The notes below the pieces were generated by a model that was not told the origin of the DNA, searched no databases, and saw only the letters and a program-made list of their open reading frames with translations. The position numbers were made by a program, and so were the translations under genes. Shown one piece after another: positions 1-64,000 of a stretch of 64,000 bases of DNA (positions within the stretch are counted from its first letter, which is position 1; every line of letters begins with the position of its first letter). Source of the DNA: Roseovarius salinarum (GTDB lineage: Bacteria > Pseudomonadota > Alphaproteobacteria > Rhodobacterales > Rhodobacteraceae). Location: positions 247-64,246 of the forward strand of contig NZ_PHNT01000003.1 in the NCBI RefSeq assembly GCF_002834145.1, in the 5' to 3' direction.

Positions 1-157
1 GCAAGGAGCCCGCAATCCGCGCGCCCTTCAGCGGCTGCGCCGCGCCGTACTCCGCGCGAAGCGCCATAAGACCCGGCATCTCCGTCTCCGCAATCGCAAT
101 CTCGCGACGGCCAAACGCCGAAAGGGAAATGTCCTTGATGATGTAATCCTGGGCCAT
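1..157 (-). CDS. ahcY: Adenosylhomocysteinase, N-terminal fragment (cut by window edge)
   Basis: Hydrolyses S-adenosylhomocysteine to adenosine and homocysteine in the cytosol, keeping the methylation cycle running. The 52 visible residues read [18 protein letters not shown], then [13 protein letters not shown] and [11 protein letters not shown], which is the typical AhcY N-terminus. The ATG follows an AAGGAGCC ribosome binding site. Only the start is present; the rest lies left of the window. In Rhodobacter ahcY lies close to regA, which matches its place here, although an HD hydrolase gene now sits between them. A stem-loop lies in its leader. Confidence 0.93.
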
Positions 158-182
158 CGGGCCGGCTCCTTCCAACTGGGAT

Positions 183-221
183 GTCGCCGGGCAGATAGCA
201 CCGGGACCGACGCCCGGCAAC
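183..221 (-). promoter_or_regulatory. Stem-loop in the ahcY 5' leader
   Basis: Arms 183-192 and 212-221 form a 10-bp stem closing a 19-nt loop, about 25 nt upstream of the ahcY start codon. Nine pairs are Watson-Crick. The tenth (185/219) is a C-A mismatch as plus-strand RNA but a G-U wobble as minus-strand RNA, so the fold suits an ahcY transcript. There is no T-run, so it is not an obvious terminator. I could not match it to the SAH or SAM/SAH riboswitch consensus from memory. Ligand control is speculation. Confidence 0.4.
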
Positions 222-337
222 GCGGGAATGCCACGTGACTGCCTTGGCGCCGGTGCATGCGATCCGGCGCCTTTGCAATCACCGGCCCCGGACGTTAGGA
301 GAGAAACCTCGTTGCGCAGCGTTTTCCCGGAGGAGAC

Positions 338-931
338 ATGGCCAAGCCGCGCGCCTGGCAAAAGATGCTTTCGGGCCGGCGGCTCGACCTGCTCGATCCC
401 ACGCCGGTGGACATCGAGATCGAGGATATCGCGCACGGCCTGTCCTTCGTTGCGCGGTGGAACGGGCAAACGCAGGGCGATTTCCCCTATTCCGTGGCAG
501 AGCATTCACTACTGGTCGAGCAGCTTTACGCCCACGCCAATCCGCGCACACCGGCGAAATGGCGGCTTGCGGCACTGCTCCACGATGCCCCGGAATACGT
601 GATCGGGGACATGATAAGCCCGGTCAAGGCCGCCGTCGGGCCGGGGTATGACATGCTCGAGGCCCGCCTCGCGGCGGCGGTGCACATCCGCTTCGGCCTG
701 CCCGCGACGCTTCCCGACACCGTCCGGCGGCAGATCAAACGCGCGGACAAGGCCAGCGCGTGGCTGGAGGCGACCCGGATCGCGGGTTTCACCGAGCCGG
801 AGGCCGACAGGTTTTTCGGTCGCCCGGACGCCGCGATCCTGTCCCGGTTCGGGATAAGCCTGCGCCCGCCGCGCGAGGTGCGTGCGGCCTATACCGCGCG
901 ACATGGCGAATTGATGAAACAGCTGGGATGA
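338..931 (+). CDS. HD-domain phosphohydrolase (YfbR-like)
   Basis: A 197-residue HD-superfamily protein, probably a metal-dependent nucleotidase or phosphohydrolase. Metal ligands are visible: H56 (VAEHSLL), H82-D83 ([12 protein letters not shown]) and D137 (IKRADKAS). This spacing matches YfbR-type 5'-nucleotidases and many unassigned alphaproteobacterial HD proteins. A CGGAGGAG ribosome binding site precedes the ATG. It is transcribed divergently from ahcY and convergently with regA, with 12 bp between the stop codons. The substrate cannot be told from sequence. Confidence 0.85.
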
Positions 932-943
932 ACCGAAGGCAGT

Positions 944-1495
944 TCAGCGCGGAGACCGCTTTGCGAGAATGCGCTGCAACGTGCGCCGATGCATGTTGAG
1001 CCGCCGCGCGGTTTCGCTGACGTTGCGATCGCAAAGCTCATAGACGCGCTGGATGTGTTCCCAGCGAACGCGGTCCGCGCTCATCGGGTTGTCGGGGGGT
1101 GGCGGAAGTTCGTCGTCGCCGGCAAGAAGGGCCTGCGTGATGTCCCGGGCATCGGCGGGCTTGGACAGGTAATCGACGGCGCCGATCTTTACCGCCGCAA
1201 CCGCGGTGGCGATGGCGCCGTACCCCGTGAGCACGACGATACGGCTGTCGGCGCGTTTTTCCCGGATCGCCTCGACCACGTCGAGGCCGTTGCCGTCTTC
1301 AAGCCGCAGGTCACACACGGCGTAGGCCGGCGGACGTGCCGTGGCAATCGCCATGCCGGCCGCGACGGATTCGGCCGTTTCGACCTCGAAGCCACGCTTC
1401 TCCATGGCCTTGGCCAGACGCCGGATGAAAGCCTCGTCGTCGTCGACGAGCAGAAGAGACCTGTCCTCACCGATTTCGGGCAGCTCTTCGGACAT
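944..1495 (-). CDS. regA: Redox response regulator RegA/ActR/PrrA
   Basis: DNA-binding response regulator partnered with RegB; in Rhodobacter it controls photosynthesis, respiration, CO2 and N2 fixation genes in response to redox state. The 183-residue protein has a receiver domain with acidic cluster D18-D20, phosphoacceptor D62 (CDLRLEDG) and SKPAD near the domain end. A proline stretch (LPPPPDNPMSADRVRWEHI) leads into a Fis-type helix-turn-helix (NVSETARRLNMHRRTLQRI). The frame stays open 21 codons further upstream, but the ATG at 1495 follows AGGGAGA and gives the family length, so I chose it. It lies 75 bp downstream of senC on the same strand, probably cotranscribed. Confidence 0.95.
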   Translation of the reverse strand: MSEELPEIGEDRSLLLVDDDEAFIRRLAKAMEKRGFEVETAESVAAGMAIATARPPAYAVCDLRLEDGNGLDVVEAIREKRADSRIVVLTGYGAIATAVAAVKIGAVDYLSKPADARDITQALLAGDDELPPPPDNPMSADRVRWEHIQRVYELCDRNVSETARRLNMHRRTLQRILAKRSPR

Positions 1496-1570
1496 CCAGC
1501 TTCTCCCTACGCGCGCGTGCAGTCGCGTCGTTCTATCCAACACGTTCCGCTGCGTCAAACCTTCGCAGGG

Positions 1571-2197
1571 TCAACGTGCCTCGAGAAAGCACTCGACCTT
1601 GTCGGCCAGTTTTTCCGGGCTCAGGTCACGCCGGAAGAAGCCGACAAACCCTTCCTCGGGTAGGGTCAGGTAGGTGAAGGTGGAGTGATCGACAAGGTAG
1701 AAATCCTCGTCACCCTCTGCGGGTTCCTGTTTCTGGTAGAACGTGCGGTAAGCCTGGCTGGCCGCTTTCACCTGCTCCTCGCTGCCGGTCAGCCCCACCA
1801 TCCGGGGGTGCAGGTTGTCGGTGAAATCCGCCAGAAGCTCGGGCGTGTCGCGCTGGGGATCGACCGAGATGAAGACCGGCTTGACGATCTTGCCGCGCGC
1901 TTCGAGGATCTCGATCGCGGCGGCGTTCCGCGCGTTGTCGAGCGGGCAGACGTCGGGGCAGAAGGCATACCCGAAATACAGCAGCGACGGCTTGTCGATG
2001 ACATCCTCGTGCGTGACGGTCTGGCCGGTTTCGTCGACCAGCGTGAACGGGCCGCCGATCTTGGAACTGCCGCCCGCGACCTGTCCGCCACGGCATTGAG
2101 CGAAGCGGTCCTCGCCGTTGCCCGTGGTCACGTAGTAGACACCCCCGAGTGCAACGAGGAGCGCGGCGACGGCGGCAATCGCGAAATAGCGGGTCAT
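1571..2197 (-). CDS. senC: SCO1/SenC/PrrC copper-binding membrane protein
   Basis: Membrane-anchored SCO-family protein for copper delivery to cytochrome c oxidase, and a modulator of RegB/PrrB signalling in Rhodobacter. The 208-residue product has one N-terminal membrane segment (about residues 5-22) and a thioredoxin-like periplasmic domain with C80-x3-C84 (FCPDVCP) and H171 (DHSTFTYL), the SCO copper ligands. The frame is open well upstream of 2197, but the MTRYFAIAAV start gives the normal length and signal anchor; its ribosome binding site is weak. It is divergent from regB across 84 bp and followed by regA, the classic locus layout. Confidence 0.93.
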   Translation of the reverse strand: MTRYFAIAAVAALLVALGGVYYVTTGNGEDRFAQCRGGQVAGGSSKIGGPFTLVDETGQTVTHEDVIDKPSLLYFGYAFCPDVCPLDNARNAAAIEILEARGKIVKPVFISVDPQRDTPELLADFTDNLHPRMVGLTGSEEQVKAASQAYRTFYQKQEPAEGDEDFYLVDHSTFTYLTLPEEGFVGFFRRDLSPEKLADKVECFLEAR

Positions 2198-2281
2198 GGG
2201 CAAGCGTCCGGTTGTCTGGTCCTGATCGTTCTCCACATCTATCATCGGACCGAACAGTTGCAACGGGAAGAGGCGCGACAA

Positions 2282-3664
2282 ATGAGCGACATCTCCGGCG
2301 GCCTTTTCCGTCAGGGTGGCGGCAACTGGATCCGCCTGCGCACGCTGGTACTGCTGCGATGGTGGGCGATCTTCGGGCAGATCTCGGCACTGGTGGCGGC
2401 CGAGCGGCTCTATAACCTGAACCTCGAGGTGGGACTTTGCTATCTCGTGGTGGGTGTTGCCGTTGTCAGCAACCTTGTTGCCGCCTTCGTGTTCCCGGAA
2501 AACAAGCGCCTGTCGGAATCCGAGAACATGCTGTTCGTTCTCTTCGACATGCTGCAGCTCGGGGCGATGCTGTATCTGACCGGCGGTCTGCACAACCCGT
2601 TTTCAATCCTGATCGTGGGGCCGGTGATCGTCTCGGCCTCCGCTCTTTCCACCCGGTCGACGGTCCTGCTGGGTCTGACGGCGATCCTCATCGTCTCCGT
2701 TTTGACGGAATTCTACCTTCCCCTGCGAACCGAGCAGGGGTTCATACTGCGCACGCCCGGGGTTTTCCTTTTTGGGAACTGGGCGGCCATCGTGATCGCG
2801 GTGGTCTTCCTTGGCGTCTACTCGCGCTGGATCCTGTCCGAGATGCACGCGATGTCCGATGCGCTGCAAGCCACGCAGATGGCGCTGGCACGCGAGCAGA
2901 AGCTGACCGACCTAGGCGGCGTCGTGGCGGCGGCGGCGCACGAACTCGGAACGCCCCTTGCAACGATCAAGCTGACCAGCGCGGAGCTGGCCGAGGAACT
3001 TTCAGACACGCCCGAACTGCGCGAGGACGCCACCCTGATCGGCGAACAGGCGGATCGGTGCCGCGACATTCTGCGGGCCATGGGCGGGCAGTTGAAGGAC
3101 GACCCGCAGCTTCGCAGCGTGCCCCTGCCGGCCCTGCTCGAAGAGGCGGCACAGCCGCACATCGAGCGGGGCAAGGACATTCACTTCGAGACCACCGCGG
3201 AGACCGATGCACCATCGTCACCACCCACCGTGAAGCGCCGCCCCGAGATCATTCACGGTTTGCGGAACCTGATACAGAATGCCGTCGATTTCGCGCGCGG
3301 CAACGTCCGGATCCAGAGCACCTGGACCGCTGACCATATCTCGGTCCGGATCGTGGACGATGGACCGGGGTTTCCCGCACATATCCTCGGGCGGATCGGT
3401 GACCCCTTCATGCGCAGCCGTCCTTCGGGCGATGATGCGCGCCGGCCGGGCTACGAAGGCATGGGGCTGGGCCTGTTCATCGCAAAGACCCTCCTCGAAC
3501 GCTCCGGCGCCGATCTGAGCTTCGCCAATGGTTCGCGCCGATCCGGAGAGCAAGGGAGGAAGACCGGCCGCGGCGCAGTCGTCGAGGTCCGCTGGCCTCG
3601 TGACCGTTTCGACGCCGCGATGGGTGGGCGCCGCGCGGGCGAAACGGCGCCGAACCACGGTTAA
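2282..3664 (+). CDS. regB: Redox sensor histidine kinase RegB/PrrB
   Basis: Inner-membrane sensor kinase that phosphorylates RegA according to quinone redox state and oxygen. The 460-residue protein has several N-terminal transmembrane helices (about 20-180) including the quinone-binding heptad GGLHNPF (101-107). The H-box has H220 (AAAAHELGTPLATIK), the redox-active cysteine is C260 (DRCRDILRAMG), N333 (NLIQNAVDFA) marks the N-box, and the G-boxes are DDGPGFP and GMGLGLFIAK. The start was set at MSDISGGLF after GGGAAGAGG, although the frame is open far upstream. Its stop codon lies inside a TTAA-N7-TTAA palindrome that belongs to the next gene's upstream region. Confidence 0.96.
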   Translation: MSDISGGLFRQGGGNWIRLRTLVLLRWWAIFGQISALVAAERLYNLNLEVGLCYLVVGVAVVSNLVAAFVFPENKRLSESENMLFVLFDMLQLGAMLYLTGGLHNPFSILIVGPVIVSASALSTRSTVLLGLTAILIVSVLTEFYLPLRTEQGFILRTPGVFLFGNWAAIVIAVVFLGVYSRWILSEMHAMSDALQATQMALAREQKLTDLGGVVAAAAHELGTPLATIKLTSAELAEELSDTPELREDATLIGEQADRCRDILRAMGGQLKDDPQLRSVPLPALLEEAAQPHIERGKDIHFETTAETDAPSSPPTVKRRPEIIHGLRNLIQNAVDFARGNVRIQSTWTADHISVRIVDDGPGFPAHILGRIGDPFMRSRPSGDDARRPGYEGMGLGLFIAKTLLERSGADLSFANGSRRSGEQGRKTGRGAVVEVRWPRDRFDAAMGGRRAGETAPNHG

Positions 3665-3677
3665 CGTGGCGTTAACC
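3659..3677. promoter_or_regulatory. Perfect TTAA-N7-TTAA palindrome (CtrA-type box candidate)
   Basis: GGTTAACG-TGG-CGTTAACC is an exact 8-3-8 inverted repeat containing TTAA-N7-TTAA, the full CtrA recognition pattern known from Caulobacter, and two GTTAAC hexamers of the kind reported for Rhodobacterales CtrA. It lies 47 bp before the PAS-protein start and overlaps the regB stop codon. A DnaA-box-like CTGTCCACA follows at about 3679-3688. Binding by CtrA is inferred from the pattern only. Confidence 0.5.
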
Positions 3678-3723
3678 TTCTGTCCACAAGGTGACCCGTG
3701 GTGCGTAACCGCAGGGTCGCGAC

Positions 3724-5244
3724 ATGGAAGACATCCCTACCGCTGTCTGGATTGCCGTCGTCGCGCTGAGCGTTGCGGTTTCGCTCATCGTTATCTTCGC
3801 AGCCGGCGCAACGGGGCGTGGCGCCGAGTCCGATCCTGACGCTTCCCAACTTGCTAAGACCCGCGAGGTTTCGTTCCTTTTCCACGGCTCACAGCTTGTC
3901 GATTGCGACGCGGAGGCGGCCGCAATGCCGCCCGGCGGCATCGAAAGCTGGCGTGACCTGCACCAGTGGCTCAGCTTCCGGTTTCCCGAACTGCCCGCCA
4001 GGATCGACGAGGTTGCGACCGTTGCCGGCAGGGAACTCGCTCCTACCGAGACGTCCGACGGCGGGCGGCTGTTGCTGGATCAGGCGGATGGCGTCACCCG
4101 GGTCACGCTCCGTCAGGCGCGCCCGCCGTCTGCGGCGGATTCGCACGAAGTCGTTCGGTTGCGGCGGAAAATCACGCTCCTGTCAGCGGCGACGGAGACG
4201 GCACCCGACCCGATCTGGATCACCGACGCCGACGGCGCGCAGGTCTGGTGCAACACCGCCTGCGAAATGGCTGCCGAGCTGCCCGGGAAATGGAACACCG
4301 AAGGCCAAGCCGCGGAGCCGGGGCGCGACACCAGGAGTCGGATCGAAATCCCCGTCTCGGCCGGAGACCCGCATCAATACGAAGTGGCCTGCGAGGTGAC
4401 CGGCCACATGACGGTTCACCATGCCCGCGACGTGACGCGGCTCGTCGCCGCGGAGACCGCGCAAAGCAGCTTCGTCCAGACACTGACAAAGACCTTCGCG
4501 AACCTCGCGACCGGCCTGGCCGTCTTCGACTACGAGCGCCGGCTTGCCCTGTTCAACCCGGCGCTCGTCGACCTGACCGGTCTGCGTGCCGAGTTCCTGA
4601 GCGCACGGCCACATTTCACCAGTTTCTTCGACCGGTTGCGGGACAACGGCGCCATGCCTGAACCGCGAAGCTATTCCTCTTGGCGGCGGCGGCTCGAAGA
4701 CCTCGCCACGCGCGCCAACGGAGAGGCGTTCCAGGAAACATGGAACCTGCCTGGCGACGTGACCTACAGGGTCACGGGCCAGCCGCACCCGGACGGTGCA
4801 CTGGTCTTCCTGTTCGAGGACATTTCACCGGAGGTCGCGATGACGCGGGGCACCCGGCGGCAACTGTGGCTGCATCAGGCGGCGCTCGACGCCCTCGAAT
4901 CCTCCGCGGTGCTGTTCGGGCCGGACGGCCGCCTGTGTTTCACCAATGCCGCGTGCCGCGAAGCGCTTCGCCTCGATCCCGATGGCGCGGTAACGGACCT
5001 GAGCATTTCCGATTTCATCACGGCCTGCCAAGTCGCGCGGCCCGTTCCGGAGCTCTGGCAAGCCGTCGAGACGCGCCTGCGAAACGGGACGGCCCCTGGC
5101 ACGGCGTGGCACCGTCAAGCGCCGCTTTCGCACGGCGGTTTCCTGCGCTGCACCGTCTCGTCCCTGCCGGGCGGTGCAACGATGCTGTCGTGGACCGAAA
5201 CCGGCCCCGTCCGGAACGCGCAAGAAGCATCCGTTCACGGCTGA
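3724..5244 (+). CDS. Membrane-anchored PAS-domain protein without kinase domain (DivL-like candidate)
   Basis: A 506-residue protein with one N-terminal transmembrane helix (about 7-27) followed by PAS-type segments. The clearest is a PAS-7-like block (FANLATGLAVFDYERRLALF, then DLTGLRAEFLSARPHF and FLFEDISPEV), followed by another PAS-like repeat (SSAVLFGPDGRLCFTNAACR). It ends without the H-box, N-box or G-boxes of a histidine kinase. In Rhodobacter capsulatus a kinase-less PAS protein called DivL affects CtrA phosphorylation and gene transfer agent production; size, family and the CtrA-like box upstream suggest this is its counterpart. That identity is inference. AGGG precedes the ATG; tsaE follows after 40 bp. 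Confidence 0.75.
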   Translation: MEDIPTAVWIAVVALSVAVSLIVIFAAGATGRGAESDPDASQLAKTREVSFLFHGSQLVDCDAEAAAMPPGGIESWRDLHQWLSFRFPELPARIDEVATVAGRELAPTETSDGGRLLLDQADGVTRVTLRQARPPSAADSHEVVRLRRKITLLSAATETAPDPIWITDADGAQVWCNTACEMAAELPGKWNTEGQAAEPGRDTRSRIEIPVSAGDPHQYEVACEVTGHMTVHHARDVTRLVAAETAQSSFVQTLTKTFANLATGLAVFDYERRLALFNPALVDLTGLRAEFLSARPHFTSFFDRLRDNGAMPEPRSYSSWRRRLEDLATRANGEAFQETWNLPGDVTYRVTGQPHPDGALVFLFEDISPEVAMTRGTRRQLWLHQAALDALESSAVLFGPDGRLCFTNAACREALRLDPDGAVTDLSISDFITACQVARPVPELWQAVETRLRNGTAPGTAWHRQAPLSHGGFLRCTVSSLPGGATMLSWTETGPVRNAQEASVHG

Positions 5245-5284
5245 TCGCGGTTGCGGGTGCGCCGATGGCATGTAATCTCGCGCC

Positions 5285-5761
5285 ATGACCGGTGGCCAGC
5301 TGACACTTTTCATGCAGGACGCGGACAGGACCTGCCGCTTCGCGCAGGCGCTTGCGTCGCGCCTTGCGCCTGGGTGCGTGCTTCTGCTGGACGGGCCCAT
5401 CGGCGCCGGAAAGACCCATTTCGCCCGGTGCCTGATCCAGGCGACCCAGGACATGCCGGAAGACGTGCCCTCGCCCACCTACACGCTGGTGCAGTCCTAT
5501 GCCACGCGCCGGGGCGAGGTCGTGCATGCCGACCTGTATCGGCTGGGCGACACCTCGGAACTGGCCGAGCTTGGCCTCGACGAGGCATTCAACACGGCCA
5601 TCTGTCTCGTCGAATGGCCCGATCGCCTCGGGGATGCGGCACCTGAAAAGGCCCTCACACTGGAATTCGAGATCCCCTCTTCGGGCATCGGCCGCAATGT
5701 CACGCTCAGCTGGACCGATCCGGCATGGGCCGAGCGCCTCGCGGGGGTCGGCCATGACTGA
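5285..5761 (+). CDS. tsaE: tRNA t6A biosynthesis ATPase TsaE
   Basis: ATPase of the TsaBDE complex that makes N6-threonylcarbamoyladenosine at position 37 of ANN-decoding tRNAs. The 158-residue protein has Walker A GPIGAGKT (37-44), the switch-like segment VPSPTYTLVQ, the acidic motif HADLYRLGD and the conserved tail motif VEWPDRLG. It is the first gene of a tightly overlapping set; its last codons overlap the amgK start by 8 bp. Confidence 0.95.
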   Translation: MTGGQLTLFMQDADRTCRFAQALASRLAPGCVLLLDGPIGAGKTHFARCLIQATQDMPEDVPSPTYTLVQSYATRRGEVVHADLYRLGDTSELAELGLDEAFNTAICLVEWPDRLGDAAPEKALTLEFEIPSSGIGRNVTLSWTDPAWAERLAGVGHD

Positions 5762-6773
5762 CCGGGACCACGGCATCGCAAGGTTTCTGCAAACCGAGGG
5801 ATGGGCCGGGGCGCAGGCAACGCCGCTTGCCGGCGACGCCTCGAACCGCCGTTACCTGCGGCTGATCCGGGAGGCCGGGGAACGTGCCGTTCTGATGGAT
5901 GCCCCGCCCGGGCGGGGCGAGGATGTGCGCCCTTTCCTGCACATCGCGCGACACCTGTCCGACCTTGGACTCAGCGCACCGCGCATCCTTGCCGCCGATG
6001 AAACGGAGGGGTTCCTGCTGCTCGAGGATCTTGGCGACGCGGTCTTCGCACGCGTCCTCGAGCAAGACCCGGCGCACGAGGCCGAACTTTACACCGCCGC
6101 GACCGACCTGCTTGTGCGCCTGCACGCCGGCCCGCCTGCCGATGTCGCGGCCTACGATGCGCCGTGCATGACGGAGCTCGCCGCGCTGGCCTTCGACTGG
6201 TACGGCGCCGCCAGCGGGGACATCCAACCGGAGACGCGGGGCGAGTTCACCGCGCGTCTGCAGGCGATCCTTGCAAAGCACGCCCCCGTGCAGGACGTTC
6301 TTGTCCTGCGCGACTACCACGCGGAAAACCTGGTCTGGCTGCCCGAACGCAGCGACGTTGCGCGCGTCGGCCTGCTGGACTTCCAGGATGCCATGACCGG
6401 GCACCGGGCCTATGACCTTGTCTCGCTGCTTCAGGACGCGCGACGCGACGTTCCGGAGGCACGCGAGGCGGCGATGATTGATCGCTACGTGGATCGAGCG
6501 GGACTCGCACCCGAACCGTTCCACGCCGCCTACCGGTGCCTCGGCGTGCAGCGCAACCTTCGGATCCTGGGCGTCTTTGCACGGCTTGCCCTTCGCGACG
6601 CCAAGCCGCGCTACCTTTCCCTGATGCCGCGTGTCTGGGCGCACCTGTCCAGGGATCTCGAACACCCGGCGCTTGCCGACCTCGCCGAGCTCCTGCCCCG
6701 CATGCTGCCGGCGCCAACCCCGGAGATTTTGCGCCAACTGGAAGAGCGATGCCCGACGTCCCATTCCCCGTGA
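5754..6773 (+). CDS. amgK: N-acetylmuramate/N-acetylglucosamine kinase AmgK
   Basis: Aminoglycoside-phosphotransferase-fold sugar kinase of 339 residues. In Pseudomonas AmgK phosphorylates MurNAc (and GlcNAc) at the anomeric position during peptidoglycan recycling. Motifs are the nucleotide-binding start [22 protein letters not shown], catalytic loop [12 protein letters not shown] (D187, N192) and metal-binding [16 protein letters not shown] (D209). Its immediate partner is a MurU-type nucleotidyltransferase, overlapping by 25 bp, which makes the recycling role much more likely than antibiotic resistance. Start is the ATG overlapping the tsaE stop. Confidence 0.88.
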
Positions 6774-7447
6774 TGCTTTTTGCCGCCGGGTTCGGCACCC
6801 GCATGGGTCCGCTGACAGCCGAGCGGCCGAAGCCGCTGCTTCCCGTCGCGGGCCGGCCGCTCGTGGATCACGCGCTCGGCCTGGCGCGGCAGGCCGGCGC
6901 ACCGCGCATCGTGGTCAACCTGCATTACAAGGCCGAGATGATGGCGCGTCATCTCGAAGGCTCGGGCGTCCTGCTGTCCCACGAAACGCCCGATATCCTC
7001 GACACCGGAGGTGGGCTGCGCGCCGCGCTGCCGCTTCTCGACAGTGCGACCGCATTCACTTTGAACACGGACGCCATTTTCGCCGGGACGAACCCGCTGA
7101 CGGCGCTTCTGGAGCGCTGGCACCCCGAGGAAATGGACGCGCTCTTGCTGTGCGTCCCCGCGGAACGGGCCGAGGGCCATGCCGGCGGCGGGGATTTCCG
7201 GGTGGGCGGCGACGGGCGCGTACATCGCGGGGGGAACCTGGTTTACACCGGCGCGCAGATCTTCAAGACGGGCGGCCTGTCCGGCATCTCGGACAGGGTT
7301 TTCTCGCTCAACCGGCTCTGGGATGACATGATGGCACGCGGACGGCTCCAGGCCGTCAGCTACGACGGGTCATGGTGCGACGTTGGAACCCCCGAGGGCA
7401 TCGCATTGGCCGAGCGCATGGTCGGAGGCCGAGATGTTCACGGGTGA
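6749..7447 (+). CDS. murU: N-acetylmuramate-1-phosphate uridylyltransferase MurU
   Basis: Sugar-phosphate nucleotidyltransferase of 232 residues; with AmgK it converts salvaged MurNAc-1-phosphate to UDP-MurNAc, bypassing fosfomycin-sensitive de novo synthesis in organisms where this has been tested. It shows the NTP-binding signature [28 protein letters not shown], the metal aspartate in LNTDAIF and the lid motif [12 protein letters not shown]. It overlaps amgK upstream and addB downstream. Broader annotation as mannose-1-phosphate guanylyltransferase-like is possible, but the gene pair argues for MurU. Confidence 0.85.
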
Positions 7448-10376
7448 CGGCACGCCCCGTGTTTTCGGCCTGCCGCCCGGTGCGGATTTCCCCGCCGCGC
7501 TGGTCGCGGGCCTTCGGGCCCGCACCGCCGACCGCCCCCCCGAGGCGCTGGCGCGCGTGCGGCTGATCGTGAACACCCGCCGCATGGCCCGTCGCATCCG
7601 CGAGCTGTTCGACGCTGGACCGCCGGTCTTGCTGCCGCGCATCGAGCTTGTCCCGGACCTTGGCGAGGGCTGGGGACTCGCCCATGTGCCGCCACCCGTC
7701 CCGTCACTGCGCCAGCGGCTCGAGTTGGTGCACCTCGTGGCATCGCTGCTCGACCATCAGCCGGATCTCGCCCCGCGCTCGGCGCTGTTCGACCTGGCAG
7801 ACAGCCTTGCTTCACTGATGGAGGAAATGCACGGTGAAGGTGTTGCCCCCGAGACGATCAAGCAACTCGATGTGAGTGACGAATCCGGGCATTGGGGCCG
7901 CATCAAGACGTTCCTGGGGATCGTCGACCAGTACTTCGAGCCCACCCGGGAGGCCCCCGATCCCGAAAGTCGCCAGCGCCGGATTGCCGAAATGCTGGCA
8001 CACCGCTGGCGTGACGCACCACCGGCAGATCCCGTCATCATCGCGGGATCGACCGGGTCACGCGGCGCCACGCAGCTGCTGATGCAGGCGGTGGCGCGGC
8101 TGCCCCAGGGGGCCGTGGTGTTGCCGGGTTTCGATTTCGACATGCCCCAGCCCGTGTGGGCCAGCATGCACAACGCGCTTTCGTCAGAAGATCACCCGCA
8201 GTTCCGTTTCCACCGCTTCCTGTCCGCGCTGGACATCTCGCCCGGCGATGTCCCGCGGTGGACTGACGCGGAACCCGAGTCACCGGCTCGGGCGAAGGTC
8301 GTTTCGCTGGCCCTGCGCCCGGCTCCCGTCACTGACCAGTGGTTGCGCGACGGTCCGGCGCTTCCGGACCTGCGCACCGCCATGCAGGGCGTCACGCTCG
8401 TGGAGGCACGGTCAACCCGGATCGAGGCACTTGCCATCGCGATGCGATTGCGTCGTGCGGCCGAGGACGGGCAGACCGCAGCGCTGGTGACGCCCGACCG
8501 CGAGCTGACCCGGCAGGTGACCGCCGCGCTGGACCGCTGGAACATCAGGCCCGACGACAGCGCCGGCGTGCCCCTGCACCTGTCCCCGCCGGGTCGGTTC
8601 CTGCGGCACGTGGCACAGACCATCCGGCACCGACCGAGCTGCGAGACGTTGCTGGCCCTTCTCAAGCACCCGATCACGCACAGCGGTGCCGACCGGGGCG
8701 AACACCTCCGGCTGACCCACGACCTCGAGCTTCACCTTCGCCGCAACGGGCCGCCGCACCCGGCCGCATCGGACCTGCGCGACTGGGCAGAGGCACGCGA
8801 CGAAGCGTTTGCCACGCAGTGGGCCGGCTGGCTGTGCGATACCGCGCTCGCCGGGCATGACTCGGCCAATGCCCCGCTGGAACTCCATGTCTCGCGGCAT
8901 GTCGCGCTGGCCGAACACTTGGCGCGCGGCAGTTCGGCCACCGGAATATCTACCGGAACCCTCTGGGACAAGGACGCCGGCCAGAAGGCCCTCGAGGTCA
9001 CGCAGTCCCTGCAGGCCGAGGCGCCGGCCGCGGGCGAACTGAGCGTTCCGGATTACCTTTCGCTGTTCGAGGCCGTTCTGGCCCGCGGCGAGGTGCGCTC
9101 GCCCGAGGTCCCGCACCCGGGCATCCGCATCTGGGGCACCCTCGAGGCCCGCGTCCAGGGGGCGGACCTCCTTGTCCTGGCCGGCCTGAATGAAAAGTGC
9201 TGGCCCGAGGCACCGCCCCCGGACCCGTGGCTCAACCGATCCATGCGGCACGAGGCCGGGCTGCTTTTGCCAGAGCGGCGAATCGGGCTCGCGGCCCATG
9301 ATTTCCAGCAGGCCATAGGCGCCTCGGATGTCTGGCTGACCCGGTCGATCCGGTCGGACGACGCCGAAACGGTGGTATCACGCTGGCTCAACCGGTTGCA
9401 GAACCTGCTGTCGGGTCTGCCGGACCGCCACGGGCCGGGCGCGTTGAAGGACATGCGGGACCGCGGCGCGCACTGGCTGCACATGGCCGAGGCCCTCGAT
9501 GAACCCGGTACCACCGCCCCGGCCACCAGGCCGGCACCCTGCCCGCCACCGGCTGCCCGCCCCAGGCGCCTGACCGTGACCGAGATACCGCGGCTGGTCC
9601 GCGATCCCTATGCCGTTTATGCCAAGCATGTTCTGGGGCTCCGGCCGCTGGATCCGTTGATGCAGGTGCCGGATTCGCTGCTGCGGGGGATCGTCCTGCA
9701 CGATGTCCTTGAACGCTTTGTCCAGCGGACGCGTGAGGACCCCGCCGCCTGCACGACGGCCAACCTGATGCAGTGTGCCGAAGCCGTGCTGTCGGAGAAG
9801 GTGCCATGGGCGGAGGCCCGCGCGTTGTGGTTGGCACGCCTGGAACGCGTGGCCGATTTCTTCGTGGAAACGGAGCTCGAGCGGCGCCGCAAGGCCCGAC
9901 CCGTCGCCTTCGAGGAGAGCGGGGAGGTCATGGTCCCGTCGCTGGGCTTCACGCTGGCGGCCAAGGCCGACCGGATCGACATGGACGACGCCGGCAACCT
10001 GCACCTCTACGATTACAAGTCGGGTCAGCCGCCGACGGAAAAGCAGCAGAAAACCTATGACAAGCAACTGTTGCTCGAGGCCGCGATGGCCGAGCGAACC
10101 GCTTTCGGAACGGTCGGGCCGGCCCCTGTCGCAAGTGCGGTCTATGTCGGGCTTGGCGGCGAGGGCAAGGAGATACCAGCGCCCCTGGACGCCGAGCCGC
10201 CGGACAAGACCTGGCAGGACTTCGAAACGCTGATAGGCGCCTATTTCGACCCTGAACAAGGTTATTCGGCCCGTCGTGCCCTGGTGTCGAAGCACGAGGC
10301 GAGCGACTACGACCAGCTTGCCCGGTTCGGCGAATGGGACACCACCGACCGGCCCACGAAGGTGAGGTTGCCATGA
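7434..10376 (+). CDS. addB: Double-strand break repair protein AddB
   Basis: Second subunit of the AddAB helicase-nuclease that resects DNA breaks for RecA (RecBCD counterpart in alphaproteobacteria). The 980-residue protein has an N-terminal inactivated helicase-like region ([18 protein letters not shown]) and a C-terminal PD-(D/E)XK nuclease with [10 protein letters not shown] and YDYKSGQPP near residue 857. The start was taken as the ATG inside the end of murU (14-bp overlap). Its stop overlaps the addA start as ATGA, so translation is probably coupled. Confidence 0.95.
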
Positions 10377-13300
10377 CCGCACCCGACGACGCGACCCGGC
10401 GCCAGATCGAGGCGGCGCGGCCCGACCGCTCCACCTGGCTGTCGGCCAACGCCGGCTCGGGCAAGACGCGCGTGCTGACCGACCGGGTGGCGCGGCTTCT
10501 GCTCGACGGCGTGGACCCGCAGCACATCCTGTGCCTGACCTACACGAAGGCCGCGGCCAGCGAGATGCAGAACCGCCTGTTCGCTCGGCTGGGCGCCTGG
10601 GCCATGCGCGGCGACGACGCGCTGGCGCATGATCTGACCGAACTGGGGTATGAGGGCCTGCGTGACGCCGAAGCCCTGCGGCGCGCGCGGACCCTGTTCG
10701 CCCAGGCAATCGAGACACCCGGCGGGCTGAAGATCCAGACGATCCACTCGTTTTGCGCCGCCCTGTTGCGCCGTTTCCCGATGGAAGCCGGCGTCAGCCC
10801 CCAGTTCCGAGAAATGGAGGACCGCGCCGCGCGCCAGCTGCGCGCCGAGATCGTCGAGGACATAGCCAACGGCCCGCATGCGTCGACACTGTATGCGGTT
10901 GCGCGCCAGCACGCCGGCGACTCGCTGGACGAGTTGACCGGCGAGATCGTGCGCCACCGCGGAGCGCTGGCCAATCCGATGAGCGACGCGCAGATCGCCG
11001 CGATGTTCGGGCAGCCCGTTGGCCTTGACCGGACCGGGGTCGAATCCTGCGCGTTCACCGGGGACGAAGCACCGCTTCTCGATGCGCTTGTGGCGGCCCT
11101 CCGCTCGGGCAGTTCCAATGACGTCAAGGCCGCCGAAAGGCTCGGGCAGATCCCGCGCCTCGACATCTCGGCCCTGCCCGTCCTGGAAAAGGTGTTCCTG
11201 ACCGGGAAAGACGCGAAAGAACCTTTCTCGGCCAAGATTGGCTCATTTCCGACCAAGGCATCCCGCGCGGCAAATCCCGGGCTGATCCCCGCGCTCAACG
11301 CCTTGATGGCGCGTGTCGAAACCGCGCGCGAGAAACGGATCGCGCTTGCCGCGATGGAAAAGACACGCGTGCTGCGCGATTTCGCGGGTGTTTTCCTGCA
11401 GGCGTACGAAGAGGCCAAGAAGCTGCGCGGCCTTCTCGACTTCGATGACCTGATCCTCAAGGCGCGCGGGCTGCTGACCGACTCCGACCTTGCCGCATGG
11501 GTATTGTTCCGCCTCGACGGCGGAATTGACCATATCCTGGTCGACGAGGCCCAGGACACGAGCCCGGCGCAATGGCAGGTCATCGAACGGCTGGCGCAGG
11601 AGTTCACCAGCGGCACCGGCGCGCGGGCCGACAAAACGCGCACGATCTTCGTCGTCGGTGACAAGAAACAGTCGATCTATTCCTTCCAGGGGGCCGATCC
11701 CGGCGCGTTCGATCGGATGCGCGCGGATTTCGCCACGCGGCTGGAAAACTCGGAAACCCCCCTGCAAGCCTGCCAGATGGCGCATTCCTTCCGGTCCGCC
11801 CAGTGCATCCTGACGCTGGTCGACCGGACCTTCGCCGGCGACACGACGGCCGGATTCACGCCCGGGTCGGGGCATGTCTCCTACCGCGCCGAGATGCCCG
11901 GGCGCGTCGATCTGTGGCCACCCGTCACACCACCTGAAAAGGAGGAGGAGCCACCCTGGACCGATCCGATCGACGTGCTGGCCCGCAACGCGCCGCCCGT
12001 GGTCCTGGCGTGCGAAATCGCGGCCCGGATCCGCCGGCTCCTGGACGAGCGGCACCCGATACCCGAAGGAAAGCGCAACGATCGCAGCTACGTGATGCGG
12101 CCCGTCACGCCGGGGGATTTCCTGATCCTCGTGCGGCGCCGATCCGATCTGTTCCACGAGATCATCCGGGAATGCAAGGCACGGGACCTGCCCGTGGCCG
12201 GGGCGGACCGCCTGAAGGTGGGCGCAGAGCTGGCGGTGCGCGATCTTGGCGCGCTCCTGTCGTTTCTCGACACGCCGGAGGACGATCTGTCGCTGGCCGC
12301 TGCGCTGCGATCCCCTCTTTTCGGCTGGGACGAGGCGGCGCTTTACGATCTTGCGCATGATCGTGAGACGCGGTTTCTCTGGGAGGCGCTGCGCCGGCGC
12401 GCGGCGGAGTTCCCCGACACGATGGCGATCATCGGTGACCTGCGCGATCACACCGACTACTTGCGCCCCTATGACCTGATAGAGCGGATCCTGACGCGCC
12501 ACGGCGGACGGCGGCGATTGCTCGCCCGGCTGGGGGCGGAGGCGGAGGACGGCATAGACGCGCTTCTGACACAGGCGCTGGCCTATGAACGGCAGGCCGT
12601 CGACAGCCTGACCGGTTTCCTCGTTTGGATGCAGACCGACGAATTCGAGATCAAGCGGCAGATGGACAGCGCGGGCGACCGGATCCGCGTGATGACCGTG
12701 CACGGCGCCAAGGGCCTTGAATCGCCGATCGTGATCCTGCCGGACACGGCGCAATGGCCACTTCGGATCCGCGATCAGATCCTTCCCGTCGATGGCCATG
12801 CGCTCTGGCGCACGCCGGCGGATGACTCGCCATCGGCGGTGCGCGATGCCGTTGAGGGGCTCAAGGCCGCGCAGGAGGCCGAGCGGACCCGGCTTCTGTA
12901 TGTCGCGATGACCCGCGCCGAGAAATGGCTCATCGTGGCAGCCGCCGGGGATCTCGGGAAAGACGGGACAAGCTGGTACGAAAAGGTCAAGCGCGGCATG
13001 ACGGCCTGCGGCGCTTATACGAAGGACTTCGGTCTCGGCCCCGGGCTCAGGCTGCAAACCGGGAACTGGAACATCGCGCCACCTGCCGCCGAGGCCGGCC
13101 CCCCGGACGAGCCACCGCACCTGCCGGATTTCTTCAGCCAACCCGCCCCGACCCCGCTGCATCCGCCCGAAGTGCTAAGCCCCTCGGAACTGGGCGGCGC
13201 GAAGGCGCTGCCGGGCGAGGAAGGGCAGGACGAGGCCGCAGCAAAGGCGAAAGGCACACGGGTTCACCTGCTGCTCGAACACCTTCCGCAGCTGCCGCGC

Positions 13301-13756
13301 GACGACTGGCCCGACGCCGCCGAACGATTGCTCTGCCAAGGGGTGGACCCCGCGACGCCGGAGGCCTGCGCCGAAGCACTGGCCGAGGCACGGTATGTCC
13401 TGACCCGGCCCGGGTTGGCGCATCTGTTCGCCCATGATGCATTGGCGGAGGTCCCGGTTTCCGCGAAGGTCGACGCGCTTCAGGGGCGCCGTATCCACGG
13501 CGTGCTTGACAGGCTGCTGGTATGCCGTGATCGGGTCCTGGCCGTCGACTTCAAGACGAACGCGATTGTGCCCGGAAGCCCGCGGGAAACGCCCGAGGGG
13601 CTCTTGCGACAGATGGGTGCCTATGCCCAGGCGCTGGGCAAGGTGTATCCCGACCGCCGGGTCGAAACCGCCCTCTTGTGGACGCGCACCGCAACTCTGA
13701 TGCCGCTTCCCCACGATGTCGTGACAGCGGCACTGGCGCGCGTGCCGCCTGCTTGA
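10373..13756 (+). CDS. addA: Double-strand break repair helicase AddA
   Basis: UvrD-type helicase and nuclease subunit of AddAB. The 1127-residue protein carries Walker [12 protein letters not shown] at about 24-34, the superfamily 1 motif [15 protein letters not shown], Walker [31 protein letters not shown], motif [15 protein letters not shown], and motif [14 protein letters not shown]. The C-terminal nuclease has GVLDRLLVC followed by AVDFKTNA. Length and motif order are standard for alphaproteobacterial AddA. Its stop codon overlaps a candidate trxA promoter element. Confidence 0.96.
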
Positions 13757-13781
13757 CGTTCGTCGGGCCGCTACATACTTT
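13753..13781 (+). promoter_or_regulatory. Candidate trxA promoter
   Basis: TTGACG (13753-13758) is followed after 17 bp by TACTTT (13776-13781), about 40 bp before the trxA start. The -35 hexamer is 5/6 to consensus and overlaps the addA stop codon; the -10 is weak. This would let trxA be transcribed on its own despite the operon-like spacing. Confidence 0.4.
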
Positions 13782-13821
13782 CGCGGTCAACCTCATCCCT
13801 CATCCGATCAGGAGAACGCTC

Positions 13822-14142
13822 ATGGCCACCGTTGCCGTTACCGACGACACCTTCGATGCCGAAGTGAAGAATTCCGATGTCCCCGTCGTTGTGGACTTCT
13901 GGGCCGAGTGGTGCGGCCCCTGCAAGCAGATCGGCCCCGCGCTCGAGGAGATCTCCAGCGAGATGGACGGAAAGGTGAAGGTCGCGAAGGTCGATGTCGA
14001 CAGCAACCCGAACACGGCCGCCGCCATGGGCGTGCGGGGCATCCCGGCACTGTTCATCTTCAAGGACGGCGAGGTCGTGTCGAACCGTGCCGGCGCGGCG
14101 CCCAAGGCCGCATTGCAAAGCTGGATCGAGGAATCGATCTGA
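13822..14142 (+). CDS. trxA: Thioredoxin
   Basis: Cytosolic dithiol reductant of 106 residues. The active site is [10 protein letters not shown] with C31 and C34, followed by the usual FKDGEVV and cis-proline segment [16 protein letters not shown] precedes the ATG by a normal distance. It sits between addA and hslV, with a strong terminator directly after it, so it looks like the last gene of its transcript or a single-gene unit. Confidence 0.97.
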
Positions 14143-14167
14143 GCCCGGCCCTGCAGGAATTCGCGTG

Positions 14168-14194
14168 AAAGGGGCACCGACCGGTGCCCCTTTT
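14168..14194 (+). terminator. Rho-independent terminator after trxA
   Basis: AAAGGGGCACC and GGTGCCCCTTTT form a near-perfect GC-rich hairpin (core 14171-14190) with an A-run before and a T-run after it, 25 bp past the trxA stop. The A/T flanks would allow function on both strands. Confidence 0.88.
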
Positions 14195-14208
14195 GATTTC
14201 CGGCGCGC

Positions 14209-14237
14209 TTGCCGGACCGAACGCGACACGCCATACA
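14209..14237 (+). promoter_or_regulatory. Candidate hslV promoter
   Basis: GCTTGCCG with TTGCCG at 14209-14214, a 17-bp spacer and CATACA at 14232-14237, lying between the trxA terminator and hslV. The CTTG core fits an alphaproteobacterial heat-shock (RpoH) -35 element, which suits HslVU, but the -10 match is weak and the sigma factor is a guess. Confidence 0.3.
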
Positions 14238-14264
14238 CGGCATGACCACGACAGGAGAGCGCAG

Positions 14265-14822
14265 ATGGCCGAAACTTCCTTTCCGGGCTGGCACGGCACG
14301 ACGATCATCGGTGTCAAGAAGGATGGCCGCGTCGTGGTCGCGGGCGACGGGCAGGTGAGCCTGGGCGACACCGTGATCAAGGGAAGCGCGCGCAAGGTGC
14401 GCCGGCTCAGCCCCGGCGGATATGACGTGGTCGCCGGGTTCGCGGGGTCCACGGCCGATGCCTTCGCACTTCTGGAACGGCTGGAATCCCGGCTCGAGGC
14501 CACGCCGGGGCAGTTGCAGCGCGCCTGCGTCGAGATGGCCAAGGAATGGCGCACCGACAAGTACCTGCAAAAACTCGAGGCGATGCTGATCGTCACCGAC
14601 GGCGACCAGATCTTCGTCATTACCGGCGCGGGCGACGTTCTGGAGCCCGAGCACGACGTGGCGGCCATCGGATCGGGCGGCAACTACGCGCTGGCCGCCG
14701 CGCGCGGCATGATGGACAGTGCCCGCAGCGCCGAGGAGATCGCGCGCGACGCCATGACGATCGCCGCCGATATCTGCGTCTATACCAACGGCACCCTGAC
14801 GGTGGAGAGCATTTCCAAATGA
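14265..14822 (+). CDS. hslV: ATP-dependent protease peptidase subunit HslV
   Basis: Proteasome-like peptidase chamber of the HslUV heat-shock protease. The 185-residue product begins [11 protein letters not shown] followed by [10 protein letters not shown]; removal of 11 residues would expose T12 as the N-terminal nucleophile. GDGQVSLG and [14 protein letters not shown] are family motifs. ACAGGAGAG precedes the ATG. The stop overlaps the hslU start (AAATGA), so the two subunits are translationally coupled. Confidence 0.96.
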
Positions 14823-16126
14823 CCGACCTGACCCCGCGCGAGATCGTCTCGGAACTCGACCGTTTCATTATCGGGCAGAAGGACGCCAAGCGCGCCAGCG
14901 CCGTGGCCCTGCGCAACCGCTGGCGCCGCAAGCAGCTGCCCGACGACCTGCGCGAGGAGGTCTACCCCAAGAACATCCTGATGATCGGCCCCACGGGCGT
15001 GGGCAAGACAGAGATCAGCCGCCGGCTGGCCAAGCTCGCACGCGCGCCTTTCGTCAAGGTCGAGGCCACGAAGTTCACGGAAGTCGGCTACGTCGGGCGG
15101 GACGTGGAACAGATCATTCGCGACCTTGTGGACAGCGCCATTGTCATGACACGCGAGTCCATGCGCGAAGAGGTCAGGTCAGCCGCGCACCAGGCGGCGG
15201 AGGACCGCGTGATCAATGCCATTGCCGGCGAGGACGCGCGCGAGGCCACGCGCGAGATGTTCCGCAAGAAGCTACACAACGGCGAACTCGACGACACGGT
15301 CGTGGATCTCGATATCGAGGATCATTCCAACCCCATGGGCATGATGGATATCCCCGGCCAGTCGGGTGGCCAGATGGGCATGATGAACCTGGGCGACCTG
15401 TTCGGAAAGGCGTTCGGGGGCCGGCAGGTGCGGCGGCGGATGACCGTGGCCGACAGCCACGACATCCTTGTCCGGGAAGAAGCCGACAAGCTGCTTGACG
15501 ACGAGGCCGTGAACCAGGCGGCCCTCAAGGCGGTGGAGCAGAACGGCATCGTGTTCCTCGACGAGATCGACAAGGTCTGCGCCAAGTCCGAGGCGCGCGG
15601 CGGCGACGTCAGCCGCGAGGGCGTTCAGCGCGACCTGCTGCCGCTGATCGAGGGCACGACCGTTTCCACGAAGTATGGTGCAGTGAAAACCGACCACATC
15701 CTGTTCATCGCCTCCGGTGCCTTCCATATCGCCAAGCCGTCCGACCTGCTTCCCGAGCTGCAGGGCCGTCTGCCGATCAGGGTGGAGCTGCGCGCGCTGT
15801 CCGAGGCCGATTTCGTGCGCATCCTGACCGAGACGGACAACGCGCTGACCCGGCAGTATTCGGCGCTGCTGGGCACAGAGGAAGTGACCGTCGAGTTCAC
15901 AGAGGATGGCATTGCCGAGCTTGCCCGGATCGCGGCGGAAGTGAACCAGTCGGTCGAGAACATCGGCGCGCGCCGTCTTTACACCGTGATGGAGCGCGTG
16001 TTCGAGGATCTGGGCTTCACCGCCCCCGACAAGGCGGGCGAGACGGTAACGGTGGACAAGGCCTTCGTCGAGGCGAACCTGGGCGAGCTGATGAAGACGA
16101 CCGATCTAAGCCGTTACGTCCTCTAG
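14819..16126 (+). CDS. hslU: ATP-dependent protease ATPase subunit HslU
   Basis: AAA+ unfoldase (Clp/Hsp100 class) that feeds substrates to HslV. The 435-residue protein has the N-terminal [12 protein letters not shown], Walker [10 protein letters not shown] (57-65), the pore loop region VGYVGRDVE, an inserted I domain about 110-230, Walker [11 protein letters not shown] near 243, and the C-terminus DLSRYVL that docks into HslV. Typical length for the family. Confidence 0.97.
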
Positions 16127-16165
16127 GCGGCTTTCATTCGGGCCGATTCCGCGCGAGGGAGGGGC

Positions 16166-17389
16166 ATGCCGATTCTCGCCTTCCTCCGTGACAACGCGCC
16201 CTGGCTCGCTGCGGGGGTATTGCTGACCTTCCTGTCGAGTTTCGGGCAGACCTTCTTCATCTCGGTTTTCGCTGGCGAAATCCGGGCGGAGTTCGGCCTG
16301 AGCCACGGGGAATGGGGCGGAATCTACACGCTGGGCACGGCGGCCTCGGCCATCGTCATGGTCTGGGCCGGCGGGCTGACCGACCGGTTCCGCGTGCGCT
16401 GGCTGGGTGCGGCCGTTCTTTTGCTGGCGATGCTGGCGTGCCTTTTCATGGCCGCGAACACCGCCGCCTGGGCGCTGCCGCTCGTGGTTTTCGCACTGCG
16501 TTTCACGGGGCAGGGAATGACCAGCCACATCGCCGTCGTCGCGATGTCGCGCTGGTTCGTGGCCACGCGCGGCAAGGCGCTGTCGGTCGCAACGCTGGGA
16601 TTCGCGGGCGGCGAGGCACTGATGCCGCTTCTTTTCGTCACCCTCATGCTCTATTTCGACTGGCGCCTTTTGTGGGTGCTTGCCGGCGTGATCGCCGTCG
16701 CCGGGATCCCCGTGCTTCTGGCCTTGCTGCGCCGGGAGCGTACGCCACAATCGATGGCGCATGCCGATCAGGCGCTGGGTATGCTCGCCCGGCACTGGAC
16801 CCGGAACCAGGCGCTGACCCACTGGCTGTTCTGGTTCATGGTGCCCGCGCTTCTGGGGCCATCGGCCTTCAATACCGCGTTCTTTTTCCACCAGGTGCAT
16901 TTCGCCGAGATCAAGGCGATGCCGCATGTCGAACTGGTCGCGATGTTTCCCTTCTACACCGCGACCAGCATCGGAGCGATGGTCCTGTCGGGCTGGGCGC
17001 TCGACAGGCTGGGCACCGCGCGGCTCATGCCGTTCATGCAGCTGCCGATGGTCGCGGCCTTCGCGATCTTCGCCGTGGCCGGCAACCCGCTGGCCATGCT
17101 GGCCGGATTCTTCTTCCTCGGGTTGACGACGGGGGCGAATACCACGCTGCCCAATGCCTTCTGGGCGGAATTCTACGGCACCGGAAACCTTGGCTCGATC
17201 AAGGCGATGGCGGCTGCGATCATGGTGCTGGGCTCGGCCATCGGGCCGGGTCTCACGGGGCTCGCCATAGACCTTGGGCTGGGAATCGAAACGCAATACC
17301 TGATCGTCGCCGGGTATTTCGTGTTCGCCACCGTCATGATGGCCATCGGCATCGCCAAGGCGCGGCCGATGCTATCCCTGCCGCCGTAG
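16166..17389 (+). CDS. Major facilitator superfamily transporter
   Basis: Integral membrane carrier of 407 residues with about twelve hydrophobic helices. The MFS loop 2-3 signature is visible as GGLTDRFRVRWLG, and GWALDRLGTARLMP is the equivalent in the second half. The substrate is unknown; nothing nearby points to one. A GGGAGGGG ribosome binding site precedes the ATG. The 3' end overlaps the convergent smr gene by 18 bp. Confidence 0.85.
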   Translation: MPILAFLRDNAPWLAAGVLLTFLSSFGQTFFISVFAGEIRAEFGLSHGEWGGIYTLGTAASAIVMVWAGGLTDRFRVRWLGAAVLLLAMLACLFMAANTAAWALPLVVFALRFTGQGMTSHIAVVAMSRWFVATRGKALSVATLGFAGGEALMPLLFVTLMLYFDWRLLWVLAGVIAVAGIPVLLALLRRERTPQSMAHADQALGMLARHWTRNQALTHWLFWFMVPALLGPSAFNTAFFFHQVHFAEIKAMPHVELVAMFPFYTATSIGAMVLSGWALDRLGTARLMPFMQLPMVAAFAIFAVAGNPLAMLAGFFFLGLTTGANTTLPNAFWAEFYGTGNLGSIKAMAAAIMVLGSAIGPGLTGLAIDLGLGIETQYLIVAGYFVFATVMMAIGIAKARPMLSLPP

Positions 17390-17953
17390 GTAGACGTAAA
17401 ATGCACCCTCACCGCCGTGGCGCGCGTGCGCCTGGGTCACCTGGAGGACAACCTGCGCGAGCGGCGGAAGCGCCAGCCACCTCGGAACCGTGCGGCGCAA
17501 GACGCCGCGTTGTTCGGGAACCGGGCCGGCATCGATACCGGAACGGCCTTTTCCCGTGATCACCAGCACCAGGCGGTGACCGGACGCATGTGCGCGCATG
17601 ATGAAGCCGTTGAGCGCGGGGTGCGCACGGTCGAGCGTCATGCCATGCAGATCGAGCCGCGCCTGCGGCTTGAGCTTGCCGCGGCGCATGCGGTCGAACG
17701 CCTTGCGATCCATGCGTACCGACGGGCGCAACGCGGCCGCCGTTGTCTCCGTGGGATTGGCGGCCTGGCCGATTTCGAATGGCCGAGGTTCCCAGGCGGG
17801 TTTCTCGTGGTGCGGTGACGCTGAAGCCTCGGAAGTTTCCCGGTCTTCCAACCGGGACCTCTCCGAAACCCGCTCGCGCCGGATCGGGTCCGTCGTTTCG
17901 GCCACGCGCCGCCACAGCGCCTTTTCCTCGGGTTTGAGACGCCGTCCCCCCAC
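17372..17953 (-). CDS. Smr/MutS2-domain protein
   Basis: A 193-residue protein whose C-terminal half is a Smr domain, a nuclease-like nucleic acid-binding fold. The diagnostic LDLHGMTLDRA is followed by LVLVITGKGRSG and a PRWLALPPL segment. The N-terminal about 90 residues are charged and low in recognisable structure. It starts with GTG that overlaps the mltA stop codon (TAGTG), indicating coupling to mltA. Alphaproteobacteria commonly keep this gene beside mltA and the Tim44-like gene. Its role is not established. Confidence 0.85.
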   Translation of the reverse strand: MGGRRLKPEEKALWRRVAETTDPIRRERVSERSRLEDRETSEASASPHHEKPAWEPRPFEIGQAANPTETTAAALRPSVRMDRKAFDRMRRGKLKPQARLDLHGMTLDRAHPALNGFIMRAHASGHRLVLVITGKGRSGIDAGPVPEQRGVLRRTVPRWLALPPLAQVVLQVTQAHARHGGEGAFYVYLRRQG

Positions 17954-18987
17954 TACGAGCCGTCCCTCGCCATTGCATAGGCGCGCTGGATCGGAAGCAG
18001 AACGAGTATCCGCCCCGGATCACGCAGCCTTCCGGCCGCCCGACCCGCGCCACGGCCAGTGCCAAGGAATATGTCCGCCCGCTGCGGCCCCTTTATCGCC
18101 GAGCCGGTATCCTGCGCCACCATCAGCCGGTTCATCGGGGATTGCCCGTCCTTCTCGATCCAGACGGGGGCGCCCAGGGGCACATATGCCGGATCGACGG
18201 CCACCGTGCGCCCGGCGGTGACCGACCGGTTCATTGCCCCCAACGGACCGGCATTCGCCGGCACATCGTCGATCTTGCGGAAAAAGACGTAAGACGGGTT
18301 GTGATGCAGCAGGTCGAGTCCGCGTTCCGGGTTCCGTCGCACCCAGTTCTGGATCACCTGGGCAGAGACCTGATGCGGATCGTAGATGCCCCGTTTCACC
18401 ATCTCGCGCCCCACGGACTTGTAGGGATGACCGTTCGAGCCACCGTATCCGACGCGCAGAAGATCGCCATCGGGCAGGCGGATGCGGCCCGATCCCTGGA
18501 TCTGGAGGAAGAACAGGTCAACGGGATCCTTCACCCACGCGATTTCCAGCCCACGATTCTCGAGAACGCCGCTGGTCTCGATCTCCCTGCGTGACAGCCA
18601 TCGGCTCGCGGTGCGGGATTCGGTCGGCTCGCGGTAGACCGGATACTTGTAGGTCTCCGTGCGGGTCAGCGAACCGGCCAGTTCCGGTTCGAAATACCCG
18701 GTGAACAGCGCTGTCTTGCCCCGCTCGATCAGCACCGGGCGAAACAGCAGCTCGAAGAAATCCCGGGCCTCCGGCCTTTGCTGGCCCAGTGCACAGATCG
18801 CCTGCCAATCCGGATCCCTCATGTCCGGGCAGGTTTTCAGGAAAACGTCGAGCGCGACTTCGTGGTCATCCTTGGCCCAACCGTCGAGGTCACTGAAATC
18901 GAGCACGGTCCGGGTCAGCTCACCCGCAGAGGCCCCGCCGGACAGCGACAGGACAAGAACCAGGGCAGCCCGGACCGCCCGGTTCAT
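17953..18987 (-). CDS. mltA: Membrane-bound lytic murein transglycosylase A
   Basis: Cleaves peptidoglycan glycan strands to 1,6-anhydroMurNAc products in the periplasm. The 344-residue precursor starts with a signal peptide ending near GGASAGE (no lipobox cysteine visible). It then has the MltA domain (FTGYFEPELAGSL, FFLQIQGSGRIRLPDG, YGGSNGHPYKSVG) and the 3D domain with catalytic Asp (MVAQDTGSAIKGPQRADIF). It lies between the Tim44-like gene and smr, overlapping both by a few bases. Its products could feed the AmgK-MurU recycling step encoded about 11 kb away. Confidence 0.93.
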   Translation of the reverse strand: MNRAVRAALVLVLSLSGGASAGELTRTVLDFSDLDGWAKDDHEVALDVFLKTCPDMRDPDWQAICALGQQRPEARDFFELLFRPVLIERGKTALFTGYFEPELAGSLTRTETYKYPVYREPTESRTASRWLSRREIETSGVLENRGLEIAWVKDPVDLFFLQIQGSGRIRLPDGDLLRVGYGGSNGHPYKSVGREMVKRGIYDPHQVSAQVIQNWVRRNPERGLDLLHHNPSYVFFRKIDDVPANAGPLGAMNRSVTAGRTVAVDPAYVPLGAPVWIEKDGQSPMNRLMVAQDTGSAIKGPQRADIFLGTGRGAGRAAGRLRDPGRILVLLPIQRAYAMARDGS

Positions 18988-19643
18988 TCGCCCGTTGCGA
19001 CAAGCAGCCAGTTGGGATCGTCCGACCCCATGAAACGCTCGAAGGTCCAGCGATCCTTCTGGCGCTTGATCTGGCCGTGCTTGCCCTCGACCACGTTGCC
19101 ATCCTTGTCGTAGACGACCGACGTCAGCTCCCCGATGAACCTGACGGTGATCGACGCACGCCCGGTATCCTCGTCGAACTCCGCCGCGACAAGCGAGGTT
19201 TCGCGCACGCCGGCGAAATCGGCCTCGATGGTATAGCCGTTTTCCTCGCGCTGATGCACCACTTCGGCGAAGGCCTCGTAAACATCCTCGGCGAGATAGG
19301 GCTTGATCTCTTCGAGGTTGCCGCGCTCGAAGCCCATGAGGATCAACTCGTAGGCACCGCGCGCACCCTGCAGGAATTCGGCCACACCGAAGGACGGTTC
19401 GACACGTTTCATTCGGGCGAGCGTTTCCGCGGTTTCGCTGCCCTCCTCGACATAGTCGGTGATGTCGCGGTCCGGCCCGCCCTCGATAACCTCGAAGTCC
19501 GGACGGCGTTCATTGCCGGCCTTCTGCTGGCTGCGGGGCGGCCCTTCGAAGCCATCCCGGGTCCCCAGCACACTGCGCAGGCGCAGAATGAGGAAGACCG
19601 CGATGCCGGCGAGGACCAGGAGTTGAAGCAGGGGGGAATTCAT
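18984..19643 (-). CDS. Tim44-like domain protein (TimA type)
   Basis: A 219-residue inner-membrane protein with one N-terminal helix (LLQLLVLAGIAVFLIL), a charged linker and a C-terminal Tim44/TimA fold (about 90-219) with VAEFLQGARGAYELILMGFE and a DRWTFERFMGS end. It resembles the bacterial relative of the mitochondrial Tim44 import motor subunit. Start chosen at MNSPLLQLL after AAGAGG; the frame continues upstream without support. It is divergent from fxsA and overlaps mltA by 4 bp. The bacterial function is not settled. Confidence 0.85.
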   Translation of the reverse strand: MNSPLLQLLVLAGIAVFLILRLRSVLGTRDGFEGPPRSQQKAGNERRPDFEVIEGGPDRDITDYVEEGSETAETLARMKRVEPSFGVAEFLQGARGAYELILMGFERGNLEEIKPYLAEDVYEAFAEVVHQREENGYTIEADFAGVRETSLVAAEFDEDTGRASITVRFIGELTSVVYDKDGNVVEGKHGQIKRQKDRWTFERFMGSDDPNWLLVATGE

Positions 19644-19750
19644 ACGGACCTCTTGAAGGGGTGGGGCATGGCAACGTCGGATCGTGGCTCTTATGTAGGA
19701 GACTGGTGCCAACAAGTCTACCGCCGACGCAAATCGAACGGAGTATCCGC

Positions 19751-20239
19751 ATGTGGCTTCTTCTGGCCTTTCTTATCGTCCCTCTTGTAGAGATCGCGCT
19801 GTTCATACAGGTCGGCGGTGCGATCGGGCTATCGCCGACACTGGCAATCGTCGTGGTGACTGCCGTCGCCGGCGCCTGGTTGGTCCGCGCACAGGGGCAA
19901 CTTGCCATCGGCAACCTGCGGCAATCATTTTCGGAGCTCGATGATCCGACGGAGCCGTTGGCGCATGCCGCGATGATCCTGATCGCCGGGGCCTTGTTGC
20001 TGACGCCGGGCTTCTTCACCGACGCTGTCGGGTTCGCCCTGCTGATGCCCCCGGTCCGCAGCGCCGCCTTCGCCTACCTGCGCAAGCGCGTTCATGTTGC
20101 TCGCTTCGAAATGGGTCCCGACAACGGCCCGTCCAACCGCCCAGGGGGACGCCCCGACATCATCGAAGGCGAGTTCCAGGAAATCGATCCGGACCGCCGT
20201 GGCGGACCGCGCCGCCCGTCCGGCTGGACAAGGCATTGA
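19751..20239 (+). CDS. fxsA: FxsA family membrane protein
   Basis: A 162-residue protein with several hydrophobic helices (starting MWLLLAFLIVPLVEIALF) and the FxsA core motif ALLLTPGFFTDAVGFALL. E. coli FxsA is an inner-membrane protein whose excess spares cells from F exclusion of phage T7; its native role is unclear. A long polar tail with Arg/Pro ends the protein. CGGAG precedes the ATG. It shares a 107-bp divergent region with the Tim44-like gene. Confidence 0.88.
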   Translation: MWLLLAFLIVPLVEIALFIQVGGAIGLSPTLAIVVVTAVAGAWLVRAQGQLAIGNLRQSFSELDDPTEPLAHAAMILIAGALLLTPGFFTDAVGFALLMPPVRSAAFAYLRKRVHVARFEMGPDNGPSNRPGGRPDIIEGEFQEIDPDRRGGPRRPSGWTRH

Positions 20240-20299
20240 GGCCCCGGTGTCATCCTGCTAGAGCACCGCTGACATTTGCTTCGCCCGGGGAGAACACAC

Positions 20300-20809
20300 A
20301 TGGCCGAGGAAGGCAACGGCGCCGATCAGCAACAGCAGCAGGTCAAGATGAACATTCTCACGCAGTTCATCCGCGACCTGTCATTCGAGAACATCCTGGC
20401 GCAAAAAGGCACGGGCGGTGACGTCCAGCCCGACGTGAGCGTTCAGGTCAACCTGGATGCCAAGAAGCGCAAGCCCGATCACCAGTACGAGGTGGTGACC
20501 AAGATCACCATCAATTCAAAGAACAAGGAAACGGAAGACCCGCTTTTCCTTCTTGAAATGGAATATGTCGGGGTCTTCCACGTGGAGGGTGTGCCCGATG
20601 ACCAGCTTCACCCGTTCCTTCTGATCGAATGCCCGCGGATGACCTTCCCGTTCCTGCGCCGCATCGTGAGCGATATCACCCGCGACGGGGGCTATCCGCC
20701 ACTCAACCTTGACAACATCGATTTCGTTCAACTCTACCGAAACGAGATCGCGCGCCGGCAACAGGCCCAGCAGCAACAGGACGGAAACGAAGGCACCGCC
20801 GATGCCTAG
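20300..20809 (+). CDS. secB: Protein-export chaperone SecB
   Basis: Tetrameric cytosolic chaperone that keeps preproteins unfolded and passes them to SecA. The 169-residue protein has the conserved [44 protein letters not shown] and [17 protein letters not shown], and a glutamine-rich tail. GGGGAGAA lies before the ATG. Its last 4 bp overlap the end of dnaQ on the other strand. Confidence 0.96.
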
Positions 20810-21504
20810 GTGAAGCGGTTCCAGAGTGCCTTCTCGCCCATCGCGTCGATCATCTCGGCATGCGCTGCTGCCTCGGCGTCGGTCAGGCGCGGCGCCAAAG
20901 GCGTTGGCCGCGGTGTGGGTTTCCATGCGTCCGGGGATGCGGTGCCGCGGGACTCGTCGTTGGCCTGTGTCGCGGTCAATCCGAAATCGGGTTGTCGGCC
21001 GCCTATGAGTTCAAGGTAAACGTCCGCGAGGATTTCCGAATCCAGAAGCGCGCCGTGCAAGCTCCGTGCCGAATTGTCGATCTCGAATCGACGGCACAGG
21101 GCATCCAGTGTTGCCGGTGACCCGGGGAACCGGCGCCGCGCCATGGCAAGAGTGTCGATTGCCAGGTTCCAGTCCAGAAGCCGGTGCTTGCACCACTCCA
21201 GTTCGGCATTGAGGAACTTCATGTCGAAGGACGCGTTGTGGATCACCAGCTTGGCGCCCGCGACGAACTCCAGGAAATCCCCCGCGATTGCGGCAAAGAC
21301 AGGCTGGTTTCGCAGGAAGTCATCCCCGAGCCCATGCACCTTGAATGCTTCCTCGGGCATCGCACGCTGGGGATTGACATACTGGTGGTAGGTCCGCCCG
21401 GTCGGCATATGATTGAACAGTTCCACCGCCCCGATTTCAACGATCCTGTGACCGTCCCCGGGGTCGAGGCCCGTGGTCTCGGTATCCAGTACAATCTCAC
21501 GCAT
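20806..21504 (-). CDS. dnaQ: DNA polymerase III epsilon subunit (proofreading exonuclease)
   Basis: 3'-5' proofreading exonuclease of the replicase. The 232-residue protein has Exo [10 protein letters not shown] (D7, E9), Exo [12 protein letters not shown] (D94) and Exo [19 protein letters not shown] (H150, D155), then a C-terminal tail expected to bind the polymerase subunit. I chose the ATG at 21504 because AAAAGGTG sits 7 nt before it; a GTG two codons upstream is also possible. The start overlaps the coaE stop. Minus-strand block maf-aroE-coaE-dnaQ next to the origin is standard in alphaproteobacteria. Confidence 0.95.
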
Positions 21505-22090
21505 CGGCACACCTTTTGCGGATGTCGGCGATCACAGCTTGCACCTGCGCACGCGCGTGTTCAATCGTGTCGGTTTCGATGACGTAATCGGCGCGCGCCT
21601 GTTTCTCGGCGTCGGGCATTTGGCGGTCGCGCATCGCTTCGAACCGGGCGTCATCCATGCCCGGGCGATCCGTGACGCGTTTTCGCTGGGTTTCCGCATC
21701 GACTGTCACGCAAGCCACGGCATCCATGTCGCGATCTGCGTTGGTCTCGAACAGCAACGGTATGTCAAGCACGACGATGTCGGCCGTCGTGCGTGCGACA
21801 AAGGTTTCCCGATCCTTTACAACGAGGGGATGAACGATGGCCTCGAGTTGCTTCAGCGCTTCCGGGTCCTTCTCGATCACGCGCTTGAGCGCGGCGCGGG
21901 ACACCGCACCGTCCTCGATGACTTCGGGAAACCGTTCGCCCACGGGGCCGACGGCCAGCCCGTCCGGCGCATACAGCCGGTGCACGGCGGCATCTGCATC
22001 CCAGACAGCGCAACCTTCCTCGGCGAACAGCTGCGCCGTTGTCGACTTTCCCATTCCTATGGAACCGGTAAGACCCAGCCGGAAGGTCAT
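21497..22090 (-). CDS. coaE: Dephospho-CoA kinase
   Basis: Last step of coenzyme A synthesis, phosphorylating dephospho-CoA. The 197-residue protein has the P-loop [12 protein letters not shown] (9-16), the substrate segment [23 protein letters not shown], and [11 protein letters not shown]. The start was put at MTFRLGLTG, overlapping the aroE stop as ATGA; longer upstream reading lies inside aroE and lacks family similarity. Normal length. Confidence 0.95.
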
Positions 22091-22920
22091 CGCAGAACGG
22101 CGGCGCGTGTTGCGCTGTCGACCTCGGGACGTACACCGAACCAGCGTTCGAACGCTGGTACAGCCTGGTGGATCAACATGCCAAGCCCGTCGACGGTGGT
22201 GCATCCCTTGGCCTCGGCGACCTCGAGCAGCCGCGTCTTCAGGGGTGCGTAGACGAGATCGGTCACCACGGCATCCTTGCGCAACCCGTCCAGCGGCACG
22301 CGTAGCGGGGGCTTGCCCAACATGCCGAGCGACGTCGTGTTCACGACCGTCCTAGCATCCTCGAGCATGTTGCCGGCCTGGACCCAGTCCACCACCCGCA
22401 GTCGTTTTCCGAAATCCGCCTGAAGGCCTTCGGCCCGCACGCGGGTGCGATTGGAAATCATGATCTCGGGAACCCCTTCGTCGAGAAGCGCAGCGATCAC
22501 CGCCCGCGCTGCACCCCCGGCGCCGAGCACTGCCGCCGGGCCGATCTTCGGATCCCAGTCCGGCGCGCCCGCGCGCAGGTTCTGTACGAAACCGTAACCG
22601 TCCGTGTTGTCGGCATGAACCTTGCCGTCGCGCCGAAAGATGATCGTGTTCGCGGCCCCGATCAACGTGGCGCGGTCGGTCACCAGGTCCGCGAATTCGA
22701 GAATCGTTTCCTTGTGTGGCACGGTGACGTTGATGCCCACGAACCCCATCTTCGGAAGGACTTGCATCACCAAAGACAGGTCATCGGTGTTCACGTCCAT
22801 AGGGATGTAATGGCCCGCCACTCCGTTCACCTGAAGCCAGTGACGATGCAGTTGCGGCGATTTCGAGTGAGCCACGGGCGATCCGATCACCCCGGCGAGC
22901 GGTATCTTTTCGTCGCTCAT
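22087..22920 (-). CDS. aroE: Shikimate dehydrogenase (NADP+)
   Basis: Reduces 3-dehydroshikimate in the aromatic amino acid pathway. The 277-residue protein has SKSPQLHRHWL, catalytic K70 in NVTVPHKET, D107 in NTDGYGF, and the Rossmann dinucleotide site GAGGAARAVIAAL followed by NRTRVRA. It overlaps maf upstream and coaE downstream by 4 bp each, so the four minus-strand genes look like one operon reading away from the origin. Confidence 0.95.
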   Translation of the reverse strand: MSDEKIPLAGVIGSPVAHSKSPQLHRHWLQVNGVAGHYIPMDVNTDDLSLVMQVLPKMGFVGINVTVPHKETILEFADLVTDRATLIGAANTIIFRRDGKVHADNTDGYGFVQNLRAGAPDWDPKIGPAAVLGAGGAARAVIAALLDEGVPEIMISNRTRVRAEGLQADFGKRLRVVDWVQAGNMLEDARTVVNTTSLGMLGKPPLRVPLDGLRKDAVVTDLVYAPLKTRLLEVAEAKGCTTVDGLGMLIHQAVPAFERWFGVRPEVDSATRAAVLR

Positions 22921-23516
22921 GCTTGCAGGTCTCCTCGGAGCATCAGAAAGGACAGGACATCCAGAAGTGGCATTCCCAGAACGGTAAAGTAATCGCCTTC
23001 GACCTTGGAAAAAAGCCTTACACCTTCTTCCTCGAGCTTGTAGCCGCCTACGCTGTCTCGCACGCTGTGCCAGTTCCGCGCGAGATATTCATCCAGGTAA
23101 TCCTCGGAGAACCGGCGCATCGTCATGCGCACCTCGCCCACATGGCGCCAAATCGGTTCCCCGTCGCGGCAAACCACGACAGCGGACAAGAGATCATGCC
23201 GCCGGCCGCGTAGGGCCATGAGATCGCACCGCGCGGCATCGATCGTTTCCGGCTTGTTCATCAGGTGCCCGTCAAGATCAAGCACCTGGTCACATCCGAG
23301 AACCATGCGCCCCGGCGCCCGCTCACTGACACGCAACGCTTTCAGTTCGGCCAGCGCATCGGCCACCTCCCGCGGTGATGCGCCATCGTGGCACAAGGAT
23401 TCCTTCACCGCCGTTTCATCCACGCGGGCGGGAATGACCTCCGGTGAAAGACCGGCATTCTCCAGCAGGACCCGGCGGGTGGGCGAGGCGGACGCGAGAA
23501 CGATCTCAGATGCCAT
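22917..23516 (-). CDS. maf: Maf family nucleoside-triphosphate pyrophosphatase
   Basis: House-cleaning enzyme expected to hydrolyse non-canonical or methylated nucleotides (Maf/YhdE/YceF fold). The 199-residue protein begins MASEIVLASASPTRRVLL, the family hallmark, followed by SPREVADALAELKA, LGCDQVLDLDG, and GGYKLEEEGVRLF. GGAGCTTCTCC precedes the ATG at 23516; the frame is open further upstream into the intergenic region but loses family similarity. It is the first gene left of the proposed origin. Confidence 0.92.
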   Translation of the reverse strand: MASEIVLASASPTRRVLLENAGLSPEVIPARVDETAVKESLCHDGASPREVADALAELKALRVSERAPGRMVLGCDQVLDLDGHLMNKPETIDAARCDLMALRGRRHDLLSAVVVCRDGEPIWRHVGEVRMTMRRFSEDYLDEYLARNWHSVRDSVGGYKLEEEGVRLFSKVEGDYFTVLGMPLLDVLSFLMLRGDLQA

Positions 23517-23935
23517 GTGGAGAAGCTCCGGGAGAAAACATGAACGATCGCGGGAGGAAACACCGCCGATGCACGCCCGCCCCGGCGAGCGATGGAAAAC
23601 CACGCTGCGCCACGCACTCGCTCGTGCTTTTTCCCATTGGGAAAAGGAAAAGCCCATCGTTGTTGATTGAGGCCGGAAACGGGATCAGCATGGGGGAGTT
23701 ATCCCAGTATTGCGGTCACGGTTCAACGGCGCAATTGCATGCAATGACAAGATAAATTCCTGTTCATCATGTTTTGTGGCAAGTTGTCCACGATCCTGTC
23801 CACAGCTTGGTGGATCTCGGGATAACCCGGTGGTCAACAACAGGATCCACACGCATGGCTATCCCTACTAAAACATCATCCTTTTCCATTTTCTTTATTA
23901 TGAGTAGGACCGGAACCGAACCGCTGGGGATACCG
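23517..23935. other. oriC: Probable chromosomal replication origin (oriC)
   Basis: This 419-bp gap is the longest gene-free stretch in the window and clearly richer in A+T than its surroundings, especially 23725-23780 and 23865-23905. It holds degenerate DnaA-box-like sequences with the TCCAC core: TTGTCCACG (23784-23792), CTGTCCACA (23796-23804) and GGATCCACA (23843-23851), plus an exact palindrome ATTGCATGCAAT (23734-23745). Genes point away on both sides: maf-aroE-coaE-dnaQ leftward, hemJ-rho-mnmE to parB rightward. Alphaproteobacteria commonly place oriC in this neighbourhood. The boxes carry two mismatches each, so the call rests mainly on context. Confidence 0.62.
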
Positions 23936-24385
23936 ATGACCGATCTGCTCGCGCTGCTATACCCTTGGAACAAGGCCATCCATATCATGTCGGTGATTTC
24001 GTGGATGGCCGGGTTGTTCTACCTGCCACGGCTGTTCGTATACCATGCCGAACAGGCCACGGCCGGAGACAGTCGCGACGCCGTGTTCCAGGTGATGGAG
24101 GAGAAGCTGCTGCGCGTCATCATGACGCCGGCGATGATCTCGTCGTGGATCTTCGGCCTGGCACTGGTGGCAACGCCCGGCATTGTCGATTGGGGTTCTG
24201 TCTGGCCCTATCCCAAGACGGCCGGCATCCTGGCGATGACGGTATTCCATTTCTGGCTTTCCGGGCAACGAAAGGCGTTCGCAAGCGGAGTGCAGCACCT
24301 TTCCGGCCGAGGTTACCGGATGATGAACGAGGTTCCGACGGTCTTGATGGTGGTGATCGTCCTTTCCGTCGTCGTGAAGTTCTAG
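23936..24385 (+). CDS. hemJ: Protoporphyrinogen IX oxidase HemJ
   Basis: Membrane enzyme for the penultimate heme step in bacteria lacking HemY/HemG. The 149-residue protein has four hydrophobic helices, a conserved histidine at H16 (WNKAIHIMSVISWMAGLFYL), PRLFVYH after it, and MNEVPTVLMVVIVLSVV at the end, as in the UPF0093/HemJ family. I set the start at MTDLLALLYPW after GGGGA; the frame is open upstream into the origin region but the sequence there is not HemJ-like. First gene right of the origin. Confidence 0.9.
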   Translation: MTDLLALLYPWNKAIHIMSVISWMAGLFYLPRLFVYHAEQATAGDSRDAVFQVMEEKLLRVIMTPAMISSWIFGLALVATPGIVDWGSVWPYPKTAGILAMTVFHFWLSGQRKAFASGVQHLSGRGYRMMNEVPTVLMVVIVLSVVVKF

Positions 24386-24391
24386 CGGTAA

Positions 24392-24420
24392 TTGACTCGG
24401 GCTTGCCAAGCGCGTAAGAG
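24392..24420 (+). promoter_or_regulatory. Candidate rho promoter
   Basis: TTGACT (24392-24397), 17-bp spacer, TAAGAG (24415-24420), directly after hemJ and about 90 bp before rho. The -35 is good and the -10 poor. A long rho leader would fit known Rho autoregulation, but no structure was identified. Confidence 0.3.
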
Positions 24421-24508
24421 CAGCGGTCAATCCGCTCGTCCGGGCGGCAGACTTCCATGACATGACATAGGACGCGGGCGGCAAGCGCGCGGACCGAAGG
24501 ATTCCAAA

Positions 24509-25780
24509 ATGCCCGAAGACCGTCTCAATCTTTCGGATCTCAAGGCGCATAGCGCCAAGGACCTCCTGTCGATGGCCGAGGACCTCGAGATCGAGAACGC
24601 CTCGACCATGCGCAAGGGCGAGATGATGTTCTCGATCCTCAAGGAGCGGGCCGAAGATGGGTGGATCGTCTTCGGCGACGGCGTGCTCGAGGTTCTGCAG
24701 GACGGTTTCGGTTTCCTCCGTTCGCCCGAGGCCAACTACCTGCCCGGGCCTGACGACATCTACGTGTCGCCCGACATGATCCGGCGGTACTCGCTGCGCA
24801 CCGGCGATACCATCGAAGGCGAGATGAAGCAGCCGGAGGAAAACGAACGGTACTTTGCGCTGACCAGTGTCACGCAGATCAACTTCCAGGATCCCGAGCG
24901 TGCGAAACACAAGATCGCCTTCGACAACCTGACGCCGCTTTACCCGGATGACCGGCTGACGATGGAAATCGACGACCCGACAATCAAGGACAAGTCGCCG
25001 CGCGTGATCGACCTCGTCGCGCCCATCGGCAAAGGGCAACGGTCCCTGATCGTGGCACCGCCTCGCACCGGGAAAACCGTGATCCTGCAAAACATCGCCC
25101 ATTCGATCGAGCACAACCACCCGGAGTGCTACCTGATCGTGCTGCTCATCGACGAGCGCCCTGAAGAAGTGACCGACATGCAGCGCAGCGTGAAGGGCGA
25201 AGTCATCAGCTCGACTTTCGATGAGCCGGCGGCGCGGCACGTGGCGGTTTCGGAGATGGTGATCGAAAAGGCCAAGCGACTGGTGGAGCACAAGCGCGAC
25301 GTGGTGATCCTTCTGGATTCGATCACGCGACTGGGGCGGGCTTACAACACGGTCGTGCCGTCGTCCGGCAAGGTTCTCACGGGCGGCGTGGATGCGAACG
25401 CGCTGCAACGGCCCAAACGGTTTTTCGGTGCCGCCCGCAACATCGAGGAAGGCGGCAGCCTGACCATCGTGTCTACGGCGCTGGTCGATACCGGAAGCCG
25501 TATGGACGAGGTGATTTTCGAGGAATTCAAGGGCACCGGAAACTCCGAACTGGTGCTCGACCGGAAGATCGCGGACAAGCGCGTGTTCCCTGCCATCGAC
25601 ATCCTGAAGTCCGGAACGCGGAAGGAAGACCTGTTGATCGACAAGGCCGATCTTCAGAAGACGTTCGTTCTGCGCCGCATCCTCAATCCGATGGGTACGA
25701 CCGATGCGATCGAATTCCTGCTGTCCAAGCTCAAGCAGACGAAGAACAACGCCGAGTTCTTCGATTCGATGAATACCTGA
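24509..25780 (+). CDS. rho: Transcription termination factor Rho
   Basis: Hexameric RNA helicase that ends transcription. The 423-residue protein has an N-terminal helical part ([20 protein letters not shown]), the RNA-binding cold-shock-like domain ([29 protein letters not shown]), Walker A APPRTGKT at about 183-190, the Q-loop/R-loop region ([19 protein letters not shown]) and the [12 protein letters not shown] segment. Full length with no insertion. It lies between hemJ and mnmE, the usual origin-proximal order in this class. Confidence 0.97.
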
Positions 25781-25807
25781 CAAGGCTGGCCCGGGAGGGC
25801 GGCTTGC

Positions 25808-27094
25808 ATGAGAACGATCTACGCTTTGTCCTCGGCGCCCGGCAAGGCGGGTGTTTCGGTGGTGCGCGTTTCCGGCCCCGCCGCCTTTGATGCCTTGCGC
25901 CGGGTGGCAGGTGACGTGCCGCCCATGCGGTACGCCGCGCTGAGACGATTGCAGGATGGGGATGGTGGCCGCCTCGACGAGGGGATCGTCCTGGCTTTCC
26001 CGGCGGGATCGAGCTTCACGGGCGAGGATGTCGCGGAGTTCCAGGTTCATGGGAGCCCCGCGGTGGTCTCGGCGCTGTTGCGAACCTTGGGTGGAATGGA
26101 AGAACTGGCACCCGCGTCCGCGGGGGAGTTCACGCGGAGAGCGCTGGAAAACGGGAGAATGAACCTCGCGCAGGTCGAGGGGCTGGCCGACTTGATCGAG
26201 TCCGAGACCGAGGCGCAACGGCGGCAGGCAATGCGGGTTTTTTCCGGCGACCTGGGCAAGCGGGCGGACATATGGCGGGAAAGGTTGATCCGCGCGGCCG
26301 CGCTTCTGGAGGCGACGATAGATTTCGCCGACGAGGAGGTTCCGGTTGACGTTGGCCCGGAGGTCAAGGAACTGGTGGAGAAGGTCCTGGACGAGTTGCG
26401 GTGTCAGATCTCCGGTGAGGTTGTCGCGGAACGCATTCGGACGGGTTTCGAGGTTGCGATTGTCGGTGCACCGAACGTCGGGAAATCCACGTTGCTCAAT
26501 GCGCTCGCGGGGCGGGAGGCCGCGATCACCTCGGAAGTTGCCGGAACGACGCGGGATGTGATCGAGGTGCGCATGGATCTTTCCGGGTTGCCGGTGACGT
26601 TTCTGGATACGGCGGGTTTGCGGGAAACGACGGACAGGGTGGAATCGATCGGCGTGGATCGGGCGCGCAAACGGGCGGAAGAAGCCGACCTGCGTGTGTT
26701 CCTTATCGAAGAAGATGATGCGCCTGACCTTGCGCCCAGGGAAGGAGATGTCGTTCTTCGCGCTAAAGGGGATCTTCTTGACGATGCCGCCGGGGCGATC
26801 TCAGGCCGTTCCGGTGAAGGGATCCCCGAGCTTGTTGACCGGATTTCCGAAGAACTGGCCGGGCGCGCGAGCGGTGCCGGGTTGGCGACCCGTGAGAGGC
26901 ACCGCCACGCGATGGAAAGAGGGTCCGAGGCGCTGGCGGCGGCGCTCGCTTTGCTGCCGGAAGGGGAGGCGAGTGCGGAGATTGCCGCCGAGGAGCTGCG
27001 CAACGGTATTCGCGCGCTTGATTCTCTGGTAGGACGGATAGATGTCGAGAACGTTCTCGACGAGATTTTCGCGAGCTTCTGCCTGGGCAAGTAA
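25808..27094 (+). CDS. mnmE: tRNA modification GTPase MnmE (TrmE)
   Basis: With MnmG it adds the 5-(carboxy)aminomethyl group to wobble uridine 34. The 428-residue protein has the N-terminal folate-binding domain ([37 protein letters not shown]), a helical domain, the inserted G domain with G1 GAPNVGKS at 220-227 and DTAGLRET, and the C-terminal CLGK with catalytic C425. A GGGAGGGC ribosome binding site precedes it. Only three bases separate its stop from the mnmG GTG start. Confidence 0.96.
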
Positions 27095-27097
27095 GGA

Positions 27098-28978
27098 GTG
27101 TTTCACGTGAAACAACGGGCCTTCGACGTTGTTGTGGTTGGCGGGGGGCATGCTGGTGCCGATGCGGCGCACGCCGCGGCCCGGACCGGCGCGCGCACGG
27201 CACTCGTCACGCTGTCGCGTACGGGGATCGGCGTGATGTCATGCAACCCGGCCATCGGCGGTCTGGGCAAGGGCCATCTTGTCCGTGAGATCGACGCGCT
27301 GGACGGCGTCATGGGTCGTGTTGCCGACCGCGCGGGCATCCAGTTCCGGCTTTTGAACCGGCGAAAGGGCCCCGCCGTGCAGGGCCCGCGCGCACAGGCG
27401 GACCGGAAGATCTACCGCGAGACCATGCTGGCCGAGATGGAGGCGTGTCCCAACCTCGAGATCGTCGAGGGCGAGGTCGCGGACTTCATCATGCGGGGTG
27501 AACAGGTCAACGGCGTTCGCCTTGTGGATGATGTCGAGATCACGGCCGGTGCGGTTGTCCTTACCACTGGCACCTTCCTTCGTGGCGTGATCCATATCGG
27601 CGATGAGTCGCGCCCGGGCGGCCGCATGGGTGATAAACCTTCGGTTCGGTTGGCGGAACGCATCGATTCCTTCGGTGTTGAGCTCGGTCGGCTGAAGACC
27701 GGGACGCCACCGCGGCTGGACGGTCGAACGATCGATTGGTCCCGCTTGGAAACCCAACCCGGGGATAACGACCCGGTCATGTTTTCCTTCCTTTCGCAAG
27801 ACGCACCGGTCGCCGATCAGGTCGCCTGCGGGATAACGCACACGAACGAGCGCACGCACGAGATCATACGCGATAACCTGGGGCGATCGGCGATGTACGG
27901 CGGACGGATTGACGGAACCGGCCCGCGGTATTGCCCGTCGATCGAGGACAAGATCGTGCGGTTCGCGGACAAACCCTCGCACCAGATCTTCCTGGAACCG
28001 GAAAGCCTGTCGGATCACGTGATCTATCCGAACGGTATTTCGACCTCGCTGCCGCAAGAGGTGCAACTCAGCTACGTGCGGTCGATCTTGGGGTTGGAGC
28101 GCGCCGAGATCCTGCAACCGGGCTACGCCATCGAGTATGATTACGTCGACCCACGTGCGCTGGACGCGACGCTGGGTCTCAGGAAAATCCCGGGTCTTTA
28201 TCTGGCCGGGCAGATCAATGGGACCACCGGCTACGAGGAGGCCGCCGCCCAGGGGCTGGTTGCCGGACTGAACGCGGCGCGTTCTGTGCTTGGTCGCGCG
28301 CCGGTGAGGTTCAGCCGCTCGGACAGCTATATCGGGGTGATGATCGACGATCTGATCACAAGGGGCGTTTCGGAGCCCTACCGGATGTTCACCTCGCGCG
28401 CGGAATTCCGGCTTTCGCTGCGCGCGGATAATGCGGATCAAAGGCTGACGCCGCGGGGCATGAACGCGGGTTGCGTGGGCGACGTCCGTGCACGGCTGTT
28501 CGCGGAAAAGATGGAGCGGCTGGATCGCGGTCGCAATAGGCTGGAAGAACTGGTGGTCACACCACACAGGCTGAACGATATCGGGATCAGGGTGAATCAC
28601 GATGGAACGCGGCGATCCGGGTTTCAGGTGCTGGCATTTCCCAACGTGGATTTCGATGACCTGGAATGTCTGGATCCGACGCTGGCGGATGTTGATCAGC
28701 GTACCCGGCGCCAGTTGGAGCGCGACGCATTATACGCGAACTATATCGGGCGGCAGGAGCGTGATGTTGAATCGCTTCGCCGCGATGAAGCACATGAGAT
28801 CCCCGATGGTTTCGATTACGACGCGATCAACGGGTTGTCGAACGAACTGAAGGCAAAGCTGTCGGCGCAACGGCCGGCGTCACTTGCACAGGCCGGCCGG
28901 ATCGATGGGATGACTCCGGCGGCGTTGGCCCTGATCCTTTCGAGGATCCGTCAGGGACATCGTGAGCGGAGCGCATGA
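27098..28978 (+). CDS. mnmG: tRNA uridine-5-carboxymethylaminomethyl modification enzyme MnmG (GidA)
   Basis: FAD-dependent partner of MnmE in wobble uridine modification. The 626-residue protein has the FAD site [64 protein letters not shown] and the C-terminal helical domain. The GTG start follows TAAGGAG, and codons 1-6 (MFHVKQ) are written by a parS site, so DNA partition sequence doubles as coding sequence. The stop overlaps the rsmG start as ATGA. Confidence 0.96.
27099..27114. other. parS: parS centromere site 1
   Basis: TGTTTCACGTGAAACA, an exact match to the universal bacterial chromosomal parS, overlapping the start codon and first codons of mnmG. It is bound by ParB, encoded 3.3 kb downstream, to organise and segregate the origin region. 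Confidence 0.97.
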
Positions 28979-29586
28979 ACGGCGGGTGGCAGTGCGATGT
29001 TTCACGTGAAACATCCGCCCGGCTTGACCGCTACGAAGAGCTTCTTCGCAAGTGGAACCGGAAAATCAATCTGGTGGCTCCGGGAACACTGGATAGCATC
29101 GGGCAGCGCCACATCCAGGACTCGGCACAACTGCTGAGGTTCGCGCCACCGGGCTCCGTACACTGGCTCGATCTTGGTGCCGGCGGCGGATTTCCGGGGC
29201 TGGTCATCGCGATCCTTGCAATGGAAAGCGGCAACCCCCGTCGGGTTACGCTCGTCGAAAGCGATCAGCGGAAGGCGGTGTTCCTCCGGACAGTAATCCG
29301 CGAAACCGGTGCACCGGCCGACGTGATCGCGGAACGAATCGAAGACCTTCAGCCGATGAACGCGGACGTTCTTTCCGCGCGTGCCCTCGCCCCGCTCGAC
29401 AAATTGCTGGGGCATGCCGAGCGGCATTTGAAACCCGGCGGCGTCGCGATCTTTCCGAAAGGCGCACGCTGGCGGGAGGAGCTCGCCCGGGCGCAAAGCC
29501 AGTGGCATTTCCACCACGAGGTTGCTAAAAGCGAAACGGAGCCTCTCGCCGTCATTCTACGCATTACAGGAGTTGCCCGTGACTGA
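28975..29586 (+). CDS. rsmG: 16S rRNA (guanine527-N7)-methyltransferase RsmG (GidB)
   Basis: SAM-dependent enzyme that methylates G527 of 16S rRNA; its loss is known to give low-level streptomycin resistance. The 203-residue protein has [23 protein letters not shown] motif [28 protein letters not shown] and [12 protein letters not shown]. Residues DVSRETS near the N-terminus are encoded by the second parS site. The 3' end overlaps the parA start by 8 bp. Confidence 0.96.
28998..29013. other. parS: parS centromere site 2
   Basis: A second exact TGTTTCACGTGAAACA, 1.9 kb from the first and about 5 kb from the proposed origin, inside codons 8-14 of rsmG. It is read in a different frame from the mnmG copy, so the DNA sequence rather than the peptide is what is conserved. 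Confidence 0.97.
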
Positions 29587-30388
29587 CCCGACCCGCCCAC
29601 GTGGCCCGAAGATCATCGCGATTGCCAACCAGAAGGGAGGCGTCGGCAAGACAACGACTGCGATCAACCTCGGTACCGCCCTGGCACAGGCGGGACAGCA
29701 GATACTCGTGGTGGATCTGGATCCCCAGGGCAATGCGTCGACCGGGATCGGTGTGGAGCCCGACGAACGGGAATACACGACTTATGAGCTTCTCCTGGAA
29801 GACATCGACCTGGGAGAGGTGATACGGCCCACGCAAATCGAGAACCTGTCGATCGTTCCGGCAACGGTGGATCTGAGTTCGGCGGATATCGAGCTGATCG
29901 CCAACGAAAAGCGCAGTTTCCTGCTCCACGACGCGCTTCGCCAGAACGCGATGGACGCTTATGCATTCGATTACATCCTTGTCGACTGCCCGCCGTCGCT
30001 GAACCTTCTGACCGTCAACGCGATGGTGGCGGCGCATTCGGTCCTCGTGCCATTGCAGAGCGAGTTCTTCGCGCTCGAGGGGCTGTCGCAATTGATGCTG
30101 ACGGTCCGCGAGGTTCGGCAGTCGGCCAACCCGGATTTGCGGATCGAGGGGATCGTTCTGACGATGTATGACGCCCGCAACAACCTGTCCGCGCAAGTGG
30201 AGCAGGACGCCCGGCAAAATCTCGGCGACCTTGTTTTCAAGACGATCATCCCCCGCAACGTACGTGTGAGCGAGGCGCCGTCCTATGCGCTTTCGGTGCT
30301 GAAATACGATCCATCCTCGAAAGGCGCGCAAGCATACCGGGCCCTTGCCGACGAGTTGATGAAGAACCAGACGAAGGCAGCTGCCTGA
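29579..30388 (+). CDS. parA: Chromosome partitioning ATPase ParA
   Basis: Deviant-Walker ATPase that forms a nucleoid gradient to pull ParB-parS complexes apart. The 269-residue protein has ANQKGGVGKTTTAINL with signature lysines K19 and K24, VVDLDPQGNASTG, VDCPPSLNLLT and the NLSAQVEQDAR region. I take the GTG at 29579 as start because ACAGGAG precedes it at proper spacing and the protein then begins with the usual short lead before the P-loop. It forms an operon with rsmG and parB. Confidence 0.96.
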   Translation: MTDPTRPRGPKIIAIANQKGGVGKTTTAINLGTALAQAGQQILVVDLDPQGNASTGIGVEPDEREYTTYELLLEDIDLGEVIRPTQIENLSIVPATVDLSSADIELIANEKRSFLLHDALRQNAMDAYAFDYILVDCPPSLNLLTVNAMVAAHSVLVPLQSEFFALEGLSQLMLTVREVRQSANPDLRIEGIVLTMYDARNNLSAQVEQDARQNLGDLVFKTIIPRNVRVSEAPSYALSVLKYDPSSKGAQAYRALADELMKNQTKAAA

Positions 30389-30405
30389 GCAGGAAGGAAA
30401 CAGGA

Positions 30406-31320
30406 ATGTCCGACAGGAAAAACAAACAGCGCGGTCTGGGCCGGGGCCTGTCCGCGCTGATGGCCGATGTCAACGAGGAGACGGCGCCCGATGTCGAAGA
30501 GGGCACCCGCCGGTCGGACATGACCGTGCCGATCGAGAAGGTGGCACCCAATCCCGAGCAGCCGCGCCGCAGTTTCGACGAAGAGAACCTGAACGAACTG
30601 GCAAGTTCTATCCGGGAAAAGGGTATCATCCAGCCGCTCATCGTTCGTCCCCGTCCCGGGCATGACGACGAATACGAAATCGTGGCGGGCGAACGCCGCT
30701 GGCGTGCGGCGCAGATTGCGAAACTTCATGAACTGCCGGTGATCGTGCGCGACTTCGATGATACCGAGGTGCTCGAGGTCGCCATCATCGAGAATATCCA
30801 GCGCGCGGATTTGAACCCGGTGGAAGAAGCCTCCGGCTACATGCAACTGATGGACCGGTTCGGCCATACCCAGGAAAAACTCGCCGAGGTCCTCGGCAAG
30901 AGCCGCAGTCACATCGCGAACGCCACGCGCCTCTTGCACTTGCCGGACGAGGTCCAGTCGCTGCTGCGCGACGGCAAGCTGTCCGCGGGACATGCGCGCG
31001 CGTTGATTACATCCGATACACCCCTCGATCTCGCAAGGGAGGTGATGCGCAAGGGCCTGTCCGTGCGCGAGACCGAGAAACTCGCGAAAGCCGGGATCGG
31101 CAAGCCGGCGAAGAAGCAACGCGCCGGGAGCTCATCGGAGAAGGATGCGGACACGAAAGCCCTGGAAGGCGATCTTTCGGCAAATCTGGGGATGCGCGTG
31201 ACCGTCGATCACAAGCCCGGCGGCGAAGCCGGTCAGGTCATCATTCGCTACGATTCGCTCGATGAACTGGATTCGCTGTGCGGTTTGCTCAGCGGGGGCC
31301 ATGCGGCCGGGTCCAGATGA
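30406..31320 (+). CDS. parB: Chromosome partitioning protein ParB
   Basis: CTP-dependent clamp that loads at parS and spreads. The 304-residue protein has RGLGRGLSALMA at the N-terminus (ParA-stimulating part), the CTP-binding GERRWRAAQ (from 95), EIVAGERRW context and ENIQRADLNPVEEA, a helix-turn-helix (EKLAEVLGKSRSHIANATRL) and a C-terminal dimerisation domain. The last 32 bp overlap the convergent DUF454 gene. Its two sites are the parS copies in mnmG and rsmG. Confidence 0.97.
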   Translation: MSDRKNKQRGLGRGLSALMADVNEETAPDVEEGTRRSDMTVPIEKVAPNPEQPRRSFDEENLNELASSIREKGIIQPLIVRPRPGHDDEYEIVAGERRWRAAQIAKLHELPVIVRDFDDTEVLEVAIIENIQRADLNPVEEASGYMQLMDRFGHTQEKLAEVLGKSRSHIANATRLLHLPDEVQSLLRDGKLSAGHARALITSDTPLDLAREVMRKGLSVRETEKLAKAGIGKPAKKQRAGSSSEKDADTKALEGDLSANLGMRVTVDHKPGGEAGQVIIRYDSLDELDSLCGLLSGGHAAGSR

Positions 31321-31648
31321 ACAGCAGGACCAGCGACAGAACGACCAGCTGGATCAATATGATATAAGCCGCGACGCCGGACACGAAGGATATCACGGCG
31401 ACCGCGACGATACCGAGTGTCGCGAGCCGTTTTCCACGCAAGGATATGGCGCCGTGATCGCGCCAGTCGGCGATGACCGCGCCGAAGCGCGGATGCCTGA
31501 CCAGCCAGTTGTGCAGGCGTGCCGAGGAGCGGGCGAAGCAGAAGGCCGCGAGAAGGATGAAAGGCACCGTGGGCAACAACGGCACCACGACGCCAAGCAA
31601 ACCCAACCCGAGACTGAGCAAGCCAAGCAAGAGCCACAGGATATACAT
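31289..31648 (-). CDS. DUF454 (YbaN-type) membrane protein
   Basis: A 119-residue inner-membrane protein with hydrophobic helices at both ends and the DUF454 core: GVVVPLLPTVPFILLAAFCF, RSSARLHNWLVRHPRFG and a RDHGAIS segment. Function unknown across the family. It is downstream of hemW by two bases on the same strand. Its C-terminal codons overlap the end of parB on the opposite strand for 32 bp, the longest antisense coding overlap I saw here. Confidence 0.85.
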   Translation of the reverse strand: MYILWLLLGLLSLGLGLLGVVVPLLPTVPFILLAAFCFARSSARLHNWLVRHPRFGAVIADWRDHGAISLRGKRLATLGIVAVAVISFVSGVAAYIILIQLVVLSLVLLFIWTRPHGPR

Positions 31649-31650
31649 CG

Positions 31651-32808
31651 TTATCCCGACAAGAATTCACGGATAATCCCGTTGAGCAATATTCGCCCCG
31701 AAGGCGTGACATGCAAACGGGAACCGTTTTCGGAGATCAGCCCGAGATCCGAAAGCATCGACCTCGCCCCCTGTCGAATCGGTTTTCCAGCCAAGGCCGC
31801 ATAGCGGTCCATGTCGATTCCTTCGACCAGCCGCAATCCCATCATCAGGTATTCGTCGGCCTGGTCGGTCCGCGAAAGCTTGGATGACGTATCTTCACAG
31901 GCCCCGGAGGACGCGGCGCGCAACCATGCGGCAGGATCATTGACGGCACGGGTTGCCCGCCGCTCGCCGTCAACGGTGATGCGGCCATGTGCCCCGGGGC
32001 CGATGCCGACGTAATCACCGTACCGCCAATAGATCATGTTATGTCTTGATTCAGACCCTGATACGGCGTGATTCGACACTTCGTAGGCTTGCAGGCCTGC
32101 CGCATCGCAAAGTCCCTGGGTCAGTTCGTACATGTCCGCGGCAAGATCGTCCTGCGGCAACCCGCGGAGCCCCCCCTGGGCATGGCGTGCGCCGAAGGCC
32201 GTGCCCGGCTCGATCGTCAACTGGTAAAGAGACAGGTGATCGGCCGCCATGGCCAGCGCCTCGTTCAGTTCCCGGCGCCAGTCATCCAGGCCCTGGTCCT
32301 GCCGCGCGTAGATGAGATCGAAGCTGACGCGGCCGAACGCGTTTCGAGCGACATCATAGGCGCGTCGTGCATCCGCGACGCTGTGGATCCGGCCCAGGCG
32401 CCGCAACGCATCGTCATCGAGGGTCTGCACGCCGAGCGAAAGCCGGGTGACGCCGGCGTCGGCAAATCCGGCGAACCGCCCGGCTTCCACCGAGCCGGGG
32501 TTGGCTTCCAGCGTGACCTCCAGGTCATTGGCCACCGGCCAACTCGCACGGATGCGGTCAAGCACGGCATGGACCGTTTCGGGAGACATCAGGCTGGGCG
32601 TGCCGCCGCCGAAGAATACCGTATTCAATACCCGCCCCGGCAGCCGGGCGGCGTACCGGTCGATTTCCGCGATATACGCTTCGCGCCATGCACCGTGGTC
32701 AATTCCGTCCGCGACGTGACTGTTGAAATCGCAATAGGGGCACTTGGCCGCGCAATAGGGCCAGTGGATGTAAAGGCCGAAGCCGCCCTTTTCCCAATCC
32801 TCAGCCAA
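31651..32808 (-). CDS. hemW: Radical SAM heme chaperone HemW
   Basis: HemN-like radical SAM protein of 385 residues; HemW proteins bind and deliver heme rather than decarboxylate coproporphyrinogen. The cluster motif is C19-x3-C23-x2-C26 (WPYCAAKCPYCDF), followed by FFGGGTPSLM, EANPGSVE, LSLGVQTLDD and GIGPGAHGR. The best start is TTG at 32808, inside the rdgB stop region, with AAGGG five bases ahead; no ATG lies before the cluster motif. It shares the rph-rdgB-hemW order common in alphaproteobacteria. Confidence 0.92.
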   Translation of the reverse strand: MAEDWEKGGFGLYIHWPYCAAKCPYCDFNSHVADGIDHGAWREAYIAEIDRYAARLPGRVLNTVFFGGGTPSLMSPETVHAVLDRIRASWPVANDLEVTLEANPGSVEAGRFAGFADAGVTRLSLGVQTLDDDALRRLGRIHSVADARRAYDVARNAFGRVSFDLIYARQDQGLDDWRRELNEALAMAADHLSLYQLTIEPGTAFGARHAQGGLRGLPQDDLAADMYELTQGLCDAAGLQAYEVSNHAVSGSESRHNMIYWRYGDYVGIGPGAHGRITVDGERRATRAVNDPAAWLRAASSGACEDTSSKLSRTDQADEYLMMGLRLVEGIDMDRYAALAGKPIRQGARSMLSDLGLISENGSRLHVTPSGRILLNGIIREFLSG

Positions 32809-33409
32809 AACAGCCCTTGAGAAACCTGTTCAATGCGTCCGCGCGGTGGCTGATGCGGTTCTTTTCGTCGGCATTCATCTCTGCAAACGTCAAATCGTGT
32901 CCCTTCGGCACGAACATCGGGTCATACCCGTGGCCGTGCATCCCGCGCGTGGGCCAGACCACGCGGCCTTCCACCTTGCCCGGAAACACTTCGTCGTGCC
33001 CATCCGGCCAGGCCAGCACAAGCGTGCACCGGAACCGCGCAGTCCAGGGTTCGGGCGCGCCCCGAGCCACGAGTTCGTCATGGGCGCGGGTCATCGCGCG
33101 GGTGAAATCGCGTCCGTGTTCCGTTTCGGCCCAGTTCGCGGTGTATACCCCGGGCGCGCCGTCGAGTGCATCGATCTCGATTCCCGAATCGTCGGCAAGC
33201 GCGGGAAGGCCGGTCGCCTTGGCGGCGGCGTGCGCCTTGATGCGCGCGTTTCCGAGGAATGTCGTTTCGGTCTCGCATGGCTCATCGAGATTGCGCTCGT
33301 CAGCCCCGATCACGGAAACGCCGTGCGGTGCCAGCAGCGCACGGATTTCTGCCAGCTTGCCGGCGTTGTGCGTCGCAACCAGCAGCTCGCGGCTTTCGAG
33401 GTTACGCAT
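32801..33409 (-). CDS. rdgB: dITP/XTP pyrophosphatase RdgB (HAM1)
   Basis: Removes deaminated purine triphosphates (dITP, XTP) from the nucleotide pool. The 202-residue protein has [57 protein letters not shown] and [11 protein letters not shown]. The start at MRNLESREL overlaps the rph stop by 8 bp; the open frame continues upstream inside rph without similarity. Coupled to rph and hemW. Confidence 0.94.
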
Positions 33410-34118
33410 CGACCGCGGCCACCTGCTTGGTGGCAAGCTGTTCAATCCCGGCCTGCGCGAGGTCCATGAGCTCGGTCATCTGGTCGCGTGAAAAAGTCGC
33501 CCCCTCGGCCGACATCTGCACCTCGATCAGGCGGCCGTCGCCGGTCATGACGAAATTCCCGTCGGCACCGGCTTCGCTGTCCTCGGCGTAGTCCAGATCG
33601 ACCACCGCTTGGCCGGCATAAAGCCCGCACGACAGCGCGGCGACCGGCGATGTCAGCGGATCGCTCACGATGTCGCCCGCCTTCAGAAGCTTGTTCACAG
33701 CCAGGCGAAGCGCCACCCAACCGCCGGTGATGGCGGCGCAGCGCGTCCCGCCGTCAGCCTGTATAACGTCGCAGTCGATGGTGATCTGGCGTTCTCCCAT
33801 TGCAACGCGATCAACGCCGGCGCGCAGGCTGCGCCCGATCAGCCGCTGGATCTCGACGGTGCGGCCACCCTGCTTGCCGGCAGTGGCCTCGCGGCGCATG
33901 CGGCTGGTCGTGGAGCGTGGCAGCATGCCGTATTCCGCCGTCACCCAACCCAGTCCGGAGCCCTTCATGAAGGGCGGCACGCGATCTTCCAGCGTGGCGG
34001 TACAAAGAACATGGGTGTCGCCCATGCGGATCAGGCACGCGCCTTCGGCGTGCTTCGTGACCCCTGTTTCGATTGAAACGGGGCGCAATTCGCTTAAATC
34101 TCGTCCGGAAGGCCGCAT
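33402..34118 (-). CDS. rph: Ribonuclease PH
   Basis: Phosphorolytic 3'-5' exonuclease that trims tRNA 3' ends. The 238-residue protein begins [19 protein letters not shown], and contains [56 protein letters not shown] and [23 protein letters not shown] lies before the ATG at 34118; the frame is open for 240 further codons upstream, antisense to hrcA, which I treat as accidental. Divergent from hrcA across 117 bp. Confidence 0.96.
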
Positions 34119-34235
34119 GATGTTCCCCTTGCCGTTTGGCAACGGGCATATAGCCGGGCCGGAGGGGACTGCAACCCCGATTGATTTTTTCCCCGATGGC
34201 TCCTTAATCATGGGCAGACAGGACATGCGGGCAAG

Positions 34236-35300
34236 ATGAACGACGTGAGCAATATCCTGGCGGAAATGAACGACCGGTCGCGCGAGGTCTTTCGGCGCGT
34301 CGTCGAAGCCTACCTTGCGACCGGGGACCCGGTCGGATCGCGCAGTCTGACCCGTCAGATGAACGAACGGGTAAGCGCCGCCACGATCCGGAACGTCATG
34401 CAGGATCTGGAGTATCTCGGGTTGCTCGACAGCCCACACGTCAGTGCCGGCCGCGTGCCGACGCAGGAAGGGCTGCGCATGTTCGTCGATGGGCTGCTGG
34501 AAGTCGGCGATCTGGAAATGGCCGACCGAGAACGCATCGACGCCACACTCGGCAGCAACTCGCAGGACGTGACCGGTGCGCTGGACCGGATCGGTGCCGC
34601 GCTGTCCGGTGTGACGCAGGGTGCGTCGTTGGTATTGGCACCAAAGCACGAGGCGCCGATCAAGCACATCGAGTTCGTCAGCCTTGCACATGATCGCGCG
34701 TTGGTGGTCCTCGTCTTTGCCGATGGCCATGTCGAGAACCGGATCTTCACCCCGCCGCCCGGCCACACCCCGAGCTCGATGCGCGAGGCCGCCAACTTCC
34801 TGAATGCGCTGATCGAAGGACGTACGCTGAGCGATCTGCACAAGGTCATCGCGACGCAGATTTCCGAGCGCCGGCAGGAAATCGACAGCCTGGCGCGCCA
34901 GCTGGTCGAAAACGGCCTGGCTGTCTGGGACGACGACAGCGAGACCTACGAGCGTTTGATCGTGCGTGGCCGGGCCAACCTGCTGGAGGAGGAGGCCGAC
35001 GCCGAGGACCTGGAGCGCATCCGCAACCTGTTCGACGATCTTGAACGCAAGCGAGACATCGCCGAGTTTCTCGAACTGGCCGATGCCGGGGAGGGCGTGC
35101 GGATCTTCATCGGATCCGAGAACAAACTTTTCTCACTTTCGGGTTCCTCTCTGGTGGTCTCTCCTTATATGAACGCAGACCGGAGAATCATCGGCGCGGT
35201 GGGCGTGATCGGCCCGACGCGCCTGAACTACGGACGCATCGTGCCGATCGTGGATTACACGGCACAGCTGGTCGGAAAGCTGATCGCCGACCGCAACTAG
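34236..35300 (+). CDS. hrcA: Heat-inducible transcription repressor HrcA
   Basis: Repressor of class I heat-shock genes through CIRCE elements. The 354-residue protein has an N-terminal winged helix ([57 protein letters not shown]), then a GAF-like dimerisation domain ending [20 protein letters not shown]. grpE follows after 9 bp. I found no CIRCE inverted repeat in the 117-bp upstream region; only a small TTGCC-GTTT-GGCAA repeat at 34129-34142. HrcA targets such as groESL are not in this window. Confidence 0.95.
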
Positions 35301-35309
35301 AGGTGGATT

Positions 35310-35873
35310 ATGGCAGAGCCCAAGAACGAGGATTTCCTGGACGACGTGGAACAGGCCGAAGCCGAAGAGCTCCAGAAGGAGCTGTCCGAACCCACCGGTC
35401 AGGAGGCCGAAATGGATGCACTGCGCGCCGAGCGGGATGACCTGAAAGACAAGTTCATGCGCGCACTCGCCGACGCCGAGAACGCGCGCAAGCGCTCGGA
35501 AAAGGATCGCCGCGAGGCCGAGCATTACGGTGGCTCCAAGCTGGCGCGCGACCTTCTTCCCGTCTATGACAACCTGAAGCGCGCGCTGGATGCGGCCGGT
35601 GACGCGCAGCGCGAGGAATCTGCCGCGCTGCTCGAAGGTGTCGAGCTGACGCTTCGCGAGCTGCTGAGCGTCTTCGCCAAGCACGGGATCACGCCGATTT
35701 CGCCGGAGGTGGGTGACAAGTTCGATCCGAACCAGCACGAGGCGATGTTCGAGGCGCCCGTTCCCGGAACGACGGCGGGTGAGATCATTCAGGTCTCGGC
35801 CGAGGGTTTCATGCTGCATGACCGGATCCTGCGTCCCGCGCAGGTCGGCGTGTCATCGAACCAAGGGGGCTGA
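35310..35873 (+). CDS. grpE: Nucleotide exchange factor GrpE
   Basis: Releases ADP from DnaK in the Hsp70 cycle. The 187-residue protein has an acidic N-terminus, a long coiled coil with DALRAERDDLKDKFMRALAD and AENARKRSEKDRREAEHY, and the beta domain ending GEIIQVSAEGFMLHDRILRP, AQVGVS. It follows hrcA after 9 bp, an operon order widespread in alphaproteobacteria; dnaK and dnaJ are elsewhere. Seven bases separate its stop from that of convergent mutS. Confidence 0.95.
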   Translation: MAEPKNEDFLDDVEQAEAEELQKELSEPTGQEAEMDALRAERDDLKDKFMRALADAENARKRSEKDRREAEHYGGSKLARDLLPVYDNLKRALDAAGDAQREESAALLEGVELTLRELLSVFAKHGITPISPEVGDKFDPNQHEAMFEAPVPGTTAGEIIQVSAEGFMLHDRILRPAQVGVSSNQGG

Positions 35874-35880
35874 CGCGGTT

Positions 35881-38520
35881 TCAGCTTCCGGCGAGTTTCC
35901 TGAGTTCGTAGACCAGGTCGAGCGCTTCGCGCGGCGTCAGCTCGTCCGGCAGAATGTCGCGCAGGCGCTCTTCAACCGGCGAACTGGTGTGCGTGTCCGC
36001 GGGAGACGCGGCTGCAGCCGAAAACAACGGCAGGTCGTCGATCAAGGCCTCGCGCGCGCCACCACCTTCGCGGTCGCCCTTTTCCAGGGCATCCAGGACG
36101 ACGCGGGCGCGCTCGACCACTGATTCGGGCAGGCCGGCGAGCCGGGCGACCTGAACCCCGTAGGAGCGGTCGGCCGCACCGGGCTGTACCTCGTGCAGGA
36201 AAATCACGTCGCCCGCGTGTTCCTTGACCGAGACCGTGGCCGTTTCCAGCCGGTCCAGTTTGTCGGCCAGCCCGGTGAGTTCATGATAATGCGTGGCGAA
36301 CAGCGCCCGGCAACGGTTGACCTCGTGCAGGTGTTCCAGCGTCGCCCAGGCGATCGACAATCCGTCATAGGTCGCCGTGCCGCGACCGATCTCGTCGAGG
36401 ATGACCAGCGCCCGGTCGTCGGCGCGATTCAGGATCGCTGCCGTCTCCACCATCTCGACCATGAAGGTCGACCGCCCCCGCGCCAGATCGTCCGAGGCGC
36501 CGACGCGGCTGAACAACTGGCTGACAACACCGATGCGCGCGCTTTCGGCGGGCACGTAGCAGCCCGCCTGCGCCAGCAGCGCGATCAGCGCATTCTGCCG
36601 CAGATAGGTGGACTTGCCCGACATGTTGGGGCCGGTAAGCAAACATATGTCAGATCTTGTGCCCAGGTGGCAATCATTGGCAACGAAGGGTGCGCCGTCC
36701 TGCGCGCGCAGCGCCTGTTCGACGACGGCATGACGGCCGCCCTCGATATCGAGGGCGCGGCTTTCGTCGACGACCGGTCTGCACCAGCCCTCGCCGTTGG
36801 CAAGGTCGGCCAGTGCCGCTGCAACATCAAGGTTTGCCAGCGCGCGCGCCGTCTGGCCCAATGCGGGCGCACAATTCAGCACTGACTGCTTCAGGTTTTC
36901 GAACAGGCGTTTCTCGATTTCCTGCGCACGGCCGCCAGCGTTCAGGATACGGGTTTCCATCTCGCTCAGTTCCGGCGTCGTGAAGCGGACCTGGTTGGCG
37001 GTGGTCTGGCGGTGCCGGAACGTGTCGTTCAGCGGCGGTGAGAGCATCTTTTCGGCATGCGTCGCCGTCACCTCCACGAAGTAGCCGAGCACGTTGTTGT
37101 GCTTGATCTTCAGGGACTGGATTCCCGTTTGCTGGACATACTCGCTCTGCATGCCGGCGATCAGGCCGCGGCCTTCGTCGCGCAGCTTGCGCACCTCGTC
37201 GAGTTCGGCGTCGTGTTCCGGCGCGATGAAACCGCCGTCGCGCGCGAGCAGCGGCGGTTCGGCCACGAGAGCTCGATCGAGCAGATCGCAAAGTTCCGCG
37301 TGACCCGTGAGATCGCATCTGGCCTGCGCCGCGAGCTCCGGCAGGTTCTGACCTGACAGCAACCCGGCGATCCCTTCCGCCTGCGCGAGCGCATCGCGCA
37401 CCGCGGCAAGGTCGCGCGGCCCGCCCCGATCGATTCCCAGCCGCGACAGCGCACGGTCCAGGTCCGGCACCTGGCGCAACATGCTGCGAAGTTCGCCGGT
37501 GACCGATGTTCTTTCCGCAAAGATGTCAACGGCGTCCAAGCGCGCCTCGATTTCGGAAACGGCGCGCGCCGGGCTGGACAGGCGCCGCTCCAGCAAACGG
37601 CTGCCGCCCGCCGTCACCGTGCGGTCCACCGCCGCCAGAAGCGATCCGGCCCGTCCGCCGGACATCGCCTGCGTGATCTCAAGGTTCCGCCGGGTGGCTG
37701 CATCGATCTGCATTGCCCGGCTCTCCGCCTCCTGCCGGGGCGGGCGCAGCAGCGGCAGTTTGCCCTTCTGCGTGATCTCCAGGTATTCGGCAATGGCACC
37801 CATGGCGGCGATCTCGGCCCGCGAGAACCGGCCATAGGCCTCGAGGGTGGCGACACCGAACAGGCTGCACAGTCTCTTTTCCCCGCCGGTGCTGTCGAAG
37901 GCGGCACGCCCAAGTTCCGTGGGGGCCGCCCCGCTGTCGGCCACCGTTTCGCGTGTTGCCGCGTCGCCGCCTTCCGGAAGGATCACCTCGGAGGGGGTAA
38001 GCCGGGCAAGTTCCGGCCCGAGCCGTGCCGGCGTGATCGGCATGGCGTGAAAGGCCCCGGTCGAGATATCGACCCAGGCCAGCGCAGCGCCGTCCCGGAT
38101 GCTGGCGAAAGATGCAAGGTAATTGTGGCGCCGCGCATCCAGCAGGCTTTCCTCGGTCAGTGTGCCGGGCGTAACAACACGCGTTACCTCGCGGCGAACG
38201 ACCGCCTTGGAGCCGCGCTTCTTCGCCTGCGCCGGGTCCTCCATCTGTTCGGCAATGGCGACGCGGAATCCATGGCGGATCAGGTTGAGCAGGTAGCTTT
38301 CCGCCGAATGAACGGGCACCCCGCACATCGGGATGTCGTCGCCCAGGTGCTTGCCCCGTTTGGTCAGCGCGATGTCCAGCGCCTCGGCCGCGGCCACGGC
38401 ATCGTCGAAGAACAGTTCATAGAAATCGCCCATCCGATAGAACAGCAACGCCTCCGGATGCTGCGCCTTGATCTCGAGATATTGCGCCATCATCGGCGTG
38501 GCGGCGGTTTCGGTCGTCAC
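35881..38520 (-). CDS. mutS: DNA mismatch repair protein MutS
   Basis: Recognises base mismatches and small loops and starts repair with MutL. The 879-residue protein has the mismatch-wedging FYE motif ([11 protein letters not shown]33 and E35), the core and clamp domains, Walker [17 protein letters not shown] near residue 630, Walker [16 protein letters not shown] and the [11 protein letters not shown] helix-turn-helix region. The GTG at 38520 is preceded by GGGGGA; an ATG nine codons in is an alternative. No gene partner nearby. Confidence 0.95.
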
Positions 38521-38655
38521 GCTGTCCCCCGGGTTTTCGGATTGCCGCGAACCTTACAAAGCCCGCCTCCCGGGTGAAACCGGAAAACGCCGTGCAGTTG
38601 AGCCGGCGGGCCCGCCACGCTAAGACGCCAAGGCGATACGGCACGAAGGGCACGC

Positions 38656-40914
38656 ATGATGACGAAATCGAAACTCACCCCCGAAGAGGCGCTTGCCTTT
38701 CACCTCGAACCCGCGCCGGGCAAGTTCGAGATCCAGCCCACCGTGCCGATGACGACACAGCGCGATCTGAGCCTGGCGTATTCGCCCGGCGTCGCCGTGC
38801 CCTGCGAGGCGATTTCGGAACGGCCCGAAACGGCCTATGACTACACCAACAAGGGCAACCTGGTGGCTGTGGTGTCCAACGGCACCGCCGTGCTGGGGCT
38901 GGGGAACCTGGGCGCGCTGGGGTCCAAGCCGGTGATGGAAGGCAAGGCAGTGCTGTTCAAGCGCTTCGCCGACGTCAACGGCATCGATATCGAACTCGAC
39001 ACCGAAGACCCGGATGCCTTCATCCAGGCCGTCAAGCTGATGGGACCCACGTTCGGCGGTATCAACCTCGAGGACATCAAGGCGCCGGAGTGTTTCATCA
39101 TCGAGCAGACGCTCAAGGAAGAGATGGACATTCCGGTCTTTCACGACGACCAGCACGGCACGGCCGTCATCTGCGCCGCGGGGCTGATCAACGCGCTTCA
39201 CATCTCGGGAAAGCGGATAGAGGACTGCAGGATCGTGCTCAACGGCGCGGGCGCGGCGGGAATCGCGTGTATCGAGCTGCTCAAGGCGATGGGCGCGCGG
39301 CATGACAACTGCATCGCCTGCGACACGAAGGGTGTCATCCATCAGGGTCGCGAAGAGGGCATGAACCAGTGGAAATCGGCCCATGCCGTCGACACGCCCC
39401 TTCGCACGCTCGAAGAGGCGATGGAAGGCGCCGATGTATTCCTCGGCGTTTCGGTCAAGGGGGCGGTGACGCCGGGAATGGTGGAAAGCATGGCCGAGGA
39501 TCCGGTCATCTTTGCCATGGCCAATCCCGACCCCGAGATCACGCCGGAAGAGGCGCAAGCGGTACGCGCCGACGCGATCATCGCGACGGGACGGTCGGAC
39601 TACCCGAACCAGGTCAATAACGTCCTTGGCTTTCCGTATCTGTTCCGGGGCGCGCTGGACATCCACGCGCGGGCGATCAACGACGAGATGAAGATCGCCT
39701 GTGCCGAGGCGCTTGCCGAGCTGGCGCGCGAGGATGTCCCCGACGAGGTTGCGATGGCCTACGGGAGGAAGCTGACCTTCGGGCGCGACTACATCATTCC
39801 GACACCCTTCGATCCGCGGCTCATTCATACCGTGCCGCCGGCCGTGGCGCGCGCGGGCATGGACACCGGCGCGGCGCGGCGCCCGCTCGTCGACATGGAG
39901 TCATACGAGGAAACACTGCGCGCCCGCATGGACCCGACGGCAAGCATCCTGCGTTCTATCAACGCGCGTGCCCGCCACGCCCAGGCGCGCATGATCTTTG
40001 CAGAGGGCGATGATCCGCGCGTCCTGCGTGCGGCAGTGCAGTATCAGCGCACCGGCCTGGGTAAGGCCCTCGTCGTGGGCCGCGAACCGGACGTGAAGAA
40101 CAAGCTCGAGGCGGCCGGCCTCGGGGATGCCGTGCGCGAGATCGAGGTGGTGAACGCCGCCAACACCCGCCACCTCGATCAATACAAGGAGTTCCTTTAC
40201 CAGCGACTTCAGCGAAAGGGCCATGACCGGCACGACATTCACCGTTTGGCTGCGCGGGACCGGCACGTTTTCTCGGCGCTCATGCTGGCGCATGGCCACG
40301 GCGACGGGCTGGTCACGGGCGCCACGCGCAAATCGGCGCATGTCATGGAGTTCATCAACCACGTTTTCGACGCTGACGCGGAACACGGCGCCGCGGGCGT
40401 GACGGCGCTGCTGCACAAGGGCCGTATCGTGATGATCGCGGACACGCTGGTGCACGAGTGGCCCGACGAGGAGGACCTGGCGAACATCGCGGAACGGTCC
40501 GCCGGCGTCGCCCGGCATCTCGGGCTCGTGCCCCGCGTGGCGTTCGTGTCGTTCTCGACCTTCGGATATCCGCGTTCGGAACGTGCAACCAAGATGCACC
40601 GGGCGCCGCAGGTTCTAGAAGAGCGCGGTGTCGACTTCGAGTTCGAGGGCGAGATGACGGTGGACGTGGCGCTGAACACCCGCGCGCAGGAGGCCTACCC
40701 CTTCCAGCGCCTTACCGGTCCGGCCAATATCCTGGTGGTTCCGGCGCGGCATTCGGCGTCGATTTCGGTGAAGCTCATGCAGGAGATGGCAGGTGCCACG
40801 ATCATAGGCCCGATCCTGTCGGGCGTGGACAAGTCGATCCAGATATGCTCGTCGAATTCGACGGCCAGCGACATCCTCAACATGGCCGTGCTGGCCGCCT
40901 GCAAGGTCGGCTGA
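38656..40914 (+). CDS. maeB: NADP-dependent malic enzyme with phosphotransacetylase-like domain (MaeB)
   Basis: Oxidative decarboxylation of malate to pyruvate with NADP+. The 752-residue hybrid has the malic enzyme part (about 1-430: SLAYSPGVAVPCEA, KGNLVAVVSNGTAVLGLGNL, VFHDDQHGTAVI, NGAGAAGIACIELL) and a C-terminal phosphate acetyltransferase-like domain (about 430-752: ARMIFAEGDDPRVLRAA, GATRKSAHVMEF) that usually acts as a regulator binding acetyl-CoA. GAAGGG precedes the ATG; the second ATG is equally usable. The last codons lie in an 11-bp hairpin shared with msrA. Confidence 0.95.
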   Translation: MMTKSKLTPEEALAFHLEPAPGKFEIQPTVPMTTQRDLSLAYSPGVAVPCEAISERPETAYDYTNKGNLVAVVSNGTAVLGLGNLGALGSKPVMEGKAVLFKRFADVNGIDIELDTEDPDAFIQAVKLMGPTFGGINLEDIKAPECFIIEQTLKEEMDIPVFHDDQHGTAVICAAGLINALHISGKRIEDCRIVLNGAGAAGIACIELLKAMGARHDNCIACDTKGVIHQGREEGMNQWKSAHAVDTPLRTLEEAMEGADVFLGVSVKGAVTPGMVESMAEDPVIFAMANPDPEITPEEAQAVRADAIIATGRSDYPNQVNNVLGFPYLFRGALDIHARAINDEMKIACAEALAELAREDVPDEVAMAYGRKLTFGRDYIIPTPFDPRLIHTVPPAVARAGMDTGAARRPLVDMESYEETLRARMDPTASILRSINARARHAQARMIFAEGDDPRVLRAAVQYQRTGLGKALVVGREPDVKNKLEAAGLGDAVREIEVVNAANTRHLDQYKEFLYQRLQRKGHDRHDIHRLAARDRHVFSALMLAHGHGDGLVTGATRKSAHVMEFINHVFDADAEHGAAGVTALLHKGRIVMIADTLVHEWPDEEDLANIAERSAGVARHLGLVPRVAFVSFSTFGYPRSERATKMHRAPQVLEERGVDFEFEGEMTVDVALNTRAQEAYPFQRLTGPANILVVPARHSASISVKLMQEMAGATIIGPILSGVDKSIQICSSNSTASDILNMAVLAACKVG

Positions 40915-40932
40915 CGACGTGCGTCAGCCGAC
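40906..40932. other. Perfect 11-bp hairpin across the maeB/msrA stop codons
   Basis: GTCGGCTGACG (40906-40916), loop ACGTG, CGTCAGCCGAC (40922-40932). Both convergent stop codons fall in this inverted repeat, so each mRNA would end its reading frame in the same stem. There is no T-run on either strand, so it is not a classical Rho-independent terminator; it may stop ribosome-free transcripts or protect 3' ends. Confidence 0.6.
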
Positions 40933-41586
40933 GAAAGGCGCGTCCTTGCCCCACAGTTCGCGCACCCGCTCGTCGCGGCCGCAGCCCTCGCGATATCGCT
41001 CGTAGGCGTCGGCCCGCGTTATGTAGCCAAAGCGCGTCAATGTGCGTTCTTTGCTCTTGTAGTAATCCTGGTGATAGGCCTCGGCCTTGTAGAACGTGTC
41101 TTTCTCCAGGATCGGCGTCACGATCTTCCGGTCCAGTTCATTCCGCGCGCGCCGCTTCGCCGCCTTGGCATCGGCGCGCGCCTCCTGGCTGTCCACGAAG
41201 ATCGCCGTGCGGTAGCTGTCGCCGCGATCGCAGAACTGCCCGCCGGCATCCGTCGGATCGATCGAGCGGAAGAACAGATGAAGAAGACGTTCGCGGCTCA
41301 CGACGTCGGGGTCGTAGATGATCTCGACCGCCTCGTAATGGCCCGTGCCGCCGCGCACGACTTCCTTGTAGGTCGGGTTCCTTGTGGTCCCTCCGGTATA
41401 GCCCGAGACAACCTCGCGAACGCCCTCCACTTTCTCGAAGTCGGCTTCGACGCACCAGAAGCATCCCCCGGCCACGGTCAGCACATCCGTCTCGGCCGCC
41501 TGTGCTCGGCTACAATGAACGATCAGCCCTGCCGTGACGGCCATCACAAGGGCCACCGTTCTCAAGTCCAACCTGCGTACTACCAT
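40924..41586 (-). CDS. msrA: Peptide methionine sulfoxide reductase MsrA, predicted exported
   Basis: Reduces S-methionine sulfoxide in oxidised proteins. The 220-residue precursor has a signal peptide (VALVMAVTAGLIVHCSRAQA, cleavage near AQA-AE), so the enzyme likely works in the periplasm, unlike the usual cytosolic MsrA. The catalytic C42 is in AGGCFWCVEADF, followed by EVVSGYTGGTTRNPTY and HYEAVEIIYDP; additional cysteines for thiol recycling lie in FCDRGDSY and near the C-terminus (REGCGRDE). Start at 41586 chosen for the signal peptide; its ribosome binding site is weak. Confidence 0.9.
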   Translation of the reverse strand: MVVRRLDLRTVALVMAVTAGLIVHCSRAQAAETDVLTVAGGCFWCVEADFEKVEGVREVVSGYTGGTTRNPTYKEVVRGGTGHYEAVEIIYDPDVVSRERLLHLFFRSIDPTDAGGQFCDRGDSYRTAIFVDSQEARADAKAAKRRARNELDRKIVTPILEKDTFYKAEAYHQDYYKSKERTLTRFGYITRADAYERYREGCGRDERVRELWGKDAPFVG

Positions 41587-41634
41587 CGAATAAATCTCGC
41601 TCGTGTCGTGGCGTTTCACCGTGGAGCCTAGCAC

Positions 41635-41666
41635 GTCGCGGCGTCACGGCGTCCCGGTGTCACGGC
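41635..41666. repeat. Four imperfect tandem 8-bp repeats upstream of msrA
   Basis: GTCGCGGC-GTCACGGC-GTCCCGGT-GTCACGGC, four head-to-tail copies with consensus GTCNCGGC, between divergent msrA and the aminotransferase gene. Copies two and four are identical. They could be operator half-sites on one face of the helix only if spaced by DNA turns, which 8 bp is not, so replication slippage is as likely. Confidence 0.6.
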
Positions 41667-41740
41667 ATGGTGATCGGGGTTTACTGCTTGGCACGGTGCG
41701 GCGCATTGCCTAGCGTGTCGAGGCGAACCCGGAGGTGCGC

Positions 41741-42649
41741 ATGGACGATCACCAGACAACCCACCAGGCGGCAGAGGATGCACGCAACGAGACCGTGCTG
41801 GTCTGGCTGAACGGGCGGTTGCTGCCGCGTGAAAAAGCATTGGTCAGCGTCTACGACAGCGGTTTCATGCTGGGCGACGGCGTGTGGGAGGGCCTGCGCC
41901 TTTACGATGGCGTCTGGGCGTTCGCCGACGAACACCTCGACCGGCTGTTCCAGGCCGCCAAGGCGATCGACCTCGACGTTGGCATGACGGGGGATGACCT
42001 TTCTGCCGCCTTGCGCGAAACACAGCGCGCGAACGGGATGCAGACCGATGCGCATGCCAGGCTGATGGTCACGCGCGGTGTCAAGTCGCGCCCGTTCCAG
42101 CACCCGTCGCTGTCGCGCCAGGGGCCGACGGTGGCGATCATCATGGAACACTCCCGCCCGCAGATCGCCCGGCCCATCCGGCTGGCCACGGTGCCGCATA
42201 TCCGTGGCCTGCCGATGAGCCAGGATCCGAAGCTGAATTCGCATTCCAAGCTCAACTGTGTGCTGGCCTGCATCGCGGCCGAGAAGGCTGGCGCCGACGA
42301 GGCATTGATGCTCGATGTCCATGGCTTCGTGAACACCACCAACGCCTGCAACTTCTTCGTCGTGCGCGGTGGCGAGGTCTGGACCAGCACGGGCGACTAC
42401 TGCATGAACGGGATCACGCGGCAAAAGGTTATCGACGTCTGCCGCGCAGACGGTATCCCGGTCTTCGAGAAGAACTTTTCCCTGGTCGAGACATACGACG
42501 CCGACGAGGCGTTCCTGACCGGCACGTTCGGCGCGCAGACGCCGGTGGGCGAGATCGATGGCCGCCGGATCGGCACCGGCCGGATCGGCCCGGTCACGGA
42601 GCACATCCAGGGCCTTTACAAGGCTCTGATAAAGGCGAATGCGGCCTGA
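41741..42649 (+). CDS. Class IV PLP-dependent aminotransferase (BCAT/D-amino acid transaminase-like)
   Basis: A 302-residue fold-type IV enzyme. Visible are LNGRLLPREKALVSVYDSGF, GDGVWEGLRLYDG, EEHLDRLF-like ADEHLDRLFQAAKAI, LMVTRG and GTFGAQTPVGEIDG. The Schiff-base lysine should be K164 or K170 in DPKLNSHSKLN. The PLP-nitrogen motif, normally GxVxExxxxN, reads GFVNTTNACN, putting T199 where glutamate is expected. GGAGG five bases before the ATG fixes the start. It overlaps the following sulfotransferase-like gene by 1 bp. Plants carry a fusion of the same two domains. Substrate unknown. Confidence 0.85.
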   Translation: MDDHQTTHQAAEDARNETVLVWLNGRLLPREKALVSVYDSGFMLGDGVWEGLRLYDGVWAFADEHLDRLFQAAKAIDLDVGMTGDDLSAALRETQRANGMQTDAHARLMVTRGVKSRPFQHPSLSRQGPTVAIIMEHSRPQIARPIRLATVPHIRGLPMSQDPKLNSHSKLNCVLACIAAEKAGADEALMLDVHGFVNTTNACNFFVVRGGEVWTSTGDYCMNGITRQKVIDVCRADGIPVFEKNFSLVETYDADEAFLTGTFGAQTPVGEIDGRRIGTGRIGPVTEHIQGLYKALIKANAA

Positions 42650-43362
42650 TGCGGCTCGCAGTCTGGTCAGGGCCGCGCAACCTGTCGACGGCGATGATGT
42701 ATGCTTTTGCCGCGCGCGGCGATTTCGCCGCCGTCGACGAACCCTTCTATGCCGCCTACCTTGCACGAACGGGCCTCGATCATCCGATGCGCGAGGCGAT
42801 CCTCGCGGCCCAGCCCCGCGAGCCGGAGACCGTGGTGGCGCAGCTTCTTGGCGCGGTGCCGGGTGGCAAGCCGCATTTCTACCAGAAACACATGGCCCAG
42901 CACATGATCGACGGCTTTCCGCGCGACTGGGTGCATGCGGTGACCAACGTCTTCCTGATCCGCCATCCCGCACGCGTCGCGGCCAGTTTCTCGGCGAAGT
43001 ACGACAACCCCACCCTGGACGATATCGGCTTCCGCCAGCAGGCGGAGCTTCACGATGCGCTGTCTGCGGCCGGCGCGGCGCCCGTCGTCATCGATTCCGC
43101 CGACATCCGGCAGGATCCGGAGGCGAAGCTGCGCAAGCTATGCGCGGCGCTGGGCCTGGAGTGGCGGCCGGAGATACTGCACTGGCCGGCCGGTCCGAAA
43201 CCCTTTGACGGGGTCTGGGCGCCGCACTGGTACGGCGCGGTGCACGAAAGCACCGGCTTTGCCGGGCCGGACGGGCCGTTGCCGGAGCTTGACCCGCATC
43301 GCGCCGAGCTGGCCCGCGCGGCCATGCCATTCTACGAACGGCTGCGCGCGGCAGCGCTTTAG
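42649..43362 (+). CDS. Sulfotransferase-like protein paired with class IV aminotransferase
   Basis: A 237-residue P-loop protein. WSGPRNLSTAMMYAFAARGD resembles the PAPS 5'-phosphosulfate loop and VFLIRHPARVAASFSAKY the 3'-phosphate site of sulfotransferases; AVDEPFYAAYLARTG and DGVWAPHWYGAVHESTGF are highly specific to this subfamily. As I remember them, plant branched-chain-aminotransferase-like proteins 1 and 2 have this domain fused in front of a class IV aminotransferase, so here the two halves are separate overlapping genes. Real sulfotransferase activity is unproven. The stop is 6 bp from the argG stop. Confidence 0.82.
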   Translation: MRLAVWSGPRNLSTAMMYAFAARGDFAAVDEPFYAAYLARTGLDHPMREAILAAQPREPETVVAQLLGAVPGGKPHFYQKHMAQHMIDGFPRDWVHAVTNVFLIRHPARVAASFSAKYDNPTLDDIGFRQQAELHDALSAAGAAPVVIDSADIRQDPEAKLRKLCAALGLEWRPEILHWPAGPKPFDGVWAPHWYGAVHESTGFAGPDGPLPELDPHRAELARAAMPFYERLRAAAL

Positions 43363-43368
43363 GGCCGC

Positions 43369-44595
43369 TCAGCCCTTGAGCCGGCGTTCCCGCGCCGCCA
43401 GCAGCTTCAGACGCAGGGCGTTGAGCTGGATGAAACCTTCGGCGTCCTTTTGATCGTAGGCGCCGGCGTCGTCCTCGAAGGTCACATGCGCCTCGGAATA
43501 GAGACTGTGCTCGGACCACCGCCCGACCGTGCGGACCGATCCCTTGTAGAGCTTGAGGCGCACGGTGCCGGTGACATGGGCCTGGCTGGCGTCGATCGCC
43601 GCCTGCAGCATCTCGCGCTCCGGGCTGTACCAGAAGCCGTTGTAGATCAACTCGGCATAGCGCGGCATCAGCTCGTCCTTCAGGTGCGCCGCGCCCCGGT
43701 CGAGCGTGATCTGCTCGATCCCGCGGTGCGCCTCCAGCAGGATCGTGCCGCCGGGCGTCTCATAGATGCCGCGCGATTTCATGCCCACGAAGCGCCCCTC
43801 GACAAGATCCAGCCGGCCGATGCCGTGGGTGCCCCCCAGCTCGTTCAGGCGGGTGAGCAATTCGGCGGGCGACATCGCCGCGCCGTCGATGCTGACGGCG
43901 TCGCCCTTTTCGAACCCGATCTCGACGAATTGCGGGGTCTCGGGTGCCTCCTCGGGATGCGCGGTGCGCTGATAGACGTAATCGGGCGCCGCCTCGGCGG
44001 GGTCCTCCAGCACCTTGCCCTCCGACGAGGTATGGAGCAGGTTGGCGTCGACGCTGAATGGGGCCTCGCCGCGCTTGTCCTTGGCGATGGGGATCTGGTG
44101 CTTCTCGGCGAAATCCAGAAGCTTCGTGCGGCTCGTGAGGTCCCACTCGCGCCACGGTGCGATGACCTTGATCTCGGGGTCGAGCGCATAGGCCGCCAGC
44201 TCGAACCGGACCTGGTCGTTGCCCTTGCCGGTGGCCCCGTGCGCGACGGCGTCGGCCCCGGTTTCGGCGGCGATTTCGACCAGCCGCTTGGAGATCAGCG
44301 GCCGCGCGATCGAGGTGCCCAGAAGGTAGAGCCCCTCGTAGACCGCGTTGGCGCGGAACATCGGGAAAACGAAATCGCGCACGAACTCCTCTCGGATGTC
44401 CTCGATGAAGATGTCCTCGGGCGCGATACCCAGCATCTCGGCCTTCTTGCGGGCGGGTTCGAGTTCCTCGCCCTGGCCGAGGTCGGCGGTGAAGGTCACC
44501 ACCTCGCAGCCGTATTCGCTTTGGAGCCACTTGAGGATGATCGAGGTGTCGAGGCCGCCGGAGTAGGCGAGCACAACTTTCTTGGGCGCGGACAT
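43369..44595 (-). CDS. argG: Argininosuccinate synthase
   Basis: ATP-dependent condensation of citrulline and aspartate in arginine synthesis. The 408-residue protein has the PP-loop [50 protein letters not shown] and [18 protein letters not shown]. Standard length for the 400-residue class. Single gene, convergent with the sulfotransferase-like gene and divergent from a membrane protein gene across 149 bp, in which I see no clear regulatory motif. Confidence 0.97.
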
Positions 44596-44744
44596 GGTCT
44601 TCCCCCGTTTTCCGGATGCTGCGCGCGCTTACCGGGTTTTGAACCAAGGGGCAAGCCTGCGGGGTTTGCAGCGCAGCACCTGCCCGCTATGACGGGTTCG
44701 CGGGCCATTGCACGCCCTCTTGTTCAACATCAGGGGCGCCACCC

Positions 44745-45512
44745 ATGAAAGGCTGGACGATCTTTCGACACGCCATGCGGCTTGTCACCGGCAACCGGCA
44801 GGAGGCGATGCGCCTTGCCGTCGTCCCGATGCTCGGGCTTTATGCCGTCACCTGGGCGATCCTGCGCGCAAGCGGTTTCACGTTCATGGCCACCGGCGGC
44901 GGGGGCGTCAGCGCGTTTTCCGGCAGCGGCACGCTGAGCGGGGGAACGGCACTCTTGCTGTGGTTCCTCTGGATGGCCGTGACGGTCTGGGTCTTCGTGG
45001 GCTGGCACAGGTTCGTCCTTCTCGAAGAATACCCGGAGGGCTGGATCCCGCCGCTGCACGGCCCGGAAAGCATCGGCTACCTGGGCCGGATGCTGATGCT
45101 GGCGGGCATATCGCTGGCGCTGATGATCCCGGTCTTCGTCGTCGTGGGGCTTGCCGCCGGCGGCGGGAGCGCGGCGATCGCACCGGTTCTTGCCATCGTC
45201 GGGGTCATGGCGGTCGGCGTGGTGTTCTACAGGCTTTCGCCCATATTGCCGGCAGCTGCCATAGGCACGCCGTTGACGCTGCGCGCCGCGTGGGAATCGA
45301 CGAACGGCACGGCCGGTGCGATCGTTGCAATCGCGGTGATCGTGTTCGTGCTGCAACTGTTTCTTCAGTTCGTCACCGCGATCCTGTTCGCCATCTTCGC
45401 GCCCCTCGGTTTGCTTGCCGCCTTCGCCGTGACGGTGTTCATGACGCTGCTGGGCGCCAGCCTGTTGACGAGTTTCTATGGTCACTACGTCCAGGGTCGC
45501 GCGCTGGAGTGA
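44745..45512 (+). CDS. Hypothetical multi-pass membrane protein
   Basis: I do not recognise a family. The 255-residue protein has about six hydrophobic helices (for example VPMLGLYAVTWAIL, LLWFLWMAVTVWVFVGW, GISLALMIPVFVVVGLAAG, LFLQFVTAILFAIFAPLGLL), a glycine-rich loop after helix 1 and a short WHRFVLLEEYPEGWIPP segment. The layout resembles uncharacterised membrane proteins common in Rhodobacteraceae. AGGGGC precedes the ATG. It stands alone between argG and ilvA. Confidence 0.75.
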   Translation: MKGWTIFRHAMRLVTGNRQEAMRLAVVPMLGLYAVTWAILRASGFTFMATGGGGVSAFSGSGTLSGGTALLLWFLWMAVTVWVFVGWHRFVLLEEYPEGWIPPLHGPESIGYLGRMLMLAGISLALMIPVFVVVGLAAGGGSAAIAPVLAIVGVMAVGVVFYRLSPILPAAAIGTPLTLRAAWESTNGTAGAIVAIAVIVFVLQLFLQFVTAILFAIFAPLGLLAAFAVTVFMTLLGASLLTSFYGHYVQGRALE

Positions 45513-45587
45513 GTTCGCGGAAGGTATGCGGCGGTATGCTTTCTGCGCCGCTCTTGCCAGCCCGGGGCACTTGGGCCACTGAGAGGC

Positions 45588-46826
45588 ATGACCGATTTTC
45601 CCGCGAATGCCCGGGCGGCGGAACAGGCGATGCGCACCGTTTTCCCGCCCACGCCGCTGCAACGCAACGATCACCTGAGCGAGCGCTACGGCGCCGAGAT
45701 CCTGCTCAAGCGCGAGGATCTCAGCCCCGTCCGCTCGTACAAGCTGCGCGGGGCATTCAATGCCATGCGCAAGGTTGTCGGCGGTGCATCGGCGCCGCCC
45801 CGCTTCGTCTGTGCCAGTGCGGGCAACCATGCGCAGGGCGTGGCTTTCATGTGCCGGCACTTCGGCGTGAAAGGTGCCATCTTCATGCCCGTCACCACGC
45901 CGCAGCAGAAGATCGGCAAGACCCGGAAGTTCGGCGGTGATGCGATCGAGATCCACCTGACCGGCGACTACTTCGACGACACGCTCACCGCCGCGCAGGG
46001 TTATTGCGCGGAAGTCGGCGGGCATTTCCTGCCGCCGTTCGACGACGCCGACGTGATCGAGGGCCAGGCCTCGGTCGCCGTGGAAATCGAGATGCAGCAT
46101 GGTGGCGCGCCGGACCGCATCGTGATGCCCGTGGGCGGCGGCGGGCTGTCGGCCGGTGTCCGCAGTTACTTCGGGACGCGTTGCGCCTTTACCCTGGCCG
46201 AGCCGTCCGGCGGCGCCTGTCTCGCGGCCGCTTTGCGCGCCGGGGCGCCGGTTCGGCTGGATCACGTGGCCAACTTCGCCGACGGCGCCGCGGTCGCCCG
46301 GATCGGTGACAGGACCTTCGCGCGGCTGGCCGATCTCGACCCGGGCGCGACGTTGACGATCGACGAGGACAGGCTTTGCACCACGATGCTGGAGATGCTC
46401 AACATCGAAGGGATCGTTCTGGAGCCCGCGGGCGCACTGGCCATCGACGCGCTCAAGGACCTGGCGGACGAGATCCGTGGCAAGACGATCATCTGCGTGG
46501 CCTCTGGCGGGAATTTCGATTTCGAACGCTTGCCCGAGGTGAAGGAACGTGCACAGCGTTATTCGGGCGTGAAGAAGTATTTCATCCTGCGCATGCCCCA
46601 ACGTCCGGGCGCGTTGAAGGATTTCCTGCAGATCCTCGGCCCCGAGGACGACATTGCGCGATTCGAATACCTCAAGAAATCCGCGCGCAATTTCGGATCG
46701 GTGCTGATCGGGATCGAGACGAGCCATGCCGACAACTTCATCGCGCTCGAACGTGCGCTGAACGCGGCGGGGTTCGATCACCGTGACATCACCGATGACC
46801 CGGTCCTGGCGGAATTCCTGATCTAG
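45588..46826 (+). CDS. ilvA: Threonine ammonia-lyase (threonine dehydratase)
   Basis: PLP enzyme that deaminates threonine to 2-oxobutanoate, entry to isoleucine. The 412-residue protein has the PLP lysine K52 in SPVRSYKLRGAFNAM, CASAGNHAQGVAFMC, the phosphate loop VMPVGGGGLSAG, and a single C-terminal ACT-like regulatory domain (YFILRMPQRPGALKDFLQIL). The length and one regulatory domain fit the shorter biosynthetic form. The last 4 bp overlap the hpt gene on the other strand. Confidence 0.94.
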   Translation: MTDFPANARAAEQAMRTVFPPTPLQRNDHLSERYGAEILLKREDLSPVRSYKLRGAFNAMRKVVGGASAPPRFVCASAGNHAQGVAFMCRHFGVKGAIFMPVTTPQQKIGKTRKFGGDAIEIHLTGDYFDDTLTAAQGYCAEVGGHFLPPFDDADVIEGQASVAVEIEMQHGGAPDRIVMPVGGGGLSAGVRSYFGTRCAFTLAEPSGGACLAAALRAGAPVRLDHVANFADGAAVARIGDRTFARLADLDPGATLTIDEDRLCTTMLEMLNIEGIVLEPAGALAIDALKDLADEIRGKTIICVASGGNFDFERLPEVKERAQRYSGVKKYFILRMPQRPGALKDFLQILGPEDDIARFEYLKKSARNFGSVLIGIETSHADNFIALERALNAAGFDHRDITDDPVLAEFLI

Positions 46827-47155
46827 CCATCGCTGGTACGCTCGATCGCGGAAAGCAGGATGGACCGCGACGTGGCGAAACACTGTCGCGCGGCGTCAAG
46901 GTCCACGGGCCCGGGCTCATCGGCCGCGGCCTGTCTTTCACCTTCGAGGCAAAGTTCCGCGAATGACCGGAACCCAAGGTTCAGGGCGCTGCCCTTGAGA
47001 AAATGCAGTTTCTGCTCAAGCACCTGCGCCGGCATACCCTCCTCGAGCGTGGCAATCTCAGTTTCCACTTCCTCGAGAAACAATGCCACGACCTCTGCGA
47101 AGTCGTCGTCGCCGATCTCGTCGCGCAGCTCCTCCAAGCGTCCCCAGTCGATCAT
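46823..47155 (-). CDS. Hpt-domain phosphotransfer protein
   Basis: A 110-residue stand-alone histidine phosphotransfer domain. The phosphoacceptor is H51 in KLHFLKGSALNLGFRSFAEL, the classic Hpt helix; the remainder is a four-helix bundle pattern. GGAAGGGAC precedes the ATG at 47155. It is divergent from a receiver-PP2C phosphatase gene across 119 bp, and a phosphorelay to that receiver is a natural guess. It is not ChpT, which is a larger dimeric protein. Confidence 0.88.
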   Translation of the reverse strand: MIDWGRLEELRDEIGDDDFAEVVALFLEEVETEIATLEEGMPAQVLEQKLHFLKGSALNLGFRSFAELCLEGERQAAADEPGPVDLDAARQCFATSRSILLSAIERTSDG

Positions 47156-47274
47156 GGGCGTCCCTTCCGTCGCTTGGTCTTCACGGTGGCCCGTGCAAGT
47201 TAACAAACCCTGCATTTCCGGCTGAAAAATCACCGTTTCATACCGACTTAAGGGAAACCCCGTATGACTGCCCC

Positions 47275-48555
47275 ATGCAGGAAGCCGACGGGCAGTTACC
47301 GGACAAGCCGAACCCGGCCGAGACGACCCTGGTGGGTGGCGATGTCATCCGCCGGGTTCTCGTGCTCGACGACAGTCGTTTGCAGCGCCGTATCCTGGCG
47401 GCCTCGCTCGAACGCTGGGGCTTCGAGATTCTCGAGGCCGACAGTGGCCGCGCGGCGCTGGACCTGTGCCGCGAACGCCCCCCCGACCTGGTGCTGAGCG
47501 ACTGGATGATGCCGGGCATGGACGGTGTCGCGTTCTGCCGCGAATTCCGCCGGATGCCGCGCGAGAGCTACGGGTATTTCATCCTGCTGACCTCGAAGAG
47601 CGACAAGGACGATATCGCCCATGGCCTCGACGCCGGCGCCGACGATTTCCTGACGAAGCCGGTCAACCCGGGCGAGTTGCGCGCGCGCATCTCGGCGGGT
47701 GCGCGTATCCTGCGCATGGAGCGCGAACTGACCGAGAAAAACCGGCTGCTCGGCTCCACGCTCGGAGAACTCCAGACGGTCTACGGTTCGCTCAAGACCG
47801 ACCTGGTCGAGGCGCGCAAACTCCAGCAGTCCCTGGTCAGCGAACGCTACCGCGACTTCGGTCGCGCCGAGGTTGCGCTGATGCTGCAGTCCAGCGGCGA
47901 TGTCGGCGGCGACCTCGTCGGGTTCTTCCCGATCGGTGAGCGGCGGATCGGGTTGTTCGGCATAGACGTCTCCGGCCATGGCATAAGCTCCGCTCTATTG
48001 ACCGCGCGGCTTTCAGGCTTCCTTTCGTCGGCAGTGCCCGAACAGAACGTGGCGCTCAAACGCTTGTCCTCGGGGCTTTTCGTCCCGCGCCCGCCGGCCG
48101 AGGTGACCCGTGAACTCAACCAGCTTTTCCTGGATGAGCTGCGCACGGAACTCTACTTCACGCTTCTGCTGGCCGATGTTGATCTCGTGACAGGCCGGGT
48201 TTGCATGGCGCAGGCCGGGCATCCGCATCCGCTGGTCCTGCGCGCGGGCGGACAGGTCGAATCAGTCGGCCCCGGCGGGCTTCCTGTCGGGCTGGTAGAC
48301 GGCGCGCGTTATGACCACTTCGAAGTATGCCTCAACAGCGGGGATGCCTTGCTGATCCATTCCGACGGCCTGACGGATTGCACCGATCCTCAGGGCCGAC
48401 AAATGGGCGAGGCCGGGCTGGAACGCCTTGTCGGCAGTCTGGCGGGGCTGCCGCCGCGTCAGTTCCTCGATACGCTCTTGTGGCAAATCGCGGATTTCGC
48501 GGGTGGGCGCGACATGCCCGATGATGCCTCTGCCGCGCTTCTGGCGTTCAGGTGA
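47275..48555 (+). CDS. Receiver-PP2C phosphatase (RsbU/SpoIIE type, RbaY-like)
   Basis: A 426-residue two-domain regulator. The receiver (about 26-145) has VLVLDDSRLQRRI, phosphoacceptor D76 (VLSDWMMPGMDG), LLTSKSD and K128 (FLTKPV). A linker coiled coil (ELTEKNRLLGSTLGELQ) leads to a PP2C/SpoIIE phosphatase with metal aspartates D209 and D213 (SSGDVGGDLVG), GIDVSGHGISSALL, AQAGHPHPLVL and LLIHSDGLTD. In Rhodobacter capsulatus a similar protein, RbaY, acts above the RbaV-RbaW partner switch affecting gene transfer agent production. The ATG at 47275 is the likely start, but the AAGGGAAA ahead of it is unusually far (about 20 nt). Confidence 0.85.
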   Translation: MQEADGQLPDKPNPAETTLVGGDVIRRVLVLDDSRLQRRILAASLERWGFEILEADSGRAALDLCRERPPDLVLSDWMMPGMDGVAFCREFRRMPRESYGYFILLTSKSDKDDIAHGLDAGADDFLTKPVNPGELRARISAGARILRMERELTEKNRLLGSTLGELQTVYGSLKTDLVEARKLQQSLVSERYRDFGRAEVALMLQSSGDVGGDLVGFFPIGERRIGLFGIDVSGHGISSALLTARLSGFLSSAVPEQNVALKRLSSGLFVPRPPAEVTRELNQLFLDELRTELYFTLLLADVDLVTGRVCMAQAGHPHPLVLRAGGQVESVGPGGLPVGLVDGARYDHFEVCLNSGDALLIHSDGLTDCTDPQGRQMGEAGLERLVGSLAGLPPRQFLDTLLWQIADFAGGRDMPDDASAALLAFR

Positions 48556-48991
48556 CGCACCCGAACCGTGCCGCGAAATGCCGGTCGCCGGCATTGCCCA
48601 GCGAGGATGCCGCCCTTGCGGGCGCCATCCAAAGCGCGCTGTGGCCCGGCTCGGTCGGCGCATGCAGAGGCCGTACCGGACGTGCGAGGTATACGATGCA
48701 CAGTTTCTCGGCCCAGAGATCGTATTCGGGCATGTAGGCAAACCGCCGGAAGCTGCCCAGCCGGCGCGGCGCGGCGATCTTCCAGCCGGTTTCCTCGAGC
48801 ACCTCGCGGTGAAGCGCCTGCACCGGCGCTTCGCCCGGGTCGATTCCGCCACCGGGAAGCTGAACCTCCGGGTGCGGGTGGCTCTGGCGGGTCAAAAGCA
48901 GGCGGCCCGCCCGCGGCAGGATGGCATAGACGCCCGGCCGCCGCCTGTAATCGCGCCCCTTCGCGGGTGGTGTTCCGAAACGCGGGATCAT
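48548..48991 (-). CDS. NUDIX hydrolase
   Basis: A 147-residue pyrophosphohydrolase. The NUDIX box starts at GGGIDPGEAPVQALHREVLE and completes as ETGW, with all catalytic glutamates present; YAILPRAGRLLLTRQ precedes it. Start at MIPRFGTPP after AAAGGGACGGG. The 3' end overlaps the receiver-PP2C gene by 8 bp. It is divergent from hslO across 79 bp. Substrate unknown. Confidence 0.88.
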   Translation of the reverse strand: MIPRFGTPPAKGRDYRRRPGVYAILPRAGRLLLTRQSHPHPEVQLPGGGIDPGEAPVQALHREVLEETGWKIAAPRRLGSFRRFAYMPEYDLWAEKLCIVYLARPVRPLHAPTEPGHSALWMAPARAASSLGNAGDRHFAARFGCVT

Positions 48992-49070
48992 CGGCCCGTC
49001 CCTTTGCCAAGCGGTCAAGCACCATGTATAGGGCGCGTAGGGTAAATCGAGCGCGCAAGGAACCCCCGCC

Positions 49071-50072
49071 ATGACAATCGGACAGAAACTCGCTTGGGAC
49101 GACACGGTGCTGCCGTTTCAGCTCGACCGCGCGGACATTCGCGGGCGCGTGGCGCGCCTTGATACCGTGCTGGGCGGGGTTCTCAAGCAGCACGACTATC
49201 CCGAGCCGGTGGAAGCGCTGGTTGCCGAAATGGCGTTGCTGACCGCCCTGATCGGCCAGACGATCAAGCTGCGCTGGAAGCTGTCGTTGCAGGTTCAGAC
49301 GCGCGGTGCCGTGCGTCTTATCGCGACCGATTACTACAGCCCCTCGAAGGAAGGCGAACCGGCATGGATTCGTGCCTACGCCGGGTTCGATGCCGATCGT
49401 CTGACCGCGGGGCGCGGGTTCGACCAGCTCGGAGAGGGGTATTTCGCGATCACGATCGACCAGGGCGAGGGCACGACCCCCTATCAGGGATTAACCCCGA
49501 TCACTGGCGACAGCCTTGCAGCCTGCGCCGAGACCTATTTCGCGCAGTCCGAGCAATTGCCGACCCGCTTCGCGCTTGGCTACGGCAAATCGGCCGAGCC
49601 GGGCCGCCCGGCGGCCTGGCGCGGCGGCGGCGTGATGCTGCAACATCTGCCCGAGGCGCCGCCCCGCGCGACGGGCGGGGGATCCGGAGACCAGGGCCTG
49701 CTGAGGCCCGAGGATATCGTCGAAGGCGAGGAAGCCGAGAACTGGAACCGGGCGAACACCTTGCTGGACACCGTGGACGAACTGGAGCTCATCGGCCCCA
49801 ACGTTTCGCCGACTGACCTGCTGGTGCGCCTGTTCCACGAGGAAACGCCCCGCGTCTTCGAGATCCAGCCGATCCGGTTCGGCTGCACCTGCTCCGAGGA
49901 CCGCGTCCGGCGCAGCCTGTCGGCCTATGGCCCCGAGGACATCGCAGAGATGACAACCGAGGACGGCCGGGTGACTGCGGATTGCCAGTTTTGTGGGGCG
50001 CATTACGATCTCGACCCCGAAACGCTGGGCACGGGCCCGGTCGCACCGGATCAGGATGGCGATGCCGAGTGA
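49071..50072 (+). CDS. hslO: Redox-regulated chaperone Hsp33
   Basis: Holdase chaperone switched on by oxidative unfolding. The 333-residue protein has the N-terminal substrate domain (ALVAEMALLTALIGQTIKLRWK) and the C-terminal redox switch with all four zinc cysteines: C272 and C274 (FGCTCSED), C305 and C308 (CQFCGAHYDL). It is longer than E. coli Hsp33 because of a Gly-rich insert around 190-215, usual in alphaproteobacteria. It heads a compact cluster with a NUDIX enzyme, CCA transferase and RNA methyltransferase. Confidence 0.95.
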   Translation: MTIGQKLAWDDTVLPFQLDRADIRGRVARLDTVLGGVLKQHDYPEPVEALVAEMALLTALIGQTIKLRWKLSLQVQTRGAVRLIATDYYSPSKEGEPAWIRAYAGFDADRLTAGRGFDQLGEGYFAITIDQGEGTTPYQGLTPITGDSLAACAETYFAQSEQLPTRFALGYGKSAEPGRPAAWRGGGVMLQHLPEAPPRATGGGSGDQGLLRPEDIVEGEEAENWNRANTLLDTVDELELIGPNVSPTDLLVRLFHEETPRVFEIQPIRFGCTCSEDRVRRSLSAYGPEDIAEMTTEDGRVTADCQFCGAHYDLDPETLGTGPVAPDQDGDAE

Positions 50073-50664
50073 TCCGCTTGACCCGGTGCGCGCCGCGTTG
50101 GCCAACCCCGGCGTCGGCTCGTCCGATTTCGATCTCAACCCGGATACGGTTCTTGCACCCGGCCGCCGGTTGCGGCCGGCCGGGGTTCTGCTGGGGGTGC
50201 TGAACGGGGACGGTGCCCCGCGTCTGATCTTGACGAAACGCTCCTCGGCTCTGAAGCATCACCCCGGCCAGATTGCCTTTCCCGGCGGAAAGCAGGATCC
50301 GGGCGACCCGGATGTCACCGCCGCCGCGCTGCGCGAGGCGCATGAGGAGGTCGGGCTCGACCCCGCCAACGTCGAGGTTCTGGGATGCCTGCCCACCCAT
50401 GAAACCGTGACGGCCTTCGACGTGACACCGGTGGTGGCGCGCGTGCGGCACCCGTTCGAATTCCGGCCGGAGGCAGGCGAGGTGGAGGAAGTTTTCACCG
50501 TGCCGCTGACCCATGTCCTGACGCCCGGCAATTTTCGCGTTGAGGCGCGGAGGTGGCGGGGCAGTTGGCGGCGCTACTACACGGTGCCGTTCGGGCCGTA
50601 TTACATCTGGGGGGCAACCGCGCGAATCCTGCGCGCCATCGCAGAGGCGGCGGGCCAGCGATGA
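50062..50664 (+). CDS. NUDIX CoA pyrophosphatase (NudL-like)
   Basis: A 200-residue NUDIX enzyme. PGQIAFPGGKQDPGD, then AALREAHEEVGL is the coenzyme A-type NUDIX box with its UPF0035 lead; LGCLPTHETVTAFDVTPVV and FEVEEVFTVPL-like VEEVFTVPLTHVL follow. Expected to cleave CoA or acyl-CoA to phosphopantetheine. Two in-frame ATGs lie at 50056 and 50062; AGGA five bases before the second favours it. Overlaps hslO by 11 bp and cca by 4 bp. Confidence 0.88.
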   Translation: MPSDPLDPVRAALANPGVGSSDFDLNPDTVLAPGRRLRPAGVLLGVLNGDGAPRLILTKRSSALKHHPGQIAFPGGKQDPGDPDVTAAALREAHEEVGLDPANVEVLGCLPTHETVTAFDVTPVVARVRHPFEFRPEAGEVEEVFTVPLTHVLTPGNFRVEARRWRGSWRRYYTVPFGPYYIWGATARILRAIAEAAGQR

Positions 50665-51827
50665 GGATCTCGGGCGACTGGATCGCGGCCGAGGAAACCC
50701 AGGCCGTCTGCCGCGCGCTGACAGATGCCGGGTTTCAGGCGCTGTTCGTGGGGGGGTGCGTGCGTAACGCGCTTCTGGACGTGCGGGTGGACGACATCGA
50801 CATCGCGACGGACGCGCACCCGGAAACCGTGATGGACCTCGCCCGGGCCGCAGGCATGAAGCCGGTGCCCACCGGGATCGATCACGGCACCGTCACGGTC
50901 GTGTCGCAACATGTGCCGCACGAGGTCACGACCTTCCGCGAGGATGTCGAGACCTTCGGCCGGCACGCGGTCGTGGCCTATGCCACCGATGTGCGCGAAG
51001 ATGCGCGCCGGCGCGATTTCACGATGAACGCACTATATGCGCGGCCGGACGGCGAAATCGTCGATCCGCTTGGCGGCTTGCCGGACCTCCTGGCGCGGCG
51101 GGTTCGGTTCATCGAGGACCCCTATCAGCGCATCCGCGAGGACTATTTGCGCATCCTGCGGTTCTTCCGGTTCCATGCCCGCTACGGTGATCCGGCAGGC
51201 GGGCTCGATCCCGAGGGGCTGGCGGCGGCCGCCGACCTGGCCGATGGCCTGTCGGCGCTTTCGCGTGAACGGATCGGTCACGAGATGCGCAAGCTTCTGG
51301 CCGCGCCCGACCCGGCGCCATCGGTTGCGGCGATGCGGCAGGCCGGCGTGCTGGCCCGGATCCTTCCGGGGGCGCACGACCGTGCGCTTGGCCCCCTTGT
51401 TCACCTTGAACGGCAATGGAGCGCGGACCCCGAATGCATCCGGCGTCTGGCCGCGCTGGGCGGCGACGAGACTGCCGATCTACTGCGGCTGAGCAAGGCA
51501 GAAGCCCGGCGGCTGGACATCTTGCGCACGCAGGCTACCGCTTCGACACCGCCGCACGAACTCGGGTACCGATTCGGGGTCGAGGCCGGGCGTGACATCC
51601 TGCTGTTGCGTGCGGCGTTCCTTGAGCAAGCACTGCCCGAGGGGGCGCAATCGGCGCTGGAGAAGGGGGCAACGGCGGTTTTTCCGTTGGAAGCGCGCGA
51701 CTTGATGCCCGATTATCAAGGCCCGTCGCTCGGCGCGCGGCTGCAGGAGCTCGAGCAACGGTGGATCGAGTCCCGGTTTTCCCTTGGTCGTGAGGTGCTG
51801 TTGGCGTCGGACGACGGGCAGAGTTGA
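50661..51827 (+). CDS. cca: CCA tRNA nucleotidyltransferase / poly(A) polymerase family
   Basis: Adds or repairs the CCA end of tRNAs. The 388-residue protein has the nucleotidyltransferase core FVGGCVRNALLDVRVDDIDI, TGIDHGTVTVV, the RRDFTMNALY motif, DPLGGLPDLLARRVRFI and the RNA-binding RIREDYLRILRFFRFHARYG. Its sequence type is the class II CCA/PAP family without an HD domain at the end. It starts inside the NUDIX stop (ATGA overlap). Confidence 0.93.
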   Translation: MRISGDWIAAEETQAVCRALTDAGFQALFVGGCVRNALLDVRVDDIDIATDAHPETVMDLARAAGMKPVPTGIDHGTVTVVSQHVPHEVTTFREDVETFGRHAVVAYATDVREDARRRDFTMNALYARPDGEIVDPLGGLPDLLARRVRFIEDPYQRIREDYLRILRFFRFHARYGDPAGGLDPEGLAAAADLADGLSALSRERIGHEMRKLLAAPDPAPSVAAMRQAGVLARILPGAHDRALGPLVHLERQWSADPECIRRLAALGGDETADLLRLSKAEARRLDILRTQATASTPPHELGYRFGVEAGRDILLLRAAFLEQALPEGAQSALEKGATAVFPLEARDLMPDYQGPSLGARLQELEQRWIESRFSLGREVLLASDDGQS

Positions 51828-51837
51828 CGGGGGCGGC

Positions 51838-53058
51838 GTGACCTACGTGATCGAGCGGCTGGGACACCTTGGCGACGGCATTGCCGACGGTCCCGTCTAT
51901 GCACCCCGCACCCTGCCCGGCGAAGTGGTCACTGGCACGCTGGACGGTGACACGTTGCGGGACATCCGCATCGAAACGCCCTCGGCGAACCGGGTGCGCC
52001 CGCCGTGCCGGCATTTCGGTGCATGCGGGGCATGCCAGCTGCAACATGCCGCCGACGATTTCGTGGAAAACTGGAAACGGAAGGTCGTGGAAACCGCGCT
52101 CGAGGCGCAGGGCCTGTCGGCGGACGTGGGCCCGGTCGTCACCTCGCCGCCCGGAAGCCGCCGGCGTGCCACCCTGGCCGCGCGGCGTACCAAACGGGGC
52201 GCCCTGGTCGGGTTCCACGGCCGCAGTTCCGATACCATCACGGAAATCCCCGACTGTCAGTTGCTGCATCCCCGGCTGATGGCCGCGGTGCCCGCGGCGC
52301 GCGATCTCGCGGTGACCGGGGGCAGTCGCAAGGGCAACCTGGCCGTAGCCGTGACGGAGACCCTCAACGGGCCCGACATTCTCGTGCGTGGTGGAAAGCC
52401 GCTGAATGGCCCGCTGCGTGCGGCGCTCGGGGATCTGGCCCGCCGCCACGACCTGGCGCGCCTGTCATGGGAAGACGAGGTGATTGCCCTGCGGCTGCCG
52501 CCGGAGCAACAGTTCGGTCCAGCACGGGTGGTGCCGCCGCCCGGCGCCTTCCTGCAGGCCACCGCCGAGGGCGAGGCGGCGTTGCGTTCGGAGGTCTTGC
52601 GAATCACGCACGGCGCCGGCCGGATCGTGGACCTTTTCGCCGGCTGCGGAACGTTTTCCCTGCCGCTGGCACAGTATGCCCCCGTTCACGCCGTCGAGGC
52701 GGACGCGGCGATGGTCGCGGCCCTCGATGCCGGCTGGCGCCATGCACAGGGACTCAAGCCCGTCACGCACGCCGCTCGCGACCTGTTCCGTGACCCGCTT
52801 GAACCGGCGGAGCTTGCAGGGTTCGAGGCGGCCGTGATCGACCCGCCCCGTGCGGGTGCACACGCCCAGATCGGGCGGCTGGCCGATTCCGGCATACAGA
52901 GAATCGCACATGTCTCCTGCAACCCGGTGACCTTTGCCCGCGATGCCCGGACACTGGTGCGCGCCGGCTATGTGATGGGGCCTGTGCGCGTGATCGACCA
53001 GTTCCGGTGGTCGGCGCATGTCGAACTTGTCGCGGAGTTTCGCCGCGAGCCCGTGTGA
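51838..53058 (+). CDS. Class I SAM-dependent RNA (uracil-5-)methyltransferase, RumA/RlmD-like
   Basis: Methylates C5 of a uridine in rRNA or tRNA. The 406-residue protein has Fe-S ligands C57, C63, C66 (PPCRHFGACGACQLQH) and C140 (EIPDC), SAM motif IVDLFAGCGTFSLPLA, IDPPRAGAH and the catalytic cysteine C361 in HVSCNPVTFARD. A shortened TRAM region leads the protein. The GTG at 51838 with GGGGGC ahead is the best start. Whether the target is 23S U1939, U747 or tRNA U54 cannot be decided by eye. Confidence 0.9.
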   Translation: MTYVIERLGHLGDGIADGPVYAPRTLPGEVVTGTLDGDTLRDIRIETPSANRVRPPCRHFGACGACQLQHAADDFVENWKRKVVETALEAQGLSADVGPVVTSPPGSRRRATLAARRTKRGALVGFHGRSSDTITEIPDCQLLHPRLMAAVPAARDLAVTGGSRKGNLAVAVTETLNGPDILVRGGKPLNGPLRAALGDLARRHDLARLSWEDEVIALRLPPEQQFGPARVVPPPGAFLQATAEGEAALRSEVLRITHGAGRIVDLFAGCGTFSLPLAQYAPVHAVEADAAMVAALDAGWRHAQGLKPVTHAARDLFRDPLEPAELAGFEAAVIDPPRAGAHAQIGRLADSGIQRIAHVSCNPVTFARDARTLVRAGYVMGPVRVIDQFRWSAHVELVAEFRREPV

Positions 53059-53135
53059 GCGCGATTTGCTCTACGCAGTGCGCGGCTTTCGCTGTAGAAA
53101 CGAGAATCGGGGGGCAGGATGACGGGTGATTTGCA

Positions 53136-53630
53136 ATGCGCGCTTTCAGGAGTGTCGCCCTTCTGGTGATGTTGGCTGCACTGGCCGGGTGCAGTTCGAA
53201 GTTCAAGACGTATAACGGGCCCGAGGTCACGCGTATTGTCGTGAACAAGGACGCGCGCGAGATGCACCTTTTGCATCACGACGTGGTTCTGGAGAGCTAC
53301 GACATCGGGCTGGGCTTCGCACCCAACGGGCACAAGGGTTTCGAGGGCGACGGCCGCACGCCCGAGGGCGACTACGTGATCGATCGCCGCAACCCGAACA
53401 GCGAATTCCACCTGTCGATCGGGATATCCTATCCCGACGAGGAGGACATCGCGCGCGCGCTCGAGGCCGGCCGGGATCCGGGCGGTGACATCTTCATCCA
53501 CGGGCGGCCGTTCAAGTACTGGGGGAACGGCCCGGACTGGACGGCCGGGTGCATCTCGGTCAGCAACCGCGAGATCGAGGACATCTACGCGATGGTTCGC
53601 AACGGAACGCCGATCACGATCCGGCCGTGA
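53136..53630 (+). CDS. L,D-transpeptidase lipoprotein
   Basis: A 164-residue predicted lipoprotein: signal MRAFRSVALLVMLAALAGC with lipobox LAGC (C19), then a YkuD-type L,D-transpeptidase domain with H122 (IFIHGRPFKYW) and C139 (WTAGCISVSN). Such enzymes make 3-3 crosslinks or attach proteins to meso-DAP. The consensus SHGCxR is altered to TAGCIS. It is convergent with a CAP-domain lipoprotein, overlapping by 17 bp, with a second transpeptidase gene beyond it. Confidence 0.88.
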   Translation: MRAFRSVALLVMLAALAGCSSKFKTYNGPEVTRIVVNKDAREMHLLHHDVVLESYDIGLGFAPNGHKGFEGDGRTPEGDYVIDRRNPNSEFHLSIGISYPDEEDIARALEAGRDPGGDIFIHGRPFKYWGNGPDWTAGCISVSNREIEDIYAMVRNGTPITIRP

Positions 53631-54153
53631 CCCGCGCCGGGGCGCCCATGACCAGCGTCCACCAGATCTTGCCGTTGTTTTCCTGGTGCCATGCAAAGCC
53701 CATTTCGCGCGCGTCCGGCGCAAGGATGACTTCGCGCGTGCCGGGTTTGTCCATCCAGGCGGCGAGGGTTTCGAGCTCGGTCTCGTAGGTTTCGGAAATA
53801 TTCTCGCCGATGAGCCGTCCCTCGTATCCCGCGCGGCGCGCGCGGTCGATCGGCGAGGAGCCGTCGGAGCCGAAGTGCCACGGGCGGTTCTGCACCGACA
53901 TGTCGCGAGCGTGGGTCGCGGCCGCGGCGTTCAGGCGCGGATCGAGCTCCACGGGGCCGTGGCCGGCCGCCTTGCGCAGGGTATTCACGGAATCCAGCAG
54001 CCGGAACTGGACCTTGGAGGTCTCGCCGGGCCGGATCCTGTAGACCTTGGGCAGCGGCTTGCCATCGGCTCCCATCTGCGGTTGGGCAGGTTGCGAGCTG
54101 CAGGCGGACAGTGCCAACGCTGCGGCGAGGAAAAGAACGGCGATGCGCACCAT
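53614..54153 (-). CDS. CAP/SCP-domain lipoprotein
   Basis: A secreted CAP-superfamily protein (cysteine-rich secretory protein/SCP fold) with lipobox ALSACSS. The domain shows LDSVNTLRKAAGHGPVELDP, LNAAAATHARDMSVQNRPWH, RAGYEGRLIGENISE and MGFAWHQENNGKIWWTLVMG, the four CAP signatures. The start at 54153 gives an 18-residue signal; an in-frame ATG at 54183 is also possible and neither has a strong ribosome binding site. It sits between two L,D-transpeptidase genes, suggesting a cell-envelope role, but bacterial CAP functions are largely unknown. Confidence 0.85.
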   Translation of the reverse strand: MVRIAVLFLAAALALSACSSQPAQPQMGADGKPLPKVYRIRPGETSKVQFRLLDSVNTLRKAAGHGPVELDPRLNAAAATHARDMSVQNRPWHFGSDGSSPIDRARRAGYEGRLIGENISETYETELETLAAWMDKPGTREVILAPDAREMGFAWHQENNGKIWWTLVMGAPARVTAGS

Positions 54154-54323
54154 GGATACGACCCAAGACAATCCGGTTTTCATGTCTCTAGCGCGCCCCG
54201 ACCGGCGATTCAAACCCGCAAAGCGGAAACATGCATGGCACACAGCGGTTTGAATTGCGGCTGAGGCTTTCCGGCCATATATTTCCCGCATAGATCACTG
54301 GCTTTGGATTGCGGAGAAGCAGA

Positions 54324-54905
54324 ATGGCAAGGCGAAGGATCCCCAACCTGGACCGGCGCGCGTTCGTGGCCGGAACGGCGGCCATGCTGGGTGCGCCCGC
54401 GGTCGCGGCGGAACGGGCCGAACGCAATGAAGACGAAAAGGTGCGCCGCAACGTTTCGAGTTTCCGAACCCTCGACTGGAAGCCCTATTTCACGTCGCTT
54501 CGCAACGGTGCGATCCTTGTGGATACGCGGTCACGCGCCCTTCATTACTGGTCCGAGGACGAATCGGTCTACAAGCTCTACCCGACGAGCGTTCCGTTGT
54601 CCGAAGAGCTGACACGACGCGGCCGCACACGCGTGGTGCGCAAGGTCGAAGGGCCCGACTGGCGCCCGACACCCTCGATGCTCGAACGCAACCCGGACTG
54701 GCCGAAATACGTCCCGCCGGGCCCTGACAACCCGCTGGGCACGCATGCGCTGTACCTGAGCTGGACCTATTACCGGATTCACGGAACGCATGACACGCGC
54801 AAGATCGGGCGTCGATCCTCCAACGGTTGCATCGGCCTTTACAACGAACACATCGCCGAACTCTTCGCGTTGACCAAGGTTGGCACGCAGGTGTTGCTTA
54901 TTTGA
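54324..54905 (+). CDS. L,D-transpeptidase with Tat-type signal
   Basis: A 193-residue YkuD/ErfK-type transpeptidase. The N-terminus has a twin-arginine-like motif and hydrophobic stretch (LDRRAFVAGTAAMLGAPAVA), predicting export. The catalytic motif is canonical: RIHGTHDTRKIGRR, then SSNGCIGLYNEHI. GPDNPLGTHALYLSW is typical of the family. GCGGAG precedes the ATG at 54324; a TTG five codons upstream is unlikely. It is divergent from the CAP lipoprotein gene. Confidence 0.92.
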   Translation: MARRRIPNLDRRAFVAGTAAMLGAPAVAAERAERNEDEKVRRNVSSFRTLDWKPYFTSLRNGAILVDTRSRALHYWSEDESVYKLYPTSVPLSEELTRRGRTRVVRKVEGPDWRPTPSMLERNPDWPKYVPPGPDNPLGTHALYLSWTYYRIHGTHDTRKIGRRSSNGCIGLYNEHIAELFALTKVGTQVLLI

Positions 54906-54947
54906 CGAAAGCGGGGCCATTTTTCGCCGCGGCGCGTCAAGTTGCAT

Positions 54948-54977
54948 TTGCAATCGTCGGGGATTGCTGATTACAAA
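54948..54977 (+). promoter_or_regulatory. Candidate promoter for the small membrane protein gene
   Basis: TTGCAA (54948-54953), 18-bp spacer, TACAAA (54972-54977), about 70 bp ahead of the start codon, inside a locally AT-rich stretch. The -35 overlaps a TTGCA-TT-TGCAA inverted repeat (54942-54953). Confidence 0.35.
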
Positions 54978-55048
54978 AAATCCTACGAGGTAAGTCTTGG
55001 TGCCTGGTGTCGACCTGACCGACAGCAGGCGAATATCTGGAGGATACA

Positions 55049-55234
55049 ATGAAGAAACTCGTTCTCGCTGCTGCCCTGACCGCCGCCGCTTCGACCGCAA
55101 CCGCCGGCACCATGGAAGAGCCGGTAGTCGAGGCCCCCGTGGTCGTCGAGGAGACCCAGGCCAGCTCGTCCGCAGCCGGCATCTGGATCCCGCTGGTTCT
55201 GCTGGCGATCGTCGCTGCTGCCGCTGCCGACTGA
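55049..55234 (+). CDS. Small exported single-pass membrane protein
   Basis: A 61-residue protein: signal peptide MKKLVLAAALTAAASTATAG, an acidic Val/Pro/Glu linker (MEEPVVEAPVVVEETQ), a Ser/Ala spacer and a C-terminal hydrophobic helix (GIWIPLVLLAIVAAAAAD). It has a strong TGGAGG ribosome binding site, a candidate promoter and its own terminator, so it looks well expressed. I recall similar short proteins beside hemH in other roseobacters, without a known function. Convergent with hemH. Confidence 0.82.
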   Translation: MKKLVLAAALTAAASTATAGTMEEPVVEAPVVVEETQASSSAAGIWIPLVLLAIVAAAAAD

Positions 55235-55255
55235 TAGCGTTCGAACATTCCCGGG

Positions 55256-55285
55256 AAAGGCGGTGGCGCAGCCACCGCCTTTTTC
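55256..55285 (+). terminator. Rho-independent terminator between the small gene and hemH
   Basis: AAAGGCGGTGGC (55256-55267), loop GCA, GCCACCGCCTTT (55271-55282) then more T. A perfect 12-bp stem with A- and T-runs, able to act from both sides between convergent genes. Confidence 0.92.
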
Positions 55286-55318
55286 TTTTGCGGGTTCGCC
55301 ATTGCTGAAAACCTGATG

Positions 55319-56389
55319 TTAGCCGACCCAGCCCTTCAGGTTCTCGTCGATGACGGCCGAAATCACCTTGATGTGCGCCGGCTCGTCGTTGAGGCAGGGA
55401 ATGTAGGTGAATGATTCTCCGCCCGCTTCCTCGAAGCTCTCCTTGATCTCCTCGTTGATCTCTTCGAGCGTCTCCACGCAATCCGCCGAGAAGGCAGGCG
55501 CGATTACCGCGATTCGTTTCTTGTTGTCTTCCTTCGCCAGGCGCGCGACCTCCTCCACGGTGTAGGGGCGCAGCCATTCCTCGGGGCCGAACACGGACTG
55601 GAACGTCGTCGTGATATCGGTGTCCTGCCAGCCCAGACGTTCCTTGAGCAGCCGCGTCGTCTTCTGGCACTGGCAGTGATAGGGATCACCCTGCATGAGG
55701 TAGCGCTTCGGCATGCCGTGGTAGGAGACCACGAGGATATCCGGCCTGGTCTCGAGCTGGGCGTAGGCACGCTCGACCGACTCGGCCAGCGCCTCGATGT
55801 AGAGCGGGTGCTCGAAATACGGTTCGATCGTCCGCGCAGCGGGCTGCCACGGTTCTTCCATCAGCGCACGGAAGAACTGGTCGTTCGCGGTGCCCGAGGT
55901 CGCGCCGGCATAGTGCGGGTAGAGCGGCACGAAAAGGATCCGGCGACACCCCGCGTCGACCATGGCACGGACCTTGGATTTCGTCGACGGATTGCCGTAG
56001 CGCATGCAGTAGTCGACCATGACATCGTCGCCGTGGCGTGCGCGCATCTCCTCGGCGATCTTCCCGGTCTGGTCCTTGGTAATGGTCATCAGGGGGCTTT
56101 CGCCCTTGTCCTCGTTCCAGATCGACTTGTAGGCCTCGCCGCTGGAAAACGGCCGCTTGGTCAGGATGACGAGCTGCAGCAGCGGCTGCCATTTCCACGG
56201 CGCATAGTCGATGACGCGACGGTCCGACAGGAACTCGTTGAGATAGCGCCGCATCGACCAGTAATCGTAATTGTCCGGCGTGCCGAGGTTGGCCAGCAGG
56301 ATGCCCGTCTTCTGCTTCGGGATGGCGGGGTGATCCGCGGGGGCGTGTTCGGGGCGTTCCGAAATCGGCTGGGCGTCGAGCATGACCAT
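55319..56389 (-). CDS. hemH: Ferrochelatase
   Basis: Inserts Fe2+ into protoporphyrin IX, the last step of heme synthesis. The 356-residue protein has GILLANLGTPDNYDYWSMRR, the catalytic histidine region FVPLYPHYAGATSGTA, VVSYHGMPKRY, HCQCQKTTRLL and FGPEEWLRPYT, AVIAPAFSADCVETLEE. Two in-frame ATGs begin it (56389 and 56383); GGAG is 3 or 9 bases away respectively. The substrate would come from HemJ, encoded 31 kb away near the origin. Confidence 0.95.
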   Translation of the reverse strand: MVMLDAQPISERPEHAPADHPAIPKQKTGILLANLGTPDNYDYWSMRRYLNEFLSDRRVIDYAPWKWQPLLQLVILTKRPFSSGEAYKSIWNEDKGESPLMTITKDQTGKIAEEMRARHGDDVMVDYCMRYGNPSTKSKVRAMVDAGCRRILFVPLYPHYAGATSGTANDQFFRALMEEPWQPAARTIEPYFEHPLYIEALAESVERAYAQLETRPDILVVSYHGMPKRYLMQGDPYHCQCQKTTRLLKERLGWQDTDITTTFQSVFGPEEWLRPYTVEEVARLAKEDNKKRIAVIAPAFSADCVETLEEINEEIKESFEEAGGESFTYIPCLNDEPAHIKVISAVIDENLKGWVG

Positions 56390-56443
56390 CGGCTCCGTTT
56401 TCCTGTGCGTGCCTCGCGTGACATAAAGAGAATGGTCGCGGCG

Positions 56444-57265
56444 TCAATCTTTGACGGGATGTTCCCGGGTCCCGAGGGCGTCGGACAGGCGGGCCCGCGC
56501 GCTGCCGGGGCGCAGCGGCTGCGGCTGATCCGCGTGCGGGCTCCATCCGGCAAGAAATATCAACTCGAAGGTGGCGGGCGCGCGTCCCGAGGCGTCACCG
56601 AAAGTGGAGACATACGTCTCGGAGGCCCGGTCGAACAGCGCGCGGGCGGCCGGCGCGCGATGCCGGGCCGCCAGAGCGTTCGTTTCGCCCATCGCGCGGA
56701 GATCGTGCATGAGATGTCGCGGCGATGGATAGCTCACCGTCAGCGGCACGCTGTCGGCAACGGGCAGGGCAAAACCCGCCCGCTGCAGCAGGGCGCCGAG
56801 ATCTCGGATTTCACCCATGGGCGCGATGCGTGGTGACAGCCCGCCTGTCAACGCCACCTCCGCATCCGCCAGAGAGCTGCGAAGTTCGTGCAGCGTGGTC
56901 CCCCCGAAGAACGCTGCCATGAAGAAACCGTCGGGCACGAGCGCGCGGCGTGCCTGGATGAGCTGGCCGACGGGGTCATCCGCCCAATGCAGCGCCATCG
57001 CGTGTATCACGAGGTCATGCGCGGCCGGCGCGAGGTCCAGCGTTTCCGAATCGCCGGTGACGATGGCGTCGGGAATGACACCGGACCAGAAGTCCGGAAA
57101 CCCCGTCACGATGGCCGGCTTGGTAAATGATTTCTTAATGAAGGCGAGGCGATCCTGCATCTCGTCACGCGCGGCCTCATGCAGGAAAAGCGCCGGGTCG
57201 CGTGCGGCGCGGCGGCGGTGTGCCTTGAGTGCGGTGCGGTCGGTCAGTCGGGTCGGCGCGGACAT
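56444..57265 (-). CDS. Methyltransferase-like protein (NDUFAF5/BioC relative) with degenerate SAM motif
   Basis: A 273-residue protein resembling the NDUFAF5-type methyltransferase family: HDLVIHAMALHWADDPVGQL, ARRALVPDGFFMAAFFGG, GGLSPRIAPMGEIRDLGALL, LMHDLRAMGETNALAARHR and a WSPHADQPQPLRPGSA tail. The expected motif I (DxGxGxG) is absent; the region reads AIVTGFPDFWSGV instead, so SAM binding is doubtful. Start taken at MSAPTRLTD. It is divergent from comF by 17 bp. It may be an assembly or binding protein rather than an active enzyme. Confidence 0.75.
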   Translation of the reverse strand: MSAPTRLTDRTALKAHRRRAARDPALFLHEAARDEMQDRLAFIKKSFTKPAIVTGFPDFWSGVIPDAIVTGDSETLDLAPAAHDLVIHAMALHWADDPVGQLIQARRALVPDGFFMAAFFGGTTLHELRSSLADAEVALTGGLSPRIAPMGEIRDLGALLQRAGFALPVADSVPLTVSYPSPRHLMHDLRAMGETNALAARHRAPAARALFDRASETYVSTFGDASGRAPATFELIFLAGWSPHADQPQPLRPGSARARLSDALGTREHPVKD

Positions 57266-57282
57266 GGGCGGGACGATAGGCG

Positions 57283-58011
57283 ATGACGGAAGCATTTCAA
57301 ACCGCGCTGCGGCTGGTTTTCCCGCCGCGTTGCCTTCTGTGCGGCGCGCAGGTCGACAGTGACTTCGGGCTTTGCGGCCCCTGCTGGCGCGACACCCCCT
57401 TCATTGCCGGGCTGACCTGCGACGCCTGCGGCTGCCCGCTGCCCGGTGAGCCCGGGGTGGAGCGCGAACTGTGCGATGCATGCCTTGCCAACGCCCTGCC
57501 GTGGTCACGCGGGCGTGCCGCGTTGATCTACCGCGACAACGGACGCCGGATCGTCCTCGCGCTGAAGCATGGCGACCGGCACGATATCGTGCGGCCGGCA
57601 AGCCTTTGGATGGCGCAGGCCGCAAAGCCGCTTCTGGCAGACGGCATGATCGTCGCGCCGGTGCCGCTGCACTGGTCGCGGATGATGCGTCGGCGGTTCA
57701 ACCAGGCGGCGCTTCTGGGGGCGGCAGTCGCACGGCGCACGCGGTGCCCCTGGTGCCCCGATCTGCTGGTGCGGCACCGGCGCACGGCCAAGCTGGACGG
57801 GCTTGGCGTGGCGGCACGCCACGAGACGCTGACGGGGGCCATCGCGGTGCACCGGCGCCGGGCGGATCGTGTCGGTGGCCGACCCGTTCTTCTGGTAGAC
57901 GACGTGATGACCTCGGGCGCGACCCTGTCGGCTGCCGCGCAGGCCTTGTTGGCCAGGGGTGCGACGGATGTTCGTATCCTGACTCTGGCGCGTGTCGTGA
58001 AGGATGACTAG
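57283..58011 (+). CDS. comF: ComF family phosphoribosyltransferase-like protein
   Basis: A 242-residue protein of the ComF/GntX family, linked to DNA uptake in naturally competent bacteria. The N-terminal zinc-finger region has cysteine pairs C17/C20, C31/C34, C46/C49 and C64/C67. The C-terminal phosphoribosyltransferase domain has LKHGDRHDI, RRRFNQAALLGAAVAR and the PRPP loop VLLVDDVMTSGATLSAAA. Followed after 35 bp by grxC. Confidence 0.92.
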   Translation: MTEAFQTALRLVFPPRCLLCGAQVDSDFGLCGPCWRDTPFIAGLTCDACGCPLPGEPGVERELCDACLANALPWSRGRAALIYRDNGRRIVLALKHGDRHDIVRPASLWMAQAAKPLLADGMIVAPVPLHWSRMMRRRFNQAALLGAAVARRTRCPWCPDLLVRHRRTAKLDGLGVAARHETLTGAIAVHRRRADRVGGRPVLLVDDVMTSGATLSAAAQALLARGATDVRILTLARVVKDD

Positions 58012-58046
58012 GTTGGCCGCATCCGGACACGAGGAACGAACGCCAC

Positions 58047-58304
58047 ATGCAACAGGTCGAGATCTACACCTCTCCCTTCTGCGGGTTCTGCATCGCGGCC
58101 AAGCGGCTGCTGAAGAAAAAGGGCGTGAGCTTCGAAGAAATCAACGTCCTGACGAATCCCGCGCGCAAGCCCGAAATGATCGAACGTGCGGGCGGCAAGC
58201 GCACGGTGCCGCAGATCTTCGTGGGTGGACGCCACGTTGGCGGGTGTGACGAGCTTTATGCGCTCGATCGGTCCGGCAAGCTCGACCCGTTGCTCGAAGG
58301 GTAA
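58047..58304 (+). CDS. grxC: Glutaredoxin 3
   Basis: Glutathione-dependent disulfide reductase of 85 residues. The active site is C12-G-F-C15 (YTSPFCGFCIAAK), a variant of the usual CPYC; TVPQIFVGGRHVGGCDEL supplies the glutathione-binding TVP and GG motifs. GAGGAA precedes the start. A nitrilase-family gene begins 5 bp after it. Confidence 0.95.
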   Translation: MQQVEIYTSPFCGFCIAAKRLLKKKGVSFEEINVLTNPARKPEMIERAGGKRTVPQIFVGGRHVGGCDELYALDRSGKLDPLLEG

Positions 58305-58309
58305 CGGGA

Positions 58310-59143
58310 ATGCGCACGGCCCTCGTCCAGTTCACCGGCAGCGACGACCCGGCCGACAATCTCGCGCGGCTGGGGCCGATGATCGATGACGCGGCAGCCG
58401 CCGGGGCGGGTTTCGTGCTGACACCGGAGGTGTCGAATTGCATTTCCGGCAGCCGGACCCGGCAGGAGGCGGTACTTGTCCACGAAAGGGATGATCCTGT
58501 TCTGAACGCCCTGCGGGACCAGGCCGCGCGGCTGGGGATCTGGCTTCTGGCCGGCTCCGTCGCGGTAAAGACCCAAGACCCGGACGGTCGATATGCCAAC
58601 CGGTCTGTTCTGGTCGGTCCCGACGGCGCGGTCGCCGCCCGCTACGACAAGATCCACATGTTCGACGTTGCCGTGACCGAAACGGAAACCTATCGCGAAT
58701 CGCGGGCCTACCGTCCCGGCACGCGCGCCGTGCTGGCACAGACGCCGTTCGCCCGAATCGGATTGACGGTTTGCTATGATGTCCGCTTTCCCCACCTTTA
58801 CCGGCGCCTCGCGCAGGCCGGGGCGCAGGTGCTTACGGTGCCCTCGGCGTTTTCGCCGGTCACGGGGGCGATGCACTGGGCGCCGCTCTTGCGGGCGCGC
58901 GCGATCGAGACCGGGTGTTTCGTCCTTGCGCCGGCGCAGACCGGCACGCATCCTGCAACACGCGGGCGGCAGCGCGAGACGTGGGGCCATGCTCTGGCCG
59001 TCTCGCCGTGGGGCGAGATTCTGGCGGATGCCGGCACGGGTCCTGGGCTTGCCCATGTCGATCTGGACATGGCAGCGGTCGAGGATGCCCGCCGGCGCGT
59101 GCCGTCACTGAACAGCAACCCGGAATTCGATGGCCCGGAATGA
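58310..59143 (+). CDS. Carbon-nitrogen hydrolase, probable deaminated-glutathione amidase (Nit1-like)
   Basis: A 277-residue nitrilase-superfamily amidase with the catalytic triad E40 (LTPEVSN), K114 (RYDKIHMFDV) and C155 (GLTVCYDVRFPHLYR). This motif set matches the Nit1/Nit2 branch, which hydrolyses deaminated glutathione or omega-amides. Being directly behind a glutaredoxin gene favours the glutathione-repair assignment; this is inference. The stop overlaps the MarR gene start. Confidence 0.87.
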   Translation: MRTALVQFTGSDDPADNLARLGPMIDDAAAAGAGFVLTPEVSNCISGSRTRQEAVLVHERDDPVLNALRDQAARLGIWLLAGSVAVKTQDPDGRYANRSVLVGPDGAVAARYDKIHMFDVAVTETETYRESRAYRPGTRAVLAQTPFARIGLTVCYDVRFPHLYRRLAQAGAQVLTVPSAFSPVTGAMHWAPLLRARAIETGCFVLAPAQTGTHPATRGRQRETWGHALAVSPWGEILADAGTGPGLAHVDLDMAAVEDARRRVPSLNSNPEFDGPE

Positions 59144-59586
59144 ATGACGAAACCCACAATGCCCTGGCTGTCGCGCTGTTCAGCGAGATCCTGACCAACG
59201 ATCAGATGATCCGAAGCCGGCTGAGTCGGGTCCTGCCGAAGGGCATGGAGATTTCGCATTTCTCGGTGCTCAACCACCTGGCACACTCGGGAGAGGAACG
59301 CTCGCCCGCGCAACTGGCGCGCAGTTTCCATGTCACCCGCGGCGCCATGACCAACACGCTGGGCAAGCTGGAATGGGCAGGGTATGTCCACATCCGCCCC
59401 GACTGGGACGATGCGCGCCGCAAGAAGGTCGCGATCAGCCCGGCGGGACGCCAGGCGCGTGATTCGGCGATCTCGGCGATCACGCCGGTGATCACCGAGA
59501 TGGTCGGCGAACTGGGCGCGGCCAAGGTGCGGGCCGCGCTTCCAGTGCTGCGCGAACTGCGCGCGAAGCTGGAAGACGACCGCTGA
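59140..59586 (+). CDS. MarR family transcriptional regulator
   Basis: A 148-residue winged-helix protein: SEILTNDQMIRSRLSRVLP, HFSVLNHLAHSGEERSPAQL, recognition helix VTRGAMTNTLGKLEWAGYV, wing RPDWDDARRKKVAISPAG. No conserved redox cysteine is visible. It starts at ATGA overlapping the amidase gene, so it is probably cotranscribed with grxC and the amidase. It ends 4 bp from the convergent ubiG stop. Confidence 0.9.
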   Translation: MNDETHNALAVALFSEILTNDQMIRSRLSRVLPKGMEISHFSVLNHLAHSGEERSPAQLARSFHVTRGAMTNTLGKLEWAGYVHIRPDWDDARRKKVAISPAGRQARDSAISAITPVITEMVGELGAAKVRAALPVLRELRAKLEDDR

Positions 59587-59590
59587 GGCG

Positions 59591-60337
59591 TCACGCGGGC
59601 CGGACGCTCGTGGTGACGTAATTCACGCTGAGATCGCGGGCAGACAACGACCAGGACCACCTGGCGGGGTTGAAGACGAAGCCCTTGCGGTCGACGGGCT
59701 CCAGCCCCGCGCCTTCGAGCAGCGCGTAAAGCTCGTCGGGGGTGATGAACTTGCGCCATTCGTGGGTGCCCTTGGGCAGCCAGCGCATCACGTATTCCGC
59801 GCCCACGATGGCCATGGCGTAGCTCTTTGCATTGCGGTTGATCGTCGAGCAGATGTGCAGACCGCCCGGGTTCAGGAGCGCGCGGCAGGCGGCAAGGTAG
59901 GCCGCCGGGTCCGCGACGTGCTCGACCACCTCCATGTTGAGGACCACGTCGAACCGTTCCCCGGTCTCGACCAGCGCCTCGGCGGTCGTGTGGCGGTAGT
60001 CGATCTTCAGCCCGGACTGTTCCGCGTGAAGCTGGGCAACGGGAATGTTGCGCTCGGCCGCATCGACGCCCACAACGGTGGCACCCAGACGGGCCATCGG
60101 TTCGCAAAGCAGCCCGCCGCCGCAGCCGATGTCCAGAATCCGCAGCCCCTTGAAGGGGTCTTGCGCGGAAAGGTCGCGATCGAACTCGGCCGCGATCTGT
60201 CCCGTGATGTAATCCAACCGGCAGGGGTTGAGCATGTGCAGCGGCTTGAACTTGCCATTCGGGTCCCACCACTCGGCGGCCATGGCCTCGAACTTGGCGA
60301 TTTCCGCGGAGTCGACGGTGCTCTGGGCGGCTTGCAT
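59591..60337 (-). CDS. ubiG: Ubiquinone biosynthesis O-methyltransferase UbiG
   Basis: SAM-dependent enzyme for both O-methylations of ubiquinone synthesis. The 248-residue protein has [21 protein letters not shown] motif [33 protein letters not shown] and [20 protein letters not shown] chose the ATG at 60337 since GGAG sits 6 bases before it; an ATG four codons upstream is possible. Divergent from the pip gene by 47 bp. Confidence 0.95.
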
Positions 60338-60384
60338 TCTGCTCTCCATGTGCTCATCTGGTCGCAAGTCTATATAGGACGGTC

Positions 60385-61356
60385 ATGGACAAATTCCCGA
60401 GCCAAAAAAGCGCAGTCCAGTATCTCTTTGCGCCGCTGGAACCGTTCGACCGGCGGATGCTGGACGTGGGCGACGGCCACCAGATCTACGTCGAGCAGTG
60501 CGGACGGCGCGACGGCATCCCGGTTGTCGTGTTGCATGGCGGCCCGGGGGGCGGGTGCAGCCCGGCGATGCGCCGCTATTTCGATCCCGACATATATCGC
60601 ATCGTGCTTTTCGACCAGCGCGGTTGCGGTCGGTCGAAACCACATGCCGAGGTCTCGGGCAACACCACCTGGCACCTCGTGGCGGATATCGAGCAAATCC
60701 GCGAGACCCTAGGCATCGACAGGTGGGTCGTGTTCGGCGGCAGCTGGGGCGCGACGCTGGCGCTGATCTATGGACAGGAACATCCCGACCGGGTCATGCA
60801 TCTTGTGCTGCGCGGCGTCTTCCTGATGACGCAACCGGAGCTCGACTGGTTCTACGGCGGCGGTGTTGCAAGGTTCTGGCCGGACACCTGGGCGCGGTTC
60901 CAGGAACCGATCCCCGAGGCGGAGCGTGGCGACATGATCGCGGCCTATCACCGGCGGCTGTTCTCGGGTGACCGCGCGCAGGAGATCACCTTTGCCAAGC
61001 CCTGGTCGGCCTGGGAAAACGCGCTGGCGACGGTGCATTCAACCGGCGTGGGCGGCGACAGCCCGGCCGATTACGCCCGAGCCTTCGCCCGGCTGGAAAA
61101 CCATTACTTCATCAACGCGGGCTTTCTCGACGAGGAGGATCATATTCTCGGCCGGATGGACAGGCTGGCCGATGTGCCGGGGACAATCGTCCAGGGCCGC
61201 TACGACATGATCTGCCCGCCCGCCTCGGCCCACCGGTTGGCGCAGTCGTGGCCCGGGGCGGACCTGCGGATGATTCCCGTCGCGGGCCACGCGCTTTCCG
61301 AACCCGGCATCAGCCGCGAACTTGTCGAGGCGATGAAACGGTTGTCCCGCCTCTGA
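60385..61356 (+). CDS. pip: Prolyl aminopeptidase
   Basis: Alpha/beta-hydrolase that removes N-terminal proline from peptides. The 323-residue protein has the oxyanion segment VVVLHGGPGGGCSP, DQRGCGRSKPHAE, nucleophile S120 in FGGSWGATLALIYG and the histidine in PVAGHALSEPG. Length is typical for the S33 family. The ribosome binding site is weak. A leader and terminator-like element of the rimP-nusA operon follow. Confidence 0.94.
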   Translation: MDKFPSQKSAVQYLFAPLEPFDRRMLDVGDGHQIYVEQCGRRDGIPVVVLHGGPGGGCSPAMRRYFDPDIYRIVLFDQRGCGRSKPHAEVSGNTTWHLVADIEQIRETLGIDRWVVFGGSWGATLALIYGQEHPDRVMHLVLRGVFLMTQPELDWFYGGGVARFWPDTWARFQEPIPEAERGDMIAAYHRRLFSGDRAQEITFAKPWSAWENALATVHSTGVGGDSPADYARAFARLENHYFINAGFLDEEDHILGRMDRLADVPGTIVQGRYDMICPPASAHRLAQSWPGADLRMIPVAGHALSEPGISRELVEAMKRLSRL

Positions 61357-61398
61357 GAAGAAAGACAGGTTTTTGTTCGCATGCGGCCGCACCGCCCC

Positions 61399-61427
61399 TT
61401 GCAGATTCGGGCCCCGACGCGTATATC
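61399..61427 (+). promoter_or_regulatory. Candidate promoter of the rimP-nusA operon
   Basis: TTGCAG (61399-61404), 17-bp spacer, TATATC (61422-61427). The -10 element stands out in GC-rich sequence. Transcription would begin near 61434, leaving a leader of about 85 nt that holds two hairpins. Confidence 0.5.
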
Positions 61428-61436
61428 ACGCACAAC

Positions 61437-61466
61437 AGCGGCGCGACCGGGTCCAAACCGGCCGCT
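61437..61466 (+). other. Upstream hairpin in the rimP-nusA leader
   Basis: AGCGG (61437-61441) pairs with CCGCT (61462-61466), and inside it CCGG pairs with CCGG around a seven-base loop, with a small bulge between. It begins just past the inferred transcription start and could be the 5' part of an attenuator or of a short RNA ending at the terminator at 61483-61505. Confidence 0.4.
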
Positions 61467-61482
61467 CCACCGGTGAGACATG

Positions 61483-61505
61483 ACGGGCCGCGTGCCCGTT
61501 TTTTT
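61483..61505 (+). terminator. Intrinsic terminator in the leader, 16 nt before rimP
   Basis: ACGGGC (61483-61488), loop CGCGT, GCCCGT (61494-61499), followed by an unbroken run of seven T. It is placed between the operon promoter and the rimP start rather than after a gene, so it likely works as an attenuator, or ends a small leader RNA of about 70 nt. Confidence 0.7.
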
Positions 61506-61520
61506 GTGTTCGGATGAATC

Positions 61521-62096
61521 ATGAGCCACGACCTGGTTGCCAAGACCCCGCTCGACCGCCGCCTGGCCGAGATCATCGCCCCGGTGATCGAGGACATGGG
61601 TTTCGATCTCGTTCGCGTGCGGATGCAGGGTGGCAAGACGCACACGCTTCAGATCATGGCCGAGAAGCCCGGCGGCGGCATCGAGGTGGACGATTGTGCG
61701 GAGATCTCGAATGCTGTCAGCGCCGTCCTCGACGTCGAGGACCCGGTCGAGGACACCTACACGCTGGAGGTCTCCAGCCCCGGCATAGACCGGCCGCTCA
61801 CGCGGCTGAAGGATTTCGACGACTTCGAAGGATACGAGGCGAAGCTGGAGACCAGCGAACTGATCGACGGACGCAAGCGGTTCAAGGGCGTGCTGGCCGG
61901 TACTGACGGTCCGGAGGTTCTGATCAACGTTGCAGAGGGCACGATCGGGCTGCAGTTCGACTGGCTCAGCGACGCCAAGCTCGTGCTTACCGATGAGCTG
62001 ATCAAGGAAATGCTGCGCCAGCGCAAGGCGGCCGGGGCCCTGCGGGAAGACGCATTCGACGACATAGAAACGGAACCCGGTTCCCAGGAGGACTGA
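61521..62096 (+). CDS. rimP: Ribosome maturation factor RimP
   Basis: Assists 30S subunit maturation. The 191-residue protein has [20 protein letters not shown], the [20 protein letters not shown] core, [20 protein letters not shown] and an SH3-like C-terminal domain with a longer acidic tail. It overlaps nothing and is followed three bases later by nusA, the standard operon pairing in bacteria. Confidence 0.95.
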
Positions 62097-62099
62097 ACA

Positions 62100-63716
62100 A
62101 TGGCGATCACCTCTGCCAACCAGCTTGAACTTCTGCAGACCGCCGAGGCGGTGGCGCGCGAAAAGATGATCGACCCCGCGCTGGTGGTCGAGGCGATGGA
62201 GGACAGCCTCGCCCGGGCCGCCAAGAGCCGCTACGGCTCCGAGATGGACATCCGCGTCTCGATCGACCGCAAGACGGGCCGGGCGACCTTCACCCGCGTG
62301 CGCACCGTCGTCGAGGACGACGAGCTGGAAAACCACCAGGCCGAGATGACGGTCGAGCAGGCCAAGCAGTACATGGACGACCCGAAGGTCGGTGACGAGT
62401 ACGTCGAGGAAGTCCCCCCCGTCGACATGGGCAGGATCGCCGCGCAGTCAGCCAAGCAGGTCATCCTGCAGAAGGTGCGCGAAGCCGAGCGCGACCGCCA
62501 GTACGAGGAGTTCAAGGACCGCATCGGCACGATCATCAACGGTGTCGTCAAGCGCGAGGAATACGGCAACGTCATCGTCGACGTCGGCCGCGGCGAGGCG
62601 ATCCTGCGTCGCAACGAGAAGATCGGCCGCGAAAGCTATCGCCCGAACGACCGTATCCGCTGCTACATCAAGGACGTCCGGCGCGAGGCGCGCGGCCCGC
62701 AGATCTTCCTGAGCCGCACCGCACCGGAGTTCATGGCCGAGTTGTTCAAGATGGAGGTGCCCGAGATCTACGACGGCATCATCGAGATCAAGGCGGTCGC
62801 GCGCGACCCGGGCAGCCGCGCGAAGATCGGCGTCGTCTCCTACGACGGCTCCATAGATCCGGTCGGCGCCTGCGTGGGCATGCGCGGCAGCCGCGTGCAG
62901 GCCGTGGTCAACGAGCTTCAGGGCGAAAAGATCGACATCATCCCGTGGAACGAGGACCAGCCGACGTTCCTGGTGAATGCGCTGCAGCCGGCCGAGGTGT
63001 CCAAGGTGGTGCTCGACGAAGAGGCCGAGCGCATCGAGGTCGTCGTCCCCGACGATCAGCTCAGCCTGGCGATCGGGCGCCGCGGGCAGAACGTGCGCCT
63101 GGCCAGCCAGCTCACCGGTCTCGACATCGACATCATGACCGAAACCGAGGATTCCGAGAAGCGCCAGAAAGAGTTCGAGGAGCGCACGAAGCTGTTCATG
63201 GACACGCTCGACCTCGACGAGTTCTTTGCGCAGCTTCTGGTCTCCGAAGGGTTCACCAACCTCGAGGAGGTCGCCTATGTCGACCTCGACGAACTGCTGG
63301 TGATCGACGGTGTCGACGAGGACACCGCCAACGAGCTCCAGGCCCGCGCGCGCGACGTGCTCGAGGCGCAGGCGCGCGAGGCGCTGGAGACGGCGCGCGA
63401 ACTTGGGGTCGAGGACAGCCTGGTTGAATTCGAGGGCCTGACGCCCCAGATGATTCAGGCGCTGGCCGAGGACGGCATCAAGACGCTGGAAGATTTCGCG
63501 ACCTGCGCGGACTGGGAACTCGCCGGCGGCTGGACGACCGTCGATGGTGAGCGCGTCAAGGATGACGGGATCCTGGAACCCTTCGACGTTTCGCTGCGGG
63601 AAGCCCAGGATCTTGTGATGTCGGCCCGTGTCATGCTGGGATGGGTCGATCCCTCCGAGCTGGAGGCCGAGGCTGCGGAAGACGGCGAAGCCACCGCCGA
63701 GGAGGCTGAAGCCTGA
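62100..63716 (+). CDS. nusA: Transcription termination/antitermination factor NusA
   Basis: RNA polymerase-bound factor controlling pausing, termination and antitermination. The 538-residue protein has an N-terminal polymerase-binding domain, an S1 domain ([20 protein letters not shown]), two KH domains ([40 protein letters not shown]) and C-terminal acidic repeats ([40 protein letters not shown]), the extended form seen in proteobacteria. A strong AGGAGGA precedes the ATG. Confidence 0.97.
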
Positions 63717-63739
63717 TCGCCGACGCCGGGAGTCATAGC

Positions 63740-64000
63740 ATGAGCCGCGGTGGCCGCACGAAGGATCGCAGTACCGGTCCCGAACGCAAGTGCATCGCCA
63801 CCGGCGATGCCCGGCCGAAGACGGGGCTGATCCGGTTCGTCGTTGCGCCCGACGGCCGGATCGCCCCGGATCTCGCCGAGAAGCTGCCGGGGCGGGGAAT
63901 CTGGGTTTCGGCCGACCGGGCCGCGATCGATCGGGCGGTGACCAAGGGCCTGTTCGCGCGGGCGGCGCGCCAGAAGGTCGAGGCGCCCGCCGACCTGGCC
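63740..64000 (+). CDS. ylxR: YlxR (DUF448) nucleic acid-binding protein, cut by window end
   Basis: The 87 visible residues show the YlxR fold: ERKCIATGDARPKTGLIRFV, PDLAEKLPGRGIWVSADR and ARAARQKVEAP. In alphaproteobacteria this domain is usually followed by an L7Ae-like (YlxQ) domain in the same protein; that part would lie beyond the window. It sits between nusA and, by analogy, infB, in the nusA operon. The start lacks a strong ribosome binding site. Confidence 0.9.
   Translation, partial: MSRGGRTKDRSTGPERKCIATGDARPKTGLIRFVVAPDGRIAPDLAEKLPGRGIWVSADRAAIDRAVTKGLFARAARQKVEAPADLA

Follow-up and report, generated by a model that had tools for sequence, protein, structure and literature searches.

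A CtrA-type site kept in relatives upstream of the kinase-less divL gene beside regB in Roseovarius salinarum: a further, probable instance of a predicted feedback loop

Which regulator acts on the PAS gene that follows regB in Roseovarius salinarum, and what does this gene encode? The question arises from a stretch of 64,000 nucleotides (contig NZ_PHNT01000003.1, positions 247 to 64,246), here called the window. A palindrome, GGTTAACG-TGG-CGTTAACC, occupies positions 3659-3677, across the end of regB and ahead of a 506-codon PAS gene. As a first-pass annotation of this DNA had pointed out, it contains the motif TTAA-N7-TTAA and includes the regB stop codon (TAA, 3662-3664). The same annotation had the palindrome 47 bp before the PAS gene. 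Its position is right, but the gap up to the ATG at 3724 measures 46 bases. The locus was read there as a CtrA-type box before a kinase-less DivL, within a feedback loop and physically attached to regB. The features discussed here are collected in Table 1.

Table 1. Features of the regB-divL locus and of the genes downstream, with the basis of each assignment.
Feature	Positions	Strand	Basis
regB, redox-sensing histidine kinase, upstream of divL	2282..3664	+	NCBIfam NF045988, 721 bits (cut-off 570)
CtrA-type full site TTAACGTGGCGTTAA	3661..3675	+	exact in 60/60 orthologous loci; in-register profile
putative -10 element CAAGGT	3687..3692	+	in-register profile; inferred promoter
purine-rich stretch, likely ribosome-binding site	3711..3716	+	purine enrichment, profile positions 50-55
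divL, kinase-less, 506 aa, N-terminal helix and four PAS-like modules	3724..5244	+	Pfam, homologs, low-confidence model
tsaE	5285..5761	+	TIGR00150; starts 40 nt 3' of divL and opens a closely packed run
AmgK-like sugar kinase	5754..6773	+	NF045698, 277.6 bits (below cut-off 500)
MurU-like nucleotidyltransferase	6749..7447	+	NF045697, 159.8 bits (below cut-off 370)
addB	7434..10376	+	TIGR02786, 939.8 bits (cut-off 486.5)
addA	10373..13756	+	TIGR02784, 1223.6 bits (cut-off 860.75)

The box at 3659-3677 holds the only TTAA-N7-TTAA of the window, against 0.01 expected from shuffles. We compared it with the same position in relatives. A protein search of 100 genomes, the own genome included, matched 56 of the 59 genomes of the same genus. 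The set of 60 orthologous loci consists of these 56, three named loci and the locus of the window itself. The named loci (a MAG, Gemmobacter aestuarii and Pseudorhodobacter sp.) come from a contig scan and may overlap the same-genus set. In all 60 loci, the gap upstream of the gene contains an exact TTAA-N7-TTAA. At control spacings of 3-6 and 8-12, an exact match is present in 0-1 of them. Likewise, the 12,707 bp inside the gap contain 63 exact boxes, against 0 in the 226,254 bp outside it. One-mismatch boxes also turn up at other spacings (3-14 of the 60 loci), so a one-mismatch site alone is weak evidence. The proteins at these loci are 31-44% identical to the window protein, and the letters of the spacer vary. 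It means that the conservation of the box is not a matter of simple recent descent.

The sample from other genera consists of 40 loci, hand-picked from 358 matching genomes; they come from among the better-scoring matches listed and are not a random set. Of these loci, 34 carry the exact box and six a one-mismatch version. Other spacings give an exact match in 0-2 of the 40. The six loci with only a one-mismatch site count against the CtrA reading.

What relatives keep is TTAA-N7-TTAA and not the palindrome as such, which the first-pass annotation had expected to be conserved. Perfect 8-bp arms are found in one of the 60 loci, the one of this genome, and we rejected the palindrome as a functional unit. 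The regB stop falls within the box in one of the 59 loci with a regB match, again in this genome, and a role for this overlap was rejected as well. The annotation had also described a DnaA-box-like CTGTCCACA directly after the palindrome. It is present at 3680-3688, two bases 3' of the palindrome, but it is not conserved: CTGTCCACA itself is in place only here (1/60). Allowing up to two mismatches on either strand, a DnaA-like 9-mer lies at the same place in four of the 60 loci. Anywhere from the box to the start, such a 9-mer occurs in nine loci, somewhat more than the 3.5 that letter shuffles would give. With at most one mismatch, none was found between box and start in the 60 loci. The DnaA box was therefore rejected as a conserved element.

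The in-register profile of the 60 loci gives the conserved form of the site as a direct repeat, TTAAC-N6-TTAACCA. It is followed by a -10-like element, 26-31 bases from the first T, with A at the second position in 49 of the 60 loci and T at the sixth position in 47. If the spacer has the usual 17 bases, most of the -35 hexamer would come to lie between the two TTAA halves. The box would thus cover the -35 position of the putative promoter. A site over the -35 that leaves the -10 free is what one would expect for an activator. A TTAA-N7-TTAA kept before the gene in relatives, with a probable place at the -35, is what characterizes a CtrA-regulated promoter. The 40 loci of other genera present the same box, with a less clear -10. 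A consensus sigma-70 scan of positions 3500-5400 scored no standard promoter, including at the putative -10, and this counts against the proposed promoter.

The sign of this regulation can be argued in two ways. CtrA represses some Caulobacter promoters. It might bind the box and repress divL, or act on the end of the regB transcript, and the loop would then be negative or absent. The overlap of the box with the regB stop in this genome would suit such a role, although the overlap is confined to one of 59 loci. The free -10 of the profile also speaks for an activator. In the ctrA mutants of two relatives, divL falls. Lower divL expression is reported for ctrA knockouts of Rhodobacter capsulatus (PMC6363796), and for the ctrA, cckA and chpT mutants of Dinoroseobacter shibae (PMC4046655). 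The divL of R. capsulatus, rcc00042, is also described as affected by the loss of CtrA (PMC4158056). We consider a negative or absent loop improbable.

CtrA-type sites are also present elsewhere in the genome. TTAA-N7-TTAA occurs four times in its 3,400,809 bases, and AATT-N7-AATT, the reversed pattern that serves as control, seven times. The motif is not commoner genome-wide than its control, which counts against the CtrA reading. One of the four sites is that before divL, and another lies just before cckA. The cckA product was tested over 491 residues (the part inside the fetched stretch), and its best matches are CckA models, with scores below their cut-offs. The third full site has a divergent gene on one side and, on the other, a MetOD1-domain gene that a GGDEF gene follows. 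The fourth lies where an SNase-domain frame starts. The genome also encodes CtrA (NF045991, 431.8 bits, cut-off 350), and its receiver part matches the solved CtrA 4qpj.

For cckA and ctrA we selected 30 relatives from the 56. Of 31 genomes, the own one included, 29 have the exact box in front of cckA and two have a one-mismatch box there. Before ctrA, a one-mismatch GTAA-N7-TTAA lies at -64 to -71 in all 30 loci; in our genome the one-mismatch site is 67 bases before the start. One of the relatives (G003) has no single full-length ctrA match, and its ctrA reads in two frames. An exact full site before ctrA was found in none of the 30 loci. This counts against the loop reading.

The half-site TTAA may be recognized by other regulators. 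A Crp/Fnr-type protein, such as FnrL or Dnr, would suit a redox locus. The Dnr/Fnr site of D. shibae, TTAAC-N4-GTCAA, has a half-site in common with CtrA, and FnrL binding is suggested beside divL in R. capsulatus (PMC7232146). Nevertheless, what relatives keep is a direct repeat of two TTAA halves, with a step of 11 bases. The spacer is 7 in 60 of 60 loci, and the same spacing returns before cckA (29/31). That the box belongs to such a regulator is very unlikely, and CtrA remains the preferred reading.

Regarding the gene product, Pfam at E up to 1 returned PAS models only, in three regions. HisKA and HATPase were not found at this limit. A structure model of low confidence (four sequences, pTM 0.30), used for the outline only, shows an N-terminal helix at residues 5-28 and four PAS-like modules joined by helices. 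An N-terminal membrane helix and PAS blocks without kinase are what the first-pass annotation had described. The own genome contains a single match to this protein. Nearly all of the 56 same-genus matches lie in open frames some 500-600 aa long. PAS domains without kinase, a length of about 500 aa and one copy per genome are the features of the kinase-less DivL of Rhodobacterales. In a draw of the family (394 genomes, 393 genera), 358 genomes match the product, and 320 of 347 when high-quality genomes are considered.

Homologs outside the family are often longer. In other families, 27 of 40 genomes match, many of them in frames of about 700-880 aa. We read eight loci, from seven of these 27 genomes; some of the remaining 20 have shorter frames. 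Seven of the eight present a kinase part, and in all seven the H-box reads SYELRTPL, SYQLRTPL or SYQLRNPL, with a tyrosine. A tyrosine that replaces the kinase histidine in the H-box is a mark of DivL. The eighth locus (L076) is a second copy without the kinase part, and its genome has a full-length copy besides. For one full-length homolog, the best match is the solved DivL 4q20 (E 1.2e-57). The forward match of the window protein to the DivL of genome G063 has an E of 3.6e-35. In the back-search with the PAS part of that DivL, the window gene is the best in its genome (5.9e-35; next, 2e-5). Identity to G062 and G063 is 28-29% over 264-338 residues, with reciprocity from G063 only. The matched PAS modules run to shortly before the kinase part of full-length DivL.

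Judged by this homology, the product of 3724-5244 is the PAS part of DivL in a kinase-less form, and the naming of the gene as the DivL counterpart holds. It differs from the Caulobacter-type DivL, a pseudokinase with a tyrosine H-box whose kinase part is solved (4q20). The PAS parts are homologous, whereas the window protein is without the DHp and CA parts and hence without the tyrosine-bearing H-box. The part that binds DivK in the Caulobacter type, according to PMC2877005, is missing too. That the protein should be an unrelated multi-PAS sensor, by chance beside regB, is scarcely credible: a fold search with the low-confidence model does give PAS proteins of a general kind, PpsR, DosP and FixL among them, as best solved matches, and a PDB sequence match is absent, but the reciprocal best hit with full-length DivL reaches close to the kinase part and the own genome has only one match.

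The closest described proteins are those of R. capsulatus and D. shibae, compared here through published locus tags and descriptions. In R. capsulatus, divL is rcc00042 and RegB is rcc00043 (PMC6473078, PMC8191878), so the two genes are neighbours there. This adjacency and the common kinase-less PAS architecture point to orthology with the window gene. The R. capsulatus protein is described with one PAS domain (InterPro, PMC6473078), in contrast to the three Pfam PAS regions found here. The DivL of D. shibae (Dshi_3433) is similar in that it has PAS domains only (PMC6473078) and a CtrA site in its promoter (PMC4046655). Its assignment is not clean: the homolog is described as weakly conserved and other candidates exist (PMC4046655), and a second gene with kinase and receiver, Dshi_3346, is also named divL (PMC6473078). 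Two divL paralogs are reported for several Rhodobacterales genomes (PMC8116508). In our genome, one match was found.

The attachment to regB, which the first-pass annotation had emphasized, is widespread. A regB match lies upstream of divL in 59 of the 60 orthologous loci and in all 40 loci of other genera (in one of them, L104, some 0.8 kb away), as the locus tags indicate for rcc00042. According to PMC7232146, the regA and regB transcripts of R. capsulatus are unaffected by the loss of the CtrA phosphorelay. On that account, the link between divL and RegB is one of position only.

On the other side of divL, the order is also kept. Enough downstream sequence was available for 33 of the 60 loci. 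The inferred tsaE start lies 28-55 nt 3' of divL in 31 of them and 1310 nt away in one; in the remaining locus of the 33, tsaE was not found. In the window, the AmgK-like, MurU-like, addB and addA genes overlap one another at the chosen starts. A consensus scan found no terminator-like site between divL and tsaE. The close tsaE, the overlapping genes and the absent terminator-like site suggest that the CtrA-type promoter may feed the run. A polycistron divL-tsaE-amgK-murU-addB-addA driven by the CtrA box is a tentative idea, and we would rather expect it not to hold. If it did, the loop that sets CtrA would also set t6A tRNA modification, cell-wall sugar recycling and double-strand break repair by AddAB. 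In that case, the kept order regB-divL-tsaE would tie redox sensing, CtrA state and recombination firmly together.

A kinase-less divL within a positive feedback loop of CtrA is, very probably, the full best explanation of the locus. The divL of Rhodobacteraceae would have kept the membrane anchor and the PAS sensor part of DivL, and its pseudokinase part would have been lost. CtrA, most likely in its phosphorylated form, would bind TTAAC-N6-TTAACC (3661-3677), where it covers the -35 position, and would activate transcription from the -10 at about 3687-3692. DivL would stimulate the hybrid kinase CckA. In turn, CckA would phosphorylate CtrA via ChpT, and the positive loop would be closed. Besides divL, cckA has a CtrA-type full site, and ctrA has a one-mismatch site. 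The analysis shows the box with its place and conservation, and the homology to DivL; for this organism, we infer the binding of CtrA, the sign of the loop and the contact between DivL and CckA. R. capsulatus DivL is reported to raise the kinase activity of CckA, a result that PMC9143464 attributes to Westbye 2018. In D. shibae, CtrA sites are described before ctrA, cckA, divL and clpP (PMC4046655).

This loop is not new here, since PMC2877005 put it forward in 2010: in one cluster of Rhodobacterales, CtrA was predicted to control cckA and divL. In that cluster, DivL is described without a kinase domain, a state that goes with the absence of DivK. The main interpretation of the first-pass annotation is thus supported, with CtrA binding as a prediction from sequence. 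The locus is a further, well-supported instance of the published circuit. The kept regB-divL-tsaE order is a small open question beside it. The circuit itself is sharpened: the site recurs at every one of the 60 loci, it would lie over the -35, and matching sites stand at cckA and ctrA. The results from R. capsulatus and D. shibae are therefore likely to hold widely across the family.

The predicted CtrA site (TTAA-N7-TTAA) before divL, the kinase-less PAS-protein gene, carries TTAA as its upstream half in 60/60 loci. In contrast, this half is GTAA at the ctrA site in all 30 loci. The GTAA type is perhaps a weaker site for autoregulation.

Some divL genes present an overlapping pair of exact boxes upstream (L011, L043, L049, and also L104 and L118, from other genera). 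Each pair amounts to three half-sites of TTAA, spaced at a step of 11 bases. The same-genus genome G003, listed as 100% complete, has two overlapping boxes before its divL. The ctrA gene of G003 reads as a pair of overlapping frames, the first covering residues 1-133 and the second 133-238. This may be a sequencing error or a real break.

Among the near-complete genomes of the genus, only G058 (99% complete) lacks a divL match. Both regB and the exact CtrA-type box are retained. After the box, an IS240-type transposase occupies the expected divL start. On the contig carrying regB, which stops ~3.3 kb past that gene, divL is absent.

Of the four full sites in the Roseovarius salinarum genome, one lies upstream of a gene with a MetOD1 domain, after which comes a GGDEF gene. 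PMC7232146 lists c-di-GMP signalling genes among CtrA-controlled traits.

Positions of the features considered
Feature	Locus	Position
divL, window genome	window	3724-5244 (+)
regB, box and IS240-type transposase, G058	L180	2898-3734	
Full site, MetOD1 and GGDEF genes	L064	20-1515
ctrA sites	L149-L177, L065	upstream of ctrA
ctrA in two frames	L179	G003:C2:1496974-1497686
Second DivL copy	L076	G063:C13

G063, from another family, encodes a second, kinase-less DivL copy (569 aa) in addition to a full-length DivL. The window DivL shares 31-44% identity with its orthologs in the loci compared, whereas CtrA identity is 89-93% in 29 of 30 same-genus genomes. So, DivL, the sensor part, is evolving far faster than CtrA.
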